From Nostoc linckia FACHB-104 (GTDB taxonomy: Bacteria; Cyanobacteriota; Cyanobacteriia; Cyanobacteriales; Nostocaceae), in contig NZ_JACJQJ010000007.1 of NCBI RefSeq assembly GCF_014696615.1, positions 124,001-188,000 on the forward strand: 64,000 nucleotides of DNA, given 5' to 3'. This document shows, piece after piece, positions 1-64,000 of the stretch. Position 1 is the first letter of the stretch, and each line of letters starts with the position of its first letter. The notes under the pieces were generated by a model, which searched no databases, was not told the DNA's origin, and saw only the letters and a program-made list of their open reading frames with translations. The position numbers and the translations under genes are program-made.

Positions 1-552
1 TGGCTGAGTAAAGCAACACTTTTCACACTGCTAGTAACTGGGATTACGGCTTGTGCTACTGAGCCCAAGCAACCTGATGTTGTTGTTGTTCCTACACCAC
101 AAGCAACGGTTACCGTCACCGCTACACCACAAGTAACAACTACTGTTGTTGTCACTCCTACTCCACAAACAACCACTATTGTTCAGACAGAACCAATCAC
201 AGACGTACTAGTAATTACCAACGCTAATAAACAGACACTTGTAAATAGACCTGTACAGTTTACAAATGTGAATGTTCAAAGTGTAGTGGGCGATCGCACT
301 TTCTGGGTTGGTTCCAGTAATACTCAACGAGTATTTGTGGTTTTGGCTCCCAATCTAGATGCGGGAACTGCTGAAAATAAAGTTGTTGTGAAACCAGGAC
401 AAACCATAGATTTAGCAGGTTTGCTCAAACCAGTACCCAGTGTAAAACAAGCACAGCAGCAGTGGAAGGGTTTAACGGCTACTGAAGCTCAAGGATTAAG
501 AAACCAAGTAATTTATCTAGAAGCGAATCAAATTAGGTTTAAGCCCAGCTAA
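1..552 (+). CDS. Putative lipoprotein, Thr/Pro/Val-rich linker (5' end outside window)
   Basis: The frame is open from the left edge, so the start is missing. The first visible residues form a hydrophobic stretch ending in LVTGITAC, a lipobox, so the Cys about 19 residues in is probably the lipidated N-terminus and few residues are lost. A low-complexity linker follows with repeated TPQ-(A/V/T)-T and VVV runs. After it comes a compact domain of about 115 residues containing GDRTFWVGSS and VFVVLAP, which resembles the small beta-rich domain often seen in cyanobacterial lipoproteins. No enzyme motif is seen. It probably sits on the outer face of the plasma membrane or in the periplasm. The lipoprotein call is from sequence; the function is unknown. 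Confidence 0.7.
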   Translation, partial: WLSKATLFTLLVTGITACATEPKQPDVVVVPTPQATVTVTATPQVTTTVVVTPTPQTTTIVQTEPITDVLVITNANKQTLVNRPVQFTNVNVQSVVGDRTFWVGSSNTQRVFVVLAPNLDAGTAENKVVVKPGQTIDLAGLLKPVPSVKQAQQQWKGLTATEAQGLRNQVIYLEANQIRFKPS

Positions 553-657
553 TAATTTAGATATGTCAAAAGTGCTGTGAGGTAAATTTTTAAGGGATGC
601 AAGACTTTGCACCCCCTAATACCAATTCACAAGAATTCTGATACATATAAATTTTTG

Positions 658-684
658 GTAGGGGTTTAACTGCTAAACCCTTAC
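658..684. repeat. Palindromic repeat, GTAGGGG...CCCTTAC type
   Basis: GGGTTTA and TAAACCC form 7-base arms around a 5-base centre, flanked by GTAGG and TTAC. The outer frame resembles the elements at 15946, 28113 and 40266, but the arms are different and still pair. Confidence 0.55.
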
Positions 685-694
685 AAGCGTTGAT

Positions 695-721
695 GATGCG
701 TTACGGACTTCGTAACGCATC
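695..721. repeat. Perfect inverted repeat around GACTT
   Basis: GATGCGTTACG and CGTAACGCATC are perfect 11-base arms separated by GACTT. It is a typical small palindromic element of filamentous cyanobacteria and could form a cruciform or an RNA hairpin in the 3' region of the lipoprotein gene. No T-run follows, so it is not a standard terminator. Confidence 0.6.
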
Positions 722-848
722 CTAAAAATATTGGTTTAGGGACTTCCAGATCCAGAAAATAAATTATCCAATTTACTCAGATCATATTTTTATTTCTCTC
801 CTGACCCCTTGCCTACACAAAAGTGGGAGATTTGTTGCTATAAATTGC

Positions 849-1424
849 TTATTTCCCCATCTGACGTTTCAATTTTTCCAACTCATCTTGAGTTTCCCAG
901 CGGCGAAACTTTTCTTCTAAGTCATCAAAACTACTGGAATAACTACTAGTTGAATTTGACCAACCATTAGTTTCTAAACGCTGTTGGGATTGTGCTTTAG
1001 CGCGTACTGTCTGTGCTTCGGTTGCCTTAGCTTGTACTTCTTGCCTTCGCACCTGTATTTTTTGTAATAGTTCCTTAGATTGGTTAATGCGTTCTTTTAA
1101 CCCTTGCATATGTCCCCAGCGCTGGTTACCTTCGCGCAATAAAGCGGCTTCTCTCTCTTGCGCCGCCGCCGCTAAATCTTCTCTACCAGCAGATTTCGCC
1201 TTTTGCACACGGATATGCCAACGCTGGATTTCTTGAGCAGTAGCTAAAATTTCCTCTTGCGATCGCTTCTCTTGTAATTGTAAATCTGCAACTAGCTTTA
1301 AAGTATCTTCTTCTTGCTCGCGTAACTGTTCTAACAGCGCTTCTAATTCCAAATGAGGATTATTACGCAAGAATTCTTCTAAACGGTTTTCCAGAAACCG
1401 ACTTAAATCATCAAATAAGCCCAC
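849..1424 (-). CDS. Coiled-coil cytoplasmic protein, TIGR04376-like
   Basis: A 191-residue acidic, almost entirely helical protein starting MGLFDDLSRFLENRLEEFL. Residues about 20-150 are heptad-like with many Glu, Gln, Arg and Lys residues, so it should form a long coiled coil. The C-terminus (FRRWETQDELEKLKRQMGK) is also amphipathic. There is no signal peptide or membrane segment. I recognise it as the cyanobacteria-restricted family TIGR04376, which has no known function; the name is from memory. A longer GTG start exists at 1433, but a GGAG sits 8 bases before the GTG at 1424 and the family begins MGLFDD, so 1424 is chosen. It converges on the partial lipoprotein gene. Confidence 0.75.
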   Translation of the reverse strand: MGLFDDLSRFLENRLEEFLRNNPHLELEALLEQLREQEEDTLKLVADLQLQEKRSQEEILATAQEIQRWHIRVQKAKSAGREDLAAAAQEREAALLREGNQRWGHMQGLKERINQSKELLQKIQVRRQEVQAKATEAQTVRAKAQSQQRLETNGWSNSTSSYSSSFDDLEEKFRRWETQDELEKLKRQMGK

Positions 1425-1571
1425 GGCCAACACTCCAGAGTCAGGTGTGTGACTTTATTGTAGTAATTATTCACGTAGAGGGAAAGGAAATGAGTGCCGA
1501 GTGCTGAGTTACCTGATGTTGTGTCAATATTGGTGAGCGATCGCGGGTGTTTTCACGCTATAAAAAGAATA

Positions 1572-3392
1572 ATGAAGACTCAAAAGAACCGAAACACTCT
1601 GCGGCAATCACTGGCAGTTTTCCGTTATAGCGGACGAGCTATTGGCTTGGTTTGGACTACTAGCCGTGCTTTGACGATTATTCTTGCTACTTTAACTTTA
1701 GTAGCTGGTCTTTTACCAGCTGCGATCGCTTACATTGGTAAGTTAATTGTGGATGCAGTGGTATTATCTGCCCAAGCTGGAGCAGATGGCGATATTTCTC
1801 GTCCTCTATTGTCTGTAGGATTAGAAGCGATCGCAGTCATTGTATTAGCTGGTAGTCAACGGGGTTTGACTATTTGTCAATCACTGTTGCGGGCACTACT
1901 AGGTCAGCGAGTAAATTTACTGATTTTAGAAAAGTCCCTCACTCTCGATTTAAAGTATTTTGAAGACTCGGAATTTTATGACAAGCTGCTGAATGCGCGG
2001 AGAGAAGCTTCAGTACGCCCGCTTTCTTTAGTTAATCGCACCTTTGGGCTCGTACAAAATGCCCTTTCGCTAGTAACTTACGGTATCTTGCTAGTGAATT
2101 TCTCTTTATGGGCTGTGATAGTGCTAATTTTAGCAGCTATGCCTGCATTTATTGGCGAAACAAAATTTGCTGGTGAAGCATTTCGCCTATTTAGTTGGCG
2201 TGCGCCAGAAACCCGTCAACAACATTATTTAGAAAATCTTTTAGCGAGAGAAGATTTTGTTACCGAAGTTAAACTCTACCAATTAGGAGAAATGCTCCTA
2301 GGGCGTTATCGCCAAGTATTTAAAAACCTTTATGGTGAAGACCGTAATTTAACTTTGCGGCGGGGATGGTGGGGTTATATTTTGAGTTTGGTAAGTACTA
2401 TAGCCTTTTATTTAGCATATGCTTGGATTGTTATTGAAACAGTATTAGGTAAAATTTCCTTGGGAGATATGACCATGTATCTCACAGTTTTTCGCCAAGG
2501 ACAATCGACTTTTTCTGCCGCTTTAACTTCCATTGGTGGAATGTACGAAGATAATCTTTATCTTTCCAACCTTTATGAATTTTTAGAAGAGCAAACACCA
2601 CAACCTTGGGGTACAGCTACCAAAGGTATAAATCCCAAAGATGGGATTATATTTGAGAATGTATCTTTTACTTATCCAGGAAGTTCCAAACCTGCATTGC
2701 AAAATATTTCTCTACATCTAAAGCCAGGAGAAAAATTAGCAATCGTTGGTGAAAATGGTTCCGGTAAAACTACTTTAATTAAATTACTCACCAGGCTTTA
2801 CACTCCAGATTCCGGTAGAATTCTGCTTGATGGTTTAGATTTACAAGAATGGGATGTAGAAGTACTGCGCCGTCGGATTGGTGTCATTTTCCAAAACTTT
2901 GTTCGCTACCAATTCACTGTCGGAGAAAATATTGGTGTCGGTGATGTGGAATATTTAGAAGACACAAACCGCTGGCAAAAAGCTGCTCAAAAAGGCATGG
3001 CGCAACCTTTTATTAACCAATTACCTAACAGTTTTCAAACTCAACTAGGGCGTTGGTTTAAGGGAGGACAAGAATTATCTGGAGGACAGTGGCAAAAAAT
3101 TGCCCTCTCCCGTGCGTTTATGCGAAGCCGTGCCGATATTTTAGTATTAGATGAACCAACATCAGCAATGGATGCTCAAGCCGAATTTGATATTTTCAAT
3201 CATTTTCGCACTGTCACAAAAAATCAAATGGTATTTTTAATTTCCCATAGGTTTTCCACAGTTCGCATGGCTGACAATATCATGGTTATCGAAAGCGGAA
3301 AAGTTGTAGAACAAGGAACTCACGAAGAATTATTAGCTGCAGGTGGACAGTATGCGAAGCTGTTTTTATTGCAAGCAGCCGGGTATCAGTAG
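1572..3392 (+). CDS. ABC transporter, fused permease and ATP-binding protein
   Basis: A 606-residue half-transporter of the exporter type. Residues about 1-320 form the transmembrane domain with about five to six hydrophobic helices. The nucleotide-binding domain follows, with Walker A GENGSGKTT near 393, signature LSGGQ near 501, Walker B ILVLDEP near 523 and the H-loop in LISHRF near 557. It should act as a homodimer or heterodimer in the plasma membrane. The substrate cannot be read from the sequence; lipid, peptide or drug export are all possible. A GTG at 1494 gives 26 more residues, but that stretch has no helix or family feature, so the ATG at 1572 is preferred. No partner gene is adjacent. 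Confidence 0.88.
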   Translation: MKTQKNRNTLRQSLAVFRYSGRAIGLVWTTSRALTIILATLTLVAGLLPAAIAYIGKLIVDAVVLSAQAGADGDISRPLLSVGLEAIAVIVLAGSQRGLTICQSLLRALLGQRVNLLILEKSLTLDLKYFEDSEFYDKLLNARREASVRPLSLVNRTFGLVQNALSLVTYGILLVNFSLWAVIVLILAAMPAFIGETKFAGEAFRLFSWRAPETRQQHYLENLLAREDFVTEVKLYQLGEMLLGRYRQVFKNLYGEDRNLTLRRGWWGYILSLVSTIAFYLAYAWIVIETVLGKISLGDMTMYLTVFRQGQSTFSAALTSIGGMYEDNLYLSNLYEFLEEQTPQPWGTATKGINPKDGIIFENVSFTYPGSSKPALQNISLHLKPGEKLAIVGENGSGKTTLIKLLTRLYTPDSGRILLDGLDLQEWDVEVLRRRIGVIFQNFVRYQFTVGENIGVGDVEYLEDTNRWQKAAQKGMAQPFINQLPNSFQTQLGRWFKGGQELSGGQWQKIALSRAFMRSRADILVLDEPTSAMDAQAEFDIFNHFRTVTKNQMVFLISHRFSTVRMADNIMVIESGKVVEQGTHEELLAAGGQYAKLFLLQAAGYQ

Positions 3393-3485
3393 GGTATGAG
3401 GGGGATGAGGGGGATGAGGGAGAAATTACTATTACCAATCACCAATTACCTATTACCCCATACCCAATGCCCTATGCCCCATGCC
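3393..3485. repeat. Short tandem repetitive stretch between converging genes
   Basis: Three copies of GGGGATGAGG-like units are followed by ATTACCAATCACCAATTACC and repeated CCCATACCC/CCCATGCCC words. It fills the gap between the ABC exporter and the dipeptidase gene and matches the STRR class of filamentous cyanobacteria. Confidence 0.7.
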
Positions 3486-4235
3486 CTATTTTCTTGGAAT
3501 CTTATTAAACGGCGCATCCATCACAGCATATTTGTCCCAATCTGGTGCATCAAAGTGCCACCATTCTGTTGCTAAACCTGTAAATCCTCGCTTTCGCATT
3601 GCATCTTCTAGTGTTTGACGATTTTTGCGAGATTGTACGCTGCCGCCACTATAATTTCTATGAGAAGCTGGTGTAAAAGCATCAAAGACGCTAGGCATTT
3701 CTAATTCTTTGCCATTGCTATCAATTAATGTCAAATCTACTGCTGCACCGCGATTATGTCGGGAACCTTTAGCAGGATTACCAACATATCTTTCATCAGG
3801 TAAGAGTTTCCACATTTCTTTTTGTACAGAAAGCGGCCTGTAGCAATCATAGACTTTTAAACTTAATTTATTTTTGGCTAAATCTTGTTGTACTAATGAA
3901 AGTTGTTTAGCGGCTCCATAGCGTAATACACATCTAGCCTCAGGATATAATTTCTTTTTCAAGAAGTTATTTGGTGTAGCATAACGGATATCAAGCACGA
4001 CATTTTTATTGATTGATTGAATATCAACTAGACGTGCATCTGCTGCTGTGATTGCAGTTTGCTCATTTAAATTAGTTTCTGAATTTGGCGAAACGCTAGG
4101 ATAAATTACTTGATTTGGTTGATTTCGTGAGTTGGCAATGGCATTGTTGTTAACTACTTTCTCCCCAGTGCAGGCAATTATGAGCAAGAAGATACATATT
4201 ATTAAGCTGATAAATTTCGATTTATGATTAATCAT
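3486..4235 (-). CDS. D-alanyl-D-alanine dipeptidase-like lipoprotein (VanX/DdpX, peptidase M15D)
   Basis: A 249-residue protein. The N-terminus is a signal peptide ending in LIIAC, so Cys22 is the likely lipidation site. After a variable linker of about 50 residues the VanX-type domain starts near residue 68. The zinc motif SRHNRGAAVDLTL gives His160 and Asp167, and EWWHF gives Glu224 and the third ligand His227. YRP near 132-134 carries the conserved Arg. The family hydrolyses D-Ala-D-Ala or related dipeptides; in an organism without vancomycin genes nearby the likely role is recycling cell-wall dipeptides outside the plasma membrane. The full zinc set suggests an active enzyme. It is a single gene with no operon partner. 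Confidence 0.88.
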   Translation of the reverse strand: MINHKSKFISLIICIFLLIIACTGEKVVNNNAIANSRNQPNQVIYPSVSPNSETNLNEQTAITAADARLVDIQSINKNVVLDIRYATPNNFLKKKLYPEARCVLRYGAAKQLSLVQQDLAKNKLSLKVYDCYRPLSVQKEMWKLLPDERYVGNPAKGSRHNRGAAVDLTLIDSNGKELEMPSVFDAFTPASHRNYSGGSVQSRKNRQTLEDAMRKRGFTGLATEWWHFDAPDWDKYAVMDAPFNKIPRK

Positions 4236-4646
4236 TAGTTGATAAGTTGAGCAATGATAGTAAATAGCATTATGTAGTCAGTTAATATACACTAAATATC
4301 AACTTCGTCAAGTACATATTATTGTCAGGACACAACAATTTTGTGCTGCTATATCTATACTTCATTTACCTGAAAAACGCTGTATTAGTTATTGGATAAA
4401 TGACTCTGTTAATGCAAAGTCAAGTTTAAATCATTTACTACGTACTAAAGCAGCTTGAAAATAAAAAGTAAACTTGATTTTAGAAAGCTTTTTGCTGTAC
4501 GCTGTGCAGTCAACTAACTTTGGTTAACTTTTCTGTATTACTCTAGATACAGAGCTAAAAAACTGTGTTTATCACAGGTTATACCGTAAAATCGCCAAGA
4601 AAACAGAAGATCGTTACAATCAAAGTTAGGCGTTAAACATTCCAAC
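4236..4646. other. Divergent promoter gap, no gene seen
   Basis: About 410 bases between the divergent dipeptidase and metallophosphoesterase genes. It is AT-rich and should hold both promoters. I see no open frame with a ribosome binding site, no strong hairpin and no repeat, only a short imperfect inverted repeat around GTTAACTTT near 4510-4530. Confidence 0.4.
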
Positions 4647-6218
4647 ATGAGATTGATATCCGAACCACCAATTCCCGTAAAAATTCAAAAAATGCAGGAA
4701 CGGGTGCGTTGGCTTCATCCCCAGATTGTGCAGCGAGGAATCGACCAAACCAGTATGGTTGTGGACGATAACCAGGATGAGAATCCAGAATTTTCTTTTA
4801 TGGTTATCGGTGATAGCGGGACAAAATCCCATTTCGGATACCATCCCCAACGACAAGTAGCTGAACTCATGCTTGCTCATAAGGATGATTGCCGTTTTGT
4901 GTTACACACTGGTGATGTCATTTATGTGGTGGGTTCCCATGAATATTACCCGGCAAATTTTATCGAACCTTACCGGGAATTTTTAGTAGGTGGAGAAAAT
5001 CCTCAGAAAATTGCCTACGATCGCATGGTGTTTAATCTGCCATTTCTGCCAGTACTAGGCAATCACGATTACTATGATGTGCCTTTGATGTACCGTCTGC
5101 TGACAGGTAGCACATTACGGCTACGGCGGATGCTACGTTATAAAGATTTTGAAATTGGTTGGCATGGTTCCAATCAAGGTGATGCATTCTCACGGGCTTT
5201 TCTTGATTATCTCGCGGCAGTCGCATCTCCGGAGGAATTAACGCAGCACTTAGATAGTCACTATACTGCTAAAACCGACAGAGGGCGATGTTTGCGTTAT
5301 CAACCAGGCGTTTTTACCCGTATACCCAACCGCTACTACACTTACAGATATGGCGGTATAGATTTTTTTGCGCTTGATTCCAACACCTTTAACGAACCTT
5401 CGCCTTTACCTACCACCCAAGAAGGGGAACTTTATCGCCGGGAATTGCAGAAGCGTCGCCAGCAAATTGATCAAGAAGAAGTGCAGATTTTGGAAATGAG
5501 CGATCGCCTAAATGCAGATAACCCTGAGGAAGCGGAACAACTAGACGACCTTAGTGCCAAATTAGACCAAATCAATGAAGTCAAAATTGACATTGAAAAG
5601 CAACTTGCATCCCACAGCGCACCCAAGATTGACTTTGAACAACTAGACTGGTTGCGTAGTCGGCTGATTGAATCTTGGAATAACCCCGAGGTGCGCGGAC
5701 GGATCATTTATCTCCACCATCCCCCATATGTGACAGAAGCTACCAAGTGGCATCAAGCCCAAACCTTAGCAGTACGCCATCGCTTGCGTTGGGTATTTGA
5801 ACAAGTAGCGGAAAGCCTGGGTTCCTTAGTTAAAGAGCGTCCGCTAGTAGATTTAATCCTCAGTGGTCATGCTCACTGTTTAGAATATCTCCGCACCGTT
5901 GACACTGGTTACGCTGATTCCCATATCAACTACATTATCTCTGGTGGTAGCGGTCGTCGTCCTCGCCGCCAGCGCTCAGAGGGAACTGAACTAGAAGAGA
6001 CATTTACCGACAGTTGTGGTAGTTCAACCCGCAAAGTTGCTGATTCTTTGTTATATGTAGGACGCACTGGCTACAGTTCGCAAAAGCGGTTACCTTATTC
6101 ATGTGTGCGGATTGATGTTCATAATGGCACCCCACTTAAATTTACAGTCAAACCATTAGTTGCAGAGCGTGTTGGTGAATATTGGTTTAATAGTCAATTT
6201 GACCCGTTTGTAATTTAA
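4647..6218 (+). CDS. Calcineurin-like metallophosphoesterase
   Basis: A 523-residue protein with the full set of metallophosphoesterase motifs: GDSG with a following His near 55-61, HTGDV near 90, LGNHDYYD near 138, LHHPPY near 358 and SGHAHCLEY near 408. These residues bind the two-metal centre. A long charged, probably coiled-coil insertion (about 265-325, Glu/Gln/Arg-rich) lies between the third and fourth motifs and is not part of the usual core. There is no signal peptide, so it is probably cytoplasmic. The substrate is unknown. It starts ATGAGATTG at 4647; no strong ribosome binding site was found. It stands alone, divergent from the dipeptidase. Confidence 0.85.
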   Translation: MRLISEPPIPVKIQKMQERVRWLHPQIVQRGIDQTSMVVDDNQDENPEFSFMVIGDSGTKSHFGYHPQRQVAELMLAHKDDCRFVLHTGDVIYVVGSHEYYPANFIEPYREFLVGGENPQKIAYDRMVFNLPFLPVLGNHDYYDVPLMYRLLTGSTLRLRRMLRYKDFEIGWHGSNQGDAFSRAFLDYLAAVASPEELTQHLDSHYTAKTDRGRCLRYQPGVFTRIPNRYYTYRYGGIDFFALDSNTFNEPSPLPTTQEGELYRRELQKRRQQIDQEEVQILEMSDRLNADNPEEAEQLDDLSAKLDQINEVKIDIEKQLASHSAPKIDFEQLDWLRSRLIESWNNPEVRGRIIYLHHPPYVTEATKWHQAQTLAVRHRLRWVFEQVAESLGSLVKERPLVDLILSGHAHCLEYLRTVDTGYADSHINYIISGGSGRRPRRQRSEGTELEETFTDSCGSSTRKVADSLLYVGRTGYSSQKRLPYSCVRIDVHNGTPLKFTVKPLVAERVGEYWFNSQFDPFVI

Positions 6219-6724
6219 TCGGTGGGCAAAGGGAAAAGGTTAAAGGGGAAAGGGAAAATACAAAACCTTTCCTCCTGTTCCCAACTTCTGTAAGCAGTCT
6301 ATTGAATAATGTTGACTGTTGACTGTTGACTGTTGATTGTGAACTGTTAACGATTTGAACGGAATAATTTATTTTTTGGAGTTCACCAATGTTGTCCCCT
6401 TAAGAATAATTTATTTGTTGCAAAGATTATTTGAATTAGTATTAGCCTGCTTAATAACATTTAAGCTAGTGCTATGAAAATTCATACCTCAGATGGACGA
6501 CAAAAAAATCAATAATTGTATTAGTTAAAAATCTAAGAAGTTTGAGTGTTTGGCGTTAATTTCATCAATAAAAGGGAACTATATACAATGACCATCTTCT
6601 CAAAAATATTTAGACCCTGAAACAGGGGGCTAGGAATTAGCAACTATTAACAATTTTGGAGTTGTTCATTCTCGAGAAGTTTGGGAGGAAACATTTTGTT
6701 ATCAAGATTCCCAAAATCAGAGCC
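6219..6724. other. Intergenic gap with short tandem repeats
   Basis: About 500 bases ahead of the multi-GAF kinase. It contains purine-rich GGGAAAAGG words (6225-6260) and four copies of a GTTGACT unit near 6310-6345. The rest looks like a promoter region. No RNA gene or conserved frame was recognised. Confidence 0.4.
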
Positions 6725-9700
6725 ATGACACTTAATTCAACTTCCACGAAAAATGAAATTCTATTGTCAAGTACGGAACTGCAAGAACAACTAGAGCAAC
6801 AAAAAGCCTTAGCCAATGTCATCGTGCGGATTCGGGAGTCTCTTGACTTAGAAACAATTTTTCAAACTACTGTGACAGCAGTGCTGCAATTACTGAATGC
6901 AGACCGCGTAGCAGTATTCCAGTTTAATCATCAAATCGAGTGGGAAGGTGAATTTGTTTGTGAAGCGATCGCACCTGGCTGGGACTCGGTAATAGGAACT
7001 AAGGTGCATGGCAATTGTTTTGGAGAACAATTTGCTACTCAGTATCAACAAGGACATGTGCAAGCCGTCACTGATATTTCTAATGCCGGACTCAACCATT
7101 GCTATGTAGAAATCTTCAGTCAATTTCAGGTACGCGCTAACTTGGTTGTGCCGCTATTACAGGAACAAGAAGTATGGGGCTTGCTTTGCATTCATCAGTG
7201 CAGCGAGGCGCGTAACTGGAAAGAATCGGAAATTGAATTTATCTATCAAATTGCTAATCATTTAACTGTTGCGATTCAACAAGCAAAACACTTGCATGAA
7301 GCACAATTACAAGCCACCAAATTAGCGCAAGCAGCCCAACGCGATCAAGTAATTGCTCAGATTGTCGATAAAATTCGTTCCCCCCTGGATATCGAAAGCA
7401 TCTTTGCAATGACAACACTAGAAATCCGCCAGCTGCTGCAAGCTGACAGAGTAGCAATCTTTCGCTTCAATGCTGATTGGAGTGGTAAATTTGTGGCGGA
7501 ATCATTTGCGGAAGGCTGGACACCTTTGGTTGATATAGAACCTGCGATCGCGGATACTTATTTACAGCAAAATCAAGGGGGACGCTACATTAACAATGAA
7601 ACATTTACTATTAATGATATTTATCAAGCAGGATTATCCGACTGTCACGTTGCGTTATTAGAACAATTTCAAGCAAAAGCTTTTGCAACAGCTCCCATTC
7701 TCCAAGGAGATAAACTCTGGGGAGTCATTGGCGCTTATCAAAATTCCTCACCCAGAAAGTGGCAATCTTATGAAATTGAATCGCTAACCAAAATCAGTAG
7801 ACAAATTGGTTTAGCCTTGCAACACCATCAGTTATTTGCCCAAGCTCAATACCAAGCAGAGCAACAAAAAACATTAACCAGTGTAATTACTCGCATTCGC
7901 GAATCTTTGGATTTAGATGTCATATTCCAAACTACAGTTACACAAGTGCGACAAATGCTACAAGCTGACAGAGTAGCAGTCTTTTGTTTCGATCCGCAAA
8001 AAGATTCCCAAGGAGAATTTATTTCTGAGGATGTTGCACCGAACTGGGAATCAATAATCGCTGCTAAAACCCCAGAAAATTCCTTTGGAGAACAATTTAC
8101 TGCTTATTATCAACAAGGAAAAGTAAAAGCGATCGCTGATATTTTCGCAGAAGGATTAAGTGAATCTCATACAGCAATTCTTAGCAAGTTTCAGGTGCGA
8201 GCTAAGCTGGTAGTTCCTTTGCTGAAACGAGGTACTTTATGGGGCTTACTGTGTGTTCATCAATGTAGTAATCCCCGCAATTGGCAGCCTTCAGAAATTG
8301 AATTTGTCAGCCAGATTGGGGAAAATTTAGGAGTTGCTTTACAACACAACGAACTTTTATTAGAAGCAAGATACCAAACAGAACAGCAAAAAACATTAAC
8401 TGGTGTAATTGCCAGAATTCGTGAATCTTTAGATTTAGAGAAAATCTTTCAAACTTCTGTGAGCGAAGTGCGACAACTTCTGAAAGCTAGCCGAGTTGGT
8501 GTCTTCCGCTTCGATCCTTTATCAGATTGGGCAGGAGAATTTATCTATGAAGATGTAGCTCTCGATTTCACTTCCGCAATCAAAGAAAAAGTTTATGACC
8601 ATTGTTTTAGCGAACAATTTGCCTTTCTTTACGCCCAAGGTCGAGTGAATACAGTTGCAGATATTTATCAAGAGAAATTTAAAGCCTGTTATATCAAAAT
8701 CCTCGAAAGATTTCAAGTGCGTGCCAATATGGTTGCGCCTCTATTAAAGCAAGGTGAACTCTGGGGATTACTTTGCATTCATCAATGTGACGCACCTCGC
8801 AATTGGCAAACTTCAGAAATTGAATTTGTGAGCCAAATAGCCGAACAATTAGGAGTGGCCTTAAAACAGGATTCTTACTTAAAGCAGTTTCAAATGCAAG
8901 CTGTGCAGTTAGCAGAAGCTAAAGAACGAGAAAAAGCAATGGAAAGGCAAAAACTGCTAGCTGCAACTATTGATAAAATTCGCCAATCTCTCGATATTCA
9001 AACAATTTTTAAAACTACTACTCAAGCAGTTCTAGAATTACTAGAAGTTGAGCGCATTGCTATCTACCGCTTTAACTCAGATTGGAGCGGTAAATTTGTA
9101 GCTGATTCTTTTAAGGATGGTTGGAAACCGATGACACAAACCCAACCAATGATCATCGAAAACTTTGCAAGTACAGATGATGATAATGAACTCCCTCGTA
9201 ACGAAACTTTTGTGCCTATTCGTCAAGGTGAAAAATTATGGGGATTATTAGTTGCTTATCAAAATTCCCATCCACGCTATTGGAAAGACGAAGAAATTAA
9301 TTTATTGGCGCAAGTAGGCGTGCAATTAGGAATTGCACTTCAGCAAGGAGAATTACTGGAGCAAACCAAACGCCAAACTTTAGAATTGACTCAAGCTCTA
9401 CAAGAATTAAAACAAACTCAGTCGCGGTTAATTCAAGGCGAAAAAATGGCTGGTTTAGGGCAATTAATTGCTGGAGTTGCTCATGAAATTAATAATCCTG
9501 TGACTTTTATTTCGGGCAACCTTGTACATTTAAATGAATATACTGACGAACTGTTGAGAGTTATTAATCTTTATTGGCAACATGATTCATTATTTCCAGA
9601 TATTCAAAAACAAATTAATCGGAAAGAATTAGAATTTATCATTAAAGATTTACCCAAAACTCTGGATTCAATGAAGATTGGCACTGACAGAATCGACCAG

Positions 9701-10264
9701 ATTGTGCTATCACTGCGAAACTTCTCGCGCACAGATGAAGGGGAATTGAAAGCAGTCGATATTCATGAAGGCTTAGATAGTACTTTGCTCATCTTAGGAC
9801 ATCGCTTCAAAAATCATAAAGAGCGTCCACCAATTTCAATTGTAAAAGAATATGGTATTTTACCGTTAGTAGAATGCTATCCCGCCCAAATCAATCAAGT
9901 GCTGATGAATCTCTTGAGTAATAGTGTTGATGCTTTAGAAGAAAAATTTAAAGCTATAAATAAGACTTACTTACATTCATCAATAGAGCCTCCAAATACT
10001 CCTTTAAATATTTGGATTAGTACGCAAACCTTAAATAACCACATTGTGATCAAAATAGCTGATAATGGTTTGGGTATTCCCGAAGAAGTGAGAACTCGCA
10101 TTTTTGAACCATTCTTTACTACAAAAGAGGTAGGGAAAGGTACAGGATTAGGGCTATCTATCAGCTATCAAATAGTAGTTGAAAAACATTATGGTCAGAT
10201 TAGATGTATTTCCCAACCCGGACAAGGTACAGAATTTGTGATTGAAATTCCCATTAAACACTGA
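6725..10264 (+). CDS. Multi-GAF sensor histidine kinase (five GAF domains)
   Basis: A soluble 1179-residue kinase. Five tandem GAF domains each begin with a recurring IRESLD/IRQSLD-(I/L)-x-x-IF-x-T motif (starts near 30, 215, 385, 560 and 755), followed by a transmitter. The phosphoacceptor is His920 in VAHEINNPV; the ATPase has NQVLMNLLSNSVDAL, DNGLGIP and GKGTGLGLS. The bilin position of cyanobacteriochrome GAFs is Cys126-Tyr in GAF1, Cys307-His in GAF2, Ser481-His in GAF3 and Cys655-Tyr in GAF4, while GAF5 lacks that segment. GAF2 may thus bind a bilin, but most such kinases are uncharacterised. There is no receiver domain and no adjacent regulator. A TTG at 6656 would add 23 residues; the ATG at 6725 is more likely. 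Confidence 0.87.
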   Translation: MTLNSTSTKNEILLSSTELQEQLEQQKALANVIVRIRESLDLETIFQTTVTAVLQLLNADRVAVFQFNHQIEWEGEFVCEAIAPGWDSVIGTKVHGNCFGEQFATQYQQGHVQAVTDISNAGLNHCYVEIFSQFQVRANLVVPLLQEQEVWGLLCIHQCSEARNWKESEIEFIYQIANHLTVAIQQAKHLHEAQLQATKLAQAAQRDQVIAQIVDKIRSPLDIESIFAMTTLEIRQLLQADRVAIFRFNADWSGKFVAESFAEGWTPLVDIEPAIADTYLQQNQGGRYINNETFTINDIYQAGLSDCHVALLEQFQAKAFATAPILQGDKLWGVIGAYQNSSPRKWQSYEIESLTKISRQIGLALQHHQLFAQAQYQAEQQKTLTSVITRIRESLDLDVIFQTTVTQVRQMLQADRVAVFCFDPQKDSQGEFISEDVAPNWESIIAAKTPENSFGEQFTAYYQQGKVKAIADIFAEGLSESHTAILSKFQVRAKLVVPLLKRGTLWGLLCVHQCSNPRNWQPSEIEFVSQIGENLGVALQHNELLLEARYQTEQQKTLTGVIARIRESLDLEKIFQTSVSEVRQLLKASRVGVFRFDPLSDWAGEFIYEDVALDFTSAIKEKVYDHCFSEQFAFLYAQGRVNTVADIYQEKFKACYIKILERFQVRANMVAPLLKQGELWGLLCIHQCDAPRNWQTSEIEFVSQIAEQLGVALKQDSYLKQFQMQAVQLAEAKEREKAMERQKLLAATIDKIRQSLDIQTIFKTTTQAVLELLEVERIAIYRFNSDWSGKFVADSFKDGWKPMTQTQPMIIENFASTDDDNELPRNETFVPIRQGEKLWGLLVAYQNSHPRYWKDEEINLLAQVGVQLGIALQQGELLEQTKRQTLELTQALQELKQTQSRLIQGEKMAGLGQLIAGVAHEINNPVTFISGNLVHLNEYTDELLRVINLYWQHDSLFPDIQKQINRKELEFIIKDLPKTLDSMKIGTDRIDQIVLSLRNFSRTDEGELKAVDIHEGLDSTLLILGHRFKNHKERPPISIVKEYGILPLVECYPAQINQVLMNLLSNSVDALEEKFKAINKTYLHSSIEPPNTPLNIWISTQTLNNHIVIKIADNGLGIPEEVRTRIFEPFFTTKEVGKGTGLGLSISYQIVVEKHYGQIRCISQPGQGTEFVIEIPIKH

Positions 10265-10346
10265 CCGAATTTTAGATTTTAAATTTTGGATGACTTTTGG
10301 TGAATCTAAAATCCAAAATTGATTGACATCAGGATTAATAGATTGA

Positions 10347-10410
10347 GAGCTTTGGTATCTTTAGGTGGCAATACAATTTATTGTAACCAGCAAAGATACC
10401 AAAAAAGCTC
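10347..10410. terminator. Hairpin between converging genes, likely bidirectional terminator
   Basis: GAGCTTTGGTATCTTT pairs with AAAGATACC plus AAAAAAGCTC. Inside the loop TACAAT-TT-ATTGTA forms a second stem. It lies between the 3' ends of the kinase and the KimA-like transporter, with A- and T-rich edges. Confidence 0.55.
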
Positions 10411-10417
10411 TATGTAC

Positions 10418-12256
10418 TTATAAGTAATACCTGACAGTGGTGACAACGCGACTTTTTTTAGCTCTTAAAGCTGTTTTTAAGAACAAGGTTGTTTGGTTAT
10501 GTAAAATGCTATCCCACCAGTTGCGAGTTACAAAAGCGGGAATAATGATTGTTGTAAAAACATCGGGATGGAGTTCTTCAAACTGAGACACAAAATCGAC
10601 AATGGGAGTAATCACAGAACGGTAGGGAGAGTCGATAATTTCTAAAGGAATATCGGACTCTAATTGTCGCCATTTGTCTTGCAGTTTCTCTCGGTCTGTA
10701 GAACCGTTAATATCTACATGCACTGCAACAATTTCATCAGCAATGGTGCGTGCATAATCCAAAGCTTCTACGGTTCCTCGATTTAGATGTCCTACTACTA
10801 CTACAGCTGGGTGAGTAACTACTGCTGGTTGTGGGCGAGGAATATAACTGCGAGGTGGTAATCCTTGAATACTCAGGCGTTCGGCTACGTATTTATAATG
10901 ACGGTGAATGCTGGAAAATAGCGCCACCACTACAGGAATAGCCACTACAACTAACCAAGCTCCTAACATGAACTTTGTGGAGACAATGACTATCAGCACC
11001 ACTAATGTTGCGATCGCACCCAAGCCGTTCATGAAAGCGCTAGCACGCCAATTCGGTTCCCGCGATTGGAACCAATGACGTACCATCCCAGCTTGCGACA
11101 GCGTAAAGGAAGTAAATACACCCACTGCATACAGGGGAATAACGGCGTTAACTTGTCCTTTGAAGATAATTACTAAAATTCCTGCACACAAGCTGAGGAG
11201 AATAATCCCGTTAGAGTAGACTAAGCGATCGCCCAACAAAGCTAATTGTCGGGGTAAGAAGCCATCTCGTGCCAAAAAGTAACAAAGTCTAGGGAAATCT
11301 GCATAACTGGTATTTGCGGCTAATAGTAACACTAGCAAGGTCACAATTTGCACAAAATAATAAAATGCGCCATTTCCTAAAATTTCTCTACCTAAAAGAG
11401 AAACCACAGTTTGTCCTTCTTCAGGTACAACATGGTACACATTTGATAAATATGTGATACCAATAAACATGAAACCGAGAATACCACCCAAATAAAGCAA
11501 GGTAATGCGGGCGTTTTTCCACTCTGGTTCCTTAAATGCTAAAACCCCATCAGAAATTGCTTCTACTCCTGTGAGTGCTGTACACCCCGCCGAAAATGCT
11601 CGCAAAATAAAGAACAAGCTCAGTCCTTCTTGTACAGGGATGGGGGGATATTCTGCGATCGCTTGTCCAGTAGCTTGCTTGAACAAGCCAATCGCAATCA
11701 GCACAAAAATACTCGCAATAAACCCATAGGTAGGAATCATAAATATTCTGCCTGATTCCTTCACACCTCGGAGATTTGCCAGCATCAACAAGAAAATGAA
11801 AATTAAGCACAAACTGACAGTGAAAGGTCTAAGCGCTGGAATAGCTGATGTGAGCGCAGCTGTACCCGCAGATATACTGACGGTGACTGTCAATATATAG
11901 TCAATCATCAGTGAACCCCCTGCTACTAGACCGGGATAAAGACCCAAGTTTTCTCTAGCAACAATATAGGAACCACCGCCTTGAGGGTAAGCGCGAATAG
12001 TTTGCCGATAGGATAGTACAACTATGCACAGCAGGAGAATAATTGCGATCGCAATCGGTAGCGACAAACCAAGTGCGCCGCTTCCAGCTGCGACCAAAAC
12101 TAACAAAATTTCTTCTGTTGCATAAGCCACAGAGGAGAGCGCATCCGAAGAAAGAACCGCCAAAGCAGCCGCATTACTCAATCGCTCTTCACTATGAGCG
12201 CTGGTTGGTAATGATTTACCGAGTAGAAATTGTTTTATCTGTGGGTAGAGGGACAT
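10418..12256 (-). CDS. APC-superfamily transporter, KimA (YdaO)-like potassium importer
   Basis: A 612-residue membrane protein. The N-terminal segment LSNAAALAVLSSDALSSVAYATEEIL matches the hallmark start of the KimA/YdaO family of high-affinity K+/H+ symporters. About twelve hydrophobic helices follow up to residue about 450, then a soluble C-terminal domain of about 160 residues, which in KimA binds cyclic di-AMP. Length agrees with KimA (about 607). The substrate is inferred from the family; amino-acid transport is the alternative. An upstream in-frame start at 12382 is possible, but the ATG at 12256 starts MSLYPQIKQF and has AGGTGG seven bases before it. It is monocistronic and converges on the multi-GAF kinase. 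Confidence 0.78.
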   Translation of the reverse strand: MSLYPQIKQFLLGKSLPTSAHSEERLSNAAALAVLSSDALSSVAYATEEILLVLVAAGSGALGLSLPIAIAIILLLCIVVLSYRQTIRAYPQGGGSYIVARENLGLYPGLVAGGSLMIDYILTVTVSISAGTAALTSAIPALRPFTVSLCLIFIFLLMLANLRGVKESGRIFMIPTYGFIASIFVLIAIGLFKQATGQAIAEYPPIPVQEGLSLFFILRAFSAGCTALTGVEAISDGVLAFKEPEWKNARITLLYLGGILGFMFIGITYLSNVYHVVPEEGQTVVSLLGREILGNGAFYYFVQIVTLLVLLLAANTSYADFPRLCYFLARDGFLPRQLALLGDRLVYSNGIILLSLCAGILVIIFKGQVNAVIPLYAVGVFTSFTLSQAGMVRHWFQSREPNWRASAFMNGLGAIATLVVLIVIVSTKFMLGAWLVVVAIPVVVALFSSIHRHYKYVAERLSIQGLPPRSYIPRPQPAVVTHPAVVVVGHLNRGTVEALDYARTIADEIVAVHVDINGSTDREKLQDKWRQLESDIPLEIIDSPYRSVITPIVDFVSQFEELHPDVFTTIIIPAFVTRNWWDSILHNQTTLFLKTALRAKKSRVVTTVRYYL

Positions 12257-12610
12257 ACTGAGTCCACCTGAAAAAGGTTTGTACTCCTGCTTAATTGAAC
12301 TTAGTAGTCTAACTTGATGTAGAAGTAGGATCAAGAGAAAGCAGGAAGAATCAAAGGAATGGAATTTCCCTTTCTCCTTCACCTTTAGCTTATCCCCACT
12401 GTTTACAAAAGTATCTTTTGCAAGAGGACTAATAAAAACTGAGCTAGGAATATAGCAATTTTGGCAGATTGCTCAGGTATTAGGCTATAGGGGACTGGGG
12501 ATTAGGAATTGGGTAATGGGTATTTGGTAATGGGGAATAAATAAGTGGCTAAACAGAATTATTTACACACATTATTCTTGATTCCCTGTTCCATTGATTC
12601 ACAAATGCAT
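12257..12610. other. Leader of the transporter gene plus repeat stretch
   Basis: About 350 bases. The right part (12486-12545) is a STRR-like run of GGGGATTAGG, GGGTAATGGG and GGTAATGGGG words. The part next to the transporter gene is its leader. I looked for a ydaO (cyclic di-AMP) riboswitch there and did not find its signature. Confidence 0.45.
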
Positions 12611-13498
12611 TTAATGTTGCACGACTAGATGATCGAGTTCATCTAAAATCTGACTATCTATATCAATATCAAATTTACGCCCAAAATGAGCAGATGATGC
12701 CATAATATCAGGCAAATCAGCCATAGATAGTGTTTTAGGATGAAAATCTCCTTCTAACCAATGTGTGTAGCGTAAGTTATCATTTTGCAACTTGAGGTGA
12801 GGTGCATTGGCAAGTATGGTTTGAAAATACGATTCATCTGCACACATAAGGCGGCGATAGTGTTGAGCTAAAGCAGTTTTATTACTATGAAAATCGATAA
12901 TGTATTCTACTGCTCGACTATTGACGCAAAACCATTGACTTCCCGCAAAGCAGCGCAGTGTCTTAGAAAAAGGTAGGAAAGGTGTTGTAAATAACGGATG
13001 TCGTAGGCGTTTTTTTAGAGTAATTGGGCGTATTTTTTTATCCAAGAAGGGAAGCGAAAGCACCGTTGTACAGTATCTATCAAAGCAATTTTTCTGCCAA
13101 TCACGTTGATAAGCTTTGTACTTAATTTCTTCATGGTGAATATAAGCATCATAAGGGCTGGATGTTAATTCTGCTAATATTTGAGTTGCAGTTTTTATCG
13201 GATAGTCCGATCCACTGAGTAATACAGTCCAATCTGGCACATCTGCATTTTTAGAGATTAATTGCAAACCCAATAATGTAGCTTCTACTAAAGAAAAATC
13301 AGCCCATCTAGTGCGTATGTGTGGCTTTACAAAAGTAACATTGCTAGGAAGCGTATCTACAGACAAATCACATTTGGAAAAGTCATGATGGCACACAATG
13401 GGAGGAGCGTTAAACATACTGTTTAACTTCGCTATTAGTCGATAAATCTGCTGAGGTTTCGTGTGAGTCAGTAAAACAAAGCCTATTGAGTTACTCAT
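12611..13498 (-). CDS. GT14-family glycosyltransferase (beta-1,6-N-acetylglucosaminyltransferase-like)
   Basis: A 295-residue protein that reads as a Core-2/I-branching family enzyme. FVLLTHTKPQQIYRLI opens the nucleotide-sugar fold; LLSGSDYPIK, GSQWFCVNSRAVEYI and CADESYFQTIL are the family motifs, with Glu in DES as the likely catalytic base. It lacks a transmembrane anchor, so it should be cytoplasmic or peripheral, as is usual for bacterial members. Bacterial GT14 proteins are thought to decorate exopolysaccharide or cell-surface glycans, but neither donor nor acceptor is visible here. It is an isolated gene, divergent from a small membrane-protein gene. Confidence 0.82.
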   Translation of the reverse strand: MSNSIGFVLLTHTKPQQIYRLIAKLNSMFNAPPIVCHHDFSKCDLSVDTLPSNVTFVKPHIRTRWADFSLVEATLLGLQLISKNADVPDWTVLLSGSDYPIKTATQILAELTSSPYDAYIHHEEIKYKAYQRDWQKNCFDRYCTTVLSLPFLDKKIRPITLKKRLRHPLFTTPFLPFSKTLRCFAGSQWFCVNSRAVEYIIDFHSNKTALAQHYRRLMCADESYFQTILANAPHLKLQNDNLRYTHWLEGDFHPKTLSMADLPDIMASSAHFGRKFDIDIDSQILDELDHLVVQH

Positions 13499-13857
13499 AT
13501 TTATAGATTTCTGCAGATGCAGTTAATATATCAAAAAGCGTAGAGATTCAATTTATACTATATTCTTCGTACTAAACACTTGCCTATAGCTAAGGCTGAT
13601 TAGGCAGAATCTATTACTGGATGAGGATTATGTAGCTAAATATCTCATTCAGCCTATATATGCTTTTGTAAAAATATTACTGAGTAACAAACCGAAAGGT
13701 AGAATGTCAGGGAATGTATATGTATCTTTTGGCAGTTTAGTCAATATGCTGAAATATTTATTAATATAGAATATAGATTTCAGCGTGAAGAGTGAAAACA
13801 GCTCTGAACGTGATTTTGTATCAATGGCTAAATTCTTCACCAATGGAGTAGAAGACA
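13499..13857. other. Divergent promoter gap, nothing else seen
   Basis: About 360 AT-rich bases between the glycosyltransferase and the small membrane-protein gene. A 75-codon frame on the minus strand spans it but has no ribosome binding site or family feature and is rejected. Confidence 0.4.
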
Positions 13858-14076
13858 ATGAACGACCAGAAACCATCCGACTCTAAAGATGTTCTGGGAT
13901 ATCTCAAGAATGGAATTTGGCTGTTTGGCCTTTCATCTTGGGTATTTGGGATTACAGATCGCAGCATTGCTTCATTTGCAGATGGTTATCTATCTGCATT
14001 GGATTTAACGCAACTATTTACAGCTGCTACGTTCTTTGTAGCCTGGATATTTTTAAAGCCAGTACCTAGAGGTTAA
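13858..14076 (+). CDS. Small membrane protein, unknown function
   Basis: A 72-residue protein starting MNDQKPSDSKDVLGY. It has two hydrophobic segments (about 20-36 and 52-68) joined by an acidic loop, so it is predicted to be a small integral membrane protein with both ends on the same side. GGAG lies about 8 bases before the ATG. I do not recognise the family. It is followed by a 30-base perfect palindrome at 14257-14286 that could end its transcript. It is small and unsupported by homology, but start signals and composition look real. Confidence 0.55.
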   Translation: MNDQKPSDSKDVLGYLKNGIWLFGLSSWVFGITDRSIASFADGYLSALDLTQLFTAATFFVAWIFLKPVPRG

Positions 14077-14394
14077 ATCATTGTTTACTGCACTAGTAGT
14101 CAGCGTTTTAGTGCTGGGAGTTTTAGAAGTATGTAGAACTTGAAAAGGTTGATTATGTGAGAGAGAACACTTTTCATTCCCATAGAGCGATCGCCAAAAA
14201 TGACAGCTTGCTATTTTACGCAAAGTTACATTTAGTTATTTATATTCACAACAGTCAAGGTAATTCTGCAATTGCAGAATTACCTTAATTTTTAGTGATA
14301 AATTTGATTTTTTCTGTAAATATTTTGATGAAGTAGCAGAAACTTTTGTTAGGATACATCGGTCTGGTGATTCACAGTATCCAAATATCCCTCC
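14077..14394. other. Intergenic gap with terminator-like palindrome
   Basis: About 320 bases. The notable item is the perfect palindrome at 14257-14286, listed separately. The remaining bases should hold the promoter of the next membrane-protein gene. Confidence 0.4.
14257..14286. terminator. Perfect 30-base palindrome, probable terminator
   Basis: AAGGTAATTCTGCAA is followed directly by its exact reverse complement, then AATTTTTAG. The 15-base arms and trailing T-rich run fit a rho-independent terminator for the small membrane-protein gene. The zero loop also allows cruciform extrusion in DNA. Confidence 0.6.
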
Positions 14395-15789
14395 ATGAAT
14401 CCTGCTGCTCAAGGTATTCCCGGATTACCTGATTTAACACATCCTCATGAGTTGGTGCAATTTGGCACCCAAGCACTTAAAGGTTCACTGTTATTTGTAT
14501 TTTTAGTTATAGCTTTAGGAATTGCGATCGCACTAGTTAGTGTTTCTCTGCGGCGAAGTTCTCTAGAACAATCAGTTTTCTTTGGCGAATGGTCAATTCG
14601 CTACTCTCAACTGTTAAAAGGTCTACAGCATTTAGCTTTAATTTTAGTTTTAGTAGTTGTCGGGTTTTTTCTATGTACAACCTTAAGCAATCGCTACCAT
14701 TATTGGGAACAAGCGAGAGTCGCTCAAGTAGCTGAAAGCGTAGCTGGTGATAAGCTAGAACAAACTGCGCCTCAAGTACGCTACGTTGCTGAAGAACCAT
14801 ACACCTACACAACTCAAGTTAAAGACAAAGTAGTTAAAGTAAATGATACGCAAAAAGTAAATCGTTATTTAGCACTAGCTGGATCGCAAATTCAGGTAAA
14901 GCTCAAGCAAAGCGTAGATGTAAAGGGTCGCAGCGCTATTTATGTGGTAGATTACACTGCTGTATACAAAGTTATCAACAAACTTTCAAACATTAATAGC
15001 TTCTTCTTTGAAGCACCGCCACCTGATGGTTATTCCCTCCTAGATGGTTACAAAGTAGAACGCGATAATAGCCAATTACAACAAACTAATCCTGGCGATT
15101 ATGGCTTTCCTTTCCGTTTAGAACCAGGCGCAGAAACTACCTTTAAAGTTAGCTATAAAGCTCAAGGTGGGCCGCGTTGGGTTTATAACGCTACCGGACA
15201 GTTACTTTCTAAATTCCGCCTCACCACCATTGCTAACTTTAGCCCAGTTGAGTTTGCTAGTGGTGTGATACCAAGCAATACAAAAGTTGAAGGAGATAGC
15301 ACCCAATTTACTTGGGCATTTGATGAAAATGTTTCCGTCAAAAATCCTTTTGGCGTGTTTACTAACACTGCACCTGTTCGCAATACTGGCATTATTCCCA
15401 GGCTATTATTGTTAGCGCCTGCCATATTTTTATGGTGGATCTTATTACTATATTTATCGCTACCAATGCATCTCAAAAATGTGGCGATCGCAGGCGGAAT
15501 TTTCTTCGCTTGTCTATTGACTTTAACCTATTTAGGTAGGTTAATTAATCCCCCATTAGTATGGACAATGATTTCCCTTATCTTCTTAAGTTTAATGTGG
15601 GGATTAGGGTCAAATCGTCGTGCTGCTTTAGCCGCTATTATTTGCACAATTGCAGGTGCAGTCATACCTATATTTGGATTGTTAGTACCATTCAGCGGAC
15701 TTACCCTCAGCCTAGCTGCTTTACTTTCCGCAGTTTGGCTAGCAGTACAGCACTGGTATGGCTGGCAAGCTTTGCCACAAGAACGATAA
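14395..15789 (+). CDS. Multi-pass membrane protein, unknown function
   Basis: A 464-residue protein with two N-terminal membrane helices (about 31-51 and 80-102), a large extracytoplasmic domain of about 230 residues rich in beta-type sequence and Lys/Val (TYTTQVKDKVVKVNDTQK, AGSQIQVKLKQSVDVKGRS), and five to six C-terminal helices from about 335 onward. The layout (soluble domain between two membrane bundles) suggests a sensor or assembly factor rather than a transporter, but no known motif was recognised. It probably sits in the plasma membrane. The start ATGAATCCTGCTGCT is the first good one; the Shine-Dalgarno is weak. It stands alone. Confidence 0.65.
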   Translation: MNPAAQGIPGLPDLTHPHELVQFGTQALKGSLLFVFLVIALGIAIALVSVSLRRSSLEQSVFFGEWSIRYSQLLKGLQHLALILVLVVVGFFLCTTLSNRYHYWEQARVAQVAESVAGDKLEQTAPQVRYVAEEPYTYTTQVKDKVVKVNDTQKVNRYLALAGSQIQVKLKQSVDVKGRSAIYVVDYTAVYKVINKLSNINSFFFEAPPPDGYSLLDGYKVERDNSQLQQTNPGDYGFPFRLEPGAETTFKVSYKAQGGPRWVYNATGQLLSKFRLTTIANFSPVEFASGVIPSNTKVEGDSTQFTWAFDENVSVKNPFGVFTNTAPVRNTGIIPRLLLLAPAIFLWWILLLYLSLPMHLKNVAIAGGIFFACLLTLTYLGRLINPPLVWTMISLIFLSLMWGLGSNRRAALAAIICTIAGAVIPIFGLLVPFSGLTLSLAALLSAVWLAVQHWYGWQALPQER

Positions 15790-16145
15790 AAATGCATATA
15801 AAACTGCTTTAGGAATACAAAAATATTGCATAATCAGCGTAATTTGTAGGTTGCATTAAGCCGCAGGCTAACGTACCATCAAACGCCTGAATTTATTGCT
15901 ATTTTTATCTTCCAAAACCCCATACCACTTCCAATAATCTCATGAGGGCACAACATTGTTGTGCCCCTACCTACCTGTCACATTATTTATTCAGCGATCA
16001 ACCCTCTAACTTAAAAAACATAAGACAGAAGTATTATGTAACCAAAAATTAATTATTTTGTAGTTATTACATCATTTGCCTCTGTCTTTATCTCACTATC
16101 GCTTAAAATCAACTGAATCTCAGCTTCTAAATATTAAAAAATAAT
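15790..16145. other. Intergenic gap with a palindromic repeat
   Basis: About 356 bases between two codirectional membrane-protein genes. It contains the GGGCACAACA palindrome (15946-15966) and a GCATTAAGCCGCAGGCTAACG word shared with the MITE-like element at 39894. No coding frame was accepted. Confidence 0.45.
15946..15966. repeat. Palindromic repeat, GGGCA-arm family, copy 1
   Basis: GGGCACAACA, a single T, then TGTTGTGCCC: perfect 10-base arms, followed by CCTACC and a nearby TGTCACATT. It belongs with the elements at 28113 and 40266. Confidence 0.7.
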
Positions 16146-17381
16146 ATGTTAGCAAGAATCCGCCGTCTACTGAATCAATTTTTTAATAAATCCAGAACAA
16201 TCAACAACGAACCACTCAATAAAGTCAGTTTAATAGTAATTATTTTGATTGATATTTTTATATTAATCAATGTATTTACAGGACTGGATGATATTAGTAG
16301 GTGGCATCTTAGTCCAACTCAGGCATATCCCTGTTCTTCAGAATGGCAAAATTACCGGACACAAACTAGTAAAGATAAGGATTATGAAATTCTCAGACTA
16401 GCATTACCATATAACATTAATCAACCTAATTTTCAGCAAACCTATCAACAAGCTGAAACTGGACATTTGGGTAAAGTTTCTACAACTTGCTTGCAGTATG
16501 CTAATGCCAAAGATAAAGTAAAAAATGCAGAAAATCAGCAAACTATCAAAACCATTGACGAGAAACAAGCTAACATCGGTAGGCTAGAACAGCGCAATCG
16601 GACAATTCGTAGTCAATATGATTCAACACTTTTAGAAAAAATTGCTGGACAGCCACGTGAGCAATCAATTAATCAAGTTGGTGCAGAAAAAGCGAAACAA
16701 ACTTTAGAGCAGAATAACCGCCAAATTTCTACTCTAAAAAATGAAATCTCTACTTTAAAAGATGGGCTATTATCCAAACCAGAAAGCACTAATTTGCTAA
16801 CTTTTCTGAAAGATGAAAATAAATTTAGTGAGGTAGAAAAAGGCTACAAGCAAGCATCATTTTGGTATCCCAGTATCCAGCTTGGTTTTCAATCCCTATT
16901 TCTCATACCCCTGATTCTGATTGCTTTCTCAGTTCACAACTTTGCTCAAAATCGCAGATATGGACTAGTTGCACTTATTAGCTGGCATTTACTAGTCATC
17001 TTTTTTATCCCACTAATCCTGAAAATATTTGAATTTCTGCAAGTCGGCGTACTCTTCCAATTCCTCTTCGATATTATTAGCGCTATTTTTGGCGGTTTAC
17101 TGTTCCTCATCAGTTACGTTTATATCTTGCTGATTCCCCTGATTGGTTTTGGAGTTATCAAGTTCTTTCAACAAGTTGTTTTCAATGCCAAATTACAAGC
17201 AGCTAATAGAGTCCAAAAATCACGCTGCGTTAAGTGCGCTAAAAAAATTCGCCATCAAGATAGCCACTGTCCGCATTGTGGTTATTATCAATATATTGAA
17301 TGTCAAAACTGCCACAATTTAACTTACAAGCATTTACCCTATTGTAAACATTGTGGATATTTTCAAGATTCTACTAATTAA
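16146..17381 (+). CDS. Membrane protein with coiled-coil domain and C-terminal double zinc ribbon
   Basis: A 411-residue protein. One N-terminal helix (about 28-45) is followed by an extracytoplasmic region with a coiled coil (about 115-205, NAENQQTIKTIDEKQ and similar), three to four hydrophobic helices (about 245-350), and a cytoplasmic tail with two zinc ribbons: CVKCAKK...CPHCGYY and CQNC...CKHCGYF, eight Cys in total in four CxxC pairs. Double zinc ribbons usually mediate protein or nucleic-acid contacts. No family with a known role was recognised. It is followed by a terminator-like hairpin at 17505. Unknown function. Confidence 0.7.
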   Translation: MLARIRRLLNQFFNKSRTINNEPLNKVSLIVIILIDIFILINVFTGLDDISRWHLSPTQAYPCSSEWQNYRTQTSKDKDYEILRLALPYNINQPNFQQTYQQAETGHLGKVSTTCLQYANAKDKVKNAENQQTIKTIDEKQANIGRLEQRNRTIRSQYDSTLLEKIAGQPREQSINQVGAEKAKQTLEQNNRQISTLKNEISTLKDGLLSKPESTNLLTFLKDENKFSEVEKGYKQASFWYPSIQLGFQSLFLIPLILIAFSVHNFAQNRRYGLVALISWHLLVIFFIPLILKIFEFLQVGVLFQFLFDIISAIFGGLLFLISYVYILLIPLIGFGVIKFFQQVVFNAKLQAANRVQKSRCVKCAKKIRHQDSHCPHCGYYQYIECQNCHNLTYKHLPYCKHCGYFQDSTN

Positions 17382-17504
17382 GTCATATTGCCCCAGCCAT
17401 ATCAGCCTTGAGGATATTGAAATACAGCCTCCAGAAAGATGAATTAGATTAAATTTCAGCATACAGTGGTTTGGGATGTCTGTTTAAGCACCAGGATATA
17501 AAGA

Positions 17505-17529
17505 GGCTTAGCACAATGCTGAGCCTTTT
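17505..17529 (+). terminator. Rho-independent terminator-like hairpin
   Basis: GGCTTAGCA, loop CAA, TGCTGAGCC, then TTTTC. The arms pair with one T-G. It lies 120 bases after the zinc-ribbon gene and just before the 3' end of the converging SDR gene. Confidence 0.55.
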
Positions 17530-17574
17530 CCTTATGGCAGATGCCTAGGTAAGCCTGTTGCAGACATCGCAAGA

Positions 17575-18408
17575 TTAAAACTGACTTGATGCATCAGTGG
17601 TTAGCTGAGAGAAAAGCTTTTCCCAGTCAATCACAGGAGGCCTTTGTCCCTGATTTGCCAACTCAAACACCTTTCCTTCAGTCGTTGGGTAAAAAATGCT
17701 TTCGACACAAGCTTTAGCCACATCAATTCGGCTAGCATCACCCACAAGTTTATCGCCTTGGCCTAAAATTACACCCAATTTACCCTGTGTTTTGGCTTGC
17801 AAAAGAGTATTGAGGTCGTAAGAAGTATAAGGGCCATCAATTAAGCGTCCAGGACGAATGATAGTGTAAGGTAACCCGGAGTTAATAATGGCTTCTTCTC
17901 CTTTTTGTTTAGCATCTAGTATGCCAAAGGCATTGAGGACATTAAAAGGAAACTGATTTTTACGCAAAATGCCGCAAGAAGAGGTAAAAACAAATCGCTG
18001 GAGGTTGTGTGGTGCGGCTGCGACTAAATTGCTCACACCAATTGCATCAACTTTTAGCGGACTATTCTTTGCCCTAGCTTCTAGATGTTTGCGGTCAGTA
18101 AGCAGCTGCGCCCATTCCAATAAACTAGGGTTGGGGTCAATATTCCATCTACCAGAAGGAAAGGCAGTAGTACCGCTACTACAGATGATATGGGTAACAT
18201 TCTGCACCGCATCTGGTAGCGTCACTGCGTCGCGGATATCGCCCACAGCAATTTCTACTTGGTTATTAAACATCTTTTGGGCTTTTTCTGCATTGCGTGT
18301 CAGAACACGAACTGATAAGCCTTTCTCTAATAGTTCACCTACTACTAGTTGCCCTACTCCACCTGTAGCACCAGCAACCAGCACTAAATTTTTAACAGCA
18401 GAAGTCAT
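17575..18408 (-). CDS. Atypical SDR-family NAD(P)-binding oxidoreductase (NmrA/Ycf39-like)
   Basis: A 277-residue protein starting with a Rossmann fold: GATGGVG at 13-19 binds the dinucleotide, and RVLTRN near 33-38 favours NADP. VGDIRD follows at the position usual for atypical SDRs. The classical YxxxK catalytic pair is not evident, as in the NmrA, Ycf39 and Tic62-type members, which bind cofactor and act in pigment or photosystem assembly or redox sensing. The role here is not decidable from sequence. It is monocistronic and lies next to the zinc cluster, transcribed away from it; no Zur-type operator faces it. Confidence 0.8.
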   Translation of the reverse strand: MTSAVKNLVLVAGATGGVGQLVVGELLEKGLSVRVLTRNAEKAQKMFNNQVEIAVGDIRDAVTLPDAVQNVTHIICSSGTTAFPSGRWNIDPNPSLLEWAQLLTDRKHLEARAKNSPLKVDAIGVSNLVAAAPHNLQRFVFTSSCGILRKNQFPFNVLNAFGILDAKQKGEEAIINSGLPYTIIRPGRLIDGPYTSYDLNTLLQAKTQGKLGVILGQGDKLVGDASRIDVAKACVESIFYPTTEGKVFELANQGQRPPVIDWEKLFSQLTTDASSQF

Positions 18409-18622
18409 AATTGTCCCTAAATATAGCCTATTGCTAATCTAATCAAAAATGCGATCGCCAAGCGTCTCCCCTTGGGAGAATCGCAGCCATCACTCTGAGG
18501 GTAAGCCTATATAAGCGTTTGGAGAAATAAGGGCAAGGGGGAAGGGGGAATGGGTAAGGGGTAAAGGTTTTTAGTTTTTTTGCCTTTCCCCAGACTTGCA
18601 TATTGTGACTTTTTAGGTAGAA

Positions 18623-18637
18623 TGAGAATCGTTATCA
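18623..18637. promoter_or_regulatory. Zur-type operator upstream of COG0523 gene
   Basis: TGAGAATCGTTATCA fits the 7-1-7 consensus TGANAATNATTNTCA with one mismatch. It ends 28 bases before the start of the His-rich COG0523 gene. A Fur box has a similar form, so the regulator is inferred from the gene content. Confidence 0.75.
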
Positions 18638-18665
18638 TTTTATCTCTGGCATCAGCTTAGAATTT

Positions 18666-19721
18666 ATGACTACCACAGCCCCAAAGCCAGCAACGAACGA
18701 TGGATTACTTGATATTCCTAAACGGGGAATGCCAGTCACAATCATTACAGGATTTTTAGGGAGTGGGAAAACAACTCTCCTCAACCAAATTCTCAAGAAT
18801 AAGCATGACTTAAAAGTTGCCGTTTTGGTTAACGAATTTGGTGATATTAATATCGACAGCCAGCTACTCGTATCTATGGATGAAGATATGGTAGAACTGA
18901 GTAATGGCTGTATTTGCTGTACTATTAATGATGGTTTAGTTGATGCTGTCTATCGCGTTTTAGAAAAAGAAGAGCGCATCGATCATCTAGTAATTGAAAC
19001 TACTGGTATAGCCGATCCACTGCCAATTATTCTGACTTTTCTGGGTACAGAACTTAGAGATTTAACTAAGGTAGATTCTATCATCACCGTGGTAGATTCT
19101 GAAGCTTTTACACCTGAGCATTATGAAAGCGATGCTGCACTACAACAAATTACCTATGCAGATGTAGTTCTGTTGAATAAAACTGACCTCACAACCAAAC
19201 AAAAGCTAACAGAATTAGAAGCTTATATTCAGGATGTTAAAGCCGGAGCTAGAATTATTCACACGAGATTTGGTGAAGTAGCTTTACCTTTAATTTTAGA
19301 TGTAGAACTAACTCCAGTAGATGAGTATATCTCAAAACTAGGAGAAGATAATCATGAGCATCATCATCATGAACATCATGAGCATCATGACCATCATGAG
19401 CACCACCACGAGCATAAACATCACTCTCATCATTTAGAAAATGATGGATTTATAGCGATATCATTTCAGAGCGATCGCCCTTTTGATGTGCAGAAATTTC
19501 AAACCTTCCTTGCTGACAAATTACCCACAAATGTCTTTCGCGCTAAAGGTATACTTTGGTTCAGCGAAAGTGAATTAAGACATATTTTTCAACTGAGTGG
19601 GGCGCGTTATCAATTAGATGCAGATGAATGGTTTTCTTCACCAAAAAATCAGTTAGTTGTAATTGGTAGAAATCTAGATACTAAAGAAGTTACCTCACTC
19701 CTGAATGAATGTTTAGTATGA
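18666..19721 (+). CDS. COG0523/CobW-family GTPase, His-rich zinc metallochaperone
   Basis: A 351-residue P-loop GTPase: Walker A GFLGSGKTT at 29-37, the metal-binding motif GCICC with Cys82, Cys84 and Cys85, ETTGIADP, and NKTD as guanine-recognition motif. A His-rich stretch near 227-256 (mostly HH(E/D)H repeats) precedes the CobW C-terminal domain. COG0523 proteins of this kind deliver zinc to client enzymes at GTP expense, and those with His-rich linkers are linked to zinc shortage. The operator at 18623 and the following folE, about 165 bases downstream, support a zinc-limitation role; FolE is a plausible client because it needs zinc. Client assignment is inference. Confidence 0.88.
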   Translation: MTTTAPKPATNDGLLDIPKRGMPVTIITGFLGSGKTTLLNQILKNKHDLKVAVLVNEFGDINIDSQLLVSMDEDMVELSNGCICCTINDGLVDAVYRVLEKEERIDHLVIETTGIADPLPIILTFLGTELRDLTKVDSIITVVDSEAFTPEHYESDAALQQITYADVVLLNKTDLTTKQKLTELEAYIQDVKAGARIIHTRFGEVALPLILDVELTPVDEYISKLGEDNHEHHHHEHHEHHDHHEHHHEHKHHSHHLENDGFIAISFQSDRPFDVQKFQTFLADKLPTNVFRAKGILWFSESELRHIFQLSGARYQLDADEWFSSPKNQLVVIGRNLDTKEVTSLLNECLV

Positions 19722-19886
19722 GAAAAACATCTTTACTAATTAAAGAATAGGACGGGAAGAGTATTTATTAAATTGCCATTCCTTCATGGTATGAAGCCCT
19801 TAATTTTATGCATTAGGTCTTCCCCCTGCTCCCTACCCCCTGCCCTCTTCTTTAGCTCATACAGCCCATTTCTAAAATTATTACCC

Positions 19887-20522
19887 ATGACTCTCTCAAT
19901 TGCTCCAGAAATAATTTCTGCTACCGCTTTACCCAATCAACAATTACCTCATGTTACAGAATCAGACATGATTAAAGCTGTACGTACTTTGTTAATTGGC
20001 TTAGGAGAAAATCCTGATAGAGAGGGTTTAAAAGATACTCCAAAAAGAGTAGTTAAAGCCCTTCAATTTCTCACCAAAGGATATGATGAATCTTTGGATG
20101 AATTATTAAATGGGGCAGTATTTACAGAAGATGCCAATGAAATGGTGTTAGTTAGAGACATCGATATTTTTAGTTCCTGTGAACACCATATATTACCGAT
20201 AATTGGTCGCGCTCATGTGGCGTATATTCCTAATGGCAAGGTGATAGGATTATCGAAAATTGCCCGAATTTGTGAAATGTATGCACGCCGTTTGCAAGTT
20301 CAGGAACGCCTGACTATACAAATTGCCGATGCATTGCAAGGTTTACTGAAACCTCGAGGCGTAGCAGTAGTATTAGAAGCAACGCATATGTGTATGGTAA
20401 TGCGCGGTGTTCAAAAACCTGGTTCTTGGACTGTTACCAGTGCAATGCGGGGAGTGTTTGCAGAAGATGTCCGCACTCGTCAGGAGTTTATGAATTTGAT
20501 TCGGCACAATGCTAGCTTTTAG
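19887..20522 (+). CDS. folE: GTP cyclohydrolase I (type IA, zinc-dependent)
   Basis: A 211-residue enzyme making 7,8-dihydroneopterin triphosphate from GTP, the first step to folate and pterins. The zinc ligands of type IA are present: Cys98 and His101 in SSCEHH, and Cys169 in [27 protein letters not shown] is the family core. So this is not the zinc-independent FolE2. A longer frame from 19773 would add 38 residues of translated intergenic sequence; the ATG at 19887 fits the family length. It follows the COG0523 gene and may be read from the same operator. Being a zinc enzyme in a zinc-starvation cluster suggests it is a priority client copy; a housekeeping copy may lie elsewhere. Confidence 0.93.
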
Positions 20523-20568
20523 CTTGAAAATCAGGGCAAGGAATTAGTTGATTTGCTTTAAACTATTA

Positions 20569-20583
20569 TGATAATGATTATCA
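20569..20583. promoter_or_regulatory. Zur-type operator, perfect 7-1-7 palindrome
   Basis: TGATAATGATTATCA is a perfect 15-base palindrome around G and matches the consensus at every fixed position. It ends 16 bases before the ATG of the FAD/NAD(P) oxidoreductase, overlapping where the leader would be. Confidence 0.85.
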
Positions 20584-20599
20584 TAATCTTTGTGAGCAA

Positions 20600-21841
20600 A
20601 TGCAAGATACTCCACCATCAATACCTCAGACAATAGACCTAGCAATTATTGGTGCTGGCCCTCATGGCTTAACCCTAGCCACTCACCTCCTACAAAAGCG
20701 GCAAACTATGCGGAGTAAGTTTTTGGTGTTTGACCCTAGTGGAAGGTGGATGAGTAATTGGCAGCACCAATTTGCAGCTTTAGAAATTCCTCATTTGCGT
20801 TCCCCCGCTGTTCATCATCCTGACCCCAATCCTTTTGCATTGCGGAAGTTTGCTGAATCTCGTTCTAGTGAGTTATTTGCACCCTATGATTTACCAGGAA
20901 CTCGGCTATTTGAGGATTTTTGCCAGGATGTAATTTCTCGCTTTTCATTGCCGCAGCAAGTAGTTCCTTTAAACGTGATTCGCATTGAACCTCTGCGTCA
21001 TTTGATTCGTCCACGCTTGCGTCTGTGGTTGCAAGATGGACAATCGATTATGGCGCGGCGGGTAGTATTGGCAACGGGTAGCGCTAAACGAAACTTCCCC
21101 GACTGGCTATATCAAATTGAGTCCGAGTATCCCCAAGATAGGCTTTGTCATTCCCAAGCTGTAGATTTACGGAAGTTGCATTTTCTGGGGGAAAAAGTCT
21201 TAATTATTGGTGGCGGATTAACTAGCGGACATTTAGCTATAGGTGCGATTTCCCGTGGTGCAAAAGTCCATTTAATCATGCGCCGACAATTGCAAGAGAA
21301 ATTATTTGATGCGGAACCAGGTTGGTTAGGGCCCAAGTATCTTAAGGGATTTTTTGCAGAACCGAATTATGAACAGCGCTCTACCATGATTAGGCAAGCG
21401 CGTAATGGGGGTTCCATGACACCAGCGATGGGAATGCAACTGCGGCGACAAGTGCGTAGTGGTAATCTCAAAATTGATGAAAACTGTGAAGTAGTAAAAG
21501 CTGAGTGGTTGGGTACGAATTGGTTACTTAAATGTAGTGATGGTAGCCAGCATGAATACAACAGAATTTGGCTTTCTACTGGCACTCAATTTGATGCTAC
21601 ATCTGAGCCATTATTACAAGAAGTTTTGGCAGCTTATCCAACTCCTATAATTAATGGTTTACCTGTATTAGATGAATATTTACGTATTCCTGGTTCGGAA
21701 TTATTTATTATGGGTGGGTTAGCTGCTTTGCAAGTAGGCCCAACCGCCAGAAATTTGTCAGGTGCGAGAATGGCGAGTGACAAGATTGTTCCGGCAATTG
21801 TGAAGCGGAGTCTGGCACTTTCCCACCTGAGAAGTGCTTGA
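20600..21841 (+). CDS. FAD/NAD(P)-binding oxidoreductase, flavin monooxygenase-like
   Basis: A 413-residue protein with two dinucleotide-binding folds: GAGPHG at 18-23 for FAD and IIGGGLTSG near 201-209 for NAD(P). The spacing is that of the lysine/ornithine N-monooxygenase and flavin-monooxygenase clan. HLRSPAVHHPDPNPFAL near 65-81 is a conserved block of a bacterial family annotated only as FAD/NAD(P)-binding protein. In the zinc cluster it might make a metal-binding metabolite, but no peptide-synthetase or siderophore genes are adjacent, so that stays a guess. The ATG at 20600 lies 17 bases after a perfect Zur-type operator. It is followed 35 bases later by the next operator-preceded gene. 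Confidence 0.82.
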   Translation: MQDTPPSIPQTIDLAIIGAGPHGLTLATHLLQKRQTMRSKFLVFDPSGRWMSNWQHQFAALEIPHLRSPAVHHPDPNPFALRKFAESRSSELFAPYDLPGTRLFEDFCQDVISRFSLPQQVVPLNVIRIEPLRHLIRPRLRLWLQDGQSIMARRVVLATGSAKRNFPDWLYQIESEYPQDRLCHSQAVDLRKLHFLGEKVLIIGGGLTSGHLAIGAISRGAKVHLIMRRQLQEKLFDAEPGWLGPKYLKGFFAEPNYEQRSTMIRQARNGGSMTPAMGMQLRRQVRSGNLKIDENCEVVKAEWLGTNWLLKCSDGSQHEYNRIWLSTGTQFDATSEPLLQEVLAAYPTPIINGLPVLDEYLRIPGSELFIMGGLAALQVGPTARNLSGARMASDKIVPAIVKRSLALSHLRSA

Positions 21842-21854
21842 TTTTTTAAAACCA

Positions 21855-21869
21855 TAAAAACGATTATCA
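21855..21869. promoter_or_regulatory. Zur-type operator, imperfect
   Basis: TAAAAACGATTATCA matches 7-1-7 consensus except at two positions in the left half; the right half is intact. It ends 7 bases before the CobW-like gene, so a bound repressor would block the translation start region as well as transcription. Confidence 0.6.
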
Positions 21870-21876
21870 TTCTGGT

Positions 21877-22647
21877 ATGATACCCATAATTACCGTAGTT
21901 GCTGGGCCAGTCGGTTGTGGCAAAACTACTTGGATTGAACAGCAGTTGAGATTACAACAGCAAGAAAAAGTACTGTATTTTAGCCCTGGTACGGGTGCTG
22001 TTCCCATTGACCAAACGCGCCTAGGTGCTGAATTTCCATTTGTGAAAGTTTTTAGCGATAGTGAAAGAATTGAGTTTTTGAACCAACTCACAGTAGCGGA
22101 TGCGGTTTATCTAGAATTGGGATTTTATTTGGAATTAAGCGCAGTAGCCCAAATTTTGGATAACTTACAGTACCATGCGATCGCTATCTTACCCCCACAC
22201 CTGCAGAATTCGGAATGGCACGATTGGGCGAATGAAATTATACCAGGTGTAAATATTCAAAATACTGTGTCACAAGCTAGGCTATGGCGGGCTTCCAGCA
22301 CTGGTGAAGTTGTTGACGAAAGTAGTTTAGCAGAACTTTGGTATGAATTAACACATGGTGCTTATGGCACAGTTACCCGTGCGAAAGGCATTTTTAATCT
22401 TGCTGATGGGCGTTATTTGTATACAGATTATGTTGCTGGTATTCCCAAAGATGATTTTAGGGAATTAAACTTGCCTCGCTATTTAGAAGGAAGGCCACAA
22501 CGCTTTAGTGGGATAGAAGTTTTTGCAGAAAACTTAGATGAAGTGAATGTAGCAAAAACATTGCAAGATTGCTGTTTATCAGAAGCCGCTATTTTGCATT
22601 ATCAAGAACAGACAAAACAATTGTTGGCAGAGGAAATAGAAGCGTGA
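21877..22647 (+). CDS. Divergent CobW-like GTPase without the CxCC motif
   Basis: A 256-residue protein starting MIPIITVVAGPVGCGKTTWIEQ with a P-loop (GPVGCGKTT, 10-18). The C-terminal part contains THGAYGTVTRAKGIFNLADG, which resembles the GxVxRAKG segment of the CobW C-terminal domain. The Cys motif CxCC that binds the delivered metal in COG0523 proteins is absent and there is no His-rich loop, so it may be a regulatory or partner GTPase rather than a carrier. Its GTG-coupled neighbour overlaps its stop codon. An operator ends 7 bases upstream. The family placement is moderately sure, the role unknown. Confidence 0.72.
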   Translation: MIPIITVVAGPVGCGKTTWIEQQLRLQQQEKVLYFSPGTGAVPIDQTRLGAEFPFVKVFSDSERIEFLNQLTVADAVYLELGFYLELSAVAQILDNLQYHAIAILPPHLQNSEWHDWANEIIPGVNIQNTVSQARLWRASSTGEVVDESSLAELWYELTHGAYGTVTRAKGIFNLADGRYLYTDYVAGIPKDDFRELNLPRYLEGRPQRFSGIEVFAENLDEVNVAKTLQDCCLSEAAILHYQEQTKQLLAEEIEA

Positions 22648-23456
22648 AAATAGCAGTCATCTCATGTATTCATGGTAATTTTGAAGCTTTAAATGCTGTC
22701 TTATTAGATATTGATAAACACAAAGCTGAAAAAATTTTTTGTCTAGGTGATTTAGTAGGATATGGCCCCTATCCTAATGAAGTTGTAGCTGAAATTCGTT
22801 CTTTAGAGATTCCCACTTGTGCTGGTTGTTGGGATGAAGATATTGTTGAAGGTTTGAATGCTTGTGAGTGCAGTTATCCCTCATTGTTAGCGGAAAAACG
22901 GGGACATTTAGCTCATGAGTGGACAAACAAAGAAATTCAGCCAGAAAATCGCGAATTTCTCGCCCAACTTCCCTACAGTTTACGTCAAGAAAATTTAGCT
23001 TTCGTGCATGGTAGCCCTCACAGTAATCATGAATATTTATTACCTGAATTGGATGCTTTTGTTGCCCTAGAAAGGGTAATAGCTGTAGATGCAGATGTGC
23101 TATTTTGCGGTCATACTCATGTACCTTATATCCGGAATTTGGATGCAGGTAATTTAAAAGTTTGCATCAAAACTGAAGATGTAAAAGCCCAAGAAAGGAG
23201 TTTTAATACATCTGTAAAACGAATTATTAATGTTGGTTCGGTGGGGGAACCACGACATGGGCGGCCCAATGCAACTTATGTAATTTATGACACGGATACT
23301 CAACAAGTAATGTTGCGAGAAGTTCCTTACGATTATCAAAAAACTTGCGCGGCGATTGTTGAAAAAGGCTTACCTACAATTTTTGCTTGGCGTTTAGCAC
23401 AGGGTTTGGAATTTGCAGAACGGGCGGATGATCCGACTCATGTTTGTACGAGGTAA
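22644..23456 (+). CDS. Metallophosphoesterase-fold protein with Cys-substituted metal ligands
   Basis: A 270-residue protein. The GTG at 22644 overlaps the preceding stop (GTGA), with GAGG about 10 bases upstream, so translation is coupled; a longer frame from 22569 is rejected. Phosphoesterase motifs are recognisable but changed. Motif I is ISCIHGN, with Cys8 where Asp normally binds metal and His10 kept. Motif II GDLVGYGP (Asp36) is intact. Motif III, usually GN(H/C)D, is GCWD (61-64). HGSPHSNHE (His122) and CGHTH (155-159) are intact. Cys59 and Cys62 form CxxC, and Cys73 and Cys75 lie close by. The fold is that of YfcE/COG0639-type phosphodiesterases; whether it is catalytic with another metal is unknown. 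Confidence 0.8.
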   Translation: MKIAVISCIHGNFEALNAVLLDIDKHKAEKIFCLGDLVGYGPYPNEVVAEIRSLEIPTCAGCWDEDIVEGLNACECSYPSLLAEKRGHLAHEWTNKEIQPENREFLAQLPYSLRQENLAFVHGSPHSNHEYLLPELDAFVALERVIAVDADVLFCGHTHVPYIRNLDAGNLKVCIKTEDVKAQERSFNTSVKRIINVGSVGEPRHGRPNATYVIYDTDTQQVMLREVPYDYQKTCAAIVEKGLPTIFAWRLAQGLEFAERADDPTHVCTR

Positions 23457-23568
23457 TGGGGAATGGGGAATGGGGAATGGGTAATGGGGAATGGGTAATG
23501 GGGAATGGGTAATGGGAGAGGGTATCAACAATTGAAAATCTAAAATCTAAAATCTAAAATCTAAAATT
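23457..23568. repeat. STRR run of GGGGAAT and GGGTAAT units
   Basis: About eight alternating heptamers GGGGAAT/GGGTAAT at 23457-23515 followed by four AAATCTA-type units at 23530-23567. It separates the two metallophosphoesterase paralogues. Confidence 0.8.
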
Positions 23569-24321
23569 ATGATGAAATGGGCTATTTTGAGTGGGATTGA
23601 GGGGAATTTGGCGGCTTATGAGGCTGTGATGGCGGATATTAAACGCCAAAGTCGCTTGATAGAGGCTTTGTATATTCTTGGTGATTTAGTTGGGCCGACA
23701 CCAGAATCGGAAAAACTGGTGGAACGGGTACGCAAACCTCGGCGCGGTGAGTTGGAACCTATGGTTTGTAAGGGGTGGTGGGAGGAACAATGTTTGATTT
23801 TGCATGGTTTGGCTGCGACAGGAGAACCTACTGAGTTGATGGCTAAGTATGGCGGAGATACGGCGAAAATGCTTTGGGATAGTGTTTCTCGCCAAACAGT
23901 GCAATGGATCAGAAACCTTGATTTTGGTTTTTTTGAACTGGATTGTTTGCTAATTCACGGGACAACGGTATCTGTGGATGAGGAACTGACACCAGATAGT
24001 TCTCCAATTATGATGTGCGATCGCCTTTCACGAATGCAAGCCCATAATTTATTCTGCGGTCGTTCTGGTTTAGCTTTTCAATATCAATTACAAGCAGGTT
24101 CCATTAATACAGGCGTTACTACCCTGGATAGTAGCGCTGCTTCTCAAACGGTTACCATTACCCCAAGTCAAGTGGTGGGTGTAGGTAATGTTGGACGCAC
24201 CCCAGGAAAAGCAATTTACACTCTCTACAACCCCAGCACAAATGATGTAGAGTTTAAAACTATTCGTTATGGGGTAAATAAAGGATTTAGCACCAGTGTT
24301 CGGTCTACTAAATTGGCATAA
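23569..24321 (+). CDS. Degenerate metallophosphoesterase-fold protein, probable pseudoenzyme
   Basis: A 250-residue paralogue of the preceding gene. The fold is readable, but most metal ligands are gone: motif I is LSGIEGN (Gly9 for Asp, Glu11 for His), motif II keeps GDLVGP (Asp39), motif III is KGWWEEQ (68-74), motif IV keeps IHGTT (His130), and the GHTH motif is CGRSG (163-167). It is full length and in frame, so it is not a decaying gene. Retained positions include Cys67, matching Cys59 of its partner. It may bind a ligand or the partner instead of catalysing. ATG at 23569 or 23572 are both possible. Confidence 0.72.
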   Translation: MMKWAILSGIEGNLAAYEAVMADIKRQSRLIEALYILGDLVGPTPESEKLVERVRKPRRGELEPMVCKGWWEEQCLILHGLAATGEPTELMAKYGGDTAKMLWDSVSRQTVQWIRNLDFGFFELDCLLIHGTTVSVDEELTPDSSPIMMCDRLSRMQAHNLFCGRSGLAFQYQLQAGSINTGVTTLDSSAASQTVTITPSQVVGVGNVGRTPGKAIYTLYNPSTNDVEFKTIRYGVNKGFSTSVRSTKLA

Positions 24322-24464
24322 TTTACAATTAATTTGCTATGTGGAAAATAGTACCCCAATCCCGCAACCGATTCCCAAGCCCAAACTTGTGAAACGCCAA
24401 AATCATCCCAATTGAATTTTAAACGGAGTGCGATCGCCCCGTGGTTGATTACGTTATTTGCTCG

Positions 24465-24839
24465 TCACGCTTCTAACCAAGATTGCAGATCTGCCAAACT
24501 CGTAAAATCTAACAGTGCTTCCCCAAGATTTTCTAATTGTTCTAGGGGAAGAGTTGCAACACGCGATCGCACATCTTCAGGTAATTCTCCTACTCGCCGA
24601 GTTAATAGGCGGAGAATCAGCGCTCTTTCTCTTTGTTCTGCTTCCTCTCGTCCTTCTTCTTTAATTTCCTGGTAAACTCTCGTTTGCTGCAGTGTAATTC
24701 CTAGCATGGATTCAACCTCTTTGCGGCTTAATTGTTCAAATTTGTACACCATGATTGTGATGATTAACTCAATTATGGCGCGACTTGCAGGTTCGGATTG
24801 CCATTTTTGTGGGAAAGTATTTAGAAGTAGTGAAAACGA
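24465..24839 (-). pseudogene. C-terminal remnant of an Rpn-family nuclease/transposase-like gene
   Basis: From an ATG at 24752 a 95-residue frame encodes the typical tail of Rpn (recombination-promoting nuclease, DUF4351-type) proteins: LGITLQQTRVYQEIKEEGRE, RLLTRRVGELPEDVRSRV, LENLGEALLDFTSLADLQSWL. The same frame is open further upstream to 24839 and reads WQSEPASRAIIELI, also family sequence, until an in-frame TAA at 24840. The PD-(D/E)XK nuclease domain is missing, because the hemB promoter begins there. So the gene lost its 5' part. The 95-residue product might still be made from the internal start, as happens with short C-terminal products in intact rpn genes. Confidence 0.75.
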
Positions 24840-24845
24840 TTATCA
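24831..24845. promoter_or_regulatory. Zur-type operator upstream of hemB
   Basis: TGAAAACGATTATCA matches the 7-1-7 consensus with one mismatch (C for T at position 7). It ends 32 bases before the hemB ATG and lies exactly at the truncated end of the Rpn remnant. Confidence 0.75.
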
Positions 24846-24862
24846 TTATATTTTAGTGGTAA

Positions 24863-25879
<1,017 letters not shown>

Positions 25880-25906
25880 TAGCAGCTTTTAGAGAGGATT
25901 GTGGGC

Positions 25907-26986
25907 GTGTCTAGTTTAAAAGCAAAAATACAAGGAGACTTTGAGCAGCACTGGCGAGGGATGCTCTCAGATTATGTCACAGCGATCGCTTGGTCACCTA
26001 ATGGTCAGATTCTCGCTGCTAGTTCAGCGCAGGGAGAGGTGACGATATGGCGTGTTGGGGAAACCTTTGATGAAATATCTCTACAACCGGGTAATGGCGA
26101 ATCTGTAGACTGTTTAGCTTTTTCCTGGGATGGTGAATTTCTCGCTGCATCTGGGCAAAATGGAGAGGTAAAAATTTGGCGTTTACAGTCACAACAGCCA
26201 GAAATTTTCAGGATTTTGCAAAATTACCATGTTTGGATTGATCGGATGGCGTGGAGTCCTACGAACAACCAATTAGCATTTAGCTTAGGTCGAATAGTGC
26301 AAGTATGGAATGCAGAAATCGGTGAAGTTGAGGCGACGCTAAATTTTGAGACTTCTTCTGTTCTCGATATTAATTGGCATCCTAATGGCGAAAGTTTAGC
26401 AGTTGCAGGTTATCAAGAAGTAAAAATCTGGATGGCGGAAAATTGGGATGATGAACCCTCTTTGTTACCTGTTGATTCCGCAAGTTTGATGATCTCTTGG
26501 TCACCCGATGGTAGATATATCGCTTCTGCAAATATGGATCGTTCGATTACTGTATTGGAATGGGAGAATCCTGACCCTTGGATGATGCGGGGCTTTCCAG
26601 GTAAAATTCGCTATTTAACATGGTCGGATACAGTGACAAAATTTGGTGCGCCTTTGTTGGCTGCTGCTAGTGCAGAAGGGGTAGTAGTGTGGGAAAAACA
26701 AAATGATGATTGGGAAGCGCAAGTTCTGCCCACACATCAAGATACAGTGCGATCGCTACAATTTCAACCCAAAACTCACCTTTTAGCTTCTGCATCAGAA
26801 GATAGTTGTGTATGTCTCTCTAATAGAGGAAAGCGGCTAACTCAAGTTCTTGATGGTGCAGCTAAAGGATTCTCTTGTCTATCTTGGCATCCACAAGGAC
26901 ATTTATTAGCAGCTGGCGGTAACAATGGTGAATTAATTATTTGGTCAAAGGGTCAGCGTGGCCAGGGATTTGGCAAAAAGAAGTAA
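25907..26986 (+). CDS. WD40-repeat protein
   Basis: About 359 residues built almost entirely from WD40 blades: VTAIAWSPNGQILAASSAQGEVTIW, VDCLAFSWDGEFLAASGQNGEVKIW and so on, about seven to eight units ending in LSWHPQGHLLAAGGNNGELIIW, enough for one closed propeller. No extra domain or signal is present, so it should be a cytoplasmic scaffold. Two GTG starts are possible (25901, 25907); AGGA lies 8 bases before the second, which is chosen. The 27-base gap after hemB suggests cotranscription and so zinc-dependent control. Its partner is unknown. Confidence 0.85.
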   Translation: MSSLKAKIQGDFEQHWRGMLSDYVTAIAWSPNGQILAASSAQGEVTIWRVGETFDEISLQPGNGESVDCLAFSWDGEFLAASGQNGEVKIWRLQSQQPEIFRILQNYHVWIDRMAWSPTNNQLAFSLGRIVQVWNAEIGEVEATLNFETSSVLDINWHPNGESLAVAGYQEVKIWMAENWDDEPSLLPVDSASLMISWSPDGRYIASANMDRSITVLEWENPDPWMMRGFPGKIRYLTWSDTVTKFGAPLLAAASAEGVVVWEKQNDDWEAQVLPTHQDTVRSLQFQPKTHLLASASEDSCVCLSNRGKRLTQVLDGAAKGFSCLSWHPQGHLLAAGGNNGELIIWSKGQRGQGFGKKK

Positions 26987-27153
26987 GAGTCAAGAGTCAT
27001 TTATTTCTCTTGTCCTCCCAGTCCCCAGTCCCCAGTTCCCAGTCCCTAATCCCCAGTTCCCAGTCCCTAATCCCCAGTCCCCGAAATTGTTTATACTGTC
27101 CATTAAAACAGCCTAAAAACCTGAAATCTTTACTAATCAAGAATTTCAAAGCT
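26987..27153. repeat. STRR run of CCCCAGT/CCCTAAT units
   Basis: From about 27015 to 27083 the sequence alternates TCCCCAG, TTCCCAG and TCCCTAA words. It reads through in frame with the next gene, which makes a falsely long reading frame from 26941. Confidence 0.7.
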
Positions 27154-27906
27154 ATGGCAGTGAATACAAAAACATTAGAAGCAGCTAAAACAACTTTGCG
27201 TCAGGCGCTTGCGGCTTCAGGGGGAAATACGAAGGATCAAGAAGTAATAGCAGCGATTGAAAATCTTCAATTGTTGAATCCAATAACAGCACCAGCTCGT
27301 AGTGATACCCTACTAGATAGGAATTGGTTGTTGATTAGTGCGCCCAATTTTCCTGGGGGAGAACAGCTTGCAGATGGAAGCTTTTCTTACACCCTTGGTC
27401 GTCTTGCTTTTAATATGTTTCAACCCACTGGATTAAAAGTTACTCTCCAGAGAGTTTCACAGCCTGTATTTTTGTTGGGTAATGGAAAACAGTGCAGCCA
27501 CGATATTGTTGTAGAGTTTACAACTATTGATGAATCTGTTCCTAAATTAAATGGGATTGTTCGCAATCAAGGAGTTTGCCAGGTTGTTAGCGATACAACA
27601 CTGCAAGTAGAATTTACTGGAGGAATATTACAGCCACAAGATAACCAGAACCTAGAAGAATGGAAAGCTGTATTTGGTAATCAACAACCTTCTGCGAGAA
27701 GAGGTTTTAAAGACATTTTGATGTCTGGTTTTTTGAACCTAATGTTTGGTTTAGTTCCTCCCCAAGGAATGAATCCTGATACCGGAGAAATTTCTTTTAC
27801 TATGCGTCGTTCTCCGAAAGGGCGTTTAGAAATTCTCTATGTTGATGAGGAACTGAGAATTACTCGAGGGGAACGTGAAACTGTTTTAGTCAGTGAAAGA
27901 CAGTGA
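27154..27906 (+). CDS. PAP/fibrillin-domain protein
   Basis: A 250-residue protein. Residues about 35-240 read as a plastid-lipid-associated (PAP/fibrillin) lipocalin-like domain: DTLLDRNWLLISAPNFPGG, LGRLAFNMFQPTGLKVTL and, at the end, GRLEILYVDEELRITRGERETVLV, which is the family's C-terminal hallmark (LxxxYLDxDLRIxRG). Family members bind lipids or isoprenoids and associate with thylakoids or lipid droplets, often under light stress. No signal peptide is visible. The ATG at 27154 is preferred, as the longer frame from 26941 is translated repeat DNA. It may be the end of the hemB-WD40 transcript, but the repeat gap argues for its own promoter. Confidence 0.8.
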   Translation: MAVNTKTLEAAKTTLRQALAASGGNTKDQEVIAAIENLQLLNPITAPARSDTLLDRNWLLISAPNFPGGEQLADGSFSYTLGRLAFNMFQPTGLKVTLQRVSQPVFLLGNGKQCSHDIVVEFTTIDESVPKLNGIVRNQGVCQVVSDTTLQVEFTGGILQPQDNQNLEEWKAVFGNQQPSARRGFKDILMSGFLNLMFGLVPPQGMNPDTGEISFTMRRSPKGRLEILYVDEELRITRGERETVLVSERQ

Positions 27907-28068
27907 ACAATTTCAGAGAATTTCAAATATTGTGATGGTAGATATCCTCATACTAAGTAGGTAGGTTGAATTAAATATAAAATGACTTAGCAGTACAGAA
28001 TCCTTATTCTACAAGCTTTTAAGAGGATGAATCGTTTTACAAATAATTACATCTTCCTACTTATACTT

Positions 28069-28137
28069 ATACCAAATTAAATTATGTTTGCTACACATCA
28101 ATATATTCTAGAGGGCATGGCAGTGCCATGCCCCTAC
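28069..28137 (+). repeat. Interspersed 69-base repeat with palindromic end, copy A
   Basis: This stretch from ATACCAAATTAA to GCCCCTAC has a second copy on the opposite strand at 40262-40330, including CACATCAATATATTCTAGAG and the palindrome core. The two copies differ at scattered positions, including within the palindrome arms (GGGCATGGCA here). Confidence 0.8.
28113..28133. repeat. Palindromic repeat, GGGCA-arm family, copy 2
   Basis: GGGCATGGCA, centre G, TGCCATGCCC: perfect 10-base arms. It differs from copy 1 (15946) at several arm positions, each compensated on the other side. Confidence 0.75.
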
Positions 28138-28216
28138 CATCTGTCGCATTCTTTTTGCAAATTAGTATTATGAATAAATGTTGATAACAGCAAAATTAAC
28201 CCTGGAAGCTTTTTGG

Positions 28217-29695
28217 TCAAAATTGACGTGACCAATCCTTAGGCCAGCGTTCAACTACGACTTTCGTTTGGGTGAAAAATTCGACGGCGTGATTGCTTTG
28301 ACCATGTAAATCGCCAAAAAAGCTTTCTTTCCAACCGCTAAAGGGGAAAAATGCCATTGGTGCAGCCACACCAATATTAATACCAATATTACCAACCTCA
28401 GCTTCGTAGCGAAACTTACGGGCGGCTGCACCACTGCTGGTAAATAAACAAGCCATATTCCCATATTGACCGCTATTGACGAAGGCGATCGCATCATCAA
28501 TAGTATTGACATGAATTAAGCTCAATACTGGGCCAAAAATCTCGGTACGGGCGATTTCTCCTGCAGGGTTGACGTTTTGCAGAATTGTCGGGCGAATAAA
28601 GTTACCTTGTTCGTAACCAGAAATCTGCGGTTTTCGTCCGTCAACTAAAAGATTGGCACCTTCTTCTACACCCTGTTGAATTAATTGTTCTATGCGGGTT
28701 TTACTGCGAAGATCAATTACAGGCCCCATTTCTACACCCTGGTCTAAACCGTTACCTACCACACGCTTTTGAGCAGTTTCGGCCATCGCTTCTGTGAAGG
28801 AGTCACGTGCATCTGCAACGGTGACAGCAATGGAAGCAGCTAAACAACGTTGTCCCGCACAGCCAAAAGCACTATCAGCAGCGATGCGTGTAGTCATTTC
28901 GATGTCTGCGTCAGGTAAAACAATCAAGGGATTTTTCGCCCCACCTTGACATTGCACCCGTTTCCCATTGGCGGCGGCGCGACTATATATATATTTAGCG
29001 ACTGGTGTGGAACCAACAAAACTAATTGCCCGAATTTGGGGATGATCTAAAATAGCATCGACAGTTTCTTTCGCACCGTTAACGAGATTGAGTACACCTT
29101 TGGGTAAACCCGTTTTTTCTACCAATCCAAAGATTTTTTGCATTGTCAGCGGTACTTTTTCCGAAGGCTTGACAATGTAAGTATTGCCAGTTGCGATCGC
29201 ATAGGGTAAAAACCAAAATGGAATCATCCCCGGAAAATTGAACGGACAAATCACCGCCGCCACTCCCAAGGGTTGACGAATCATCATCTCATCAATCCCT
29301 CTGGCAATATCTTCTAAATTTGTTCCCTGCATCATCATTGGTATACCACAGGCAACTTCTACATTTTCTATCGCCCGTCGCATTTCCCCTTGGGACTCCG
29401 ACAAAGTCTTACCGCATTCTAAGGTAATTGTGCGTGCCAAATCCTCAAAGTTTTCTTCCAGCAGATTTTTGAGTTTAAATAAATACTGTACTCTTTCGGC
29501 TGCTGGTGTGCGCCGCCATGTCACAAAAGCTGCTGCTGCGGCTGCAACTGCTTGATTGACTTCAGATGCAGGTGATACTGGTACTTGAGCTAATATTTCT
29601 GCTGTCGCTGGGTTGATGACATCTAAATAATCTGTAGTATTAGATGCACACCATTGTCCGTTGATGTAGTTAGGTAAGGTGGGGGTTGTAGTCAT
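28217..29695 (-). CDS. CoA-acylating methylmalonate-semialdehyde dehydrogenase-like aldehyde dehydrogenase
   Basis: A 492-residue ALDH-superfamily enzyme. The catalytic Cys is in [20 protein letters not shown] is the cofactor loop, and the general-base region reads [13 protein letters not shown]; having Gly-Ala-Lys-Asn there instead of the usual ELGGK-type Glu is typical of the MmsA branch, which makes acyl-CoA from methylmalonate or malonate semialdehyde in valine and inositol breakdown. Cytoplasmic tetramer by family. The ATG at 29695 starts [15 protein letters not shown]; a longer frame to 29761 translates STRR repeats ([13 protein letters not shown]) and is rejected. Neighbours give no pathway context. 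Confidence 0.85.
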
Positions 29696-29745
29696 GTGGG
29701 GATTGGGGATTGGGGATTGGGGACTGGGGATTGGGGATAAATTAC
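29696..29745. repeat. STRR run of GGGGATT units
   Basis: Five GGGGATT/GGGGACT heptamers directly upstream of the dehydrogenase start codon on its strand, so the repeat is in the gene's 5' untranslated leader. Confidence 0.75.
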
Positions 29746-29876
29746 TTCTGACTTTTGACACTTGATTCTTGACACTTGACTCTTAAATCAGAAGATAGGT
29801 GTACCAGTTGCGTAAGTCCTGCATTATTTGATTTGGTATAAGTTAATAATTTCATAAATCATTAATGATGAATATA

Positions 29877-30275
29877 CTATGGCAATAATCTTGCAAAAAT
29901 TACACCTAACTGAATACAGATAATTCCTAATATGGCACTACCTGCCCAATAGCCAGTTGCAATTAATAAATTACCACTACGGATTAAGCCGATAGTATCT
30001 AAACCATAAGTAGAAAAAGTTGTATATGCTCCTAAAAATCCAGTCGCTACCATTAACTTGATTTCTGGAGAAATAATTTCCACTTTTTCTAGAGTTAAGG
30101 TGGCGAAAAAGCCCATCGCTAAACAACCACTCAAATTAATAAAAAAAGTGCCATAGGGAAAACTAATGCCAAAGCGATTAGCAAACCACAATGTTAGATA
30201 ATATCGGCTTAACGCACCTGCGATCGCACCTAAACTAATGGCTATAGGATTACGTAAATTAGGGTCTTGTAACAT
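29877..30275 (-). CDS. crcB: Fluoride-specific ion channel CrcB/FluC
   Basis: A 132-residue protein with four membrane helices. It carries the family motifs [16 protein letters not shown] and [16 protein letters not shown], including the Asn and the Phe/Ser/Thr residues lining the fluoride path. It exports fluoride from the cytoplasm as a dual-topology dimer. No fluoride riboswitch was recognised upstream. It lies behind the dehydrogenase on the same strand, 180 bases before it, and is probably separately transcribed. Confidence 0.92.
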
Positions 30276-30438
30276 ATTACAAAACTAAAAATTTAAATTG
30301 GTAAATATAATTATTTATACATCAAAAGAAAGAATTAACTTCATACCATTAGTAGAAGCATTGAGTTTGGTAATTTTTTAAGGTAGAGCAAAAGCAGACG
30401 AAATACTGCGATGAGAATTATTCATTAACAGTAAAAGC

Positions 30439-30807
30439 ATGACAACTACTACAAATTACCAATCTCTGATTGATATTTGCATTCAAAATTGTCTTGATTG
30501 TGTACGCGATTGCGAAAACTGTGCTGATGCTTGTTTACATAGCGATATGGTACAGATGATGGCTGAATGTATCAAGCTGTGCCAAGACTGCGCTGATACT
30601 TGTATGCTGTGTAATCGCTTGATGGCACGCAATTCGCCTTTGTATCCTCATCTGTGTAATTTATGCGCGGAAGCTTGCGATCGCTGCGGTAGAGAATGTG
30701 ATAAACATCACCATGAGCATTGCCGACGCTGTGCTGCATCTTGTCACCGTTGTGCTGATTCTTGCCGTCAATTAGCTAGTGCGATCGCCAGTACAAGTAA
30801 AATTTGA
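30439..30807 (+). CDS. Four-helix bundle copper-storage-like protein (Csp family)
   Basis: A 122-residue cytosolic protein with 21 Cys, spaced mainly as CxxC or CxxxC along four helices (CIQNCLDCVRDC, CIKLCQDCADTC, CNLCAEACDRCGREC, CRRCAASCHRCADSC). This is the Csp (DUF326) pattern, in which Cys side chains inside a helix bundle store Cu(I). A HHHEH segment (about 96-100) joins helices three and four. There is no signal peptide, so it is a cytosolic Csp3-like form. It may buffer copper for thylakoid plastocyanin. It stands alone. Confidence 0.9.
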   Translation: MTTTTNYQSLIDICIQNCLDCVRDCENCADACLHSDMVQMMAECIKLCQDCADTCMLCNRLMARNSPLYPHLCNLCAEACDRCGRECDKHHHEHCRRCAASCHRCADSCRQLASAIASTSKI

Positions 30808-31108
30808 AAATTTCCTAGTGAGGTTCTCAGCCCTCAAATTAAGGGCTAAAGTCCTGACTAAGTATTTATTGAGTATGACAATACTTAATTCTTAATAAAG
30901 AAGTAATTTATAATACAGTACATTTTTCCCAAGAATTATATAAAGGCAAAGCTAATAGTATTTTTGCAACTTAAGCGGGAAAACCGTACTTAATTGGAGC
31001 GTAATTTCTACCTGTTAAATAACTGTTGAGGTGGTTAGAATCATAGTACGGCTTGAGTAATGCTGTTGTTTAAAAAATCAATTGCAGCATTAGTAGGAGA
31101 GCAAAAAT
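30808..31108. other. Intergenic gap, weak hairpin
   Basis: About 300 bases between the Csp and HtpX genes. AGCCCT (30829-30834) pairs with AGGGCT (30842-30847), a possible weak terminator without T-run. No gene was seen. Confidence 0.35.
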
Positions 31109-31978
31109 ATGGGAAATCAATTCAAAACTTTAGTATTGCTAGCTACTCTTAGTGGCTTATTAATTGCAATTAGTTACTGGATAATTGGCGGCAGTACTGG
31201 GTTAATTATAGGTATTGGTTTAGCAGCAGTCACAAACCTATTTTCCTGGTATCAATCAGATAAAATTGCGTTGGCTGTATATCGCGCCCAACCTGTAAGT
31301 GAAGCAGAAGCACCGAAGCTTTATCGGATAGTGCAAAAGTTATCTAAGCGGGCAAATATCCCCATGCCAGGAGTTTATATTGTCCCTAGCCAAACTGCTA
31401 ATGCTTTCGCTACAGGACGCGATCCAGAACATGCTGCTGTTGCTGTTACAGAAGGAATTTTGCAGATATTACCAGAGGATGAACTCGAAGGCGTAATTGC
31501 CCACGAACTTACCCACATTATTAATCGGGACACCCTAACACAGGCTGTTGCAGCCACAATCGCTGGTGCAATTTCATTCTTGGCACAAATGGTAAGTTAC
31601 AGCTTATGGTTTGGCGGTGGTTCACGAGATGATGATAGAGGTGGAAATCCTTTAGGTGTTTTATTAACAGTATTACTTGCACCTTTAGCTGCCACAATTA
31701 TTCAGTTAGGTATCTCACGTACCAGAGAATTTTCTGCTGATGCTGGTGCTGGGAAACTAACAGGTAATCCTCGCGCTTTAGCTAGAGCATTGCAACGTTT
31801 AGAAGCTACAGCTAGACAGTTGCCTTTAGATGCTAATCCAGCTTTTGAACCATTATTAATTATCAATCCAATTTCTGGAAAGTTTCTTGGTAACTTGTTC
31901 TCTAGTCATCCTGCTACTGAGGATCGTGTTGAGCAGTTACTCAAATTAGAGCAACAATTGACAACAACAGCTTATTAG
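31109..31978 (+). CDS. htpX: Membrane zinc metalloprotease HtpX (peptidase M48)
   Basis: A 289-residue membrane protease. The N-terminal two helices (about 8-28 and 30-45) precede the M48 domain; the zinc motif HELTH starts at His132 (VIAHELTHIINRD), and the third ligand Glu is in RTREFSADAGA near 207. Two further hydrophobic segments (about 150-170, 185-205) follow HELTH. HtpX degrades misfolded membrane proteins together with FtsH, which lies 15 kb away. AGGAG lies 10 bases before the ATG. Length and motifs are normal, so it should be active. Confidence 0.92.
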   Translation: MGNQFKTLVLLATLSGLLIAISYWIIGGSTGLIIGIGLAAVTNLFSWYQSDKIALAVYRAQPVSEAEAPKLYRIVQKLSKRANIPMPGVYIVPSQTANAFATGRDPEHAAVAVTEGILQILPEDELEGVIAHELTHIINRDTLTQAVAATIAGAISFLAQMVSYSLWFGGGSRDDDRGGNPLGVLLTVLLAPLAATIIQLGISRTREFSADAGAGKLTGNPRALARALQRLEATARQLPLDANPAFEPLLIINPISGKFLGNLFSSHPATEDRVEQLLKLEQQLTTTAY

Positions 31979-32110
31979 TTGGGAGTCAAGAGTCGGAGAG
32001 ATGCGATTAATCGCGTCTGTACTCAAAAGTCAAATTATTAGTGGCTAATTACGAACAGGGTGCAATTCTTAATTGGATAAGAAAATTTGCAATTTAAGGA
32101 TGTTTTAGCT

Positions 32111-32509
32111 ATGACTGACAATAACTTTGAATCAACAGTAGTAGTAGAAATTAGTCCTCAAACTCACGAATTAGTAGAAACTGAAATGGCTGGCGAAACT
32201 GATGAAGTCAAGAGTGAAACTAAAGCGTTAATTGAAGCACTCAAAAGACGCGCCCAAACTGAAGCCGAATCAGCAGGTACTCTTACCCGCGAAACTTATT
32301 TAAATGCTGTACGCCAAGCCCGGGAAGCTTTAGAAGGTGAGAAACTCATAGAACGCGATCGCATTGAACGTTCTTGGGCGGTAATGCAGGATGAAGCTGA
32401 AAAAAATTGGCAACTGCTAATTAAAGAGATTACAGGATTTGGCGATCGCGTGCAAAGTGCTGCCAAAGCTGCTTGGGAAGCCTTCAACGCCCCTCGTCCT
32501 CAAAGTTAA
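32111..32509 (+). CDS. Conserved-looking helical acidic protein, unknown function
   Basis: A 132-residue soluble protein, Glu- and Ala-rich, mostly helical, with an acidic N-terminal half (EISPQTHELVETEMAGETDE) and a C-terminal half of amphipathic helices (NAVRQAREALEGEKLIERDRIERSW). No membrane segment and no known motif. AAGGA lies upstream of the ATG at 32111; a longer TTG start at 32087 is less likely. It follows htpX by about 130 bases on the same strand and is closed by a bidirectional terminator at 32594. Confidence 0.65.
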   Translation: MTDNNFESTVVVEISPQTHELVETEMAGETDEVKSETKALIEALKRRAQTEAESAGTLTRETYLNAVRQAREALEGEKLIERDRIERSWAVMQDEAEKNWQLLIKEITGFGDRVQSAAKAAWEAFNAPRPQS

Positions 32510-32593
32510 TCAGATATACAAACTCTGAGGAGAATTACTACCGATCCTAAACTTGAAGCAAAGCAGATTCACTAATAGCAATTAAAATAGAAT

Positions 32594-32640
32594 AAATGAG
32601 TAAGGGCACAAAAATCTTATGCCCTTCCTCATTTATATTT
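32594..32640. terminator. Strong bidirectional terminator hairpin
   Basis: AAATGAG-T-AAGGGCA pairs with TGCCCTT-C-CTCATTT around an 11-base loop, followed by TATATTTTG. It lies between two converging genes and would terminate both. Confidence 0.75.
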
Positions 32641-32670
32641 TGTTTTTAAATACTCTCATCAATACTCCTA

Positions 32671-33096
32671 TCAAAAAGAGAACTTATAGGAAACATTACC
32701 TTCTTCATCCACTTCAAAAGAAGCATTAAGTTCTTGAGCTTTTTCATCTAAATATTGTTTAGATGCCTGAATTGACATATCAGCGTTTTTTGCCATTTGT
32801 AATACTGTGATTTTGCCAGTATTGGTTTCAACTAGTTTTAAAAATACTAATTCAAGACGCTGTTGCTCTGATGCGAGAATTAATGCTTTTTCTTTTCTGT
32901 TCTGCTGGACTAAAGACCAAGTCAACCATCCTCCGATCAGGGTTGAGGGAAGAGTCAAAATAGTTAAAGCCGCTATTGCATCATTCTTATCTTTTTCAGT
33001 AGTTTTGGGATTGAGAATATCAATTATCACTGCGGCAGAGAATGGAATACCAAATAATAAAAAACATACAGCTAAAAATTTTTTGACTAATTTCAT
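32671..33096 (-). CDS. Small two-helix membrane protein with helical cytoplasmic tail, unknown function
   Basis: A 141-residue protein from the ATG at 33096 (MKLVKKFLAVCFLL). Two membrane helices (about 6-25 and 43-62) are followed by a cytoplasmic domain with a helix-turn-helix-like segment, GKITVLQMAKNADMSIQASKQYLDEKAQELNA, that resembles small winged-helix dimers of the kind that end many cyanobacterial membrane proteins. DNA binding is not claimed. It is cut off from the gene on its left by a strong terminator and is followed upstream by the exosortase cluster, but orientation is the same, so it could be a distal member. Confidence 0.6.
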   Translation of the reverse strand: MKLVKKFLAVCFLLFGIPFSAAVIIDILNPKTTEKDKNDAIAALTILTLPSTLIGGWLTWSLVQQNRKEKALILASEQQRLELVFLKLVETNTGKITVLQMAKNADMSIQASKQYLDEKAQELNASFEVDEEGNVSYKFSF

Positions 33097-33206
33097 ACAA
33101 ATAGCTGAAGTCAAAAATGATACTTATATTATAGCCTCTGTTTCCCGTAATAGTTAAACTTAGGAGTATAAATTAATTGGCAATAATTTAAGTAGTTGTT
33201 AATTAC

Positions 33207-33887
33207 TCAGCGTGCCCAGTAGGTAGCGTACCACATCCAGACAAATGCAAAGGCGCAAATTAAGGCACCTAAATTCCATTTGACAGAATTTCTGATCAGA
33301 TCATCATAAGTATTATTCTTGGCTGCTTTAGCTTGATTACTGATTTTTGTTTCTAATTGTCCCATTTGTAAAAGTAATTCATTCTTAAATTTTTGGGGTT
33401 CTTGTAACTCAGGCGTATTCTTTTGCGAATTTAAAGTTTTTAAAACCTTATTGATATCTTCGGTGGTTTTAGCTTGATTTAATAGTGACTTTGCTTGTCG
33501 GATTTGAGTAATTTGTTGTGAAGACTGATTGTTAATTTGGATAAGGTTTTGATTATTAATTCGCAATGTATTATGAATACCTAAAGGTAATAATAATAAA
33601 AATCCAATTCCAGCTAATAAAGCAGTCCAAGATAATATTTTTAATAGATAAATTTCTCTTTTATCACGATAAATTCGTTCTCCGAAGAATACTAATATTA
33701 AAGCTATTAAAGGTAAAGGTGCGTGTTCTACTAGCGCTCCCAGCATTTGAAATTCCCAAACAGCATTGGTAAAATGCCAAGGTAACAAGATATTAACAAC
33801 ATCTATTGCTGCCAATAATAATAAAATATATCCCACAACACGCAAATTAAAAATAGAATTCCAGTATTCATCTTCAAATTGATTCAT
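33207..33887 (-). CDS. HpsJ-like protein, cyanoexosortase A-associated
   Basis: A 226-residue membrane protein. Helices lie at about 17-36, 52-70, 85-105 and 208-224, with a Gln/Asn-rich coiled coil between (INNQSSQQITQIRQAK). The start EDEYWNSIFNLRVVGYILLLLAAIDVVNILLP is typical of HpsJ, named from hormogonium polysaccharide genes of Nostoc, with a form that sits beside cyanoexosortase A. Here it is the last gene of that cluster, 27 bases after the associated protein gene. HpsJ has no known enzyme activity; a role in surface polysaccharide or sorting is inference. Confidence 0.8.
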   Translation of the reverse strand: MNQFEDEYWNSIFNLRVVGYILLLLAAIDVVNILLPWHFTNAVWEFQMLGALVEHAPLPLIALILVFFGERIYRDKREIYLLKILSWTALLAGIGFLLLLPLGIHNTLRINNQNLIQINNQSSQQITQIRQAKSLLNQAKTTEDINKVLKTLNSQKNTPELQEPQKFKNELLLQMGQLETKISNQAKAAKNNTYDDLIRNSVKWNLGALICAFAFVWMWYATYWAR

Positions 33888-33914
33888 AATTAATAATTAC
33901 TGTTTATTTAACAA

Positions 33915-34631
33915 TTATGGTTTAGGAAAGTGATAGCTCCACCATGAATAAGAATTCAACCAAGCTTTTTCTAAATGCTGATAAGCGCTGTGAGAGTTAA
34001 AACCATTAATTGGTGTAGATAAATGCGCCCATAAACAACGCCTATCGAAAAAGCTTTCTTTACCTAATAACCAAGAGAAAAAACGATGAAAACTCAGATT
34101 GTACAGATGGCGATTTCGCATAAACTCCTCTGGAGTCACTGTACTTTCACCTTGGGGATTAATACAGCTACTTAAATATGCTTTATTTTTATGAGTAAAT
34201 AAACCATAATAGCCTATTCCAGGTTGCTGACGTACAGTCTGAAATAGCTTACCTATAGGTAATTTTATATCTGTATTTTTGTAGATCATTTCTTCAACAT
34301 TCCCTAAGGTTCCTACAACATAACGCATCTCTATATCTATAGGAATGCTGTCATAGTAATATCGATACCGTCTCCCAGAAATTACAGCATCATATTGCTT
34401 TGTTTGCTGTACAACTATATCAGTCAAAGCCTGACTTTTCCAGATTGTATTTTTGTCCAAGACTACAGTTTCTGGGAACGCAAACGGTTGAATTTTCTGA
34501 ATAGTTGTATTTGGTGCAAAAATTAGTTTAGCTATAGTCAAGAAAAGACTTACAGAAGTTACAACTAGCAATCCTAGTCGTGGTTCGATTTGGAATTTTA
34601 TTTTTGGCTTTGATTTAGTTAATCCCGTCAT
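33915..34631 (-). CDS. Cyanoexosortase A system-associated protein
   Basis: A 238-residue protein with one N-terminal membrane helix (about 18-38) and an extracytoplasmic domain of EpsI-like character (YVVGTLGNVEEMI, GYYGLFTHKNKAYLSSCINPQGESTV). Such a partner regularly follows cyanoexosortase A, and the gene start overlaps the exosortase stop as ATGA, which supports the assignment. It probably helps the exosortase recognise or anchor the cleaved substrate. The catalytic chemistry is not known. Cys residues near 151 and 192 may be structural. Confidence 0.82.
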   Translation of the reverse strand: MTGLTKSKPKIKFQIEPRLGLLVVTSVSLFLTIAKLIFAPNTTIQKIQPFAFPETVVLDKNTIWKSQALTDIVVQQTKQYDAVISGRRYRYYYDSIPIDIEMRYVVGTLGNVEEMIYKNTDIKLPIGKLFQTVRQQPGIGYYGLFTHKNKAYLSSCINPQGESTVTPEEFMRNRHLYNLSFHRFFSWLLGKESFFDRRCLWAHLSTPINGFNSHSAYQHLEKAWLNSYSWWSYHFPKP

Positions 34632-35479
34632 GCTGATTTATATTGTTGTAATATCCAATAACATACATACACAAAAGCCAAAATTGAAAATGTAGAAAAT
34701 ATCTGACTTCCTGCACCTTCATGCCAATATTCAAATCCTTGATGATTTGAAGCAGCTACCAAAAGTGTCATCAATACTAACCGAAATATATTAATTACAA
34801 ATCCTAAAAATATAGCCACAATTGGCAACATAATTTTGTGAAATATTTTTATAGGGAACACTAATATAAATAGCAATGATAGTTGCAGCAATATTAAAAT
34901 TGCATTTAAACCCGAACAAGCAGGATATATTTCAATACCACCTGTGGGGAGAATGACATTGACACCTTGTCGAGAAACTGTAAATCCTAAGTACCACAGC
35001 ACAAAGGTAGAAAATTTTGCAGCTAGGATGCTGAGATTAAAATTACTATCAATGAAACCCAATATTAAACTTTCAGATAATAGCAGCAGTAAAATTGTAA
35101 ATTCTTGAATATATTGCTTTAATCCCCGGATACCAGAAGCTATTAAAGCTAAACCCAAAAATGATATTAAAGCTGATATTTTTACAAAAATTGAATCAAA
35201 CCAAAGCAAACTTAGGCTTTTGAATAGAAGAATAAAAATTAATAATAATCCTAAAAGAGTTGAGATAATATCACTTTCTAAACTTAGATTATCTCGCTTT
35301 TTCCAGATTAAATATAATATCGATGCCCAAAATAAACACCGAATAGTTAAAGCATCTAGACTAGCGATAAATTTCCCAGCTAAATCTAATTGAATAATAA
35401 TTAAACCAACAGCGATCGCACACAGCCAAAAATTAGGTTTTTGTAGCTTCTCAACAATATTAAAGCCAGATATTTTCAT
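34628..35479 (-). CDS. Cyanoexosortase A (CrtA-type transpeptidase-like membrane protease)
   Basis: A 283-residue polytopic protein with about eight helices. The exosortase triad is visible: Cys188 in PACSGLNA, Arg233 in NIFRLVLMTLL and His253 in YWHEGAG. Exosortases cleave PEP-CTERM-type tails of exported proteins and probably anchor them. The start overlaps the stop of the substrate gene by four bases (ATGA) and the end overlaps the next gene likewise, so all are translationally coupled. A start seven codons earlier is possible but would overlap the substrate gene more. The name cyanoexosortase A is by recognition of the family and its neighbours. Confidence 0.85.
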   Translation of the reverse strand: MKISGFNIVEKLQKPNFWLCAIAVGLIIIQLDLAGKFIASLDALTIRCLFWASILYLIWKKRDNLSLESDIISTLLGLLLIFILLFKSLSLLWFDSIFVKISALISFLGLALIASGIRGLKQYIQEFTILLLLLSESLILGFIDSNFNLSILAAKFSTFVLWYLGFTVSRQGVNVILPTGGIEIYPACSGLNAILILLQLSLLFILVFPIKIFHKIMLPIVAIFLGFVINIFRLVLMTLLVAASNHQGFEYWHEGAGSQIFSTFSILAFVYVCYWILQQYKSA

Positions 35480-36342
35480 GACTTTTTCTTTTTCAACCAA
35501 TTATGAAGCGCACCCCCAGCAATTACTGCTAAAATACCTGGAGTTGCTGAAAAATTGTAAGGAACTCCAGCAGTGTTAGTGTCAAGACTGATAGATTGTA
35601 AGTCAATATCTGCGCGTGCTGAAGTGGTATCATCTCCTAAAAATATAAAGTTAGAAGTTCGATAAACATCAGTTCCAAATCCACTAGCTGTAGTGTAATC
35701 GCGTAGCGCACCACTTAAAAGAGTTGTAGTGTTATTAGTTAGCGTATAGTTGCTACCAACAACGTTCAAAGTATAACTATTTAGGCTAGATAGCAAACTT
35801 GAAACATTAGTTACTTGTTCACCAATAGAGTTAAAAGAAGAACTGGCCTGAGAAAAAATATCACTATTTCTAAAACCTATTTCTATACCTTGTTTATCAC
35901 TACTGATAGCAATGACACTAAAGCCAGCGCGATAAGCGCCATTAGTTCCATCATTAACTTGAGAGTTAATTTTTACTGTAAAAGTGAGACTATAACCAGC
36001 ATTCCTATCTAGTGAGGGAAATGATGAATTGACTAGAGTAGTAGGAGTTATTAGGGACGGAGGAGCTGAGTTGGTTAGATTATAATTACTATAACCACCA
36101 TAGATACCATTATTGTTACTCGCACTAGTATTTAAATTTGTGACACCGCTGCTGAAACTCTGGGTACCACCATTCGGAGAACCAAAAGTTAGAGCAGGTG
36201 AATTGTTGAGTTCTGGTGAATTATATAGATTAGGTGTGACACCTGATGTTCCATTATAAAGAGTGATAACTCCCGCTATGCTGCGGTTATTTGTCAGCAG
36301 TATGATAAATCCTACGCTGAGAGCAATTATTTTGTTTCTCAT
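35476..36342 (-). CDS. Exported exosortase substrate with PEP-CTERM-like tail
   Basis: A 288-residue protein. The N-terminus has a signal peptide (MRNKIIALSVGFIILLTNNRSIAG). The mature region is Ser/Thr/Asn-rich and beta-like with a possible concanavalin-type fold. The C-terminus has the three-part sorting signal: VPYNFSATPG, a hydrophobic helix (ILAVIAGGAL), and a basic tail (LKKKK). It should be cut near the motif by the exosortase encoded directly downstream. Placing a single substrate immediately before its exosortase, with ATGA overlap, suggests a dedicated pair; other substrates may lie elsewhere. The surface role is unknown. Confidence 0.82.
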   Translation of the reverse strand: MRNKIIALSVGFIILLTNNRSIAGVITLYNGTSGVTPNLYNSPELNNSPALTFGSPNGGTQSFSSGVTNLNTSASNNNGIYGGYSNYNLTNSAPPSLITPTTLVNSSFPSLDRNAGYSLTFTVKINSQVNDGTNGAYRAGFSVIAISSDKQGIEIGFRNSDIFSQASSSFNSIGEQVTNVSSLLSSLNSYTLNVVGSNYTLTNNTTTLLSGALRDYTTASGFGTDVYRTSNFIFLGDDTTSARADIDLQSISLDTNTAGVPYNFSATPGILAVIAGGALHNWLKKKKS

Positions 36343-36728
36343 TTAATTTATATATTTTGTGTTAGTAATTACAATGATTTTCAAACTCCTTAAATACAGC
36401 TGATGCTCAAGAGATAACAATTTTGTGCGCTTAAGCTTGTAGTGTATTGAAATTGCAATCACGGTAATTATAAGGTTCTCGCTATTACTTCAATTAGACC
36501 CTGAAACTTAGAATATATATACTCCTGTAGATAATGTGTAATTTATAACGCAATATTATATGCGATACTCTAAGAAAAGTCTGAATCAGCGAAGCAAAAG
36601 ATTGTAAATTTTATCGCAATACTGTTTCGTAGTATTACTATTAATTAATATAAAAATTAGCGCAAAGTAGACTTCGCGCGTTAGCGTAGCGTATTGGAGA
36701 ATTGAGCGGGAGACAAAAAACTCTCGTA
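36343..36728. other. Intergenic gap, promoter region of exosortase cluster
   Basis: About 386 AT-rich bases. A short repeat-like piece with GCGCGTTAGCGTAGCG lies near 36675-36695. No gene was accepted. The promoter of the exosortase operon is expected near 36343-36500. Confidence 0.4.
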
Positions 36729-37760
36729 TTAGCGTGGTTTAATGCACTTAAGGCGATCGCAGCCTAAATGTTGAGTCATCATTGCAGATAACTGTTGAGA
36801 AGCTAAACCATCGATGTTTAATTCTCGCTTGATTTGCTCATATTCTTCTCCTTGCACTATCCTATTTGCCATTTGCTGAAATTGTGTCCAAGTTAAATCA
36901 CTTTCAACAAATGCTTTAGCGAGAGTAATTACTAATTCCTCATAATCATTATCTTCCAGCTTTGTCATCATCCGGTGTTCAATATGTAGCGAATCATCAA
37001 AACAGTAATACCAAGACTTTGGTTGCTGCTTGAGTACCGTTGAGAAAAAATCTTGTTGCTTAGAACGACTAACAGCGCGATCGCCTTCGCTACAAACCAT
37101 TAATATAGGAGCAGCAACAGAACTTGGGCCCTGTTTTAACAGCTTCTCTCCTAATTCCAGAAATATGCGTAATGCAGGAATCCGAAAACCTTTATAGCCA
37201 AAATTACCAGATGCGTCTTTGTTGAACCATTCAAAGTAAATTGGCAGAATTTTAATTAACCAATCGAATATTAACTGATGACTACCTAAATAAGGTGTGA
37301 ACAATAAAGCGCGATCAATTAACTGCGGATATTCTAAAGCTAACCAAGCTGCTAATGTTCCACCTGTTGACAATCCACCGACTACGACTTGATGACCTAA
37401 AGTTTGTGCAATCTCTAACCACTTCAGCACAAATTGTTGATAAGTTTGAATGTCTGTAGAAAGTGGTGGCGGATTTTGGCTATTCCATTCACCGGAGAGT
37501 CCATGACCAGGTTGTAAAGGAACTAAAACGTTATATCCTTTATTGAAAAAGGCTTTGCCAATTGGCTCAAATTGATAAGGCCCGGCTGTAAAGCCATGCA
37601 AAAATAGACAAACTTTTGAAGTGGAGTGAGGATGAACAAAAAATTTTGAACGACAAGCTTCGTTTTTGAGTCCAATTATAGACTCTGATTGATGAATTTC
37701 CTCAAGGATATCTGCTGTCTTCTGAATATTAATTGTCACGCTACTTTGCTCCAGATTCAA
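36729..37760 (-). CDS. Alpha/beta hydrolase (carboxylesterase-like)
   Basis: A 343-residue protein of the alpha/beta hydrolase fold. LFLHGFTAGP is the oxyanion region, GGLSTGGTLAAW contains the nucleophile Ser, SEGDRAVS the Asp, and LHIEHRM the His; the order is that of esterases and monoacylglycerol lipases. No signal peptide or membrane segment is present, so it is cytoplasmic. The substrate is unknown. A C-terminal extension of about 50 residues (QFQQMANRIVQGEEYEQI...) is outside the core fold. It is a single gene. Confidence 0.85.
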   Translation of the reverse strand: MNLEQSSVTINIQKTADILEEIHQSESIIGLKNEACRSKFFVHPHSTSKVCLFLHGFTAGPYQFEPIGKAFFNKGYNVLVPLQPGHGLSGEWNSQNPPPLSTDIQTYQQFVLKWLEIAQTLGHQVVVGGLSTGGTLAAWLALEYPQLIDRALLFTPYLGSHQLIFDWLIKILPIYFEWFNKDASGNFGYKGFRIPALRIFLELGEKLLKQGPSSVAAPILMVCSEGDRAVSRSKQQDFFSTVLKQQPKSWYYCFDDSLHIEHRMMTKLEDNDYEELVITLAKAFVESDLTWTQFQQMANRIVQGEEYEQIKRELNIDGLASQQLSAMMTQHLGCDRLKCIKPR

Positions 37761-38207
37761 AATTAATAATTCCCATAAATAAATTGAGGTGACTCAACAT
37801 TGTTGAGTCATTTTTTCACAAATCTTATTTTTGAATGTATTGCTGTAGAATTTACCGCAACAATATAAGCAGCTACATCCAACTAACGTAGTAATTTATT
37901 TGCAATTTGTAGCGACTGTCTTAAAAATCAAGCGATCGCAAAAGGGCTAATCACTAGACCTCTTAGACTAATTCTTTATGAGGCTGCATAGAATTAGATC
38001 CCCCCTAACCCCCCTTGAAAAAAGGGGGGAACTAGAAAAAATCTATCAAAGTCCCCCTTTTTAAGGGGGATTTAGGGGGATCAAGATATGTGCAACTTCA
38101 CATTATTACCTGCAACATCCCAATTTTACGGAATTCTTCTGATATATACTGTATAAAATATAAAAGTATAGAAAATTTGCGTATTTTAACGGAACTAAGC
38201 AAGCAAA
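37761..38207. other. Divergent promoter gap with MITE-like element
   Basis: About 450 bases between the hydrolase and the caspase gene. It contains an 86-base inverted-repeat element at 37997-38082, and a small hairpin CAACATTGTTG near 37795. No gene was seen. Confidence 0.45.
37997..38082. repeat. MITE-like inverted-repeat element
   Basis: It starts GATCCCCCCTAACCCCCCTT and ends AAGGGGGATTTAGGGGGATC, so the termini pair through about 20 bases with few mismatches. An internal run of CCCCTTGAAAAAAGGGGGGA forms a second hairpin. No ORF is inside. This class is common in cyanobacteria as a mobile miniature element. Confidence 0.75.
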
Positions 38208-39851
38208 ATGGCGAAATATGCGTTGCTGATTGGAGCTAGTGAGTATGAGTCTCAAAAAATAAATAACTTATCTGGTGTAGTCAAAGATATTGAAGCAATG
38301 CAGCGTGTTTTGCAGCATTCAGAAATAGGCGGGTTTGATGAAGTGAAATTTTTGTCTAATCCTGATTCCGATACCATGCGCTCAGAAATTGAGCAGTTGT
38401 TTATGGAAAAATGCCAGAAAGATGACGTAGTACTGCTTTATTTTTCTGGACATGGTTATAGAAATGAAGACGGAAGTTTATTTTTTCTCAGCCGCAACAC
38501 TCAAGTCAATCCTCAAGGTTTCCCCAGAATTGGTACAGCAGTAGATGCCAAATTTATCCATCAAAATTACATGAGTCGCAGCAAATCTAAGCGACAAGTA
38601 TTAATTCTTGACTGTTGCTTTAGCGGTGCTTTTGCAGAAGGGATGAGTGCCAAAGATATTGCTAATCTTAGTATTAAAAATGAAATTGGTGAGCAATTAG
38701 GTGGTGAAGGTAGAGCCGTGCTAACTTCATCAACAGCTACACAACAATCCTTTGAAGATTCAGGCGGCGGAGTTTACACCCGCTATTTGGTTGAGGGAAT
38801 TGAAAAAGGAGCCGCTGATAGTGACAATGATGGTGTGATTACAGTAGCTGAACTGCATGAATATGCCAAGCGCAAGGTGCAGGAAGCAAAACCAGCGATG
38901 AAGCCAGAAATTTTTGCAGTTAAAGAAGGTTATACAATTCGCCTCGCCAAAGCACCAGTAGGCGATCCGCAATTAGAGTATCGTAAAGAAGTTGAGCAAT
39001 GTGTAATAGATGGTGAAATATCTGAACTGGGACGCTTTATTCTGAATCTCAGACAAACGGAACTAGGGTTAACTTCAGAAGAAGTAAATGAGATAGAAAA
39101 TCAAGTTCTTAAACCATTCCGTGAGTTTCAGGAAAGCTTAAAAAAATATGAAAAAGCACTGACAGAGGTATTACAAAAGCAGCCAGATTTAAGTAATAGT
39201 AATCGTAAGTTATTAAAGCGATTACAGCAAATTCTCAAACTTCAAGATGAGGATATTGCAGTTATACATAATCGCTTGATTCCTCAGCAGTCAATTACGA
39301 CAAGTAACACTATTTCCCCGCAGCCAATCTCAACAATTGACACCAAAGAACCGAGTAAAGAAGACGATGACCTCAGTTCTGAAAAAGGCGTAGACTATAG
39401 CAAACTGCGCGACTTGCTAGCAGCAGGGAACTGGGAAAACGCTGATAATGAAACATATCTAGTGATGATTAAAGCTCTAGATAAGAAGAAAGGTGACTAC
39501 TTTTCGTCTGAAGAATTATTAAACTTCCCTTGTACCGACCTCCGCACGATTGACCGCCTATGGGTAAAATATAGCAATGGGCACTTTGGCTTCAGCGTTC
39601 AAAAGGAAATTTACTTAAGCGTTGGTGGTAAGCTAGACGGTAAGTATGACAAAGAAGACTTAGAAATATTTGGCAATAGCGTAGGATGGAGAGTGAATTG
39701 GAACTGGATAAGTTACACAGTAGTCAGTTTTGATACCTCAGCCCCAAGAGGACACTTACCCAATACACTTATGAAAGGAGGGGAGGTATCGGGGGTCTGG
39801 GGTCGTAAATGCTCTTCTCTCTTCTCTCGCATCGAGACTTGTAAAGTCTAA
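38208..39851 (+). CDS. Caspase-fold protease fused to a GUN4 domain (orthocaspase-GUN4)
   Basis: A 547-residue fusion. Residues 1-240 are a caspase (peptidase C14) domain with the His in FSGHG (His82) and the Cys in DCCFSG (Cys137). Residues about 255-355 form a helical middle segment with effector-associated-domain-like character. Residues about 395-547 are a GUN4 domain (DYSKLRDLLAAGNWENADNET, FPCTDLRTIDRLWVKYSNG, GWRVNWNW, FSRIETCK). GUN4 binds protoporphyrin and Mg-protoporphyrin and stimulates Mg-chelatase. A fused GUN4 suggests that a porphyrin or its breakdown could control the protease, but this is inference. No signal peptide; cytoplasmic. Confidence 0.85.
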   Translation: MAKYALLIGASEYESQKINNLSGVVKDIEAMQRVLQHSEIGGFDEVKFLSNPDSDTMRSEIEQLFMEKCQKDDVVLLYFSGHGYRNEDGSLFFLSRNTQVNPQGFPRIGTAVDAKFIHQNYMSRSKSKRQVLILDCCFSGAFAEGMSAKDIANLSIKNEIGEQLGGEGRAVLTSSTATQQSFEDSGGGVYTRYLVEGIEKGAADSDNDGVITVAELHEYAKRKVQEAKPAMKPEIFAVKEGYTIRLAKAPVGDPQLEYRKEVEQCVIDGEISELGRFILNLRQTELGLTSEEVNEIENQVLKPFREFQESLKKYEKALTEVLQKQPDLSNSNRKLLKRLQQILKLQDEDIAVIHNRLIPQQSITTSNTISPQPISTIDTKEPSKEDDDLSSEKGVDYSKLRDLLAAGNWENADNETYLVMIKALDKKKGDYFSSEELLNFPCTDLRTIDRLWVKYSNGHFGFSVQKEIYLSVGGKLDGKYDKEDLEIFGNSVGWRVNWNWISYTVVSFDTSAPRGHLPNTLMKGGEVSGVWGRKCSSLFSRIETCKV

Positions 39852-39893
39852 CATCTAAGGCTTTCCGAGATTTATCAAAGTAGTCCGTAGTCC

Positions 39894-39978
39894 GTAGGGT
39901 GTGTTATGCCGTAGGCTAACGCACCTTGAATTTTTGATGATGCGTCGGTGCGTTGCGCTGCGCGACAACACACCCTAC
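39894..39978. repeat. MITE-like element with 12-base terminal inverted repeats
   Basis: Starts GTAGGGTGTGTT and ends AACACACCCTAC, a perfect 12-base inverted repeat. The inside contains GGCTAACGCACC and GGTGCGTTGCGC, which pair again. No ORF is inside. The 5' word GTAGGG resembles the ends of the other palindromic elements. Confidence 0.75.
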
Positions 39979-40016
39979 ATTTAAATTTTTTAACAATTGA
40001 GTTACCAAGGTTACAA

Positions 40017-40178
40017 CATTAAGAACAAAACCTTGACCATTAAGAACAAAACCTTGACCATTAAGAACAAAACCTCAACCATTAAGAACAAAACCTCGAC
40101 CATTAAGAACAAAACCTCGACCATTAAGAACAAAACCTCGACCATTAAGAACAAAACCTTGACCATTAAGAATTAAAA
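40017..40178. repeat. 21-base tandem repeat, seven full copies plus a partial
   Basis: The unit is CATTAAGAACAAAACC followed by T(T/C)(G/A)AC. Copies begin at 40017, 40038, 40059, 40080, 40101, 40122 and 40143, with a partial eighth at 40164. Variation is limited to two bases per unit (TTG, TCA or TCG). No conserved spacer separates units, so it is not a CRISPR array. Confidence 0.9.
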
Positions 40179-40261
40179 TTCAAGCGATCGCTCTTTAGGA
40201 AAAACTTTTTGGTTTACTCTTAATCCCATTTCACTAAAACCCTAATACATATAGATTTCGC

Positions 40262-40330
40262 GTAGGGGCAAGGCATTGCCGTGCCCTCTAGAATATATTG
40301 ATGTGTCGCAAACATTATTTAAATTGGTAT
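40262..40330 (-). repeat. Interspersed 69-base repeat with palindromic end, copy B
   Basis: The reverse complement of this stretch aligns with 28069-28137 over its whole length, with scattered substitutions. It contains the GGGCAAGGCA/TGCCGTGCCC arms (40266-40286), which pair except for one A-G mismatch. Confidence 0.8.
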
Positions 40331-40472
40331 AAAATAACACTCAATATTTAAATTCAGAGAAATCACGGGCATAAATAAAAAAATATGTAAAAAAAATTGC
40401 TATTTTTGCTGAACTAGAATTTAGCTCAATTGAGGCAAACTAGCTATAGAAATGTCTTAAAGGAGTAAATAT

Positions 40473-40868
40473 ATGACTCGCAAGAAACGTACATCCCGGA
40501 TTCTACAAAAAGCTGAGTTTAGAGTCGCTGGAATCAAAGCTATTGATCCAAACATAGCATTTGATGATAATTACAACTTACAAAATCTGACTCAATTAAT
40601 ACAGCAGTTTCACAGTATGCTTGATGAATATAATGATTCTATGGCTGTAATTGAATCTTCTAGAACCAAGCTTGACGAGATGGAAAAAATCATCGGTAAT
40701 ATTTCCGATAAAATGCTGGCTGGGGTTGGTTTTAAGTATGGCAAAGACAGCAATGAATATGAACTTGCTGGTGGCGTTAAACTAAGCGAACGTACTCGCA
40801 AAAGCAGATTAACCCGCTTAAAAAATAGCGCAGAGAAAACAGCAGATAATAATGTAGTAACAGCCTAG
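40473..40868 (+). CDS. Basic helical protein, unknown function
   Basis: A 131-residue soluble protein with a strong ribosome binding site (AAAGGAG, 8 bases before the ATG). The N-terminus is highly basic (MTRKKRTSRILQKAEFR), the middle is helical (about 35-85, possible coiled coil), and the C-terminus is again basic (LSERTRKSRLTRLKN). The basic ends suggest nucleic-acid or ribosome contact, but no known domain was found. It lies between repeats, which suggests an accessory gene. Confidence 0.65.
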   Translation: MTRKKRTSRILQKAEFRVAGIKAIDPNIAFDDNYNLQNLTQLIQQFHSMLDEYNDSMAVIESSRTKLDEMEKIIGNISDKMLAGVGFKYGKDSNEYELAGGVKLSERTRKSRLTRLKNSAEKTADNNVVTA

Positions 40869-40948
40869 CACCACAAGGCGGAAGTCAAAAGTCAAAAGTC
40901 AAAAGTCAAAAATATTACGTGGGGTGGGCAATACCCACCTACAGTATT

Positions 40949-41036
40949 GTAGGTTGGGTTGAGGAACGAAACCCAACATTTATCCGGACGTTGGGCATCC
41001 GGGCGTTGGGTTTTGCAAAGCCTCAACCCAACCTAC
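40949..41036. repeat. MITE-like element with perfect 16-base terminal inverted repeats
   Basis: Starts GTAGGTTGGGTTGAGG and ends CCTCAACCCAACCTAC, exact reverse complements. The inside contains GAAACCCAACA and GTTGGGTTTTG, extending the stem. No ORF is inside. It lies between two codirectional genes. Confidence 0.85.
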
Positions 41037-41147
41037 GTCTTAGATTTTTTCAATAATCAAATTCAGATTTTTATAATTTATCACCGTACTTTGGTAGAGT
41101 AATTTTAACCAAGCTAGAATTACTAGACAATCCAGAGCATCACAACT

Positions 41148-44100
41148 ATGAAAGTTATTCATGGCACCTGGATACCAAATGCGGCATCTGACTTTATTCA
41201 GCCAGGGTCTTTTTATTTGTGGATAGAAACCCCGATAGTCAAAAAAAGTCGTGCTAATCAGCAAAATATTCATCCTGGACACCTAGCAAAAGCTGAATTA
41301 ATTGCTTTTTTAACGCAAGCTTTAGGGTTGAAAGAATCACCTAATCAATTAAGTCAACGCATATCGCCTAAATATTTTGCTCTACCTACTGTTGATAATA
41401 AGCCATTACCCTCACCAGAATTAATCAAGTATCTGGAAGTAGAAATTCCCGAAGAATATGAGGATTTCCAATATTGGCAGGTGGATTGTTATGAAACGGT
41501 CATATCTGCTAAGACAGAAAAAGTAAATAATATTATCAAACTGCTCAAGGATATCCATTTTTTAGCGCTACATAATGCCGATGAAGTGCAACTCGGTTCG
41601 GATTTGTTGTTTTGGTATCACTATACCCAAGCCTTTAAGCAAGTAATCCTCAAAGACCAATATATTCCAGCGCTGAAATATCGAGAGTTAGAAGCAGCAA
41701 AAACTAAGAAGAAAAGCAAATCATCAACTGCACAAGCATTTGAAATTTACGCCACTTGGGAAATTATCTCTGTTGCCTACGAAGAAAATATTAAAAAGTA
41801 TATTGATTATATGCCGCTGATTTGTGTGGCAGGTGCGACAACATCAGGCGATAGCATTGAGTTTTTTGATCAAGAAACATTATTACGTCATTTTTCTGAG
41901 TCTATCCTGACAAATATAGTTACCCATACAGCTTCTACAGCCGCTTTTGATAAACAAATTGCAGATTCTCTAGTTGAATATTCTTTTTATCCCCATCGAC
42001 ATAACCCCTTAAAAACAAATCAAGCTTTTGCAGAATATCAGCAATGGCTAGCATGGAAAACTAAAATTACCCGCACCCAAGCTGATGCTGCTTTTCATCT
42101 TTGCTTCCAGTTACATTCTCCTCAAGCTGAAGCAATAGATAATTGGCAAATGCAATTTTTGGTAGCCAGTAAACAAGACCCTTCCCTAAAGCTGGATTTG
42201 TCAGATTACTGGACTATGAATAAAACAGCTAAAACGGCAATACATAAACAATATGGGAAAGATTTTGAAACTCATTTGCTGCTGAATTTAGGTTATGCAG
42301 CGCGGATGTATCCTAAATTATGGCAGGGATTGGAAACGGATCAGCCAAGGGGAATGCAACTCACTTTAGAAGAGGCTTTTGCTTTCCTCCAAGAAAGTGC
42401 TTGGGTATTAGAAGATGCTGGTTTTAAAGTGATTGTACCTGCTTGGTATACTCCCGCAGGTCGTCGGCGTGCGAAAATTCGCCTCAAAGCTTCAGGTAAA
42501 AAATTAGCACCAACAAAAGGTGAAACTACAAGCTATTTTGGTTTAAATTCCCTGGTACAGTATGAATATGAATTGGCAATTGGTGAGCAAGTTGTCACAC
42601 CCCAAGAATGGGAACAATTAATTAATGCTAAGGCTCCTTTGGTGCATTTTCGCGGTCAATGGATGGAATTAGACCGAGATAAAATGCAGCAATTGTTGGA
42701 ATTTTGGCAATCTCATGGTGATGAACAGCCAGAGATGAATTTGCTGGAATTTTTGCAACGTAGTGCGGAAGCTGGGGACGAGTGGGAAATTGAACATGAT
42801 GATGTTTTAGCGGAAATGATGGCAAAGCTGCAAGATAAAACCCAGCTAGAACCAATTTCTGAACAATTAAATCTGCAAGGTAATTTGCGCGAGTACCAAA
42901 AGCGTGGTGTTTCTTGGTTGCAATATTTAGAGAAATTGGGATTAAATGGCTGTCTCGCAGACGATATGGGTTTAGGTAAATCCGTACAGGTAATAGCGAG
43001 GCTGGTACAGGAGAAGCAAGGACAACGGGGTGATTTACCGCCTACATTATTAATCGCGCCTACTTCCGTTGTTGGGAATTGGCAAAAAGAAATTGCCAAA
43101 TTTGCGCCACATTTAACAAGTATGGTGCATCATGGGAGCGATCGCACTCAAGAGTCCGCAGATTTCAAAGCCGCTTGTCTTCAGCATGATGTTGTCATTA
43201 CTTCCTTTACCTTGGCTCGCAAAGATGAGAAGCTACTCAACAGTGTGGAATGGCATCGTCTGGTTTTAGATGAGGCGCAAAATATCAAAAATCCCAAAGC
43301 AGCGCAAACTAAAGCAATTCTTAAACTCTCCGCCAAACATCGACTCGCTTTGACAGGAACTCCGGTAGAAAACCGTTTACTAGATTTATGGTCGATTTTT
43401 AATTTTCTCAATCCTGGTTACTTGGGTAAAGAAGCGCAATTTCGTAAATCATTTGAAATTCCCATTCAAAAAGATAACGATCGCGTCAAATCAGTTACCC
43501 TGAAGAAATTAGTCGAGCCTTTAATTTTACGTCGGGTGAAAACTGATCAATCGATCATCAACGATTTACCCGATAAAGTTGAACAAATCCTCTACACCAA
43601 CTTAACTAAAGAACAAGCCTCACTTTATGAAGTGGTGGTGAAAGATGTTGAAGAACAATTGCAAAAGGCTGAAGGAATCCAACGCAAAGGATTAATCCTT
43701 TCTACCTTAATGAAATTGAAACAGATTTGTAATCACCCAGCCCAATTTTTACAGGATAACAGCGAATTTTCCCCAGAGCGATCGCACAAACTAAGCCGAT
43801 TATCGGAAATGGTAGAAGAAGCGATTTCCGAAGGCGAAAGTTTACTTATCTTCAGCCAGTTTACCGAAGTCTGCGAAAACATCGAAAAACATCTTAAACA
43901 CAACCTGCATTGCAATACTTATTACCTGCATGGTGGTACAAACCGCAAACGCCGGGAACAGATGATTACCGAATTTCAAGAACCAGATACAGAACCATCT
44001 GTGTTTATTCTTTCTCTGAAAGCAGGTGGTGTCGGGATTACACTCACCAAAGCCAATCATGTATTCCATTTTGATAGATGGTGGAACCCAGCAGTTGAGA

Positions 44101-44324
44101 ACCAAGCAACAGATAGAGCTTTTCGGATTGGTCAAAAAAAGAATGTTTTTGTGCATAAGTTTGTGGCAATTGGCACTCTAGAAGAGAAAATTGACCAAAT
44201 GATTGAAGATAAGAAAAAACTCTCATCTGCTGTTGTCGGAAGTGATGAATCTTGGCTCACGGAACTGGATAACGAAGCTTTTAAACAACTTATCGCCTTA
44301 AATAAAAGCGCAATTTTGGAGTAA
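41148..44324 (+). CDS. SNF2-family (SWI2/SNF2) DEAD/DEAH-box helicase
   Basis: A 1058-residue protein. Residues about 1-570 are an N-terminal region typical of bacterial HepA-like SNF2 proteins (SNF2-associated region). The helicase core starts at LREYQKRGVSWLQYL; Walker A is ADDMGLGKS near 603-611, DEAQ near 707-710, and LTGTPVENR near 734. The second lobe has LKAGGVGITLTKANHV and the last motif ATDRAFRIGQ. It uses ATP to move along double-stranded DNA or to remodel protein-DNA complexes, not to unwind. The SWIM zinc-finger gene starts 5 bases after its stop, so the two are translated together and probably work as a pair. Confidence 0.9.
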   Translation: MKVIHGTWIPNAASDFIQPGSFYLWIETPIVKKSRANQQNIHPGHLAKAELIAFLTQALGLKESPNQLSQRISPKYFALPTVDNKPLPSPELIKYLEVEIPEEYEDFQYWQVDCYETVISAKTEKVNNIIKLLKDIHFLALHNADEVQLGSDLLFWYHYTQAFKQVILKDQYIPALKYRELEAAKTKKKSKSSTAQAFEIYATWEIISVAYEENIKKYIDYMPLICVAGATTSGDSIEFFDQETLLRHFSESILTNIVTHTASTAAFDKQIADSLVEYSFYPHRHNPLKTNQAFAEYQQWLAWKTKITRTQADAAFHLCFQLHSPQAEAIDNWQMQFLVASKQDPSLKLDLSDYWTMNKTAKTAIHKQYGKDFETHLLLNLGYAARMYPKLWQGLETDQPRGMQLTLEEAFAFLQESAWVLEDAGFKVIVPAWYTPAGRRRAKIRLKASGKKLAPTKGETTSYFGLNSLVQYEYELAIGEQVVTPQEWEQLINAKAPLVHFRGQWMELDRDKMQQLLEFWQSHGDEQPEMNLLEFLQRSAEAGDEWEIEHDDVLAEMMAKLQDKTQLEPISEQLNLQGNLREYQKRGVSWLQYLEKLGLNGCLADDMGLGKSVQVIARLVQEKQGQRGDLPPTLLIAPTSVVGNWQKEIAKFAPHLTSMVHHGSDRTQESADFKAACLQHDVVITSFTLARKDEKLLNSVEWHRLVLDEAQNIKNPKAAQTKAILKLSAKHRLALTGTPVENRLLDLWSIFNFLNPGYLGKEAQFRKSFEIPIQKDNDRVKSVTLKKLVEPLILRRVKTDQSIINDLPDKVEQILYTNLTKEQASLYEVVVKDVEEQLQKAEGIQRKGLILSTLMKLKQICNHPAQFLQDNSEFSPERSHKLSRLSEMVEEAISEGESLLIFSQFTEVCENIEKHLKHNLHCNTYYLHGGTNRKRREQMITEFQEPDTEPSVFILSLKAGGVGITLTKANHVFHFDRWWNPAVENQATDRAFRIGQKKNVFVHKFVAIGTLEEKIDQMIEDKKKLSSAVVGSDESWLTELDNEAFKQLIALNKSAILE

Positions 44325-44329
44325 ACCTC

Positions 44330-45169
44330 ATGGCTAAATTTAGCAGAACTTGGTGGGGCGATCGCTTTATTCAAGCATTAGAACAATTTACCGATGATGG
44401 ACGACTGCAACGCGGACGTTCCTATGCTCGTAATGGTAAAGTTTTAAATTTTGAAGTAGAGAAAAATAAAATTACAGCTAAAGTTAAAGGTTCGATTAAT
44501 CCCTACTTTGGAGTTTACAAAGAACCGACTTATAACATATCAATTGAAATTACACCCATTGCCAAAAATCGCTGGAGTGAAGCAATACAAAAGCTTTCTT
44601 CAAAAGCCAGTATTGTTTCGCGGTTGCTAATTAACGAAGTCCCAGAAAATATAGAAGATACTTTTGCTGACTTGGGATTACATTTATTACCCCACAGCAG
44701 CAAAGATTTTAAAACCAAATGTTCTTGTCCAGATTATGCCAATCCTTGCAAGCATATCGCGGGAGTTTATTATTTAGTTGCTTCGCAATTAGATGAAAAC
44801 CCATTTCTCTTGTTTGAATTGCGGGGATTATCCAAAACAGAACTGCAAGCAAAGCTGGCTGAGTCAAATTTAGGTAAAGCGCTATCGGAAGAACTGAATA
44901 CGAAGGAGATTCCTTTAGAATTATCAACTTCGCTATATACAAAATTAGAAAAGCAAGCTATTGCACAAAAGCCTAGCGTGAGGGAATTTTGGTTAGGGAC
45001 GAAGCGATTACCACAAACAATTGAAGTAGGTAGTCAAAGCGGAGTGTCAGCAATTTTGGTGAAGAAGCAAGGAGATTTTCCAGCTTTTTGGCGCAAGGAT
45101 AATTCTTTTATTGAAACGATGGAGGAGTTATATCAAAGGGTGAAGACGAAAAATCAGAATATTATTTGA
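44330..45169 (+). CDS. SWIM zinc-finger protein
   Basis: A 279-residue protein. A SWIM-type zinc finger CSCPDYANPCKH (about 131-143; CxCx7CxH) lies in the middle; this motif binds DNA or proteins and is often fused or paired with SNF2 proteins. The N-terminal 100 residues (GDRFIQALEQFTDDGRLQRGRSYARNGKVLNFE) are the family's usual lead-in. It follows the SNF2 gene with a 5-base gap. No membrane segment. It probably targets the SNF2 motor to DNA; the actual substrate is unknown. Confidence 0.88.
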   Translation: MAKFSRTWWGDRFIQALEQFTDDGRLQRGRSYARNGKVLNFEVEKNKITAKVKGSINPYFGVYKEPTYNISIEITPIAKNRWSEAIQKLSSKASIVSRLLINEVPENIEDTFADLGLHLLPHSSKDFKTKCSCPDYANPCKHIAGVYYLVASQLDENPFLLFELRGLSKTELQAKLAESNLGKALSEELNTKEIPLELSTSLYTKLEKQAIAQKPSVREFWLGTKRLPQTIEVGSQSGVSAILVKKQGDFPAFWRKDNSFIETMEELYQRVKTKNQNII

Positions 45170-45431
45170 GGAAGGTTCACGCAGAGACGCAGAGGCGCGG
45201 AGAGGAAGAAAAAAGTTATTGGATAATTACGAATTACAGTCACCACCTATTTATCCAGAGGATACTGCACCAGATATAAAATTCGGCAGGAATTAATAGG
45301 GATTTCTCAATCGAAAAATAAAAAAGCGATCGCTTTGTCTAGCATTTTTGGAAAGTTATATTAAATACATACCTTCAATCTATCCTCAATAGCCATGTTA
45401 ATATTAATCCAAATCAATTTGAAGGAATAAT
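45170..45431. other. Intergenic gap with ACGCAGAG-type repeat
   Basis: About 260 bases. At 45175-45206 there is the widespread bacterial word TTCACGCAGAGACGCAGAGG, tandem-like. No hairpin with T-run. Confidence 0.45.
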
Positions 45432-45641
45432 ATGACAGAACTTAATCTTGACGAAGAGAAAATTAAGCAACTATTTAAAAGCGCACTTATCGAAGTAATT
45501 CAAGAACAGAAAGAAGCATTCTCTGATTTGTTAGCAGAAATTATCGAAGACATAGCTTTAGAAAAAGCCATCAAAGAAGGTGAAGATACAGAATCAGTCA
45601 GCCGAGAGGCAATTTTTAAGATTTTGGGCAATAAGGGATAA
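45432..45641 (+). CDS. Small acidic protein, antitoxin-like, no partner toxin found
   Basis: A 69-residue acidic, helical protein (MTELNLDEEKIKQLFKSALIEV, FSDLLAEIIEDIALEKAIKEGEDTESVSREAIFKIL). The C-terminal segment EDIALEKAIKEGEDTESVSREAIF matches the pattern of small cyanobacterial antitoxins that precede RelE/ParE or PIN toxins. No toxin follows; the next gene is on the other strand. Ribosome binding site GAAGGA precedes the ATG. The antitoxin label is by resemblance only. Confidence 0.55.
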   Translation: MTELNLDEEKIKQLFKSALIEVIQEQKEAFSDLLAEIIEDIALEKAIKEGEDTESVSREAIFKILGNKG

Positions 45642-45681
45642 TTGCCTTAAGTCCTTCGTAAAATTTGAAGCAGAACAAAAT

Positions 45682-46020
45682 TTACCTTTGACTCAATGAT
45701 AATTCTTGTCTAATTGATTCAGTAATCGCATCTACTAAAACCAAACGCTGACTAATCGGTAATTCCAGAACAGATTGCTTTAAATCCTGTGTAGATATAT
45801 TTATTAAATCTGTTTGTACATTATTTTGATTCTGTGCTGATACTTGCTTTAAATTATTTTCCAAATCTACACGAAGTGTCTCCAAGAACAAACAATCATT
45901 ACCGATATCCGATAACTCATCGTCATCTATATTTTTATTATTTATACGTAATTCATATACTTTTATTAAATTGTCAATTGCTTCAATAATAAATTGAATA
46001 TCTTTAAAACAAAGTTTCAT
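45682..46020 (-). CDS. Small acidic helical protein with addiction-module-like tail
   Basis: A 112-residue protein from the ATG at 46020. The N-terminal half (KDIQFIIEAIDNLIKVYELR) is helical; the C-terminal half STQDLKQSVLELPISQRLVLVDAITESIRQEL resembles small addiction-module antitoxins (LPxxERLxLVxxIxxSI). A TTG start 12 bases upstream is possible. It converges on the other antitoxin-like gene with 40 bases between. No toxin neighbour was seen. Function unknown. Confidence 0.5.
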   Translation of the reverse strand: MKLCFKDIQFIIEAIDNLIKVYELRINNKNIDDDELSDIGNDCLFLETLRVDLENNLKQVSAQNQNNVQTDLINISTQDLKQSVLELPISQRLVLVDAITESIRQELSLSQR

Positions 46021-46598
46021 TTTCTTGACCAAGTTTATATTTGGCTTTTAATTTATTTTATAAAAATTTTCTCCAATATGCCTGAGTGCAGTTTTATAAG
46101 TTTCAAGCGCCATTTAAACAGTAATGCGTTATTTATTCTTGATTTGTCAGAAAAATATATATGACTTGTGGATAACTAAAATGTGATTTTATGTTTATTT
46201 AATAAATCATTGCGCTGATGGATGTTGGAAAAGTGCGCTCACCTTTTTTGTAGTTGAAGGGAGAGTGCGATCGCCTACTGCACTCTTCTAGCTAGTGCAT
46301 AGTTATTTTTATAAGAAATAATTAGATTTTTATACGTATTTACACTTATAATAATTAACAAGTCTACGCGCTAAAGCGCATAATACACAAAGTTTTCAAT
46401 GTATATGAATCAACAAAATACACATTTGTAAAAAAAAACACAAGTTTTGGTATAAATTCTCAAGCTTGTTACTGGCTTTCAATCATATAAAAAATATAGA
46501 AGTAAAAGTTTTTACCTCTTATGTCAAAAATATGCTGAGAAAAAACAATGCCACTAACTTAGGTGCATTGCAAAACAAGAAAAACAAGGAAATTAAAC
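46021..46598. other. Long AT-rich intergenic region
   Basis: About 580 bases between the small protein gene and the secreted-protein gene, divergently oriented. It is AT-rich, includes HIP1 near 46268, and shows no accepted frame, RNA or strong terminator. Promoters for both genes are expected. Confidence 0.4.
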
Positions 46599-47069
46599 AT
46601 GGAATTCAGTATTAATAAACGCGTAGCTTATCGACTAACTCTAGTTGGAATATTGGCATTGGCGGCAACAGCAAATACTGCTAAAGCAGTAGACGCACCA
46701 CAAGGAATAGATCCAGGTTACGGTAGCTTACCGAATGGCTTAATTGATGTTAATAATGATGGTCTAGAAGATTATTGCCGCTTTGTTGGCCCTGGTACTC
46801 CTGATCAAATGTTTATTTCTTGTGCATTACAGACTCAAGACGGCAGATTTCAACAGTCTTTGAAGAATTATAGGTCTCCCAAAGGCATTGACCAAGGTTA
46901 TCCTAGTCTTCCTAGAGGCTTTCAAGCCGCAGGTCCAGAAGGACAACCTGCCTACTGTCGTTTTGTTGGCCCTAATGCCAATCAACCTAATATTCATGAA
47001 AGCTGCCTCCTTGGTGGAACAAGAGGATTTAATGGCGGTAATTACGACACTGGTGTAGTACAACCCTAA
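46599..47069 (+). CDS. Secreted protein with two internal Cys repeats, unknown function
   Basis: A 156-residue protein. A signal peptide (residues 1-30, ending AKA) precedes two repeats of about 40 residues: GIDPGYGSLPNG...DYCRFVGP...FISC (36-75) and GIDQGYPSLPRG...AYCRFVGP...HESC (96-136), each with a Cys pair (60/75, 120/136) likely to form a disulfide. The tail is Gly/Asn-rich. AGGA precedes the ATG at 46599. I do not know the family; it could be a periplasmic or surface binding module. Confidence 0.7.
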   Translation: MEFSINKRVAYRLTLVGILALAATANTAKAVDAPQGIDPGYGSLPNGLIDVNNDGLEDYCRFVGPGTPDQMFISCALQTQDGRFQQSLKNYRSPKGIDQGYPSLPRGFQAAGPEGQPAYCRFVGPNANQPNIHESCLLGGTRGFNGGNYDTGVVQP

Positions 47070-47133
47070 TTTCAGCTGATTTTTCAGGCTATGCCATGAT
47101 CCTGCAACTTGCATAGATACTGGAGAAATTGAA

Positions 47134-47172
47134 AAAAAAGCGATCGCCTTTTCAAAGAGCGATCGCTTTTTT
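47134..47172. terminator. Bidirectional terminator made of two HIP1 octamers
   Basis: AAAAAAGCGATCGC, loop CTTTTCAAAGA, GCGATCGCTTTTTT: perfect 14-base arms in which both GC-rich cores are HIP1 (GCGATCGC). It lies between the secreted-protein gene and ftsH, which converge, and has A- and T-runs for both directions. Confidence 0.85.
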
Positions 47173-47189
47173 AATTTAATCTCGAATCC

Positions 47190-49127
47190 TTACACCAAAA
47201 GCGTCTGCAACAAAGGCTTATCTTCTGATAACTTACCTGTCCGCAACCATTCATTTAATTCTTCTGGTGCGACAGCTTGCTGGAGACGTTCCCGCAATGA
47301 TTCACCTTCTAAAATTTCTTGTTGCAACAGTTCTTGTGCAGTATCTTCTAGCAATGTCCGGTTATGTTGCAGAATACTCAAAGCGATATGGTGAGCATTA
47401 TCTACTATTTGCTTGACTTCGCGATCAATTTCTTCTGCGACTTGGGGACTAATCGAACGGCGAGGATTTCCATAGCCTTCGATAAATTGCTGTTGAATCT
47501 TCTCAAATGCTACAGGGCCTAGTTTATCGCTCATACCATAGATGGTAATTGCGCGTTCTGCCATATCAGTAGCTTTTTGGATATCGTCAGACGCACCAGT
47601 AGAAACCTTACCAAACACAACTTCCTCAGCCGAACGTCCACCCAATAAAGTTGCAATTCGTCCGCGAATTTCGTCTTCTACCATCAAAAAGCGGTCTTCT
47701 TCTGGCATTTGGATTGTATAACCCAATGCACCGACACCACGAGGCACAACGGAGATTTTTTCGACTTTACCAGCACCAGGCATTAAAGCACCAATGATCG
47801 CGTGACCAACTTCGTGATAAGCTACGGTCTTCTTCTCAGTTTCATTTAACACGCGAGAGCGTTTTTCTAAACCAGCCACCAAGCGCTCAATCGCTTCATT
47901 GAAATCTGCCATTATTACCGCTTGCCGATTTTGACGAGCTGCTAGCAGTGCGGCTTCGTTCACCAAGTTAGCTAAATCTGCCCCAGCAAACCCTGGTGTG
48001 CGGATAGCGATAGTAGCTAAGTTAACATCCTCAGCTAATTTGACGTTTCTGGCATGAACGTTAAGAATAGCTTCGCGACCAATTTTATCAGGGCGATCAA
48101 CTACAATTTGGCGGTCAAAGCGTCCGGGACGACGTAATGCAGGGTCGAGGACTTCAGGACGGTTAGTAGCGGCGATAATAATTACGCCTGTATTGGCATC
48201 AAAACCATCCATTTCGGTGAGTAACTGGTTGAGGGTTTGTTCACGTTCATCATTACCGCCCACAAATCCACCATTACCAGCGCGAGATTTACCCAGTGCG
48301 TCTAACTCGTCGATAAAGACAATACAGGGAGCTTGTTTTTTCGCTTGCTCAAATAAATCGCGAACCCGTGCAGCACCGACACCAACGAATAATTCGATGA
48401 ATTCGGAACCGGAAATACTAAAGAAAGGAACCCCAGCTTCACCTGCGATCGCTCTCGCTAATAATGTCTTACCTGTCCCTGGAGGGCCTACCAACAATGC
48501 ACCTTTAGGAATTTTCGCTCCCAAGCGGGTGTATTTGTCAGCATTCTTCAAGAAATCAACTATTTCTTCTAATTCCACTTTGGCTTCATCGACACCAGCC
48601 ACATCAGTAAATTTCACACCTGTGCTGCCATCAGATGAAATCCGCGCCTTGCTTTTACCTACCGTCAGCGCTGCAGGGCCGCCTCCCTGACGATTCATTA
48701 AAAAGCCCCAAATACCAAAGAAAATTAACGGTGGAGCTACCCAGCTAATTAAAGTACTTAGCCAACCATTTTGGTCTGGTGTGGGCGCAGCGAACTCCAC
48801 ATTATGCTCACGAAGAATCTTTGGTAAATCGAGATCCAGAGCTACGGGTGTAGTAGTGAATACCTGTTCTGTCGGTTTGCCATCAGGGGTTTGAGTTTTG
48901 AGGACATACTCAATGCGATCGCTACCTACCATCGCCCGTTCGACTTTACCAGCTTCTACCTGAACCACAAAGTCACTATAAGGAACTTGTGGCAATTTCG
49001 GGCCGAAGAAACTGGGAACAATAAAGTTAAGCAGCAATAATACAGTTAGTAATATCAAGAAGCTGCCACCAAACTGCCGCCATCTCGAAGGTTTCAATTG
49101 ATTTTTATTATTATTTTCTACAGGCAT
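47190..49127 (-). CDS. ftsH: ATP-dependent zinc metalloprotease FtsH
   Basis: A 645-residue membrane protease. Two N-terminal helices (about 22-40 and 125-145) flank a lumenal or periplasmic domain; the AAA module has Walker A GPPGTGKT (214-221), FIDELDALG (Walker B) and the arginine-finger region RPGRFDRQ; the protease zinc site is HEVGH (438-442). FtsH hexamers degrade membrane proteins; cyanobacterial forms repair photosystem II by removing damaged D1. Which of the usual four paralogues this is cannot be decided here. Length is normal. It converges on the secreted-protein gene. Confidence 0.95.
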
Positions 49128-49374
49128 TTTGATGTACCCTCAATTTAATGTTTTTGGGATTGGGGACTGGGGATTGGGGACAAGGGGAGAAGGGGGACAA
49201 GGAGAGATTTGATTTATTACCAATTACCCATTACCAATTACCAATTACCAAACCCCCAATGACAACGTAACGTGAATTGCAAAGTTTTGTATCTCTTAGG
49301 TTTATTCTAGAAACTAGATGGCGTAGACCAAATTAGTGTATACCCCACAGAAAAATGCGTATTGCCGAACTTCT
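49128..49374. other. Intergenic gap with STRR runs
   Basis: GGGATTGGGG and ACCAATTACC-type heptamers fill 49152-49256, just upstream of ftsH. The rest is promoter-like. Confidence 0.5.
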
Positions 49375-49569
49375 ATGGAAAATAAGCTAGGATTGCTGCT
49401 CAAGGTATTTATACTCTCGATTGTGCTGTCGTTCTTCATTAAATATGCAGCACCAGGTTTGAGAATTCCGGGAACAGATGTAGTGGCCCTGATTATGGTC
49501 TTATCACCAGCTACAATTATGGCGATCGCATTATTATGGCGATTCCAAAGGATGAAGCCTGAAAGCTGA
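49375..49569 (+). CDS. Small two-helix membrane protein, unknown function
   Basis: A 64-residue protein (MENKLGLLLKVFILSIVLSFFIKYAAPGLRIPGTD...) with two membrane helices (about 8-24 and 35-55) separated by a Pro/Gly turn. It is similar in style to small cyanobacterial membrane proteins with one conserved AxPGL turn. A start upstream at 49336 would add 13 residues; the ATG at 49375 is chosen. It sits between ftsH and the AI-2E transporter gene, without an obvious partner. Confidence 0.6.
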   Translation: MENKLGLLLKVFILSIVLSFFIKYAAPGLRIPGTDVVALIMVLSPATIMAIALLWRFQRMKPES

Positions 49570-49999
49570 AGGCTGTTCGCGCAGCGTCTCCGATAGGAGA
49601 AGGCTAAAATTACCTCACCCAAAAGTGTGCAGGTATGTAACGATTTTTTTCCATCCTTTATCCTTAAAACTTCATCCTTCTTTATAGCTGTTCATCGTCT
49701 AGGCGGAAGTTGCTAAAATCAGCTAACCTAGCTGCATTAATTGTAGGAATAGGGCATTGGGCATTGGGCATTGGGCATTGGGCATTGGGTAATGGGTAAT
49801 GGGTAATGGGTAATGGGTAATTGGGTGTTTGGGGTTTGTCATTAATTATTTCTCCCTGCTTCCTCTGCTCTCTCATCTCCCTCATCTCCCTCATCTCCCT
49901 CATCTCCCTCATCTTCCCCAGTCCCTAGTCCCCAATCCCCAATCCCCAATCCCCAATCCCCATGAAAAATGTAGCTTGCCAACAGCTGGGAGTCAGCCT
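49570..49999. repeat. Long STRR region between small membrane protein and AI-2E transporter
   Basis: From 49748 to 49830 there are about ten ATTGGGC/AATGGGT heptamers; from 49865 to 49915 about six TCATCTCCC nonamers; 49920-49960 has AATCCCC heptamers. A GTCTCCGATAGGAGA palindrome lies at 49583-49600. The repeats read open in frame with the next gene and give a falsely long N-terminus. Confidence 0.8.
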
Positions 50000-51148
50000 G
50001 TGAACCTAGGTCAATGGATTGGCTTAATCGCCATAGTTCTTTCTTTATACATCTTGTGGCAAATTAAAGAAGTTTTATTGCTGATGTTTGCCGCAGTTGT
50101 ATTAGCTTCTACCTTAAATCGTCTAGCGCGATGGTTTCAACGTTGGGGAATCAAACGTGGTTTCGCTGTACTTATGGCAGTAAGTATATTTTTTGCTTTA
50201 ATAGTCGGCTTTTTCTGGTTGATTGTACCGCCTTTTACAGCGCAGTTTCACGAACTGACTTATCGAGTTCCCCAAGGTTTAGAACGCTTAAATAGTTGGG
50301 TGAATGCGATGAAAACTCAAGTTCCTGCTCAACTAGTACCTTATATTCCCGATTTAGACAGTCTGATCAAACAAGCACAGCCATTTATTAATAAGCTAGT
50401 AGGAAACTCTTTCGCTTTTGTCTCTGGTTCATTAGAAGCTCTTCTCAAAATTTTACTCGTACTGGTTTTAACAGGGATGTTATTAGCCAATCCCCTAGCT
50501 TACCGCCGAGTTTTTGTGCGTCTTTTCCCCTCATTTTATCGGCGGCGGGTAGATGGAATTTTGAATCAGTGCGAAACTTCCTTAGAAGGATGGGTAATCG
50601 GCGCGCTCATTGCGATGGGTGTAGTGGGATTGATGAGCGTTATTGGCTTGTCGGCTTTAGGTGTAAAGGCGGCCTTAGCTTTAGCAGTTTTAGCAGGCTT
50701 TTTAAACTTGATTCCCAACCTTGGCCCGACAATGAGTGTAGTTCCGGCAATGGCGATCGCACTTTTGGACGCACCTTGGAAAGCTGTTGCTGTCTTGATT
50801 CTCTACTTCTTCATTCAACAAGCTGAAAGTAATTTTATTACACCTGTTGTCATGGCTCATCAAGTTTCGTTACTACCAGCCGTGACTTTAATTTCTCAGT
50901 TATTTTTTGTTACCTTCTTTGGTTTTTTAGGACTATTTTTAGCCCTACCTCTCACTGTTGTGGCGAAGATTTGGCTACAAGAAGTTTTGATTAAAGATGT
51001 TTTGGATGAATGGGGAAATAGCCATCAAAAAGAATCTGAGTTAGTCATCGTTTCTAACTCGCCAGGGGTAGATGATCCGTGGGAGACAGATAGCCCAGAT
51101 AATAATGTAGAACGGACAACTGAGGATACTTGGCAAGAAAAAGATTAA
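50000..51148 (+). CDS. AI-2E family transporter (PerM-like)
   Basis: A 382-residue membrane protein. Helices lie in the N-terminal quarter (WIGLIAIVLSLYILWQI, LLLMFAAVVLAS, FAVLMAVSIFFALIVGFFWLIV), a cytoplasmic or periplasmic section of about 100 residues follows, then further helices including GLSALGVKAALALAVLAGFLNLIPNLGP, whose LIPNLGP motif is typical of the AI-2E/PerM family. The family includes exporters of small molecules and Na+/H+ antiporters, so the substrate is open. The GTG at 50000 has GGAG seven bases before it. A frame from 49829 would add 57 residues of translated repeats ([18 protein letters not shown]) and is rejected. Confidence 0.85.
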   Translation: MNLGQWIGLIAIVLSLYILWQIKEVLLLMFAAVVLASTLNRLARWFQRWGIKRGFAVLMAVSIFFALIVGFFWLIVPPFTAQFHELTYRVPQGLERLNSWVNAMKTQVPAQLVPYIPDLDSLIKQAQPFINKLVGNSFAFVSGSLEALLKILLVLVLTGMLLANPLAYRRVFVRLFPSFYRRRVDGILNQCETSLEGWVIGALIAMGVVGLMSVIGLSALGVKAALALAVLAGFLNLIPNLGPTMSVVPAMAIALLDAPWKAVAVLILYFFIQQAESNFITPVVMAHQVSLLPAVTLISQLFFVTFFGFLGLFLALPLTVVAKIWLQEVLIKDVLDEWGNSHQKESELVIVSNSPGVDDPWETDSPDNNVERTTEDTWQEKD

Positions 51149-51267
51149 TCTTGCTGGGCATTGGGCATGGCAAAGACAGATTTTCATGCCCTCGTTGTGT
51201 GATTTATCGCGACTTTCCAGCCTGACAAGTTTACTCCAGCCGAAAACTACGCAGCTTTTGTCTCTGA

Positions 51268-51285
51268 CAAGCTACGCGTAGCTTG
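51268..51285. repeat. Perfect 18-base palindrome
   Basis: CAAGCTACGCGTAGCTTG is its own reverse complement. It lies between the AI-2E gene and the histidine phosphatase gene, inside a GC-richer patch (GCTACGCGTAGC, CCCCGGAGG) typical of small dispersed cyanobacterial elements. Confidence 0.7.
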
Positions 51286-51332
51286 CTTCCCCGGAGGTTT
51301 ACGCAAAATCCAAAATCTAAAATTGCTAAATC

Positions 51333-52034
51333 ATGATGCGTCGCTACATTATTTTTGCTCTTGGTGCTGCTGCACTATGGTTAATAGCCAAACCTTTATG
51401 GATGCAATCCAATCCTCAACCGCAAGCACCACAAGCAGCAGTAACTACACAGCAACCTCAACCTTCTGTAACCAATAAAAAACAAACTTCAACTTTACCA
51501 GTTGCAACTAAGATTTCTGCTAATTCTCAAGCAAAAATTTGGTCTGTGCTTCAGCAGGGAAGGGGTTATGTAGTGATTATGCGTCATGCATTAGCCCCTG
51601 GAATTGGCGATCCTGTTGAATTTCGCTTGAATGATTGTTCTACACAACGTAACCTCTCAGAAGCAGGTAGACAGCAAGCAATAAGAACTGGAAAGGCTTT
51701 TAGAACCAATAATATTCAAGTTTCTAGAGTACTATCAAGTCAGTGGTGTCGCTGTTTAGAAACAGCCAAATTGATGAATTTGGGTAAGGTTGAGCCTTAT
51801 CCAGCGCTCAATTCCTTTTTTAATAATTACAAAACTCAGCCTCAGCAAACTGCACAACTGCGTCAGTTTATTGTCAATAATCGTAACCGCGCTGGTGTAG
51901 TTGTGATGGTGACACACGAAGTCAACATTACAGCACTGATCGGTGATAGTTACCCTAAATCTGGTGAATCTGTTGTGGTGCGGGCTAATAAAAATAACAA
52001 AATCGAGCTAGTTGGACAAATTAAAGCTTTATAG
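51333..52034 (+). CDS. Histidine phosphatase family protein, membrane-anchored
   Basis: A 233-residue protein. An N-terminal hydrophobic helix (about 4-22) acts as signal anchor, then a Pro/Gln-rich linker, then a phosphoglycerate-mutase-like domain. The catalytic His is in VIMRHALAPG near 86, and the second His in VVMVTHEVNITAL near 195; the usual Arg pair is present (MRHA, SSQWCRC). It should act in the periplasm. The substrate is unknown. It stands between AI-2E and the COG1900 gene. Confidence 0.85.
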   Translation: MMRRYIIFALGAAALWLIAKPLWMQSNPQPQAPQAAVTTQQPQPSVTNKKQTSTLPVATKISANSQAKIWSVLQQGRGYVVIMRHALAPGIGDPVEFRLNDCSTQRNLSEAGRQQAIRTGKAFRTNNIQVSRVLSSQWCRCLETAKLMNLGKVEPYPALNSFFNNYKTQPQQTAQLRQFIVNNRNRAGVVVMVTHEVNITALIGDSYPKSGESVVVRANKNNKIELVGQIKAL

Positions 52035-52200
52035 GATTCAAGATTGGGAAAAGGTGAAAGGGTAAAGGGTAAAGGTTTTTCTTGCTATTTTTCCCTTAGC
52101 CAACAACTGTTGATATAAGATTTCTCCAGCCAAACTGATTTAATCAATTAGGTGGCAGCTTCAAGCCCCATAATCAATATGCTAATTTGCTACATTTAAT

Positions 52201-53370
52201 ATGCGAACAATTGCGGAAATTAACGAAAAAATCACTAGTCAACGTGCAGTGGTGTTGACAATTGAAGAACTGAAAGCCAGAGTTGCAGAAATTGGTGTAG
52301 CAAAAGCTGCTAAAGAAGTTGATGTAGTTACCACTGGCACTTTTGAACCAATGGAATCAAGTGGTGCCATTATTAATCTGGGACATACTGACCCGCCAAT
52401 TAAAATTCGTCGCTGTTGGTTAGATGGTGTACCAGCTTATGCTGGGTTTGGTGCGGTAGATTTATACATTGGAGCCAGTTGTCCAGCCGATGCGATCGAT
52501 GGGGAGGAAGTCAAAGAACGTGGCGGTGGTCATGTCATTGAAGATTTGATTGCAGGTAAAGCTGTACAATTACGAGCGCAAGGACAAGTTACCGATTGTT
52601 ACCCGCGCGCCACATTTGAAACTACGATCATGCGGGAAACAATAAATCAGTTTTATTTATTTAATCCGCGAAATCTCTACCAAAATTTTATCGTGGGAGT
52701 TAATGGAGGCGATCGCCCACTTTTTACTTATCTGGGGCCATTACAACCACGTTTAGGCAATGCAGTTTACTCTAATCCGGGGGCAATTTCGCCTTTACTT
52801 AACGACCCGAATTTAGAAATTGTTGGCATTGGCACGAAAATTTTTTTAGGTGGTGGTATTGGTTATGTGGCTTGGGAAGGTACTCAACACTTCCCCTTAC
52901 AAAAACGCTTAGCTAATGATACACCCATTGGCCCGGCTGCTACCTTAGCTTTAATCGGTGATGCCAAGCACATGGATACGCGTTGGGTGAGGGGATGCTA
53001 CTTCAAAAGCTATGGCCCTTCATTAATGTTAGGCGTTGGGGTTCCACTACCTGTGTTATCGGAAAAAGTAGTTGAACATTGCGCCGTGCTAGATAAAGAC
53101 TTAGTAGCGCCAATCGTAGACTTTTCCATTCCCCGGCGCGTTCGTCCTACATTTGGTTTGGTAAGTTACGCGCAACTTAAGTCTGGGCGTGTCACCATTG
53201 AAGGCAAAACCGTGCGTGTGGCACCATTGGCAAGTTTATATTTATCTCGGCAAGTTGCCCTAGAGTTGAAAAATTGGATCGAAGCTGGCAACTTTACCCT
53301 CACCGAAGCAGTTTCCCCAGTGCCGATGGAACGGTCTTTCATCCCTCAAGACCGTTGGACGGAGTTTTGA
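52201..53370 (+). CDS. Homocysteine biosynthesis-type protein (COG1900/DUF39)
   Basis: A 389-residue cytoplasmic protein of the DUF39 family (EINEKITSQRAVVLTIEELKARV, DVVTTGTFEPMESSGAIINLGHTDPPIK, GVNGGDRPLFTYLGPLQP). In methanogens and sulfate reducers this family, with a ferredoxin-like partner, converts aspartate semialdehyde and sulfide to homocysteine. Here the C-terminal ferredoxin or CBS module seen in some members is absent. Whether cyanobacterial members make homocysteine is not established. It has no operon partner. Confidence 0.82.
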   Translation: MRTIAEINEKITSQRAVVLTIEELKARVAEIGVAKAAKEVDVVTTGTFEPMESSGAIINLGHTDPPIKIRRCWLDGVPAYAGFGAVDLYIGASCPADAIDGEEVKERGGGHVIEDLIAGKAVQLRAQGQVTDCYPRATFETTIMRETINQFYLFNPRNLYQNFIVGVNGGDRPLFTYLGPLQPRLGNAVYSNPGAISPLLNDPNLEIVGIGTKIFLGGGIGYVAWEGTQHFPLQKRLANDTPIGPAATLALIGDAKHMDTRWVRGCYFKSYGPSLMLGVGVPLPVLSEKVVEHCAVLDKDLVAPIVDFSIPRRVRPTFGLVSYAQLKSGRVTIEGKTVRVAPLASLYLSRQVALELKNWIEAGNFTLTEAVSPVPMERSFIPQDRWTEF

Positions 53371-53475
53371 GGCTGGGGATTGGGGATTGGGGAAGATGAG
53401 GGGGATGAAAGGAGAATAGCAATTACCCATTACCCATTCCCCATTACCCATTACCCATTACCCATTCCCCATTCC
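53371..53475. repeat. STRR runs between converging genes
   Basis: GGGGATTGGGGATTGG units at 53374-53392 and eight ACCCATT/CCCCATT heptamers at 53422-53477 fill the gap. Confidence 0.7.
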
Positions 53476-54495
53476 CTATTCCTGAGCCGGTTTCGGCCGC
53501 TTAATCGGCTTAGGCGCAGGGGTTTTTGGTACTGGTTTCGACACAGCAGCGGAGTCACCTCCGCCTATTTTCTTGACTGGGCGTGGAGTATCGCTACTAC
53601 CGCGTCGGGGTGTAAATGGTCTTCTTCCACCACCGCCACCACCACCACGAGGGCCACCTTTGAAGGGTGGTCTGCGCTTTTTGGGTAAATCAGCGATCGC
53701 TTCAGCATTTTCTATGAGCAGTAAGTCAGCTTCCCGCTTCACTTGAAAGTCCCAAAACTTTCCTACTGCTTTAGTTGTCAGCACACCCGTCAATTTCAAT
53801 TTAAAATATTTGGGTTTATCGGTGGGTTTACGCGGAGCCTGCTTAATTTTAACAACTAAGCTTTTAGCATCAAATGACTGGTAGACGACTTCACCGCGAA
53901 CGGAAAAACCACCATCTGGAATTTCTGATGAGGGTTTTGGGGGGCTGGTAGTTTCTTCAGCACTTGTGGACACAGTATCATCCGGAGTCTCTAATTCTGA
54001 TGATTCCGGATCTTGCTCATCTTCATCTGTCAGTTGTTTAGCCAGTTTTTCTGGCTCCCAAACTCCGACAATTTGAAGGTGCAATGCGTCATTTTCTTGT
54101 CTTGTGCGCGGATAAACTACCCACAGATGTTCTTGTTCTAAATCTAAGTGATTCTTAACTAAGCTCATAATCCGTCCTAGGAGAACGGCATTGAGTTCTA
54201 CCCCATCTGCGGTTAGCAGAGAACCCTGGGTAAATTGTTCATCACTAGCAACATAGCGACCGCGAACTAACCCAATGGCGCGGTACTGCATTGGTTCACT
54301 TGGTGGTGGAATCGGTTGCTGTCGATTCACAAAGTTCCCATTTGAAGCAGTTTCGCTGGGGTCAACGGTCGAATTGTCAACTTTAGAGGACTGGGCTGCT
54401 ACTGTAGGAACACTAGCGGCTGCCTCTTGAATAGGGCCCTGGTTAGAGGCAGAAGAGTTGGAAGATTCAGGCGACGGCATCAGGTCGGAATTCAT
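53476..54495 (-). CDS. Protein with basic Gly/Arg-rich C-terminal tail, unknown function
   Basis: A 339-residue protein. The N-terminal 65 residues are Ser/Pro-rich and disordered. A central region (about 75-300) contains two beta-like blocks, YRAIGLVRGRYVASDEQF and VRGEVVYQSFDAKSLVVKIKQAP, that may be OB-type. The C-terminus is rich in Gly, Arg and Pro (PRGGGGGGGRRPF, PRRGSSDTPRP), an RGG-like tail common in RNA-binding proteins. AAGGAG lies 7 bases before the ATG at 54495; a longer frame to 54621 is rejected. RNA binding is inference. It is divergent from the TPR gene. Confidence 0.7.
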   Translation of the reverse strand: MNSDLMPSPESSNSSASNQGPIQEAAASVPTVAAQSSKVDNSTVDPSETASNGNFVNRQQPIPPPSEPMQYRAIGLVRGRYVASDEQFTQGSLLTADGVELNAVLLGRIMSLVKNHLDLEQEHLWVVYPRTRQENDALHLQIVGVWEPEKLAKQLTDEDEQDPESSELETPDDTVSTSAEETTSPPKPSSEIPDGGFSVRGEVVYQSFDAKSLVVKIKQAPRKPTDKPKYFKLKLTGVLTTKAVGKFWDFQVKREADLLLIENAEAIADLPKKRRPPFKGGPRGGGGGGGRRPFTPRRGSSDTPRPVKKIGGGDSAAVSKPVPKTPAPKPIKRPKPAQE

Positions 54496-54625
54496 AAAAA
54501 CTCCTTGCGGCGGAGACACATCCCATTGTGGGATTTTACGAAGGCAGCTGAAAAGAGCGTTTGTGCGGCAGATGAAAGTATATTTACTTTCAACCCAGCC
54601 ACGCCAGAGCGCCCTATACAATTCT

Positions 54626-54672
54626 AAAGACGCAAATTTATTTGTACACTAAATGTGTAATTTAGCGTCTTT
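54626..54672. repeat. Inverted repeat in the divergent promoter region
   Basis: AAAGACGC and GCGTCTTT close a near-palindromic stretch containing GTACACTAAATGTGTAA. It sits between divergent genes and may be an operator or RNA hairpin; no function is known. Confidence 0.45.
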
Positions 54673-54869
54673 ACACTAGTTTCGGAAGCATATCATAGCT
54701 ACAATTCTGACGGCTCCTCCTAAAGTCATCACTTACTTTAGCAAGCGTTGATAGTTATTTGTTATAAAATTCACAGGCAATTGACGGTATTCCGCAAAGT
54801 TTTGGAAATTTTTAACTTTGCGTTTTCTGTAAATGATAATGTCATTAATGTTCAAAAGAAGGAAGTCTT

Positions 54870-55748
54870 GTGTCTCAAACGCGCAGCTGGTTAGTTAAGG
54901 TCGTGCTGGCTCTGGCAGTTCTTGCTTTCGTGGGTATTTCGATGGTTCCGCTGTTTGCTGCATTTAATCAACAAAATGATAAGCAAATTCCAGCCCAGAA
55001 CAACGCCAGCGCTGGGAACAATGTGGCTTCAACTGACCAAAAATCAAAACTCCAAGATGAAGTTCGTGGTTATCAGCTGGTTTTGCAACGGGAACCAGAA
55101 AATCAAACTGCTCTTAAAGGCCTGCTACAAGCAAGGTTACAACTTTTAAGTCTCAAAGAGGGAGATATTCAAGGTGTAATTGAACCTTTAGAAAAGTTAG
55201 CCAAGCTGAATCCAGAACAAACCGAATACGCTGTTCTTTTGGCTCAAGCCAAGCAGCAAATTGGCGATAAGGAAGGTGCAGCTCAAGCTTACCGCAGTGT
55301 TTTAAGTACAAAACCAGGGGATTTAAAAGCTTTACAAGGGATGGTGTCTCTGTTGTTAAGTCAACAACGTCCTGAAGCTGCTATCGGTTTATTGCAAGAT
55401 ACTTTATCCGCCGCCCCCCAAGCTAATAAAATTCAGCCGGGAAGTGTAGATACGATTGCCGTACAGGTGCTTTTAGGCACTGTTCATGCCTCGCAGAAAC
55501 GTTATACTCAAGCGATCTCCGCATACGACCAAGCAATCCAAAAAGATCCCAAGGATTTTCGTCCTGTTTTGGCTAAGGCTATGTTACTGAAGCAACAAGG
55601 CAAAGTTACAGAAGCTAAACCTTTATTTAATACTGCTTCGGCTTTAGCACCTGCTCAATACAAAGATGAAATTAATAAAGCAGCAGAAGCTTCTCCAACT
55701 CCCGCGCCAACCGCATCGTCTACAGCCTCACCAGCAAGTAAACCATAA
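54870..55748 (+). CDS. TPR-repeat protein with N-terminal membrane anchor
   Basis: A 292-residue protein starting at a GTG with GAAGGAAG upstream. A membrane helix (about 8-30) is followed by about four to five TPR motifs (YQLVLQREPENQTALKGLLQARLQLL, YAVLLAQAKQQIGDKEGAAQAYRSVLSTKPGD, YTQAISAYDQAIQKDPKDFRPVLAKAMLLKQQGK) and a Pro/Ser/Thr-rich end. It should be a membrane-anchored scaffold for protein contacts, facing the periplasm or lumen. Its partner is unknown. Confidence 0.85.
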   Translation: MSQTRSWLVKVVLALAVLAFVGISMVPLFAAFNQQNDKQIPAQNNASAGNNVASTDQKSKLQDEVRGYQLVLQREPENQTALKGLLQARLQLLSLKEGDIQGVIEPLEKLAKLNPEQTEYAVLLAQAKQQIGDKEGAAQAYRSVLSTKPGDLKALQGMVSLLLSQQRPEAAIGLLQDTLSAAPQANKIQPGSVDTIAVQVLLGTVHASQKRYTQAISAYDQAIQKDPKDFRPVLAKAMLLKQQGKVTEAKPLFNTASALAPAQYKDEINKAAEASPTPAPTASSTASPASKP

Positions 55749-56228
55749 GAATTAAGGGTTAAGGGTCAACGAATTTTGGATTTTAGATTTTGCGGAAAGT
55801 TGCGTGCGGGGGTTCCCCGACTTGTAGCAACTGCCGTCAAACTTTTCAAGACGGATTTTGGATTTTGGATTTTTAGATTGTTTTTGATGAACCAAAAAAT
55901 CTCAAATCGGCAATCTAAAACCTAAAATTGGCTTGGTCAAGGAGAGCCAGTGCGCCCTCTCGGTTCTCCGAATTTTACCCCTGAAAGCTTTCCCACAGGG
56001 TAGGAACTGGCGTTAAAAAGCCAAATTTTTCTCCTGTTGTCCTTTTCCCTTTCCTATGACCAATTACCAATTACCCATTACCCTTTCCCCTTTTCCCTTT
56101 TAAGTAATAATACTTATAGTATATAAAATAAAAAATTTTGCAGCCTTGATGTGAGTAGATGTACGGTTTTGGGATTAATAAACGAGTACACCGTTGTTCA
56201 CAGAACAGGCTTCAAAAGGAAAAATTTT
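55749..56228. other. Intergenic gap before the PhnD-like operon
   Basis: About 480 bases with repeats (GGATTTTAGATTTTG units, a GTTGC...GCAAC hairpin near 55799-55834, ACCAATTACC units 56058-56085). The promoter of the operon is expected close to 56100-56228. No gene was seen. Confidence 0.4.
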
Positions 56229-57194
56229 ATGTATCAGCAACTTTTTTGTAAAGTTGTGGATAGTTTACCTAGAATAAAGGCTAGTTTCTGGCTTGCAGTA
56301 TTAGCGATCGCTCTATTAGGTACAAGCTGTAGTGCAACTAGTGAAAGTTCCTCTGCAATTCCAGCGAGTACAGCTCAATCACCTAGTAGCAGCAAGCCAA
56401 AGCAAGATGAACAAGCTGCAATCACAATGGCGGTGATTCCTTGGCAAGTTTCTTCTGAACAAGAACAGAAACTGCAACCTTTGGCGGACTATTTAAGCAA
56501 AACCCTGAAGCGACCTTTTAAATTTGAAATTGCCAAGAACTACGAAACAGCGGTTGAGTTATTAATTCAAGGGAAAGTAGATTTAGCCTACTTAGGGCCA
56601 AGTAGCTACATTACGGCTCGTCTTCGGGATTCTCAAATTGAACCTCTAGTTTCTCCTATTAATCAAGATACTAAGCGGCCTTGGTACACATCTGTAATTA
56701 TTACTAGAAAAACTAGTGGTATCCAAAATTTACAAAATTTAAAAGGTAAGAGATTTGCTTTTGTCAGTAAGTTATCTGCTTCTGGATATGTTGTACCAAT
56801 GGCTAAATTTCAAGAACTTGGTATTCATCCAGAAAAAGACTTTGCTGCGGTGATTTTTGCTGGTAGCCACGATAAATCTAAGCAAGCTTTAATCAATGGT
56901 GAAGTAGATGCGATCGCAGATGATAGGCGGTCTTATACTGGACAAATTAAACAAGGGAAAATTGATCCCAAAAAATACCCAATCATTTGGGAATCTGTTC
57001 CATTACCTAGCGTACCTATTGTTGCTGCTAGTAAAGTCTCTACGGAATTAAAAAATACTTTGAAACAGGTCTTGATTGATGCACCAGCAGGTCTAATCGA
57101 CCCTAGTGGCGCTGTCGGAGTTGGCTATACTCTGGTGCAAGATGGCGATTATGACATCATGAGAGAGTTTCAAAAACGAGTTCCCACTAAATAA
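56229..57194 (+). CDS. Phosphate/phosphite/phosphonate-type substrate-binding lipoprotein (PhnD-like)
   Basis: A 321-residue lipoprotein with lipobox LLGTSC and a Ser/Pro linker. The domain reads as PhnD/SsuA-like periplasmic binding protein type 2: TMAVIPWQVSSEQEQKLQPLADYLSKTL, AVELLIQGKVDLAYLGPSSYITA, LKGKRFAFVSKLSASGYVVPMAKF. AAGGA lies 8-12 bases before the ATG at 56229; a start at 56151 is less likely. There is no ABC permease or ATPase beside it; a histidine kinase starts 14 bases later, so it is probably a sensor input and not a transporter part. Its ligand is unknown. Confidence 0.88.
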   Translation: MYQQLFCKVVDSLPRIKASFWLAVLAIALLGTSCSATSESSSAIPASTAQSPSSSKPKQDEQAAITMAVIPWQVSSEQEQKLQPLADYLSKTLKRPFKFEIAKNYETAVELLIQGKVDLAYLGPSSYITARLRDSQIEPLVSPINQDTKRPWYTSVIITRKTSGIQNLQNLKGKRFAFVSKLSASGYVVPMAKFQELGIHPEKDFAAVIFAGSHDKSKQALINGEVDAIADDRRSYTGQIKQGKIDPKKYPIIWESVPLPSVPIVAASKVSTELKNTLKQVLIDAPAGLIDPSGAVGVGYTLVQDGDYDIMREFQKRVPTK

Positions 57195-57208
57195 CACGAC
57201 AAACAAGT

Positions 57209-59422
57209 ATGCGAATTACGACCAAGTGTATTGGGTCTTCTTTGATTGTCGGGGGACTGGTTATTTCCACTCTAGTTGGTGGTGATATATTCATTAGGGT
57301 ATCTGAAGCAACAGCCCAAAAAAAACAAACTAGAAATGCTCAAGCTCTAACAACTATTCTGCAAATTAATGTTGCTTTGAATAATCAAGTAGCAAGTCTT
57401 AAAGACATGATTTTGCTGAGGAATGAGCCTGCTAATCTGCGGAAATACCAAGATGCTTTATCGGAATTTGTCACTAATTTATCAGCACTAGAAGATTTAA
57501 AGCCAGGGGTAGCTTCAGAGTTGGCTAAAATTCGCGATCGCCATTATCTTTTAGCTGAAGTAGTCACAGAACTTACAAGTCAATCTCATACAGAAGAACC
57601 CTTAGGGTTAGTGCAATCTCAACAAGATTTTCGGGTGATTAATGCTTTTTCTAGGGATATTGAACTGTATTTAAAGGTATTAACTCAAAAACTCCAAGAA
57701 GACTATGCTAAAGACAAGCATGAATTTGAGCATTTCAAGCAGACTACTCAACTTGTTAGACAAATTCTCATATTCTCTATTCTGCTAATTTTTAGCGGTC
57801 AGTTATTGCTAATTCTTTTACCAGTAGTTCGCTCGATTCAAAAGCTACAACAAGGAGCGTTAATTATTGGTAATGGCAATCTAGAATACCGCTTAGATAT
57901 CAAGACTCAAGATGAAATTGAAGAATTGGCAGATGCATTTAACCAAATGTCTGCAACTTTAGCTGCTTCTTATCGCTCACTCGAATTAAGGAAAGAACTT
58001 GCTGATCAAGCAAATCGTGCCAAAAGTGAGTTTTTAGCTAACATGAGCCACGAATTGCGAACTCCACTGAACGGTATTTTAGGTTATGCTCAAATTCTTC
58101 AAAGAGATATGAGCATTACAGCTAAACAGCGTGATGGTTTAAGAATAATTCATCAATGTGGTTCACATCTCCTCACATTAATTAACGATATTTTAGATTT
58201 ATCTAAAATTGAAGCTCAGAAAATGGAACTGTACTGTAATGACTTCCATTTTCCAGCATTTCTTCAGAATGTCGTAGAAATTTGTCGCATTCGTGCAGAA
58301 CAAAAAGGTATCTCATTCATTTATCAACCATCTGCCGATCTACCCACAGGTATATCAGCAGATGAAAAACGTTTACGTCAAGTATTAATTAATTTATTGG
58401 GCAATGCTATTAAGTTCACTGAAACAGGCGGCGTACAGTTTATTGTAACTGTGTTAGAGCAATCTACATTAACTACAAAAATTCGCTGTCAAATTAGTGA
58501 TACAGGAATTGGCATGAGCCAAGAACAGATAGAGAAAATATTTTTGCCTTTTGAGCAGGTAGGAGATAACCAAAAGCAATCAGAGGGAACTGGTTTAGGT
58601 TTAGCTATTAGCCAAAAAATTGTGCAATTAATGGGTAGTAAAATTCAGGTTAAAAGTGAATTAAATCAGGGTAGTACATTTTGGATTGATTTGGATTTAC
58701 AAGAATCATCTGACTGGATGCAGTCAGTGAGAACAATAGCTGGTGACCAAATTGTTGGCATTGCTAATGGCAAGCGAAAAGTTTTAATTGTAGATGATAA
58801 ATGGGAAAACCGTTCAGTTATTGTCAATCTGCTTCAAGAATTAGGATTTGAAATTGCAGAAGCATCTAACGGTGAAGAAGCTTTAGAAAAAGCTGGTCAA
58901 TTTTTTCCTGATTTAATAATTACAGACTTAGCAATGCCTGTAATGGATGGGTTTGAACTGACACGTCGCCTGCGGCGATTACCTGAGTTTCAAGATTTAG
59001 CAATTATTGTTTCATCTGCTAGCGTATTCGAGTCTGACGAACACAAGAGTATAGGAGTTGGTGCAGATGACTTTCTTCCTAAACCTGTACATATGGAAGA
59101 TTTATTTTTGAAATTACAGCAATACTTACAAGTTGAGTGGATCTATGAGTCCCTACAGTCAAAAGCAACTGTAGCAGTTATTCCTGTTAATCCTCAAATT
59201 GCAGTCAATGAATTAATTGTGATTCCGCCTGGAGAAGTTGAGCAACTTTTTGAATTGGCGATGAGAGGAAACATTAAGGGTATTCGCGAGCAAGCAGAAA
59301 AGCTCAAACAGTTAGATGAAAAATTTATACCCTTTGCTCAAGAGTTACTACAACTCGCAAAAAGCTTTCAAATCGACAAAATCAAAGAGTTTATTCAGAT
59401 ATATCGAGGAGAGAACCAATGA
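57209..59422 (+). CDS. Hybrid sensor histidine kinase with receiver domain
   Basis: A 737-residue membrane kinase. Helices at about 9-26 and 185-207 bracket a helical periplasmic domain (about 40-180). HAMP follows (208-260), then HisKA with His281 (NMSHELRTPLNG), the ATPase with NLLGNAIKFT, and a receiver near 524-640 with VDDKWENRS and DLAMPVMDG (phosphoacceptor Asp near 573), then a helical tail. It probably senses its PhnD-like partner, encoded 14 bases upstream. The stop overlaps the next start as ATGA, so a phosphorelay to that gene product is likely. Confidence 0.9.
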   Translation: MRITTKCIGSSLIVGGLVISTLVGGDIFIRVSEATAQKKQTRNAQALTTILQINVALNNQVASLKDMILLRNEPANLRKYQDALSEFVTNLSALEDLKPGVASELAKIRDRHYLLAEVVTELTSQSHTEEPLGLVQSQQDFRVINAFSRDIELYLKVLTQKLQEDYAKDKHEFEHFKQTTQLVRQILIFSILLIFSGQLLLILLPVVRSIQKLQQGALIIGNGNLEYRLDIKTQDEIEELADAFNQMSATLAASYRSLELRKELADQANRAKSEFLANMSHELRTPLNGILGYAQILQRDMSITAKQRDGLRIIHQCGSHLLTLINDILDLSKIEAQKMELYCNDFHFPAFLQNVVEICRIRAEQKGISFIYQPSADLPTGISADEKRLRQVLINLLGNAIKFTETGGVQFIVTVLEQSTLTTKIRCQISDTGIGMSQEQIEKIFLPFEQVGDNQKQSEGTGLGLAISQKIVQLMGSKIQVKSELNQGSTFWIDLDLQESSDWMQSVRTIAGDQIVGIANGKRKVLIVDDKWENRSVIVNLLQELGFEIAEASNGEEALEKAGQFFPDLIITDLAMPVMDGFELTRRLRRLPEFQDLAIIVSSASVFESDEHKSIGVGADDFLPKPVHMEDLFLKLQQYLQVEWIYESLQSKATVAVIPVNPQIAVNELIVIPPGEVEQLFELAMRGNIKGIREQAEKLKQLDEKFIPFAQELLQLAKSFQIDKIKEFIQIYRGENQ

Positions 59423-60807
59423 ATTCAGCAGTTGTCGAAACCGGGGTAATTTTAATTGTTGATGATAACCCCAATAATTTAGAAGTTTTATCAGAAGCTT
59501 TGATGGACACAGGCTGGGAAATATTAGTGGCTGTGAATGGTGAAGGTGCGATCGCCCAAGCTGAATATGCTAACCCTGATATCATTTTGTTAGATGTGAT
59601 GATGCCGGGGATTGATGGATTTACTACGTGCGATCGCTTAAAATCAAATTCAATAACTGCTGATATTCCCATTATCTTTATGACGGCTCTTTCTGAAACT
59701 GTCGATAAAGTTAAAGGCTTAAATTTAGGAGCAGTAGACTATATTACCAAGCCATTTGAGCAACAAGAAGTATTAGCTCGTGTCCAGACTCATTTAAGAA
59801 TTCGTCATCTCACCAAGCAACTGCAAAATCAGAATCAGCAACTTCAACAAGAAGTAGCAGAACGTCTGTTAGTAGAAGCGAAATTACAAAGCTTGACTCA
59901 AGATTTAGAACAACGGGTAGAAGAAAGAACAACCCAACTTTCTCATGCTTTGTCTCATCTTCAGCAAACGCAGGTAAACCTGGTACAACGAGAAAAAATG
60001 TCTGCTTTGGGGGAATTAGTTGCAGGAATTGCCCATGAAATTAATAATCCTGTAAACTTTATTTTAGGCAATCTTGGTCACGCTTCAGAATATACTCAAA
60101 GCTTTATTGAATTGTTAAATCTCTATCAAAAATATTATCCCGAACCAGTAGAGGAAATAGTCGATAAAATTGATGAAATCGATTTAAATTATTTGATATG
60201 TGATTTTCCAGAAATCATTTTATCAATGCATAAAGGTACAAAGCGCATGGCTCAAATGATTCGCGCTCTGAGGCATTTTTCTCGCCGCGATGATACACTT
60301 GCAGAACTAACAGATATTCATGAAGGTATCGACAGTACATTATTAATTTTGCAGTATCGCCTGAAAGCTAACCCAGAACGTCCAGCAATTCAAATAATTA
60401 AAGAGTATGCCACATTGCCGCTAGTAGAATGTTTTCCTGGGCCCTTAAACCAAGTGTTTATGAATCTCTTGGCTAATGCTATTGATGCCATTGAGGAATC
60501 ATTTATCAAAAGTCATACTTCACTGGCAGATTACACAGGAAAAATTACAATTCGTACTAGCATACCAGAACAGCGTTCAGTAGTAATTATTCAAATTACT
60601 GACAATGGAATTGGCATGACAGAAGAGGTCAAACAACGTTTAGCTGAACCAATGTTTACCACTAAACCTGTTGGTAAAGGCACCGGATTAGGTTTGTCTA
60701 TTAGTCGGCAAATTATTGAAGAACAACATCGAGGAGCTATTTGGTTTGTGTCTCAAGCAGGAGAAGGTACAGAATTTTCCATTGAAATTCCTGTAGTGAG
60801 AAATTAG
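59419..60807 (+). CDS. Response-regulator histidine kinase (receiver-HisKA-ATPase)
   Basis: A 462-residue soluble protein. An N-terminal receiver has DDNPNN and the phosphoacceptor Asp59 in LLDVMMPG; a coiled coil (about 130-190) leads to HisKA with His206 (IAHEINNPVNF) and an ATPase with NQVFMNLLANAIDAI, DNGIGMT and GKGTGLGLS. The layout fits a relay between the upstream hybrid kinase and a later target. The transmitter resembles that of the five-GAF kinase at 6725. Overlap of four bases couples it to the hybrid kinase gene. No DNA-binding domain lies nearby. Confidence 0.9.
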   Translation: MNSAVVETGVILIVDDNPNNLEVLSEALMDTGWEILVAVNGEGAIAQAEYANPDIILLDVMMPGIDGFTTCDRLKSNSITADIPIIFMTALSETVDKVKGLNLGAVDYITKPFEQQEVLARVQTHLRIRHLTKQLQNQNQQLQQEVAERLLVEAKLQSLTQDLEQRVEERTTQLSHALSHLQQTQVNLVQREKMSALGELVAGIAHEINNPVNFILGNLGHASEYTQSFIELLNLYQKYYPEPVEEIVDKIDEIDLNYLICDFPEIILSMHKGTKRMAQMIRALRHFSRRDDTLAELTDIHEGIDSTLLILQYRLKANPERPAIQIIKEYATLPLVECFPGPLNQVFMNLLANAIDAIEESFIKSHTSLADYTGKITIRTSIPEQRSVVIIQITDNGIGMTEEVKQRLAEPMFTTKPVGKGTGLGLSISRQIIEEQHRGAIWFVSQAGEGTEFSIEIPVVRN

Positions 60808-60891
60808 GAATTTGTCATTTGGTAATGGGTAATTGGTAATTGGTAATTGGTGTTTGCTATTTCTTCCCTACCCCCTGCTTTTTCCCCAGCT
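60808..60891. repeat. Short STRR run between converging genes
   Basis: GGTAATGGGTAATTGG-type heptamers occupy 60822-60853. A C-rich piece follows. No terminator was recognised. Confidence 0.6.
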
Positions 60892-61512
60892 TTACGCTCC
60901 TTCAATGGCTGCTACAACACCAAAGATTAAGAACAAGCAACCGCCAATTAAAGTTAGCTGACGTTCGGAGATGCGTCCCGCAATCATTTTGCCACCAATG
61001 ACTGCGATCGCAGCACAAATGGCGTGTCCTAATACTGCGCCTAAAGTCACCCCAATGGGATTATTACCAGCGGCTAGGGCAATGGTAGCAATTTGTGTGC
61101 GATCGCCCCACTCGGCCATGAATGTTAAGGTAAAGGCTTCGATTAAAATTGCCACTGGGGTTTTACGTTTGGGTAATTGTAAATCTGCTTGCTTTACCGC
61201 CGCTTCCGCTTCTTCTACAACTTCCGCATCACAACTAGCCGCTGACATTTTACTACCTTGGTACAGCAGCTTGAGACCAAAGGCAATAAACAAAGCGATT
61301 TCGGCATAATGAATATAAATTTTGGGCAATAAAGATACTGTTTGTCCCAAAACTACCGAAAGGATTGTCATTGCAGCTAAAGCGCCTGTTACTCCTATAA
61401 ATACCAAGCGTCTTGGGTGATGCATTGCCAAAATTACGGCGATAAAAAATGTTTTATCCCCTAACTCGGAAATTGTAATTAGTAACAAACCCGCGGTAAA
61501 AGCTGTTAGCAC
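60892..61512 (-). CDS. GDT1/TMEM165-family cation exporter (Mn2+, Mnx-like)
   Basis: A 206-residue membrane protein with six helices and the two family motifs ELGDKT (16-21) and EWGDRT (134-139), which line the cation path. Cyanobacterial relatives (Mnx) export manganese from the cytoplasm, to lumen or periplasm. The GTG at 61512 is chosen: AGGAG lies 9-13 bases before it, and all residues of a longer frame to 61656 are translated from a manganese riboswitch. The riboswitch supports manganese as substrate. The central loop (about 85-117) is acidic and cytoplasmic. Confidence 0.9.
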   Translation of the reverse strand: MLTAFTAGLLLITISELGDKTFFIAVILAMHHPRRLVFIGVTGALAAMTILSVVLGQTVSLLPKIYIHYAEIALFIAFGLKLLYQGSKMSAASCDAEVVEEAEAAVKQADLQLPKRKTPVAILIEAFTLTFMAEWGDRTQIATIALAAGNNPIGVTLGAVLGHAICAAIAVIGGKMIAGRISERQLTLIGGCLFLIFGVVAAIEGA

Positions 61513-61606
61513 TATCTCAAGCTCCTGAAAAATCGTTGACTGCGATGGAGCTTGATGAGAACCAAAAGACCTCACCAAGCTCCACACTTTTGGGTGTGAA
61601 CTCGGT
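61513..61606 (-). promoter_or_regulatory. Expression platform of the Mn2+ riboswitch (translational switch)
   Basis: On the minus strand three mutually exclusive elements can be read: GGAGCTTGGTGAG (61571-61583), CTCATCAAGCTCC (61547-61559) and the ribosome-binding GGAGCTTGA (61517-61525). The middle one pairs with either neighbour, 13 or 9 base pairs. Sequestering or freeing the ribosome site is thus built in. Confidence 0.7.
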
Positions 61607-61712
61607 GAAGGTCTCGCTTCCAAATACTGAATACTTGTCATCTGAACCAGGCTCATCGCCAGTATGTTGACTCAGATGGGCTGGCTTCTAATGCCAGCAG
61701 CTACTCCCCTTC
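61607..61712 (-). promoter_or_regulatory. yybP-ykoY manganese riboswitch aptamer
   Basis: On the minus strand GAAGGGGAGTAGCTGC opens the aptamer and GCGAGACCTTC closes it; GAAGG pairs with CCTTC as the closing stem. Inside, CTGGC/GCCAG and CATCTGA/TCAGATG form the arms, and GTCAACATACT lies between. These are the conserved words of the yybP-ykoY family, which binds Mn2+. It sits 95 bases before the GDT1 start. Confidence 0.88.
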
Positions 61713-61795
61713 TATATCAATTTGAATTGTATATTTGTCTTAGTAAAGAGTCAAGACAATGTGCGATCGCCTGAAATCACATCGAACTCAGGTGG

Positions 61796-61881
61796 TAATG
61801 GGTAATGGGTAATGGGTAATGGGTAATTGCTTTTCTCCCCTTGTCCCCTTGTCCCCCTGCTCCCTGCCCCCTTGCCTCTCC
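61796..61881. repeat. STRR runs upstream of the riboswitch-controlled gene
   Basis: Four GGTAATGGGTAATGG heptamers (61794-61829) and CCCCTTGTCCCCTTGTCC units (61838-61870) lie between the riboswitch and the helicase gene end. Confidence 0.7.
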
Positions 61882-64000
61882 CTATTCCACTACTTCATTC
61901 ACAGGGAATCTATCAATTAACTGCATAGCGCGGTAAGCATTGCGTTGCAGTGACTCTGGTAAATTCGGAACGTGAGGAATTTGAGATAATAAATCCAAAG
62001 TCCGGCGTAATATTCTTACCACATCACCTTCATCTAAGGTCGTATTTTCACATAGTTCTGTCCACTCAACTCCTAACGCCCATTGTTCTACCAGAGCAAT
62101 TAATTCAAACTCTAACCATATAGGCAGCGCCACGTTATACCGCCGTTGTATTTGGAACATCTGGCGGCGAATTCCCCGCAGTTTACCCAAAGCATCTACA
62201 ACTTGATTGCTGAGGTCAAAACGCACCTTGCTATCAGGTCGAGGTGTTTCTGTAACTAAAGCTGCAACTGCAGCTGCTAAATGGTGCGGATCTAAATTAT
62301 TTAATTCACCACTAGCTAATACCAAACCCAACCACAATTCATTTTCTCCGCGGATAGCAGCAGCAACTTGCCCTAATGCTGTGGGTACTAAGTTATCTAA
62401 ACAGCCAAAGTGCTGCAAAATTTCAATTAAATTGAGAAACTCTTCCCAGTGATGTTGGGATTGTTGCTCAACTTGCTCTTGCAATAGTTGCAATTCGGCT
62501 TCTAGTTCTACATAACGTGCCCGACGTTTAAAAATAGCGCCAGCATTACCAGATTGATACACAGGATGAGCTTCTAATTGCTCCTGTACAGCAGTTACAC
62601 GGCTCAGTTGTTCTGCAACTTCTGGAGCCATATATAAAGATTCTTCTGGTTGCGGAATTCTTTGGGCAATGGCTGCTGTTTGTGCGTCACCACGGCATAT
62701 CTGTCCTGGTTTAAACAATAGTTCTGGTGGTGGCAAAATCTCCGGTGGGATATCAATTCGTGGTAATTCGGCATATAAATCAACGATATCTTCGGTTGTG
62801 CCTACATACCATCGGTTATCCCGCCCTAAGCAGACCAAGTAAGGTGCTTGCTCGCCAGATGTTTTACCAATTAACACGGCTGTCATTGGTGTAGGAACTG
62901 TGATGTTTTTGCCCTTGATACTCACCATTGTCCCTGAGACAGCAAAGCCCAACATCATTGCTAATTGTTCTTGTCTATCTTCCTGTGCTTGCTGTTGTAG
63001 AGTTTTTAATAATTGCCGTTCTACTTTTAGACGTTGGCGCAATTTCTCATACACAGCCAGTTCATTTTCATCAACTGCGGCGATTTGCTCCTGCAGTTGG
63101 TTTAAGTGGGCTTGCAGTTCAGCAATCTCATCGTAATTTGGTTGTAAATGCAGAGTCGCCATGTACTGACCAAAACTGCGTTCGATGAGTTCTCTAGTTT
63201 CATCCAATGTATGGGTTTGCAGTAGATTCAGTACCATCCCGTAGCTGGGGGTAAACTGGCTAACTAGAGGATCGGGTTTGGATGTTGCTAAATATGCCGC
63301 TTCTTTGGAGCCTTCAAAGGGAGTTTGTACTGTAACTACATGACCTTGTAAATCCATACCGCGACGACCAGCGCGTCCTGCCATTTGCAGGAATTCGGAA
63401 GCGTTCAACAGGCGATGTCCAGTGTCAGTACGCTTGGAAAGTGTAGAAATTACAGTGGTACGCGCAGGCATATTAATTCCCGCCGCTAGTGTTTCAGTGG
63501 CAAAGACAACCTTAATTAGCCCTTGCTGGAATAGTTCTTCTACTAAGACTTTCCAAGCAGGTAAAATTCCAGCATGGTGAGCCGCAATTCCACGGTAGAG
63601 AGGCGCAATTTGTCCCGAACGTCCAGCTTCGGGGTTGCGGCTTAAAAAATCATCAATTTGACGGCGCAAAATTTGGGATTCATCATTATTGACCAGCCAT
63701 AAATCACCTACCTCTGCCACGGCTTTATCACATCCCCTGCGACTGAAGATAAAGTAAATGGCGGGTAGCATATCCCGTTGCTGTAGCTGGCTCAAGGTAT
63801 AAATAATGCCGGGCGCTTCTGGCCTACCACCTTTGCCCTTATCCCCTTGTCGTCTTTTTCCCCTATTGGCTAGGCGTGGGTTGATTTTGGTTTTGTTGTC
63901 GTTGAGTAGGGGAAACAATCCTTTGGGATTGCAAAAATGAAATTCTAAAGGTACGGGGCGAAAATCGGAGTAAATTAGGTCAGTTGGCCCGTGAACGCGA
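61882..64000 (-). CDS. Ski2-like DEAD/DEAH-box RNA helicase (5' end outside window)
   Basis: 706 residues are present; the frame stays open to the right edge, and the sequence before the first in-frame TTG (RVHGPTDLIYSDFRPVPL) is family sequence, so the N-terminal lobe with Walker A and DEAD box is outside. Visible are the second lobe (YFIFSRRGCDKAV, GIAAHHAGILPAWK, FATETLAAGINMPARTTV, QMAGRAGRRG), an arch-like middle and the C-terminal helical DSHCT-like part. Ski2/Mtr4 relatives feed RNA to nucleases. A short Lys/Gly/Arg stretch (RGKRRQGDKGKGG) early in the visible part looks like an in-frame repeat insertion. Confidence 0.88.
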   Translation of the reverse strand, partial: RVHGPTDLIYSDFRPVPLEFHFCNPKGLFPLLNDNKTKINPRLANRGKRRQGDKGKGGRPEAPGIIYTLSQLQQRDMLPAIYFIFSRRGCDKAVAEVGDLWLVNNDESQILRRQIDDFLSRNPEAGRSGQIAPLYRGIAAHHAGILPAWKVLVEELFQQGLIKVVFATETLAAGINMPARTTVISTLSKRTDTGHRLLNASEFLQMAGRAGRRGMDLQGHVVTVQTPFEGSKEAAYLATSKPDPLVSQFTPSYGMVLNLLQTHTLDETRELIERSFGQYMATLHLQPNYDEIAELQAHLNQLQEQIAAVDENELAVYEKLRQRLKVERQLLKTLQQQAQEDRQEQLAMMLGFAVSGTMVSIKGKNITVPTPMTAVLIGKTSGEQAPYLVCLGRDNRWYVGTTEDIVDLYAELPRIDIPPEILPPPELLFKPGQICRGDAQTAAIAQRIPQPEESLYMAPEVAEQLSRVTAVQEQLEAHPVYQSGNAGAIFKRRARYVELEAELQLLQEQVEQQSQHHWEEFLNLIEILQHFGCLDNLVPTALGQVAAAIRGENELWLGLVLASGELNNLDPHHLAAAVAALVTETPRPDSKVRFDLSNQVVDALGKLRGIRRQMFQIQRRYNVALPIWLEFELIALVEQWALGVEWTELCENTTLDEGDVVRILRRTLDLLSQIPHVPNLPESLQRNAYRAMQLIDRFPVNEVVE

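Follow-up and report, generated by a model that had tools for sequence, protein, structure and literature searches.

A conserved four-segment platform between yybP-ykoY aptamers and GDT1 genes of Cyanobacteriia, and its putative use as a transcription-timed Mn2+ switch

The leader of a GDT1-family gene of Nostoc linckia FACHB-104, analysed within a stretch of 64,000 nucleotides (the window), carries 3′ of its aptamer four alternately complementary segments, A, B, C and D, the last of them being the ribosome site, and their pairings A:B, B:C and C:D are mutually exclusive in series. We consider it likely that this leader is a yybP-ykoY Mn2+ riboswitch, in which a relay of the complementary segments turns on the translation of GDT1, a putative Mn exporter. 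Mn2+ would stabilise the docked aptamer together with its closing helix P1.1, so that the first part of A would be held when the RNA polymerase then makes B and C. The part of A:B left to form would then be its top alone, and C would displace it to give B:C; the ribosome site would emerge exposed, because C engaged in B:C is not free for D, and the 30S subunit could load on the open site (the ON state). In the absence of Mn2+, A would take all of B, and C would stay free to fold onto D with the help of an apical stem, leaving the site hidden (the OFF state). For the class Cyanobacteriia at large, we give an even chance to a wider proposal: that there is one homologous four-segment relay, decided only while the short stretch between C and the ribosome site is transcribed, that its ON state is metastable and timed by transcription, and that wobble pairs preserve the ability of C to pair with B as well as with D. 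If the relay reading is true, the exporter mRNA would keep a memory of the Mn2+ level that prevailed when it was made.

For photosystem II cyanobacteria require Mn in quantity, and an excess is harmful to them. In its statements on this regulation, PMC11649195 (2024) names ManSR as the only system identified so far for Mn in cyanobacteria, with little else known, and reports that the mnx transcript level is unaffected by Mn excess in wild-type Synechocystis; such an unchanged transcript would fit translational control, if that Synechocystis strain carries the leader. The leader would be a concrete second layer of Mn regulation beside ManSR, and its platform occurs in 143 of 291 genomes of the class. 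The association of the aptamer with GDT1 is already known, given the figure in PMC7380456, which cites 328 of 333 UPF0016-bearing strains under yybP-ykoY. A search of the open-access literature (yybP-ykoY, Mn riboswitch, cyanobacteria) found no description of the cyanobacterial platform in the texts it reached, and a text search of the review PMC7020235 gave no mention of riboswitches. The four-segment platform, which is real and well conserved in the sequences compared, would be the new part.

The GDT1 leader and its competing helices

The feature lies on the minus strand between the gene of a DSHCT-domain helicase (61882-63918) and GDT1 (60892-61512, minus strand), which encodes a GDT1-family (UPF0016) divalent cation/proton antiporter (Pfam PF01169, E 5.1e-47). 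The product has 206 aa and the motifs ELGDKT and EWGDRT, and its GTG start at 61512 was assigned on the evidence of the ribosome site and of aligned relatives. On both sides the GDT1 unit is flanked by short repeats (ATTACCC/ATTACCA type; 61830-61790 and 60856-60820).

The first-pass annotation had put a yybP-ykoY aptamer upstream of the GDT1 gene. In cmscan RF00080, covering the aptamer and part of the expression platform, matches 61724-61544 of the minus strand with 30.9 bits (E 9.3e-7, over the full model). The gathering cut-off is 45 bits, and at that cut-off the Rfam search of the leader gave zero matches. Within the source genome the leader is the sole convincing match, the other three having E 1.13 or worse. 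The P1.1 5′ strand GAAGG (61712-61708), recognised by its sequence and its covariation with the 3′ strand, opens the aptamer core GAAGGGGAGTAGC (61712-61700); the conserved aptamer loop GTCAACATACT (61671-61661), which we take to be the L3 region, follows from the sequence and the Rfam alignment; and both core motifs of the Rfam consensus, GGGGAGUAGC and AACAUAC, are present in the leader. As in the family, the riboswitch sits 5′ of a gene of Mn homeostasis, here GDT1. The assignment to the yybP-ykoY (Mn2+) family, with GDT1 as the probable target, is thus supported at the level of sequence, whereas what is known of the family and the nature of the target gene point to Mn2+ as the ligand, and the leader would be expected to respond to Mn.

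Segment A (61615-61594), delimited by folding and by the covariation of A:B, supplies both CCTTC (61611-61607), the 3′ strand of P1.1, and the 5′ arm of hairpin A:B. The 3′ arm of this hairpin is segment B (61587-61566, by folding and covariation), whose GGAGCTTGGTGAG (61583-61571) is also the partner of C. Segment C, CTCATCAAGCTCC (61559-61547), is the partner of B in the predicted ON state or, through its TCAAGCTCC (61555-61547), of D in the predicted OFF state. About 21 nt separate it from the ribosome site GGAGCTTGA (61525-61517), which constitutes segment D, is recognised by its sequence as a near-copy of part of B, and ends 4 nt ahead of the GTG start. All positions refer to the minus strand.

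The strings named by the first-pass annotation, among them those of its competing hairpin (GACCTTCACC, 61613-61604, and GGTGAGGTC, 61576-61568), were all found on the minus strand at the expected places, and as to the sequence elements its observation is confirmed. The 13-bp pairing it had seen between GGAGCTTGGTGAG and CTCATCAAGCTCC, which is B:C, is real and includes one G-U pair. The nine base pairs given for C:D are present and all Watson-Crick, but they understate the hairpin, since folding of 61561-61510 adds an apical stem of ATCG (61546-61543) with CGAT (61535-61532). A hairpin competing with the aptamer closing stem also exists, but it is A:B, with about 20 bp (61615-61594 with 61587-61566) and not the 9 bp proposed.

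Among 1000 dinucleotide shuffles of 61513-61712, an uninterrupted helix of at least 13 bp (G-U allowed) was found in 44, so one 13-bp helix alone is only moderately unusual. The longest uninterrupted helix observed has 16 bp and was matched by one of the 1000 shuffles, and the z-scores of the segments in the window are -7.7 for A:B, -5.5 for B:C and -2.2 for C:D. The reality of the helices is settled by conservation, and not by a chance test on the window alone.

Conservation of the platform in related leaders

A search with the GDT1 protein gave 446 loci, the best 80 of which were fetched, from genera that presumably belong to the Nostocales; within the 330 bases 5′ of the gene, GGRGAGTAG is present in 79 of these 80 loci and TCAACATA in 76. 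At E 0.1, RF00080 matched 122 of the 145 genomes searched from the family, and at E 0.01 it matched 108 of the 291 searched from the class, some genomes being in both sets, and no genome of either set gave a match above the gathering cut-off (0/145 and 0/291), which means that the Rfam cut-off missed every cyanobacterial copy in the two samples. From these loci and the window 210 leaders were parsed, while 33 others were without the patterns. A GDT1-type frame with a start codon follows 201 of the 210 (nine were dropped), 80 of the loci having been chosen by GDT1, and one leader precedes an MntP gene; 165 differ from one another between A and the start. At a clustering threshold of 93% there were 112 representatives, and removal of one with a long insert left 111 in the alignment. 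By eye, the length of B:C varies from a 9-bp core in many Nostoc leaders to 14-17 bp in other groups.

A platform model (R1) was built on the alignment from A to the start, with A:B and C:D as its only structure and a sequence profile that includes C, and it gave the 143 of 291 class genomes at E 0.001. As a test, another 39 R1 matches were fetched from outside the alignment, and the genomes of 34 had given no RF00080 match in the class search; compared with the aligned leaders over the first 100 nt, six are at least 93% identical and 11 less than 80%, the median being 82%. With GDT1 downstream, 36 of the 39 were usable; L271 was misread, no start codon was found for L281, and L287 has another downstream gene. 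Although these 36 loci were found through the platform model, 35 have the aptamer 5′ motif upstream, and z lies below -2 in 36 of them for A:B, in 32 for B:C and in 20 for C:D.

The downstream genes offer some observations of their own. On one contig (G390 contig 107) two riboswitch copies, L163 and L164, lie about 1.1 kb apart, one before GDT1 and the other before a cytochrome b561-type protein (PF01292). In L180 the riboswitch stands before an MntP-family Mn efflux gene (PF02659), not GDT1, and in L190, L207 and L215 the downstream GDT1-family gene has ELPDKTA replacing ELGDKT, a family search of L190 alone among the three returning PF01169. The whole platform of L287 (G210 contig 84) precedes a frame that by eye resembles the start of a quinone oxidoreductase, an unexpected target for an Mn switch. 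In the window, an open reading frame runs from 61656, with an upstream ATG, in frame with GDT1 through the whole leader (to 61513), and an automatic annotation could therefore begin the protein within the riboswitch. The leader as a coding sequence was rejected: only 23 of the 112 representatives are free of stops in the GDT1 frame between A and the start, and in 81 of the 112 the number of nucleotides in between is not divisible by three.

The P1.1 helix is GAAGG/CCUUC in 142 of the 165 leaders and GAAAG/CUUUC in 16, a compensatory change; six have a G-U pair and one another pairing, and none pairs AAGGGAG with ACCTTCA. P1.1 is therefore the closing helix expected of RF00080. In the columns of the 111 aligned leaders, 87.7% of the A:B cells are paired, against 38-46% when the partners are slid, and both sides changed in 9 of 21 pairs, where shuffles gave a mean of 5.2, and in 68 cells, where they gave 30.0; none of 500 shuffles was as high in percentage, pairs, cells or score, and 61 were in pair types. 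In B:C, 88.9% of the cells are paired (26-51% slid), with both-side changes in 9 of the 13 pairs (mean of the shuffles, 6.8) and in 80 cells (mean, 37.9), and no shuffle of the 500 reached its percentage, cells or score, while 17 reached its pairs and six its types. The C:D columns are paired in 65.4% of the cells and have both-side changes in 12 of 13 pairs; none of the 500 shuffles equalled their score, and 14 equalled the percentage, 37 the pairs, 31 the cells and 74 the types. Events were also counted on a GDT1 protein tree of 110 tips (one protein was too short), with two controls, one in which the partner was slid along by 1-4 columns and one in which the partners inside a helix were permuted 100 times. 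Both-side events number 25 for A:B (slid, 0-5; permuted mean 5.3, maximum 21) and 33 for B:C (slid, 0-7; permuted mean 6.5, maximum 21), and the 15 of C:D are not distinct from its controls (slid, 3-10; permuted mean 8.6, maximum 19). We attribute the weak columns of C:D to the ribosome site, which hardly varies and whose spacing to the start differs between groups, so that columns are misaligned.

Segment energies were compared independently of the alignment columns. Against dinucleotide shuffles, z is below -2 for A:B in all 111 leaders, for B:C in 100 and for C:D in 84. When partners are swapped across species, the native partner beats the mean foreign one in 87 of the 111 leaders for A:B and in 100 for both B:C and C:D, the non-partner controls giving 54 (A:C), 50 (B:D) and 47 (A:D): C and D coevolve. 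Two leaders, L119 and L124, read by eye as CACTAAATCTGC in A, GCGGATTTGGTG in B (as in L119; L124 differs by one base upstream, in the loop), CGTCAAATTCGTG in C and GGAATTTGA in D, with matching changes in all four segments, and in this lineage A, B, C and D changed in concert. Lack of covariation had been named by the first-pass annotation as what would refute its reading, and the test came out in favour, strongly for A:B and B:C and by columns weakly for C:D. The architecture of P1.1, A:B and B:C is near certain, and the C:D helix is likely, backed by the swap test and energy rather than by columns. An ON-switch architecture is well supported, because A:B, B:C and P1.1 covary and native C and D fit best, and its ON direction is suggested by the exclusive pairings. 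What evolution displays here is a set of mutually exclusive helices, and so switching itself, rather than one fold.

The conserved end point of the platform is the ribosome site, which makes translation the likelier level of control; in leader L115 the start codon itself is inside the C:D pairing. It is improbable, in our view, that the leader is instead a transcriptional ON switch of the L. lactis type, with A:B as a terminator, the Mn2+-stabilised P1.1 as the antiterminator, and B:C and C:D as secondary pairings. Such a reading would account for the TCTTTT directly after A:B in the window, and P1.1 against a terminator is the L. lactis mechanism as presented in PMC11087558. However, a T run of at least four within 19 nt after the A:B core occurs in only 28 of the 112 representatives and is lacking in 84, the leaders of Scytonema and Fischerella type have by eye a stem extended through the place of the T run instead, and a terminator leaves the conserved B:C and C:D unexplained. 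As a general mechanism the terminator was rejected on these 28 of 112; in the window, with its run of four in TCTTTT, it may act in addition. Translational control, rather than a terminator, would be the general output.

Folding before and after the ribosome site is made

Folding was computed with a nearest-neighbour energy model, that is, without tertiary structure, Mn2+ or ribosomes. The lowest-energy fold of the whole leader consists of A:B and C:D without P1.1, and whole-leader folding alone is uninformative. Mean energies are -27.1 kcal/mol for A:B, -24.3 for B:C and -18.8 for C:D, and A:B falls to a mean of -14.6 kcal/mol when it lacks the ten bases that run to the end of P1.1. On average, B:C is thus predicted to lie between the complete A:B, the most stable, and A:B stripped of its base. 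In single leaders, B:C surpasses the complete A:B in stability in 37 of the 165 and its top in all 165.

A held P1.1 was represented by removing the first ten bases of A, and the transcript preceding D by ending it 16 nt before the start codon. In this shorter transcript, with A free, the partner of B is A in 132 of 165 leaders and C in 33; with P1.1 held, it is C in 162 and A in three. The 36 further loci gave B to C in 34 with P1.1 held; with A free, B goes to A in 22, and B:C already wins in 14. Once the leader is complete and followed by the first 18 nt of the gene, B is with A in 164 of 165 (A free) or 143 of 165 (P1.1 held), the zone of the ribosome site is mostly paired in 156 or 149, respectively, and holding four more bases of A beyond P1.1 still leaves B with A in 133. 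The transcript ending at the start codon gives, for A free and P1.1 held, B with A in 165 and 138 of 165 leaders, a hidden zone in 155 and 141, and B:C with an open site in none and 12. The median cost of keeping A unpaired (111 leaders) is 6.9 kcal/mol before D with A free and 1.9 with P1.1 held, rising after D to 16.9 and 6.2; the corresponding costs in the window are 6.2 and 0.4, then 15.8 and 4.1 kcal/mol.

According to the model, P1.1 would decide the fold only before the ribosome site is transcribed. Since it flips the choice only between the transcription of C and that of the ribosome site, the switch should be kinetic and/or ribosome-captured. Folding with and without the aptamer constraint, a check proposed by the first-pass annotation, moves B from A to C before D is made, but the complete leader usually stays OFF.

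A quite improbable reading is that of an equilibrium two-state switch, in which Mn2+ binding by itself makes B:C with an open site stable. The mutually exclusive helices it needs do exist and are conserved, a held P1.1 cuts the median post-D cost of unpaired A from 16.9 to 6.2 kcal/mol, and in the window the ON fold (-30.3 kcal/mol with P1.1 held) and the top of A:B with C:D (-31.5) are only 1.2 kcal/mol apart. Nevertheless, with P1.1 held, B:C with an open site is the lowest-energy fold of only seven of 165 complete leaders (12 of 165 to the start codon), and the post-D cost of unpaired A is 1 kcal/mol or less in only two of 111. Errors of the model, and further masking of A by the folded aptamer, might bridge a difference of a few kcal/mol.

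The barriers in the window are direct-path estimates. Before D, passage from A:B to B:C would cost 18.8 kcal/mol if A is free and 3.9 if P1.1 holds it. In the transcript that includes D, with P1.1 in place, a barrier of 13.8 separates ON from the top of A:B with C:D, and one of 7.0 from a fold that combines B:C with A:D, at -34.5 kcal/mol, or 4.2 below ON; with A free, OFF lies at -45.5, again with a barrier of 13.8 from ON. The barrier of 13.8 to the top of A:B with C:D would make ON longer-lived than 7.0 would. The lowest-energy fold of the window to the start codon, with P1.1 held, has B:C formed and A paired to D, and this A:D fold would also hide the ribosome site, as a second route besides A:B with C:D. 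Pairing of A with D occurs in the lowest-energy folds to the start codon, P1.1 held, of 15 of 165 leaders, the window included. Across species the A:D duplexes are no stronger than non-partner controls, but the direct A:D pairing stands as a caveat to the relay.

The outcome had originally been ascribed to which of the stems forms. The exclusive pairings and the ON direction of that interpretation stand, but not its equilibrium view, as a held P1.1 seldom switches the full-length leader, where B remains on A in 143 of 165; it is partly supported, and its logic would hold for a decision made during transcription, but hardly at equilibrium. A reading with a degenerate aptamer, in which the leader would simply be a ribosome site of constitutive structure or would sense another metal, is very improbable, for although the RF00080 score is under the gathering cut-off, with none of 145 and none of 291 genomes above it, the core motifs and the P1.1 covariation are kept, the platform matches found without the aptamer carry its 5′ motif in 35 of 36, and 201 of 210 parsed leaders are followed by a GDT1-type frame, 80 of the loci having come from the GDT1 search, and one by MntP.

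Relation to known systems

In trp-type attenuators, serial competition among 1:2, 2:3 and 3:4 pairings is decided by a ribosome on the leader peptide and ends in a terminator. The cyanobacterial relay would resemble them in its serial competition, but would instead be decided by an aptamer and end on the ribosome site.

Within the yybP-ykoY family, the E. coli mntP riboswitch is similarly Mn2+-dependent and is described in PMC9603457 as turning on the translation of an Mn exporter; its expression platform differs, and R1 matched neither the mntP nor the alx leader of E. coli. The L. lactis riboswitch, as characterised in PMC11087558, likewise shares the P1.1 3′ strand with a downstream competing hairpin and is turned on by Mn2+. 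There the competing hairpin is a terminator, whereas across the 112 cyanobacterial representatives it is not generally followed by a U tract, and the cyanobacterial leader adds two conserved helices that end on the ribosome site.

The nearest mechanism, by analogy of topology, is that of E. coli PRE-alx. In the account of PMC3874183, this other member of the family folds into two hairpins when inactive; when it is active, strands of the two combine in a hybrid hairpin, which exposes the ribosome site. Its target is Alx and not GDT1, and the paper describes pH-dependent pausing as its driver; simple folding of the alx leader did not reproduce the hybrid hairpin. The cyanobacterial leaders also have two hairpins, A:B and C:D, and a hybrid, B:C, all three conserved (C:D by the swap test and energy). 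The active hybrid hairpin C/D of the alx leader is formed during transcription, and the active fold is less stable than the inactive one (PMC3874183), a relation that the energy model also predicts for the cyanobacterial leader.
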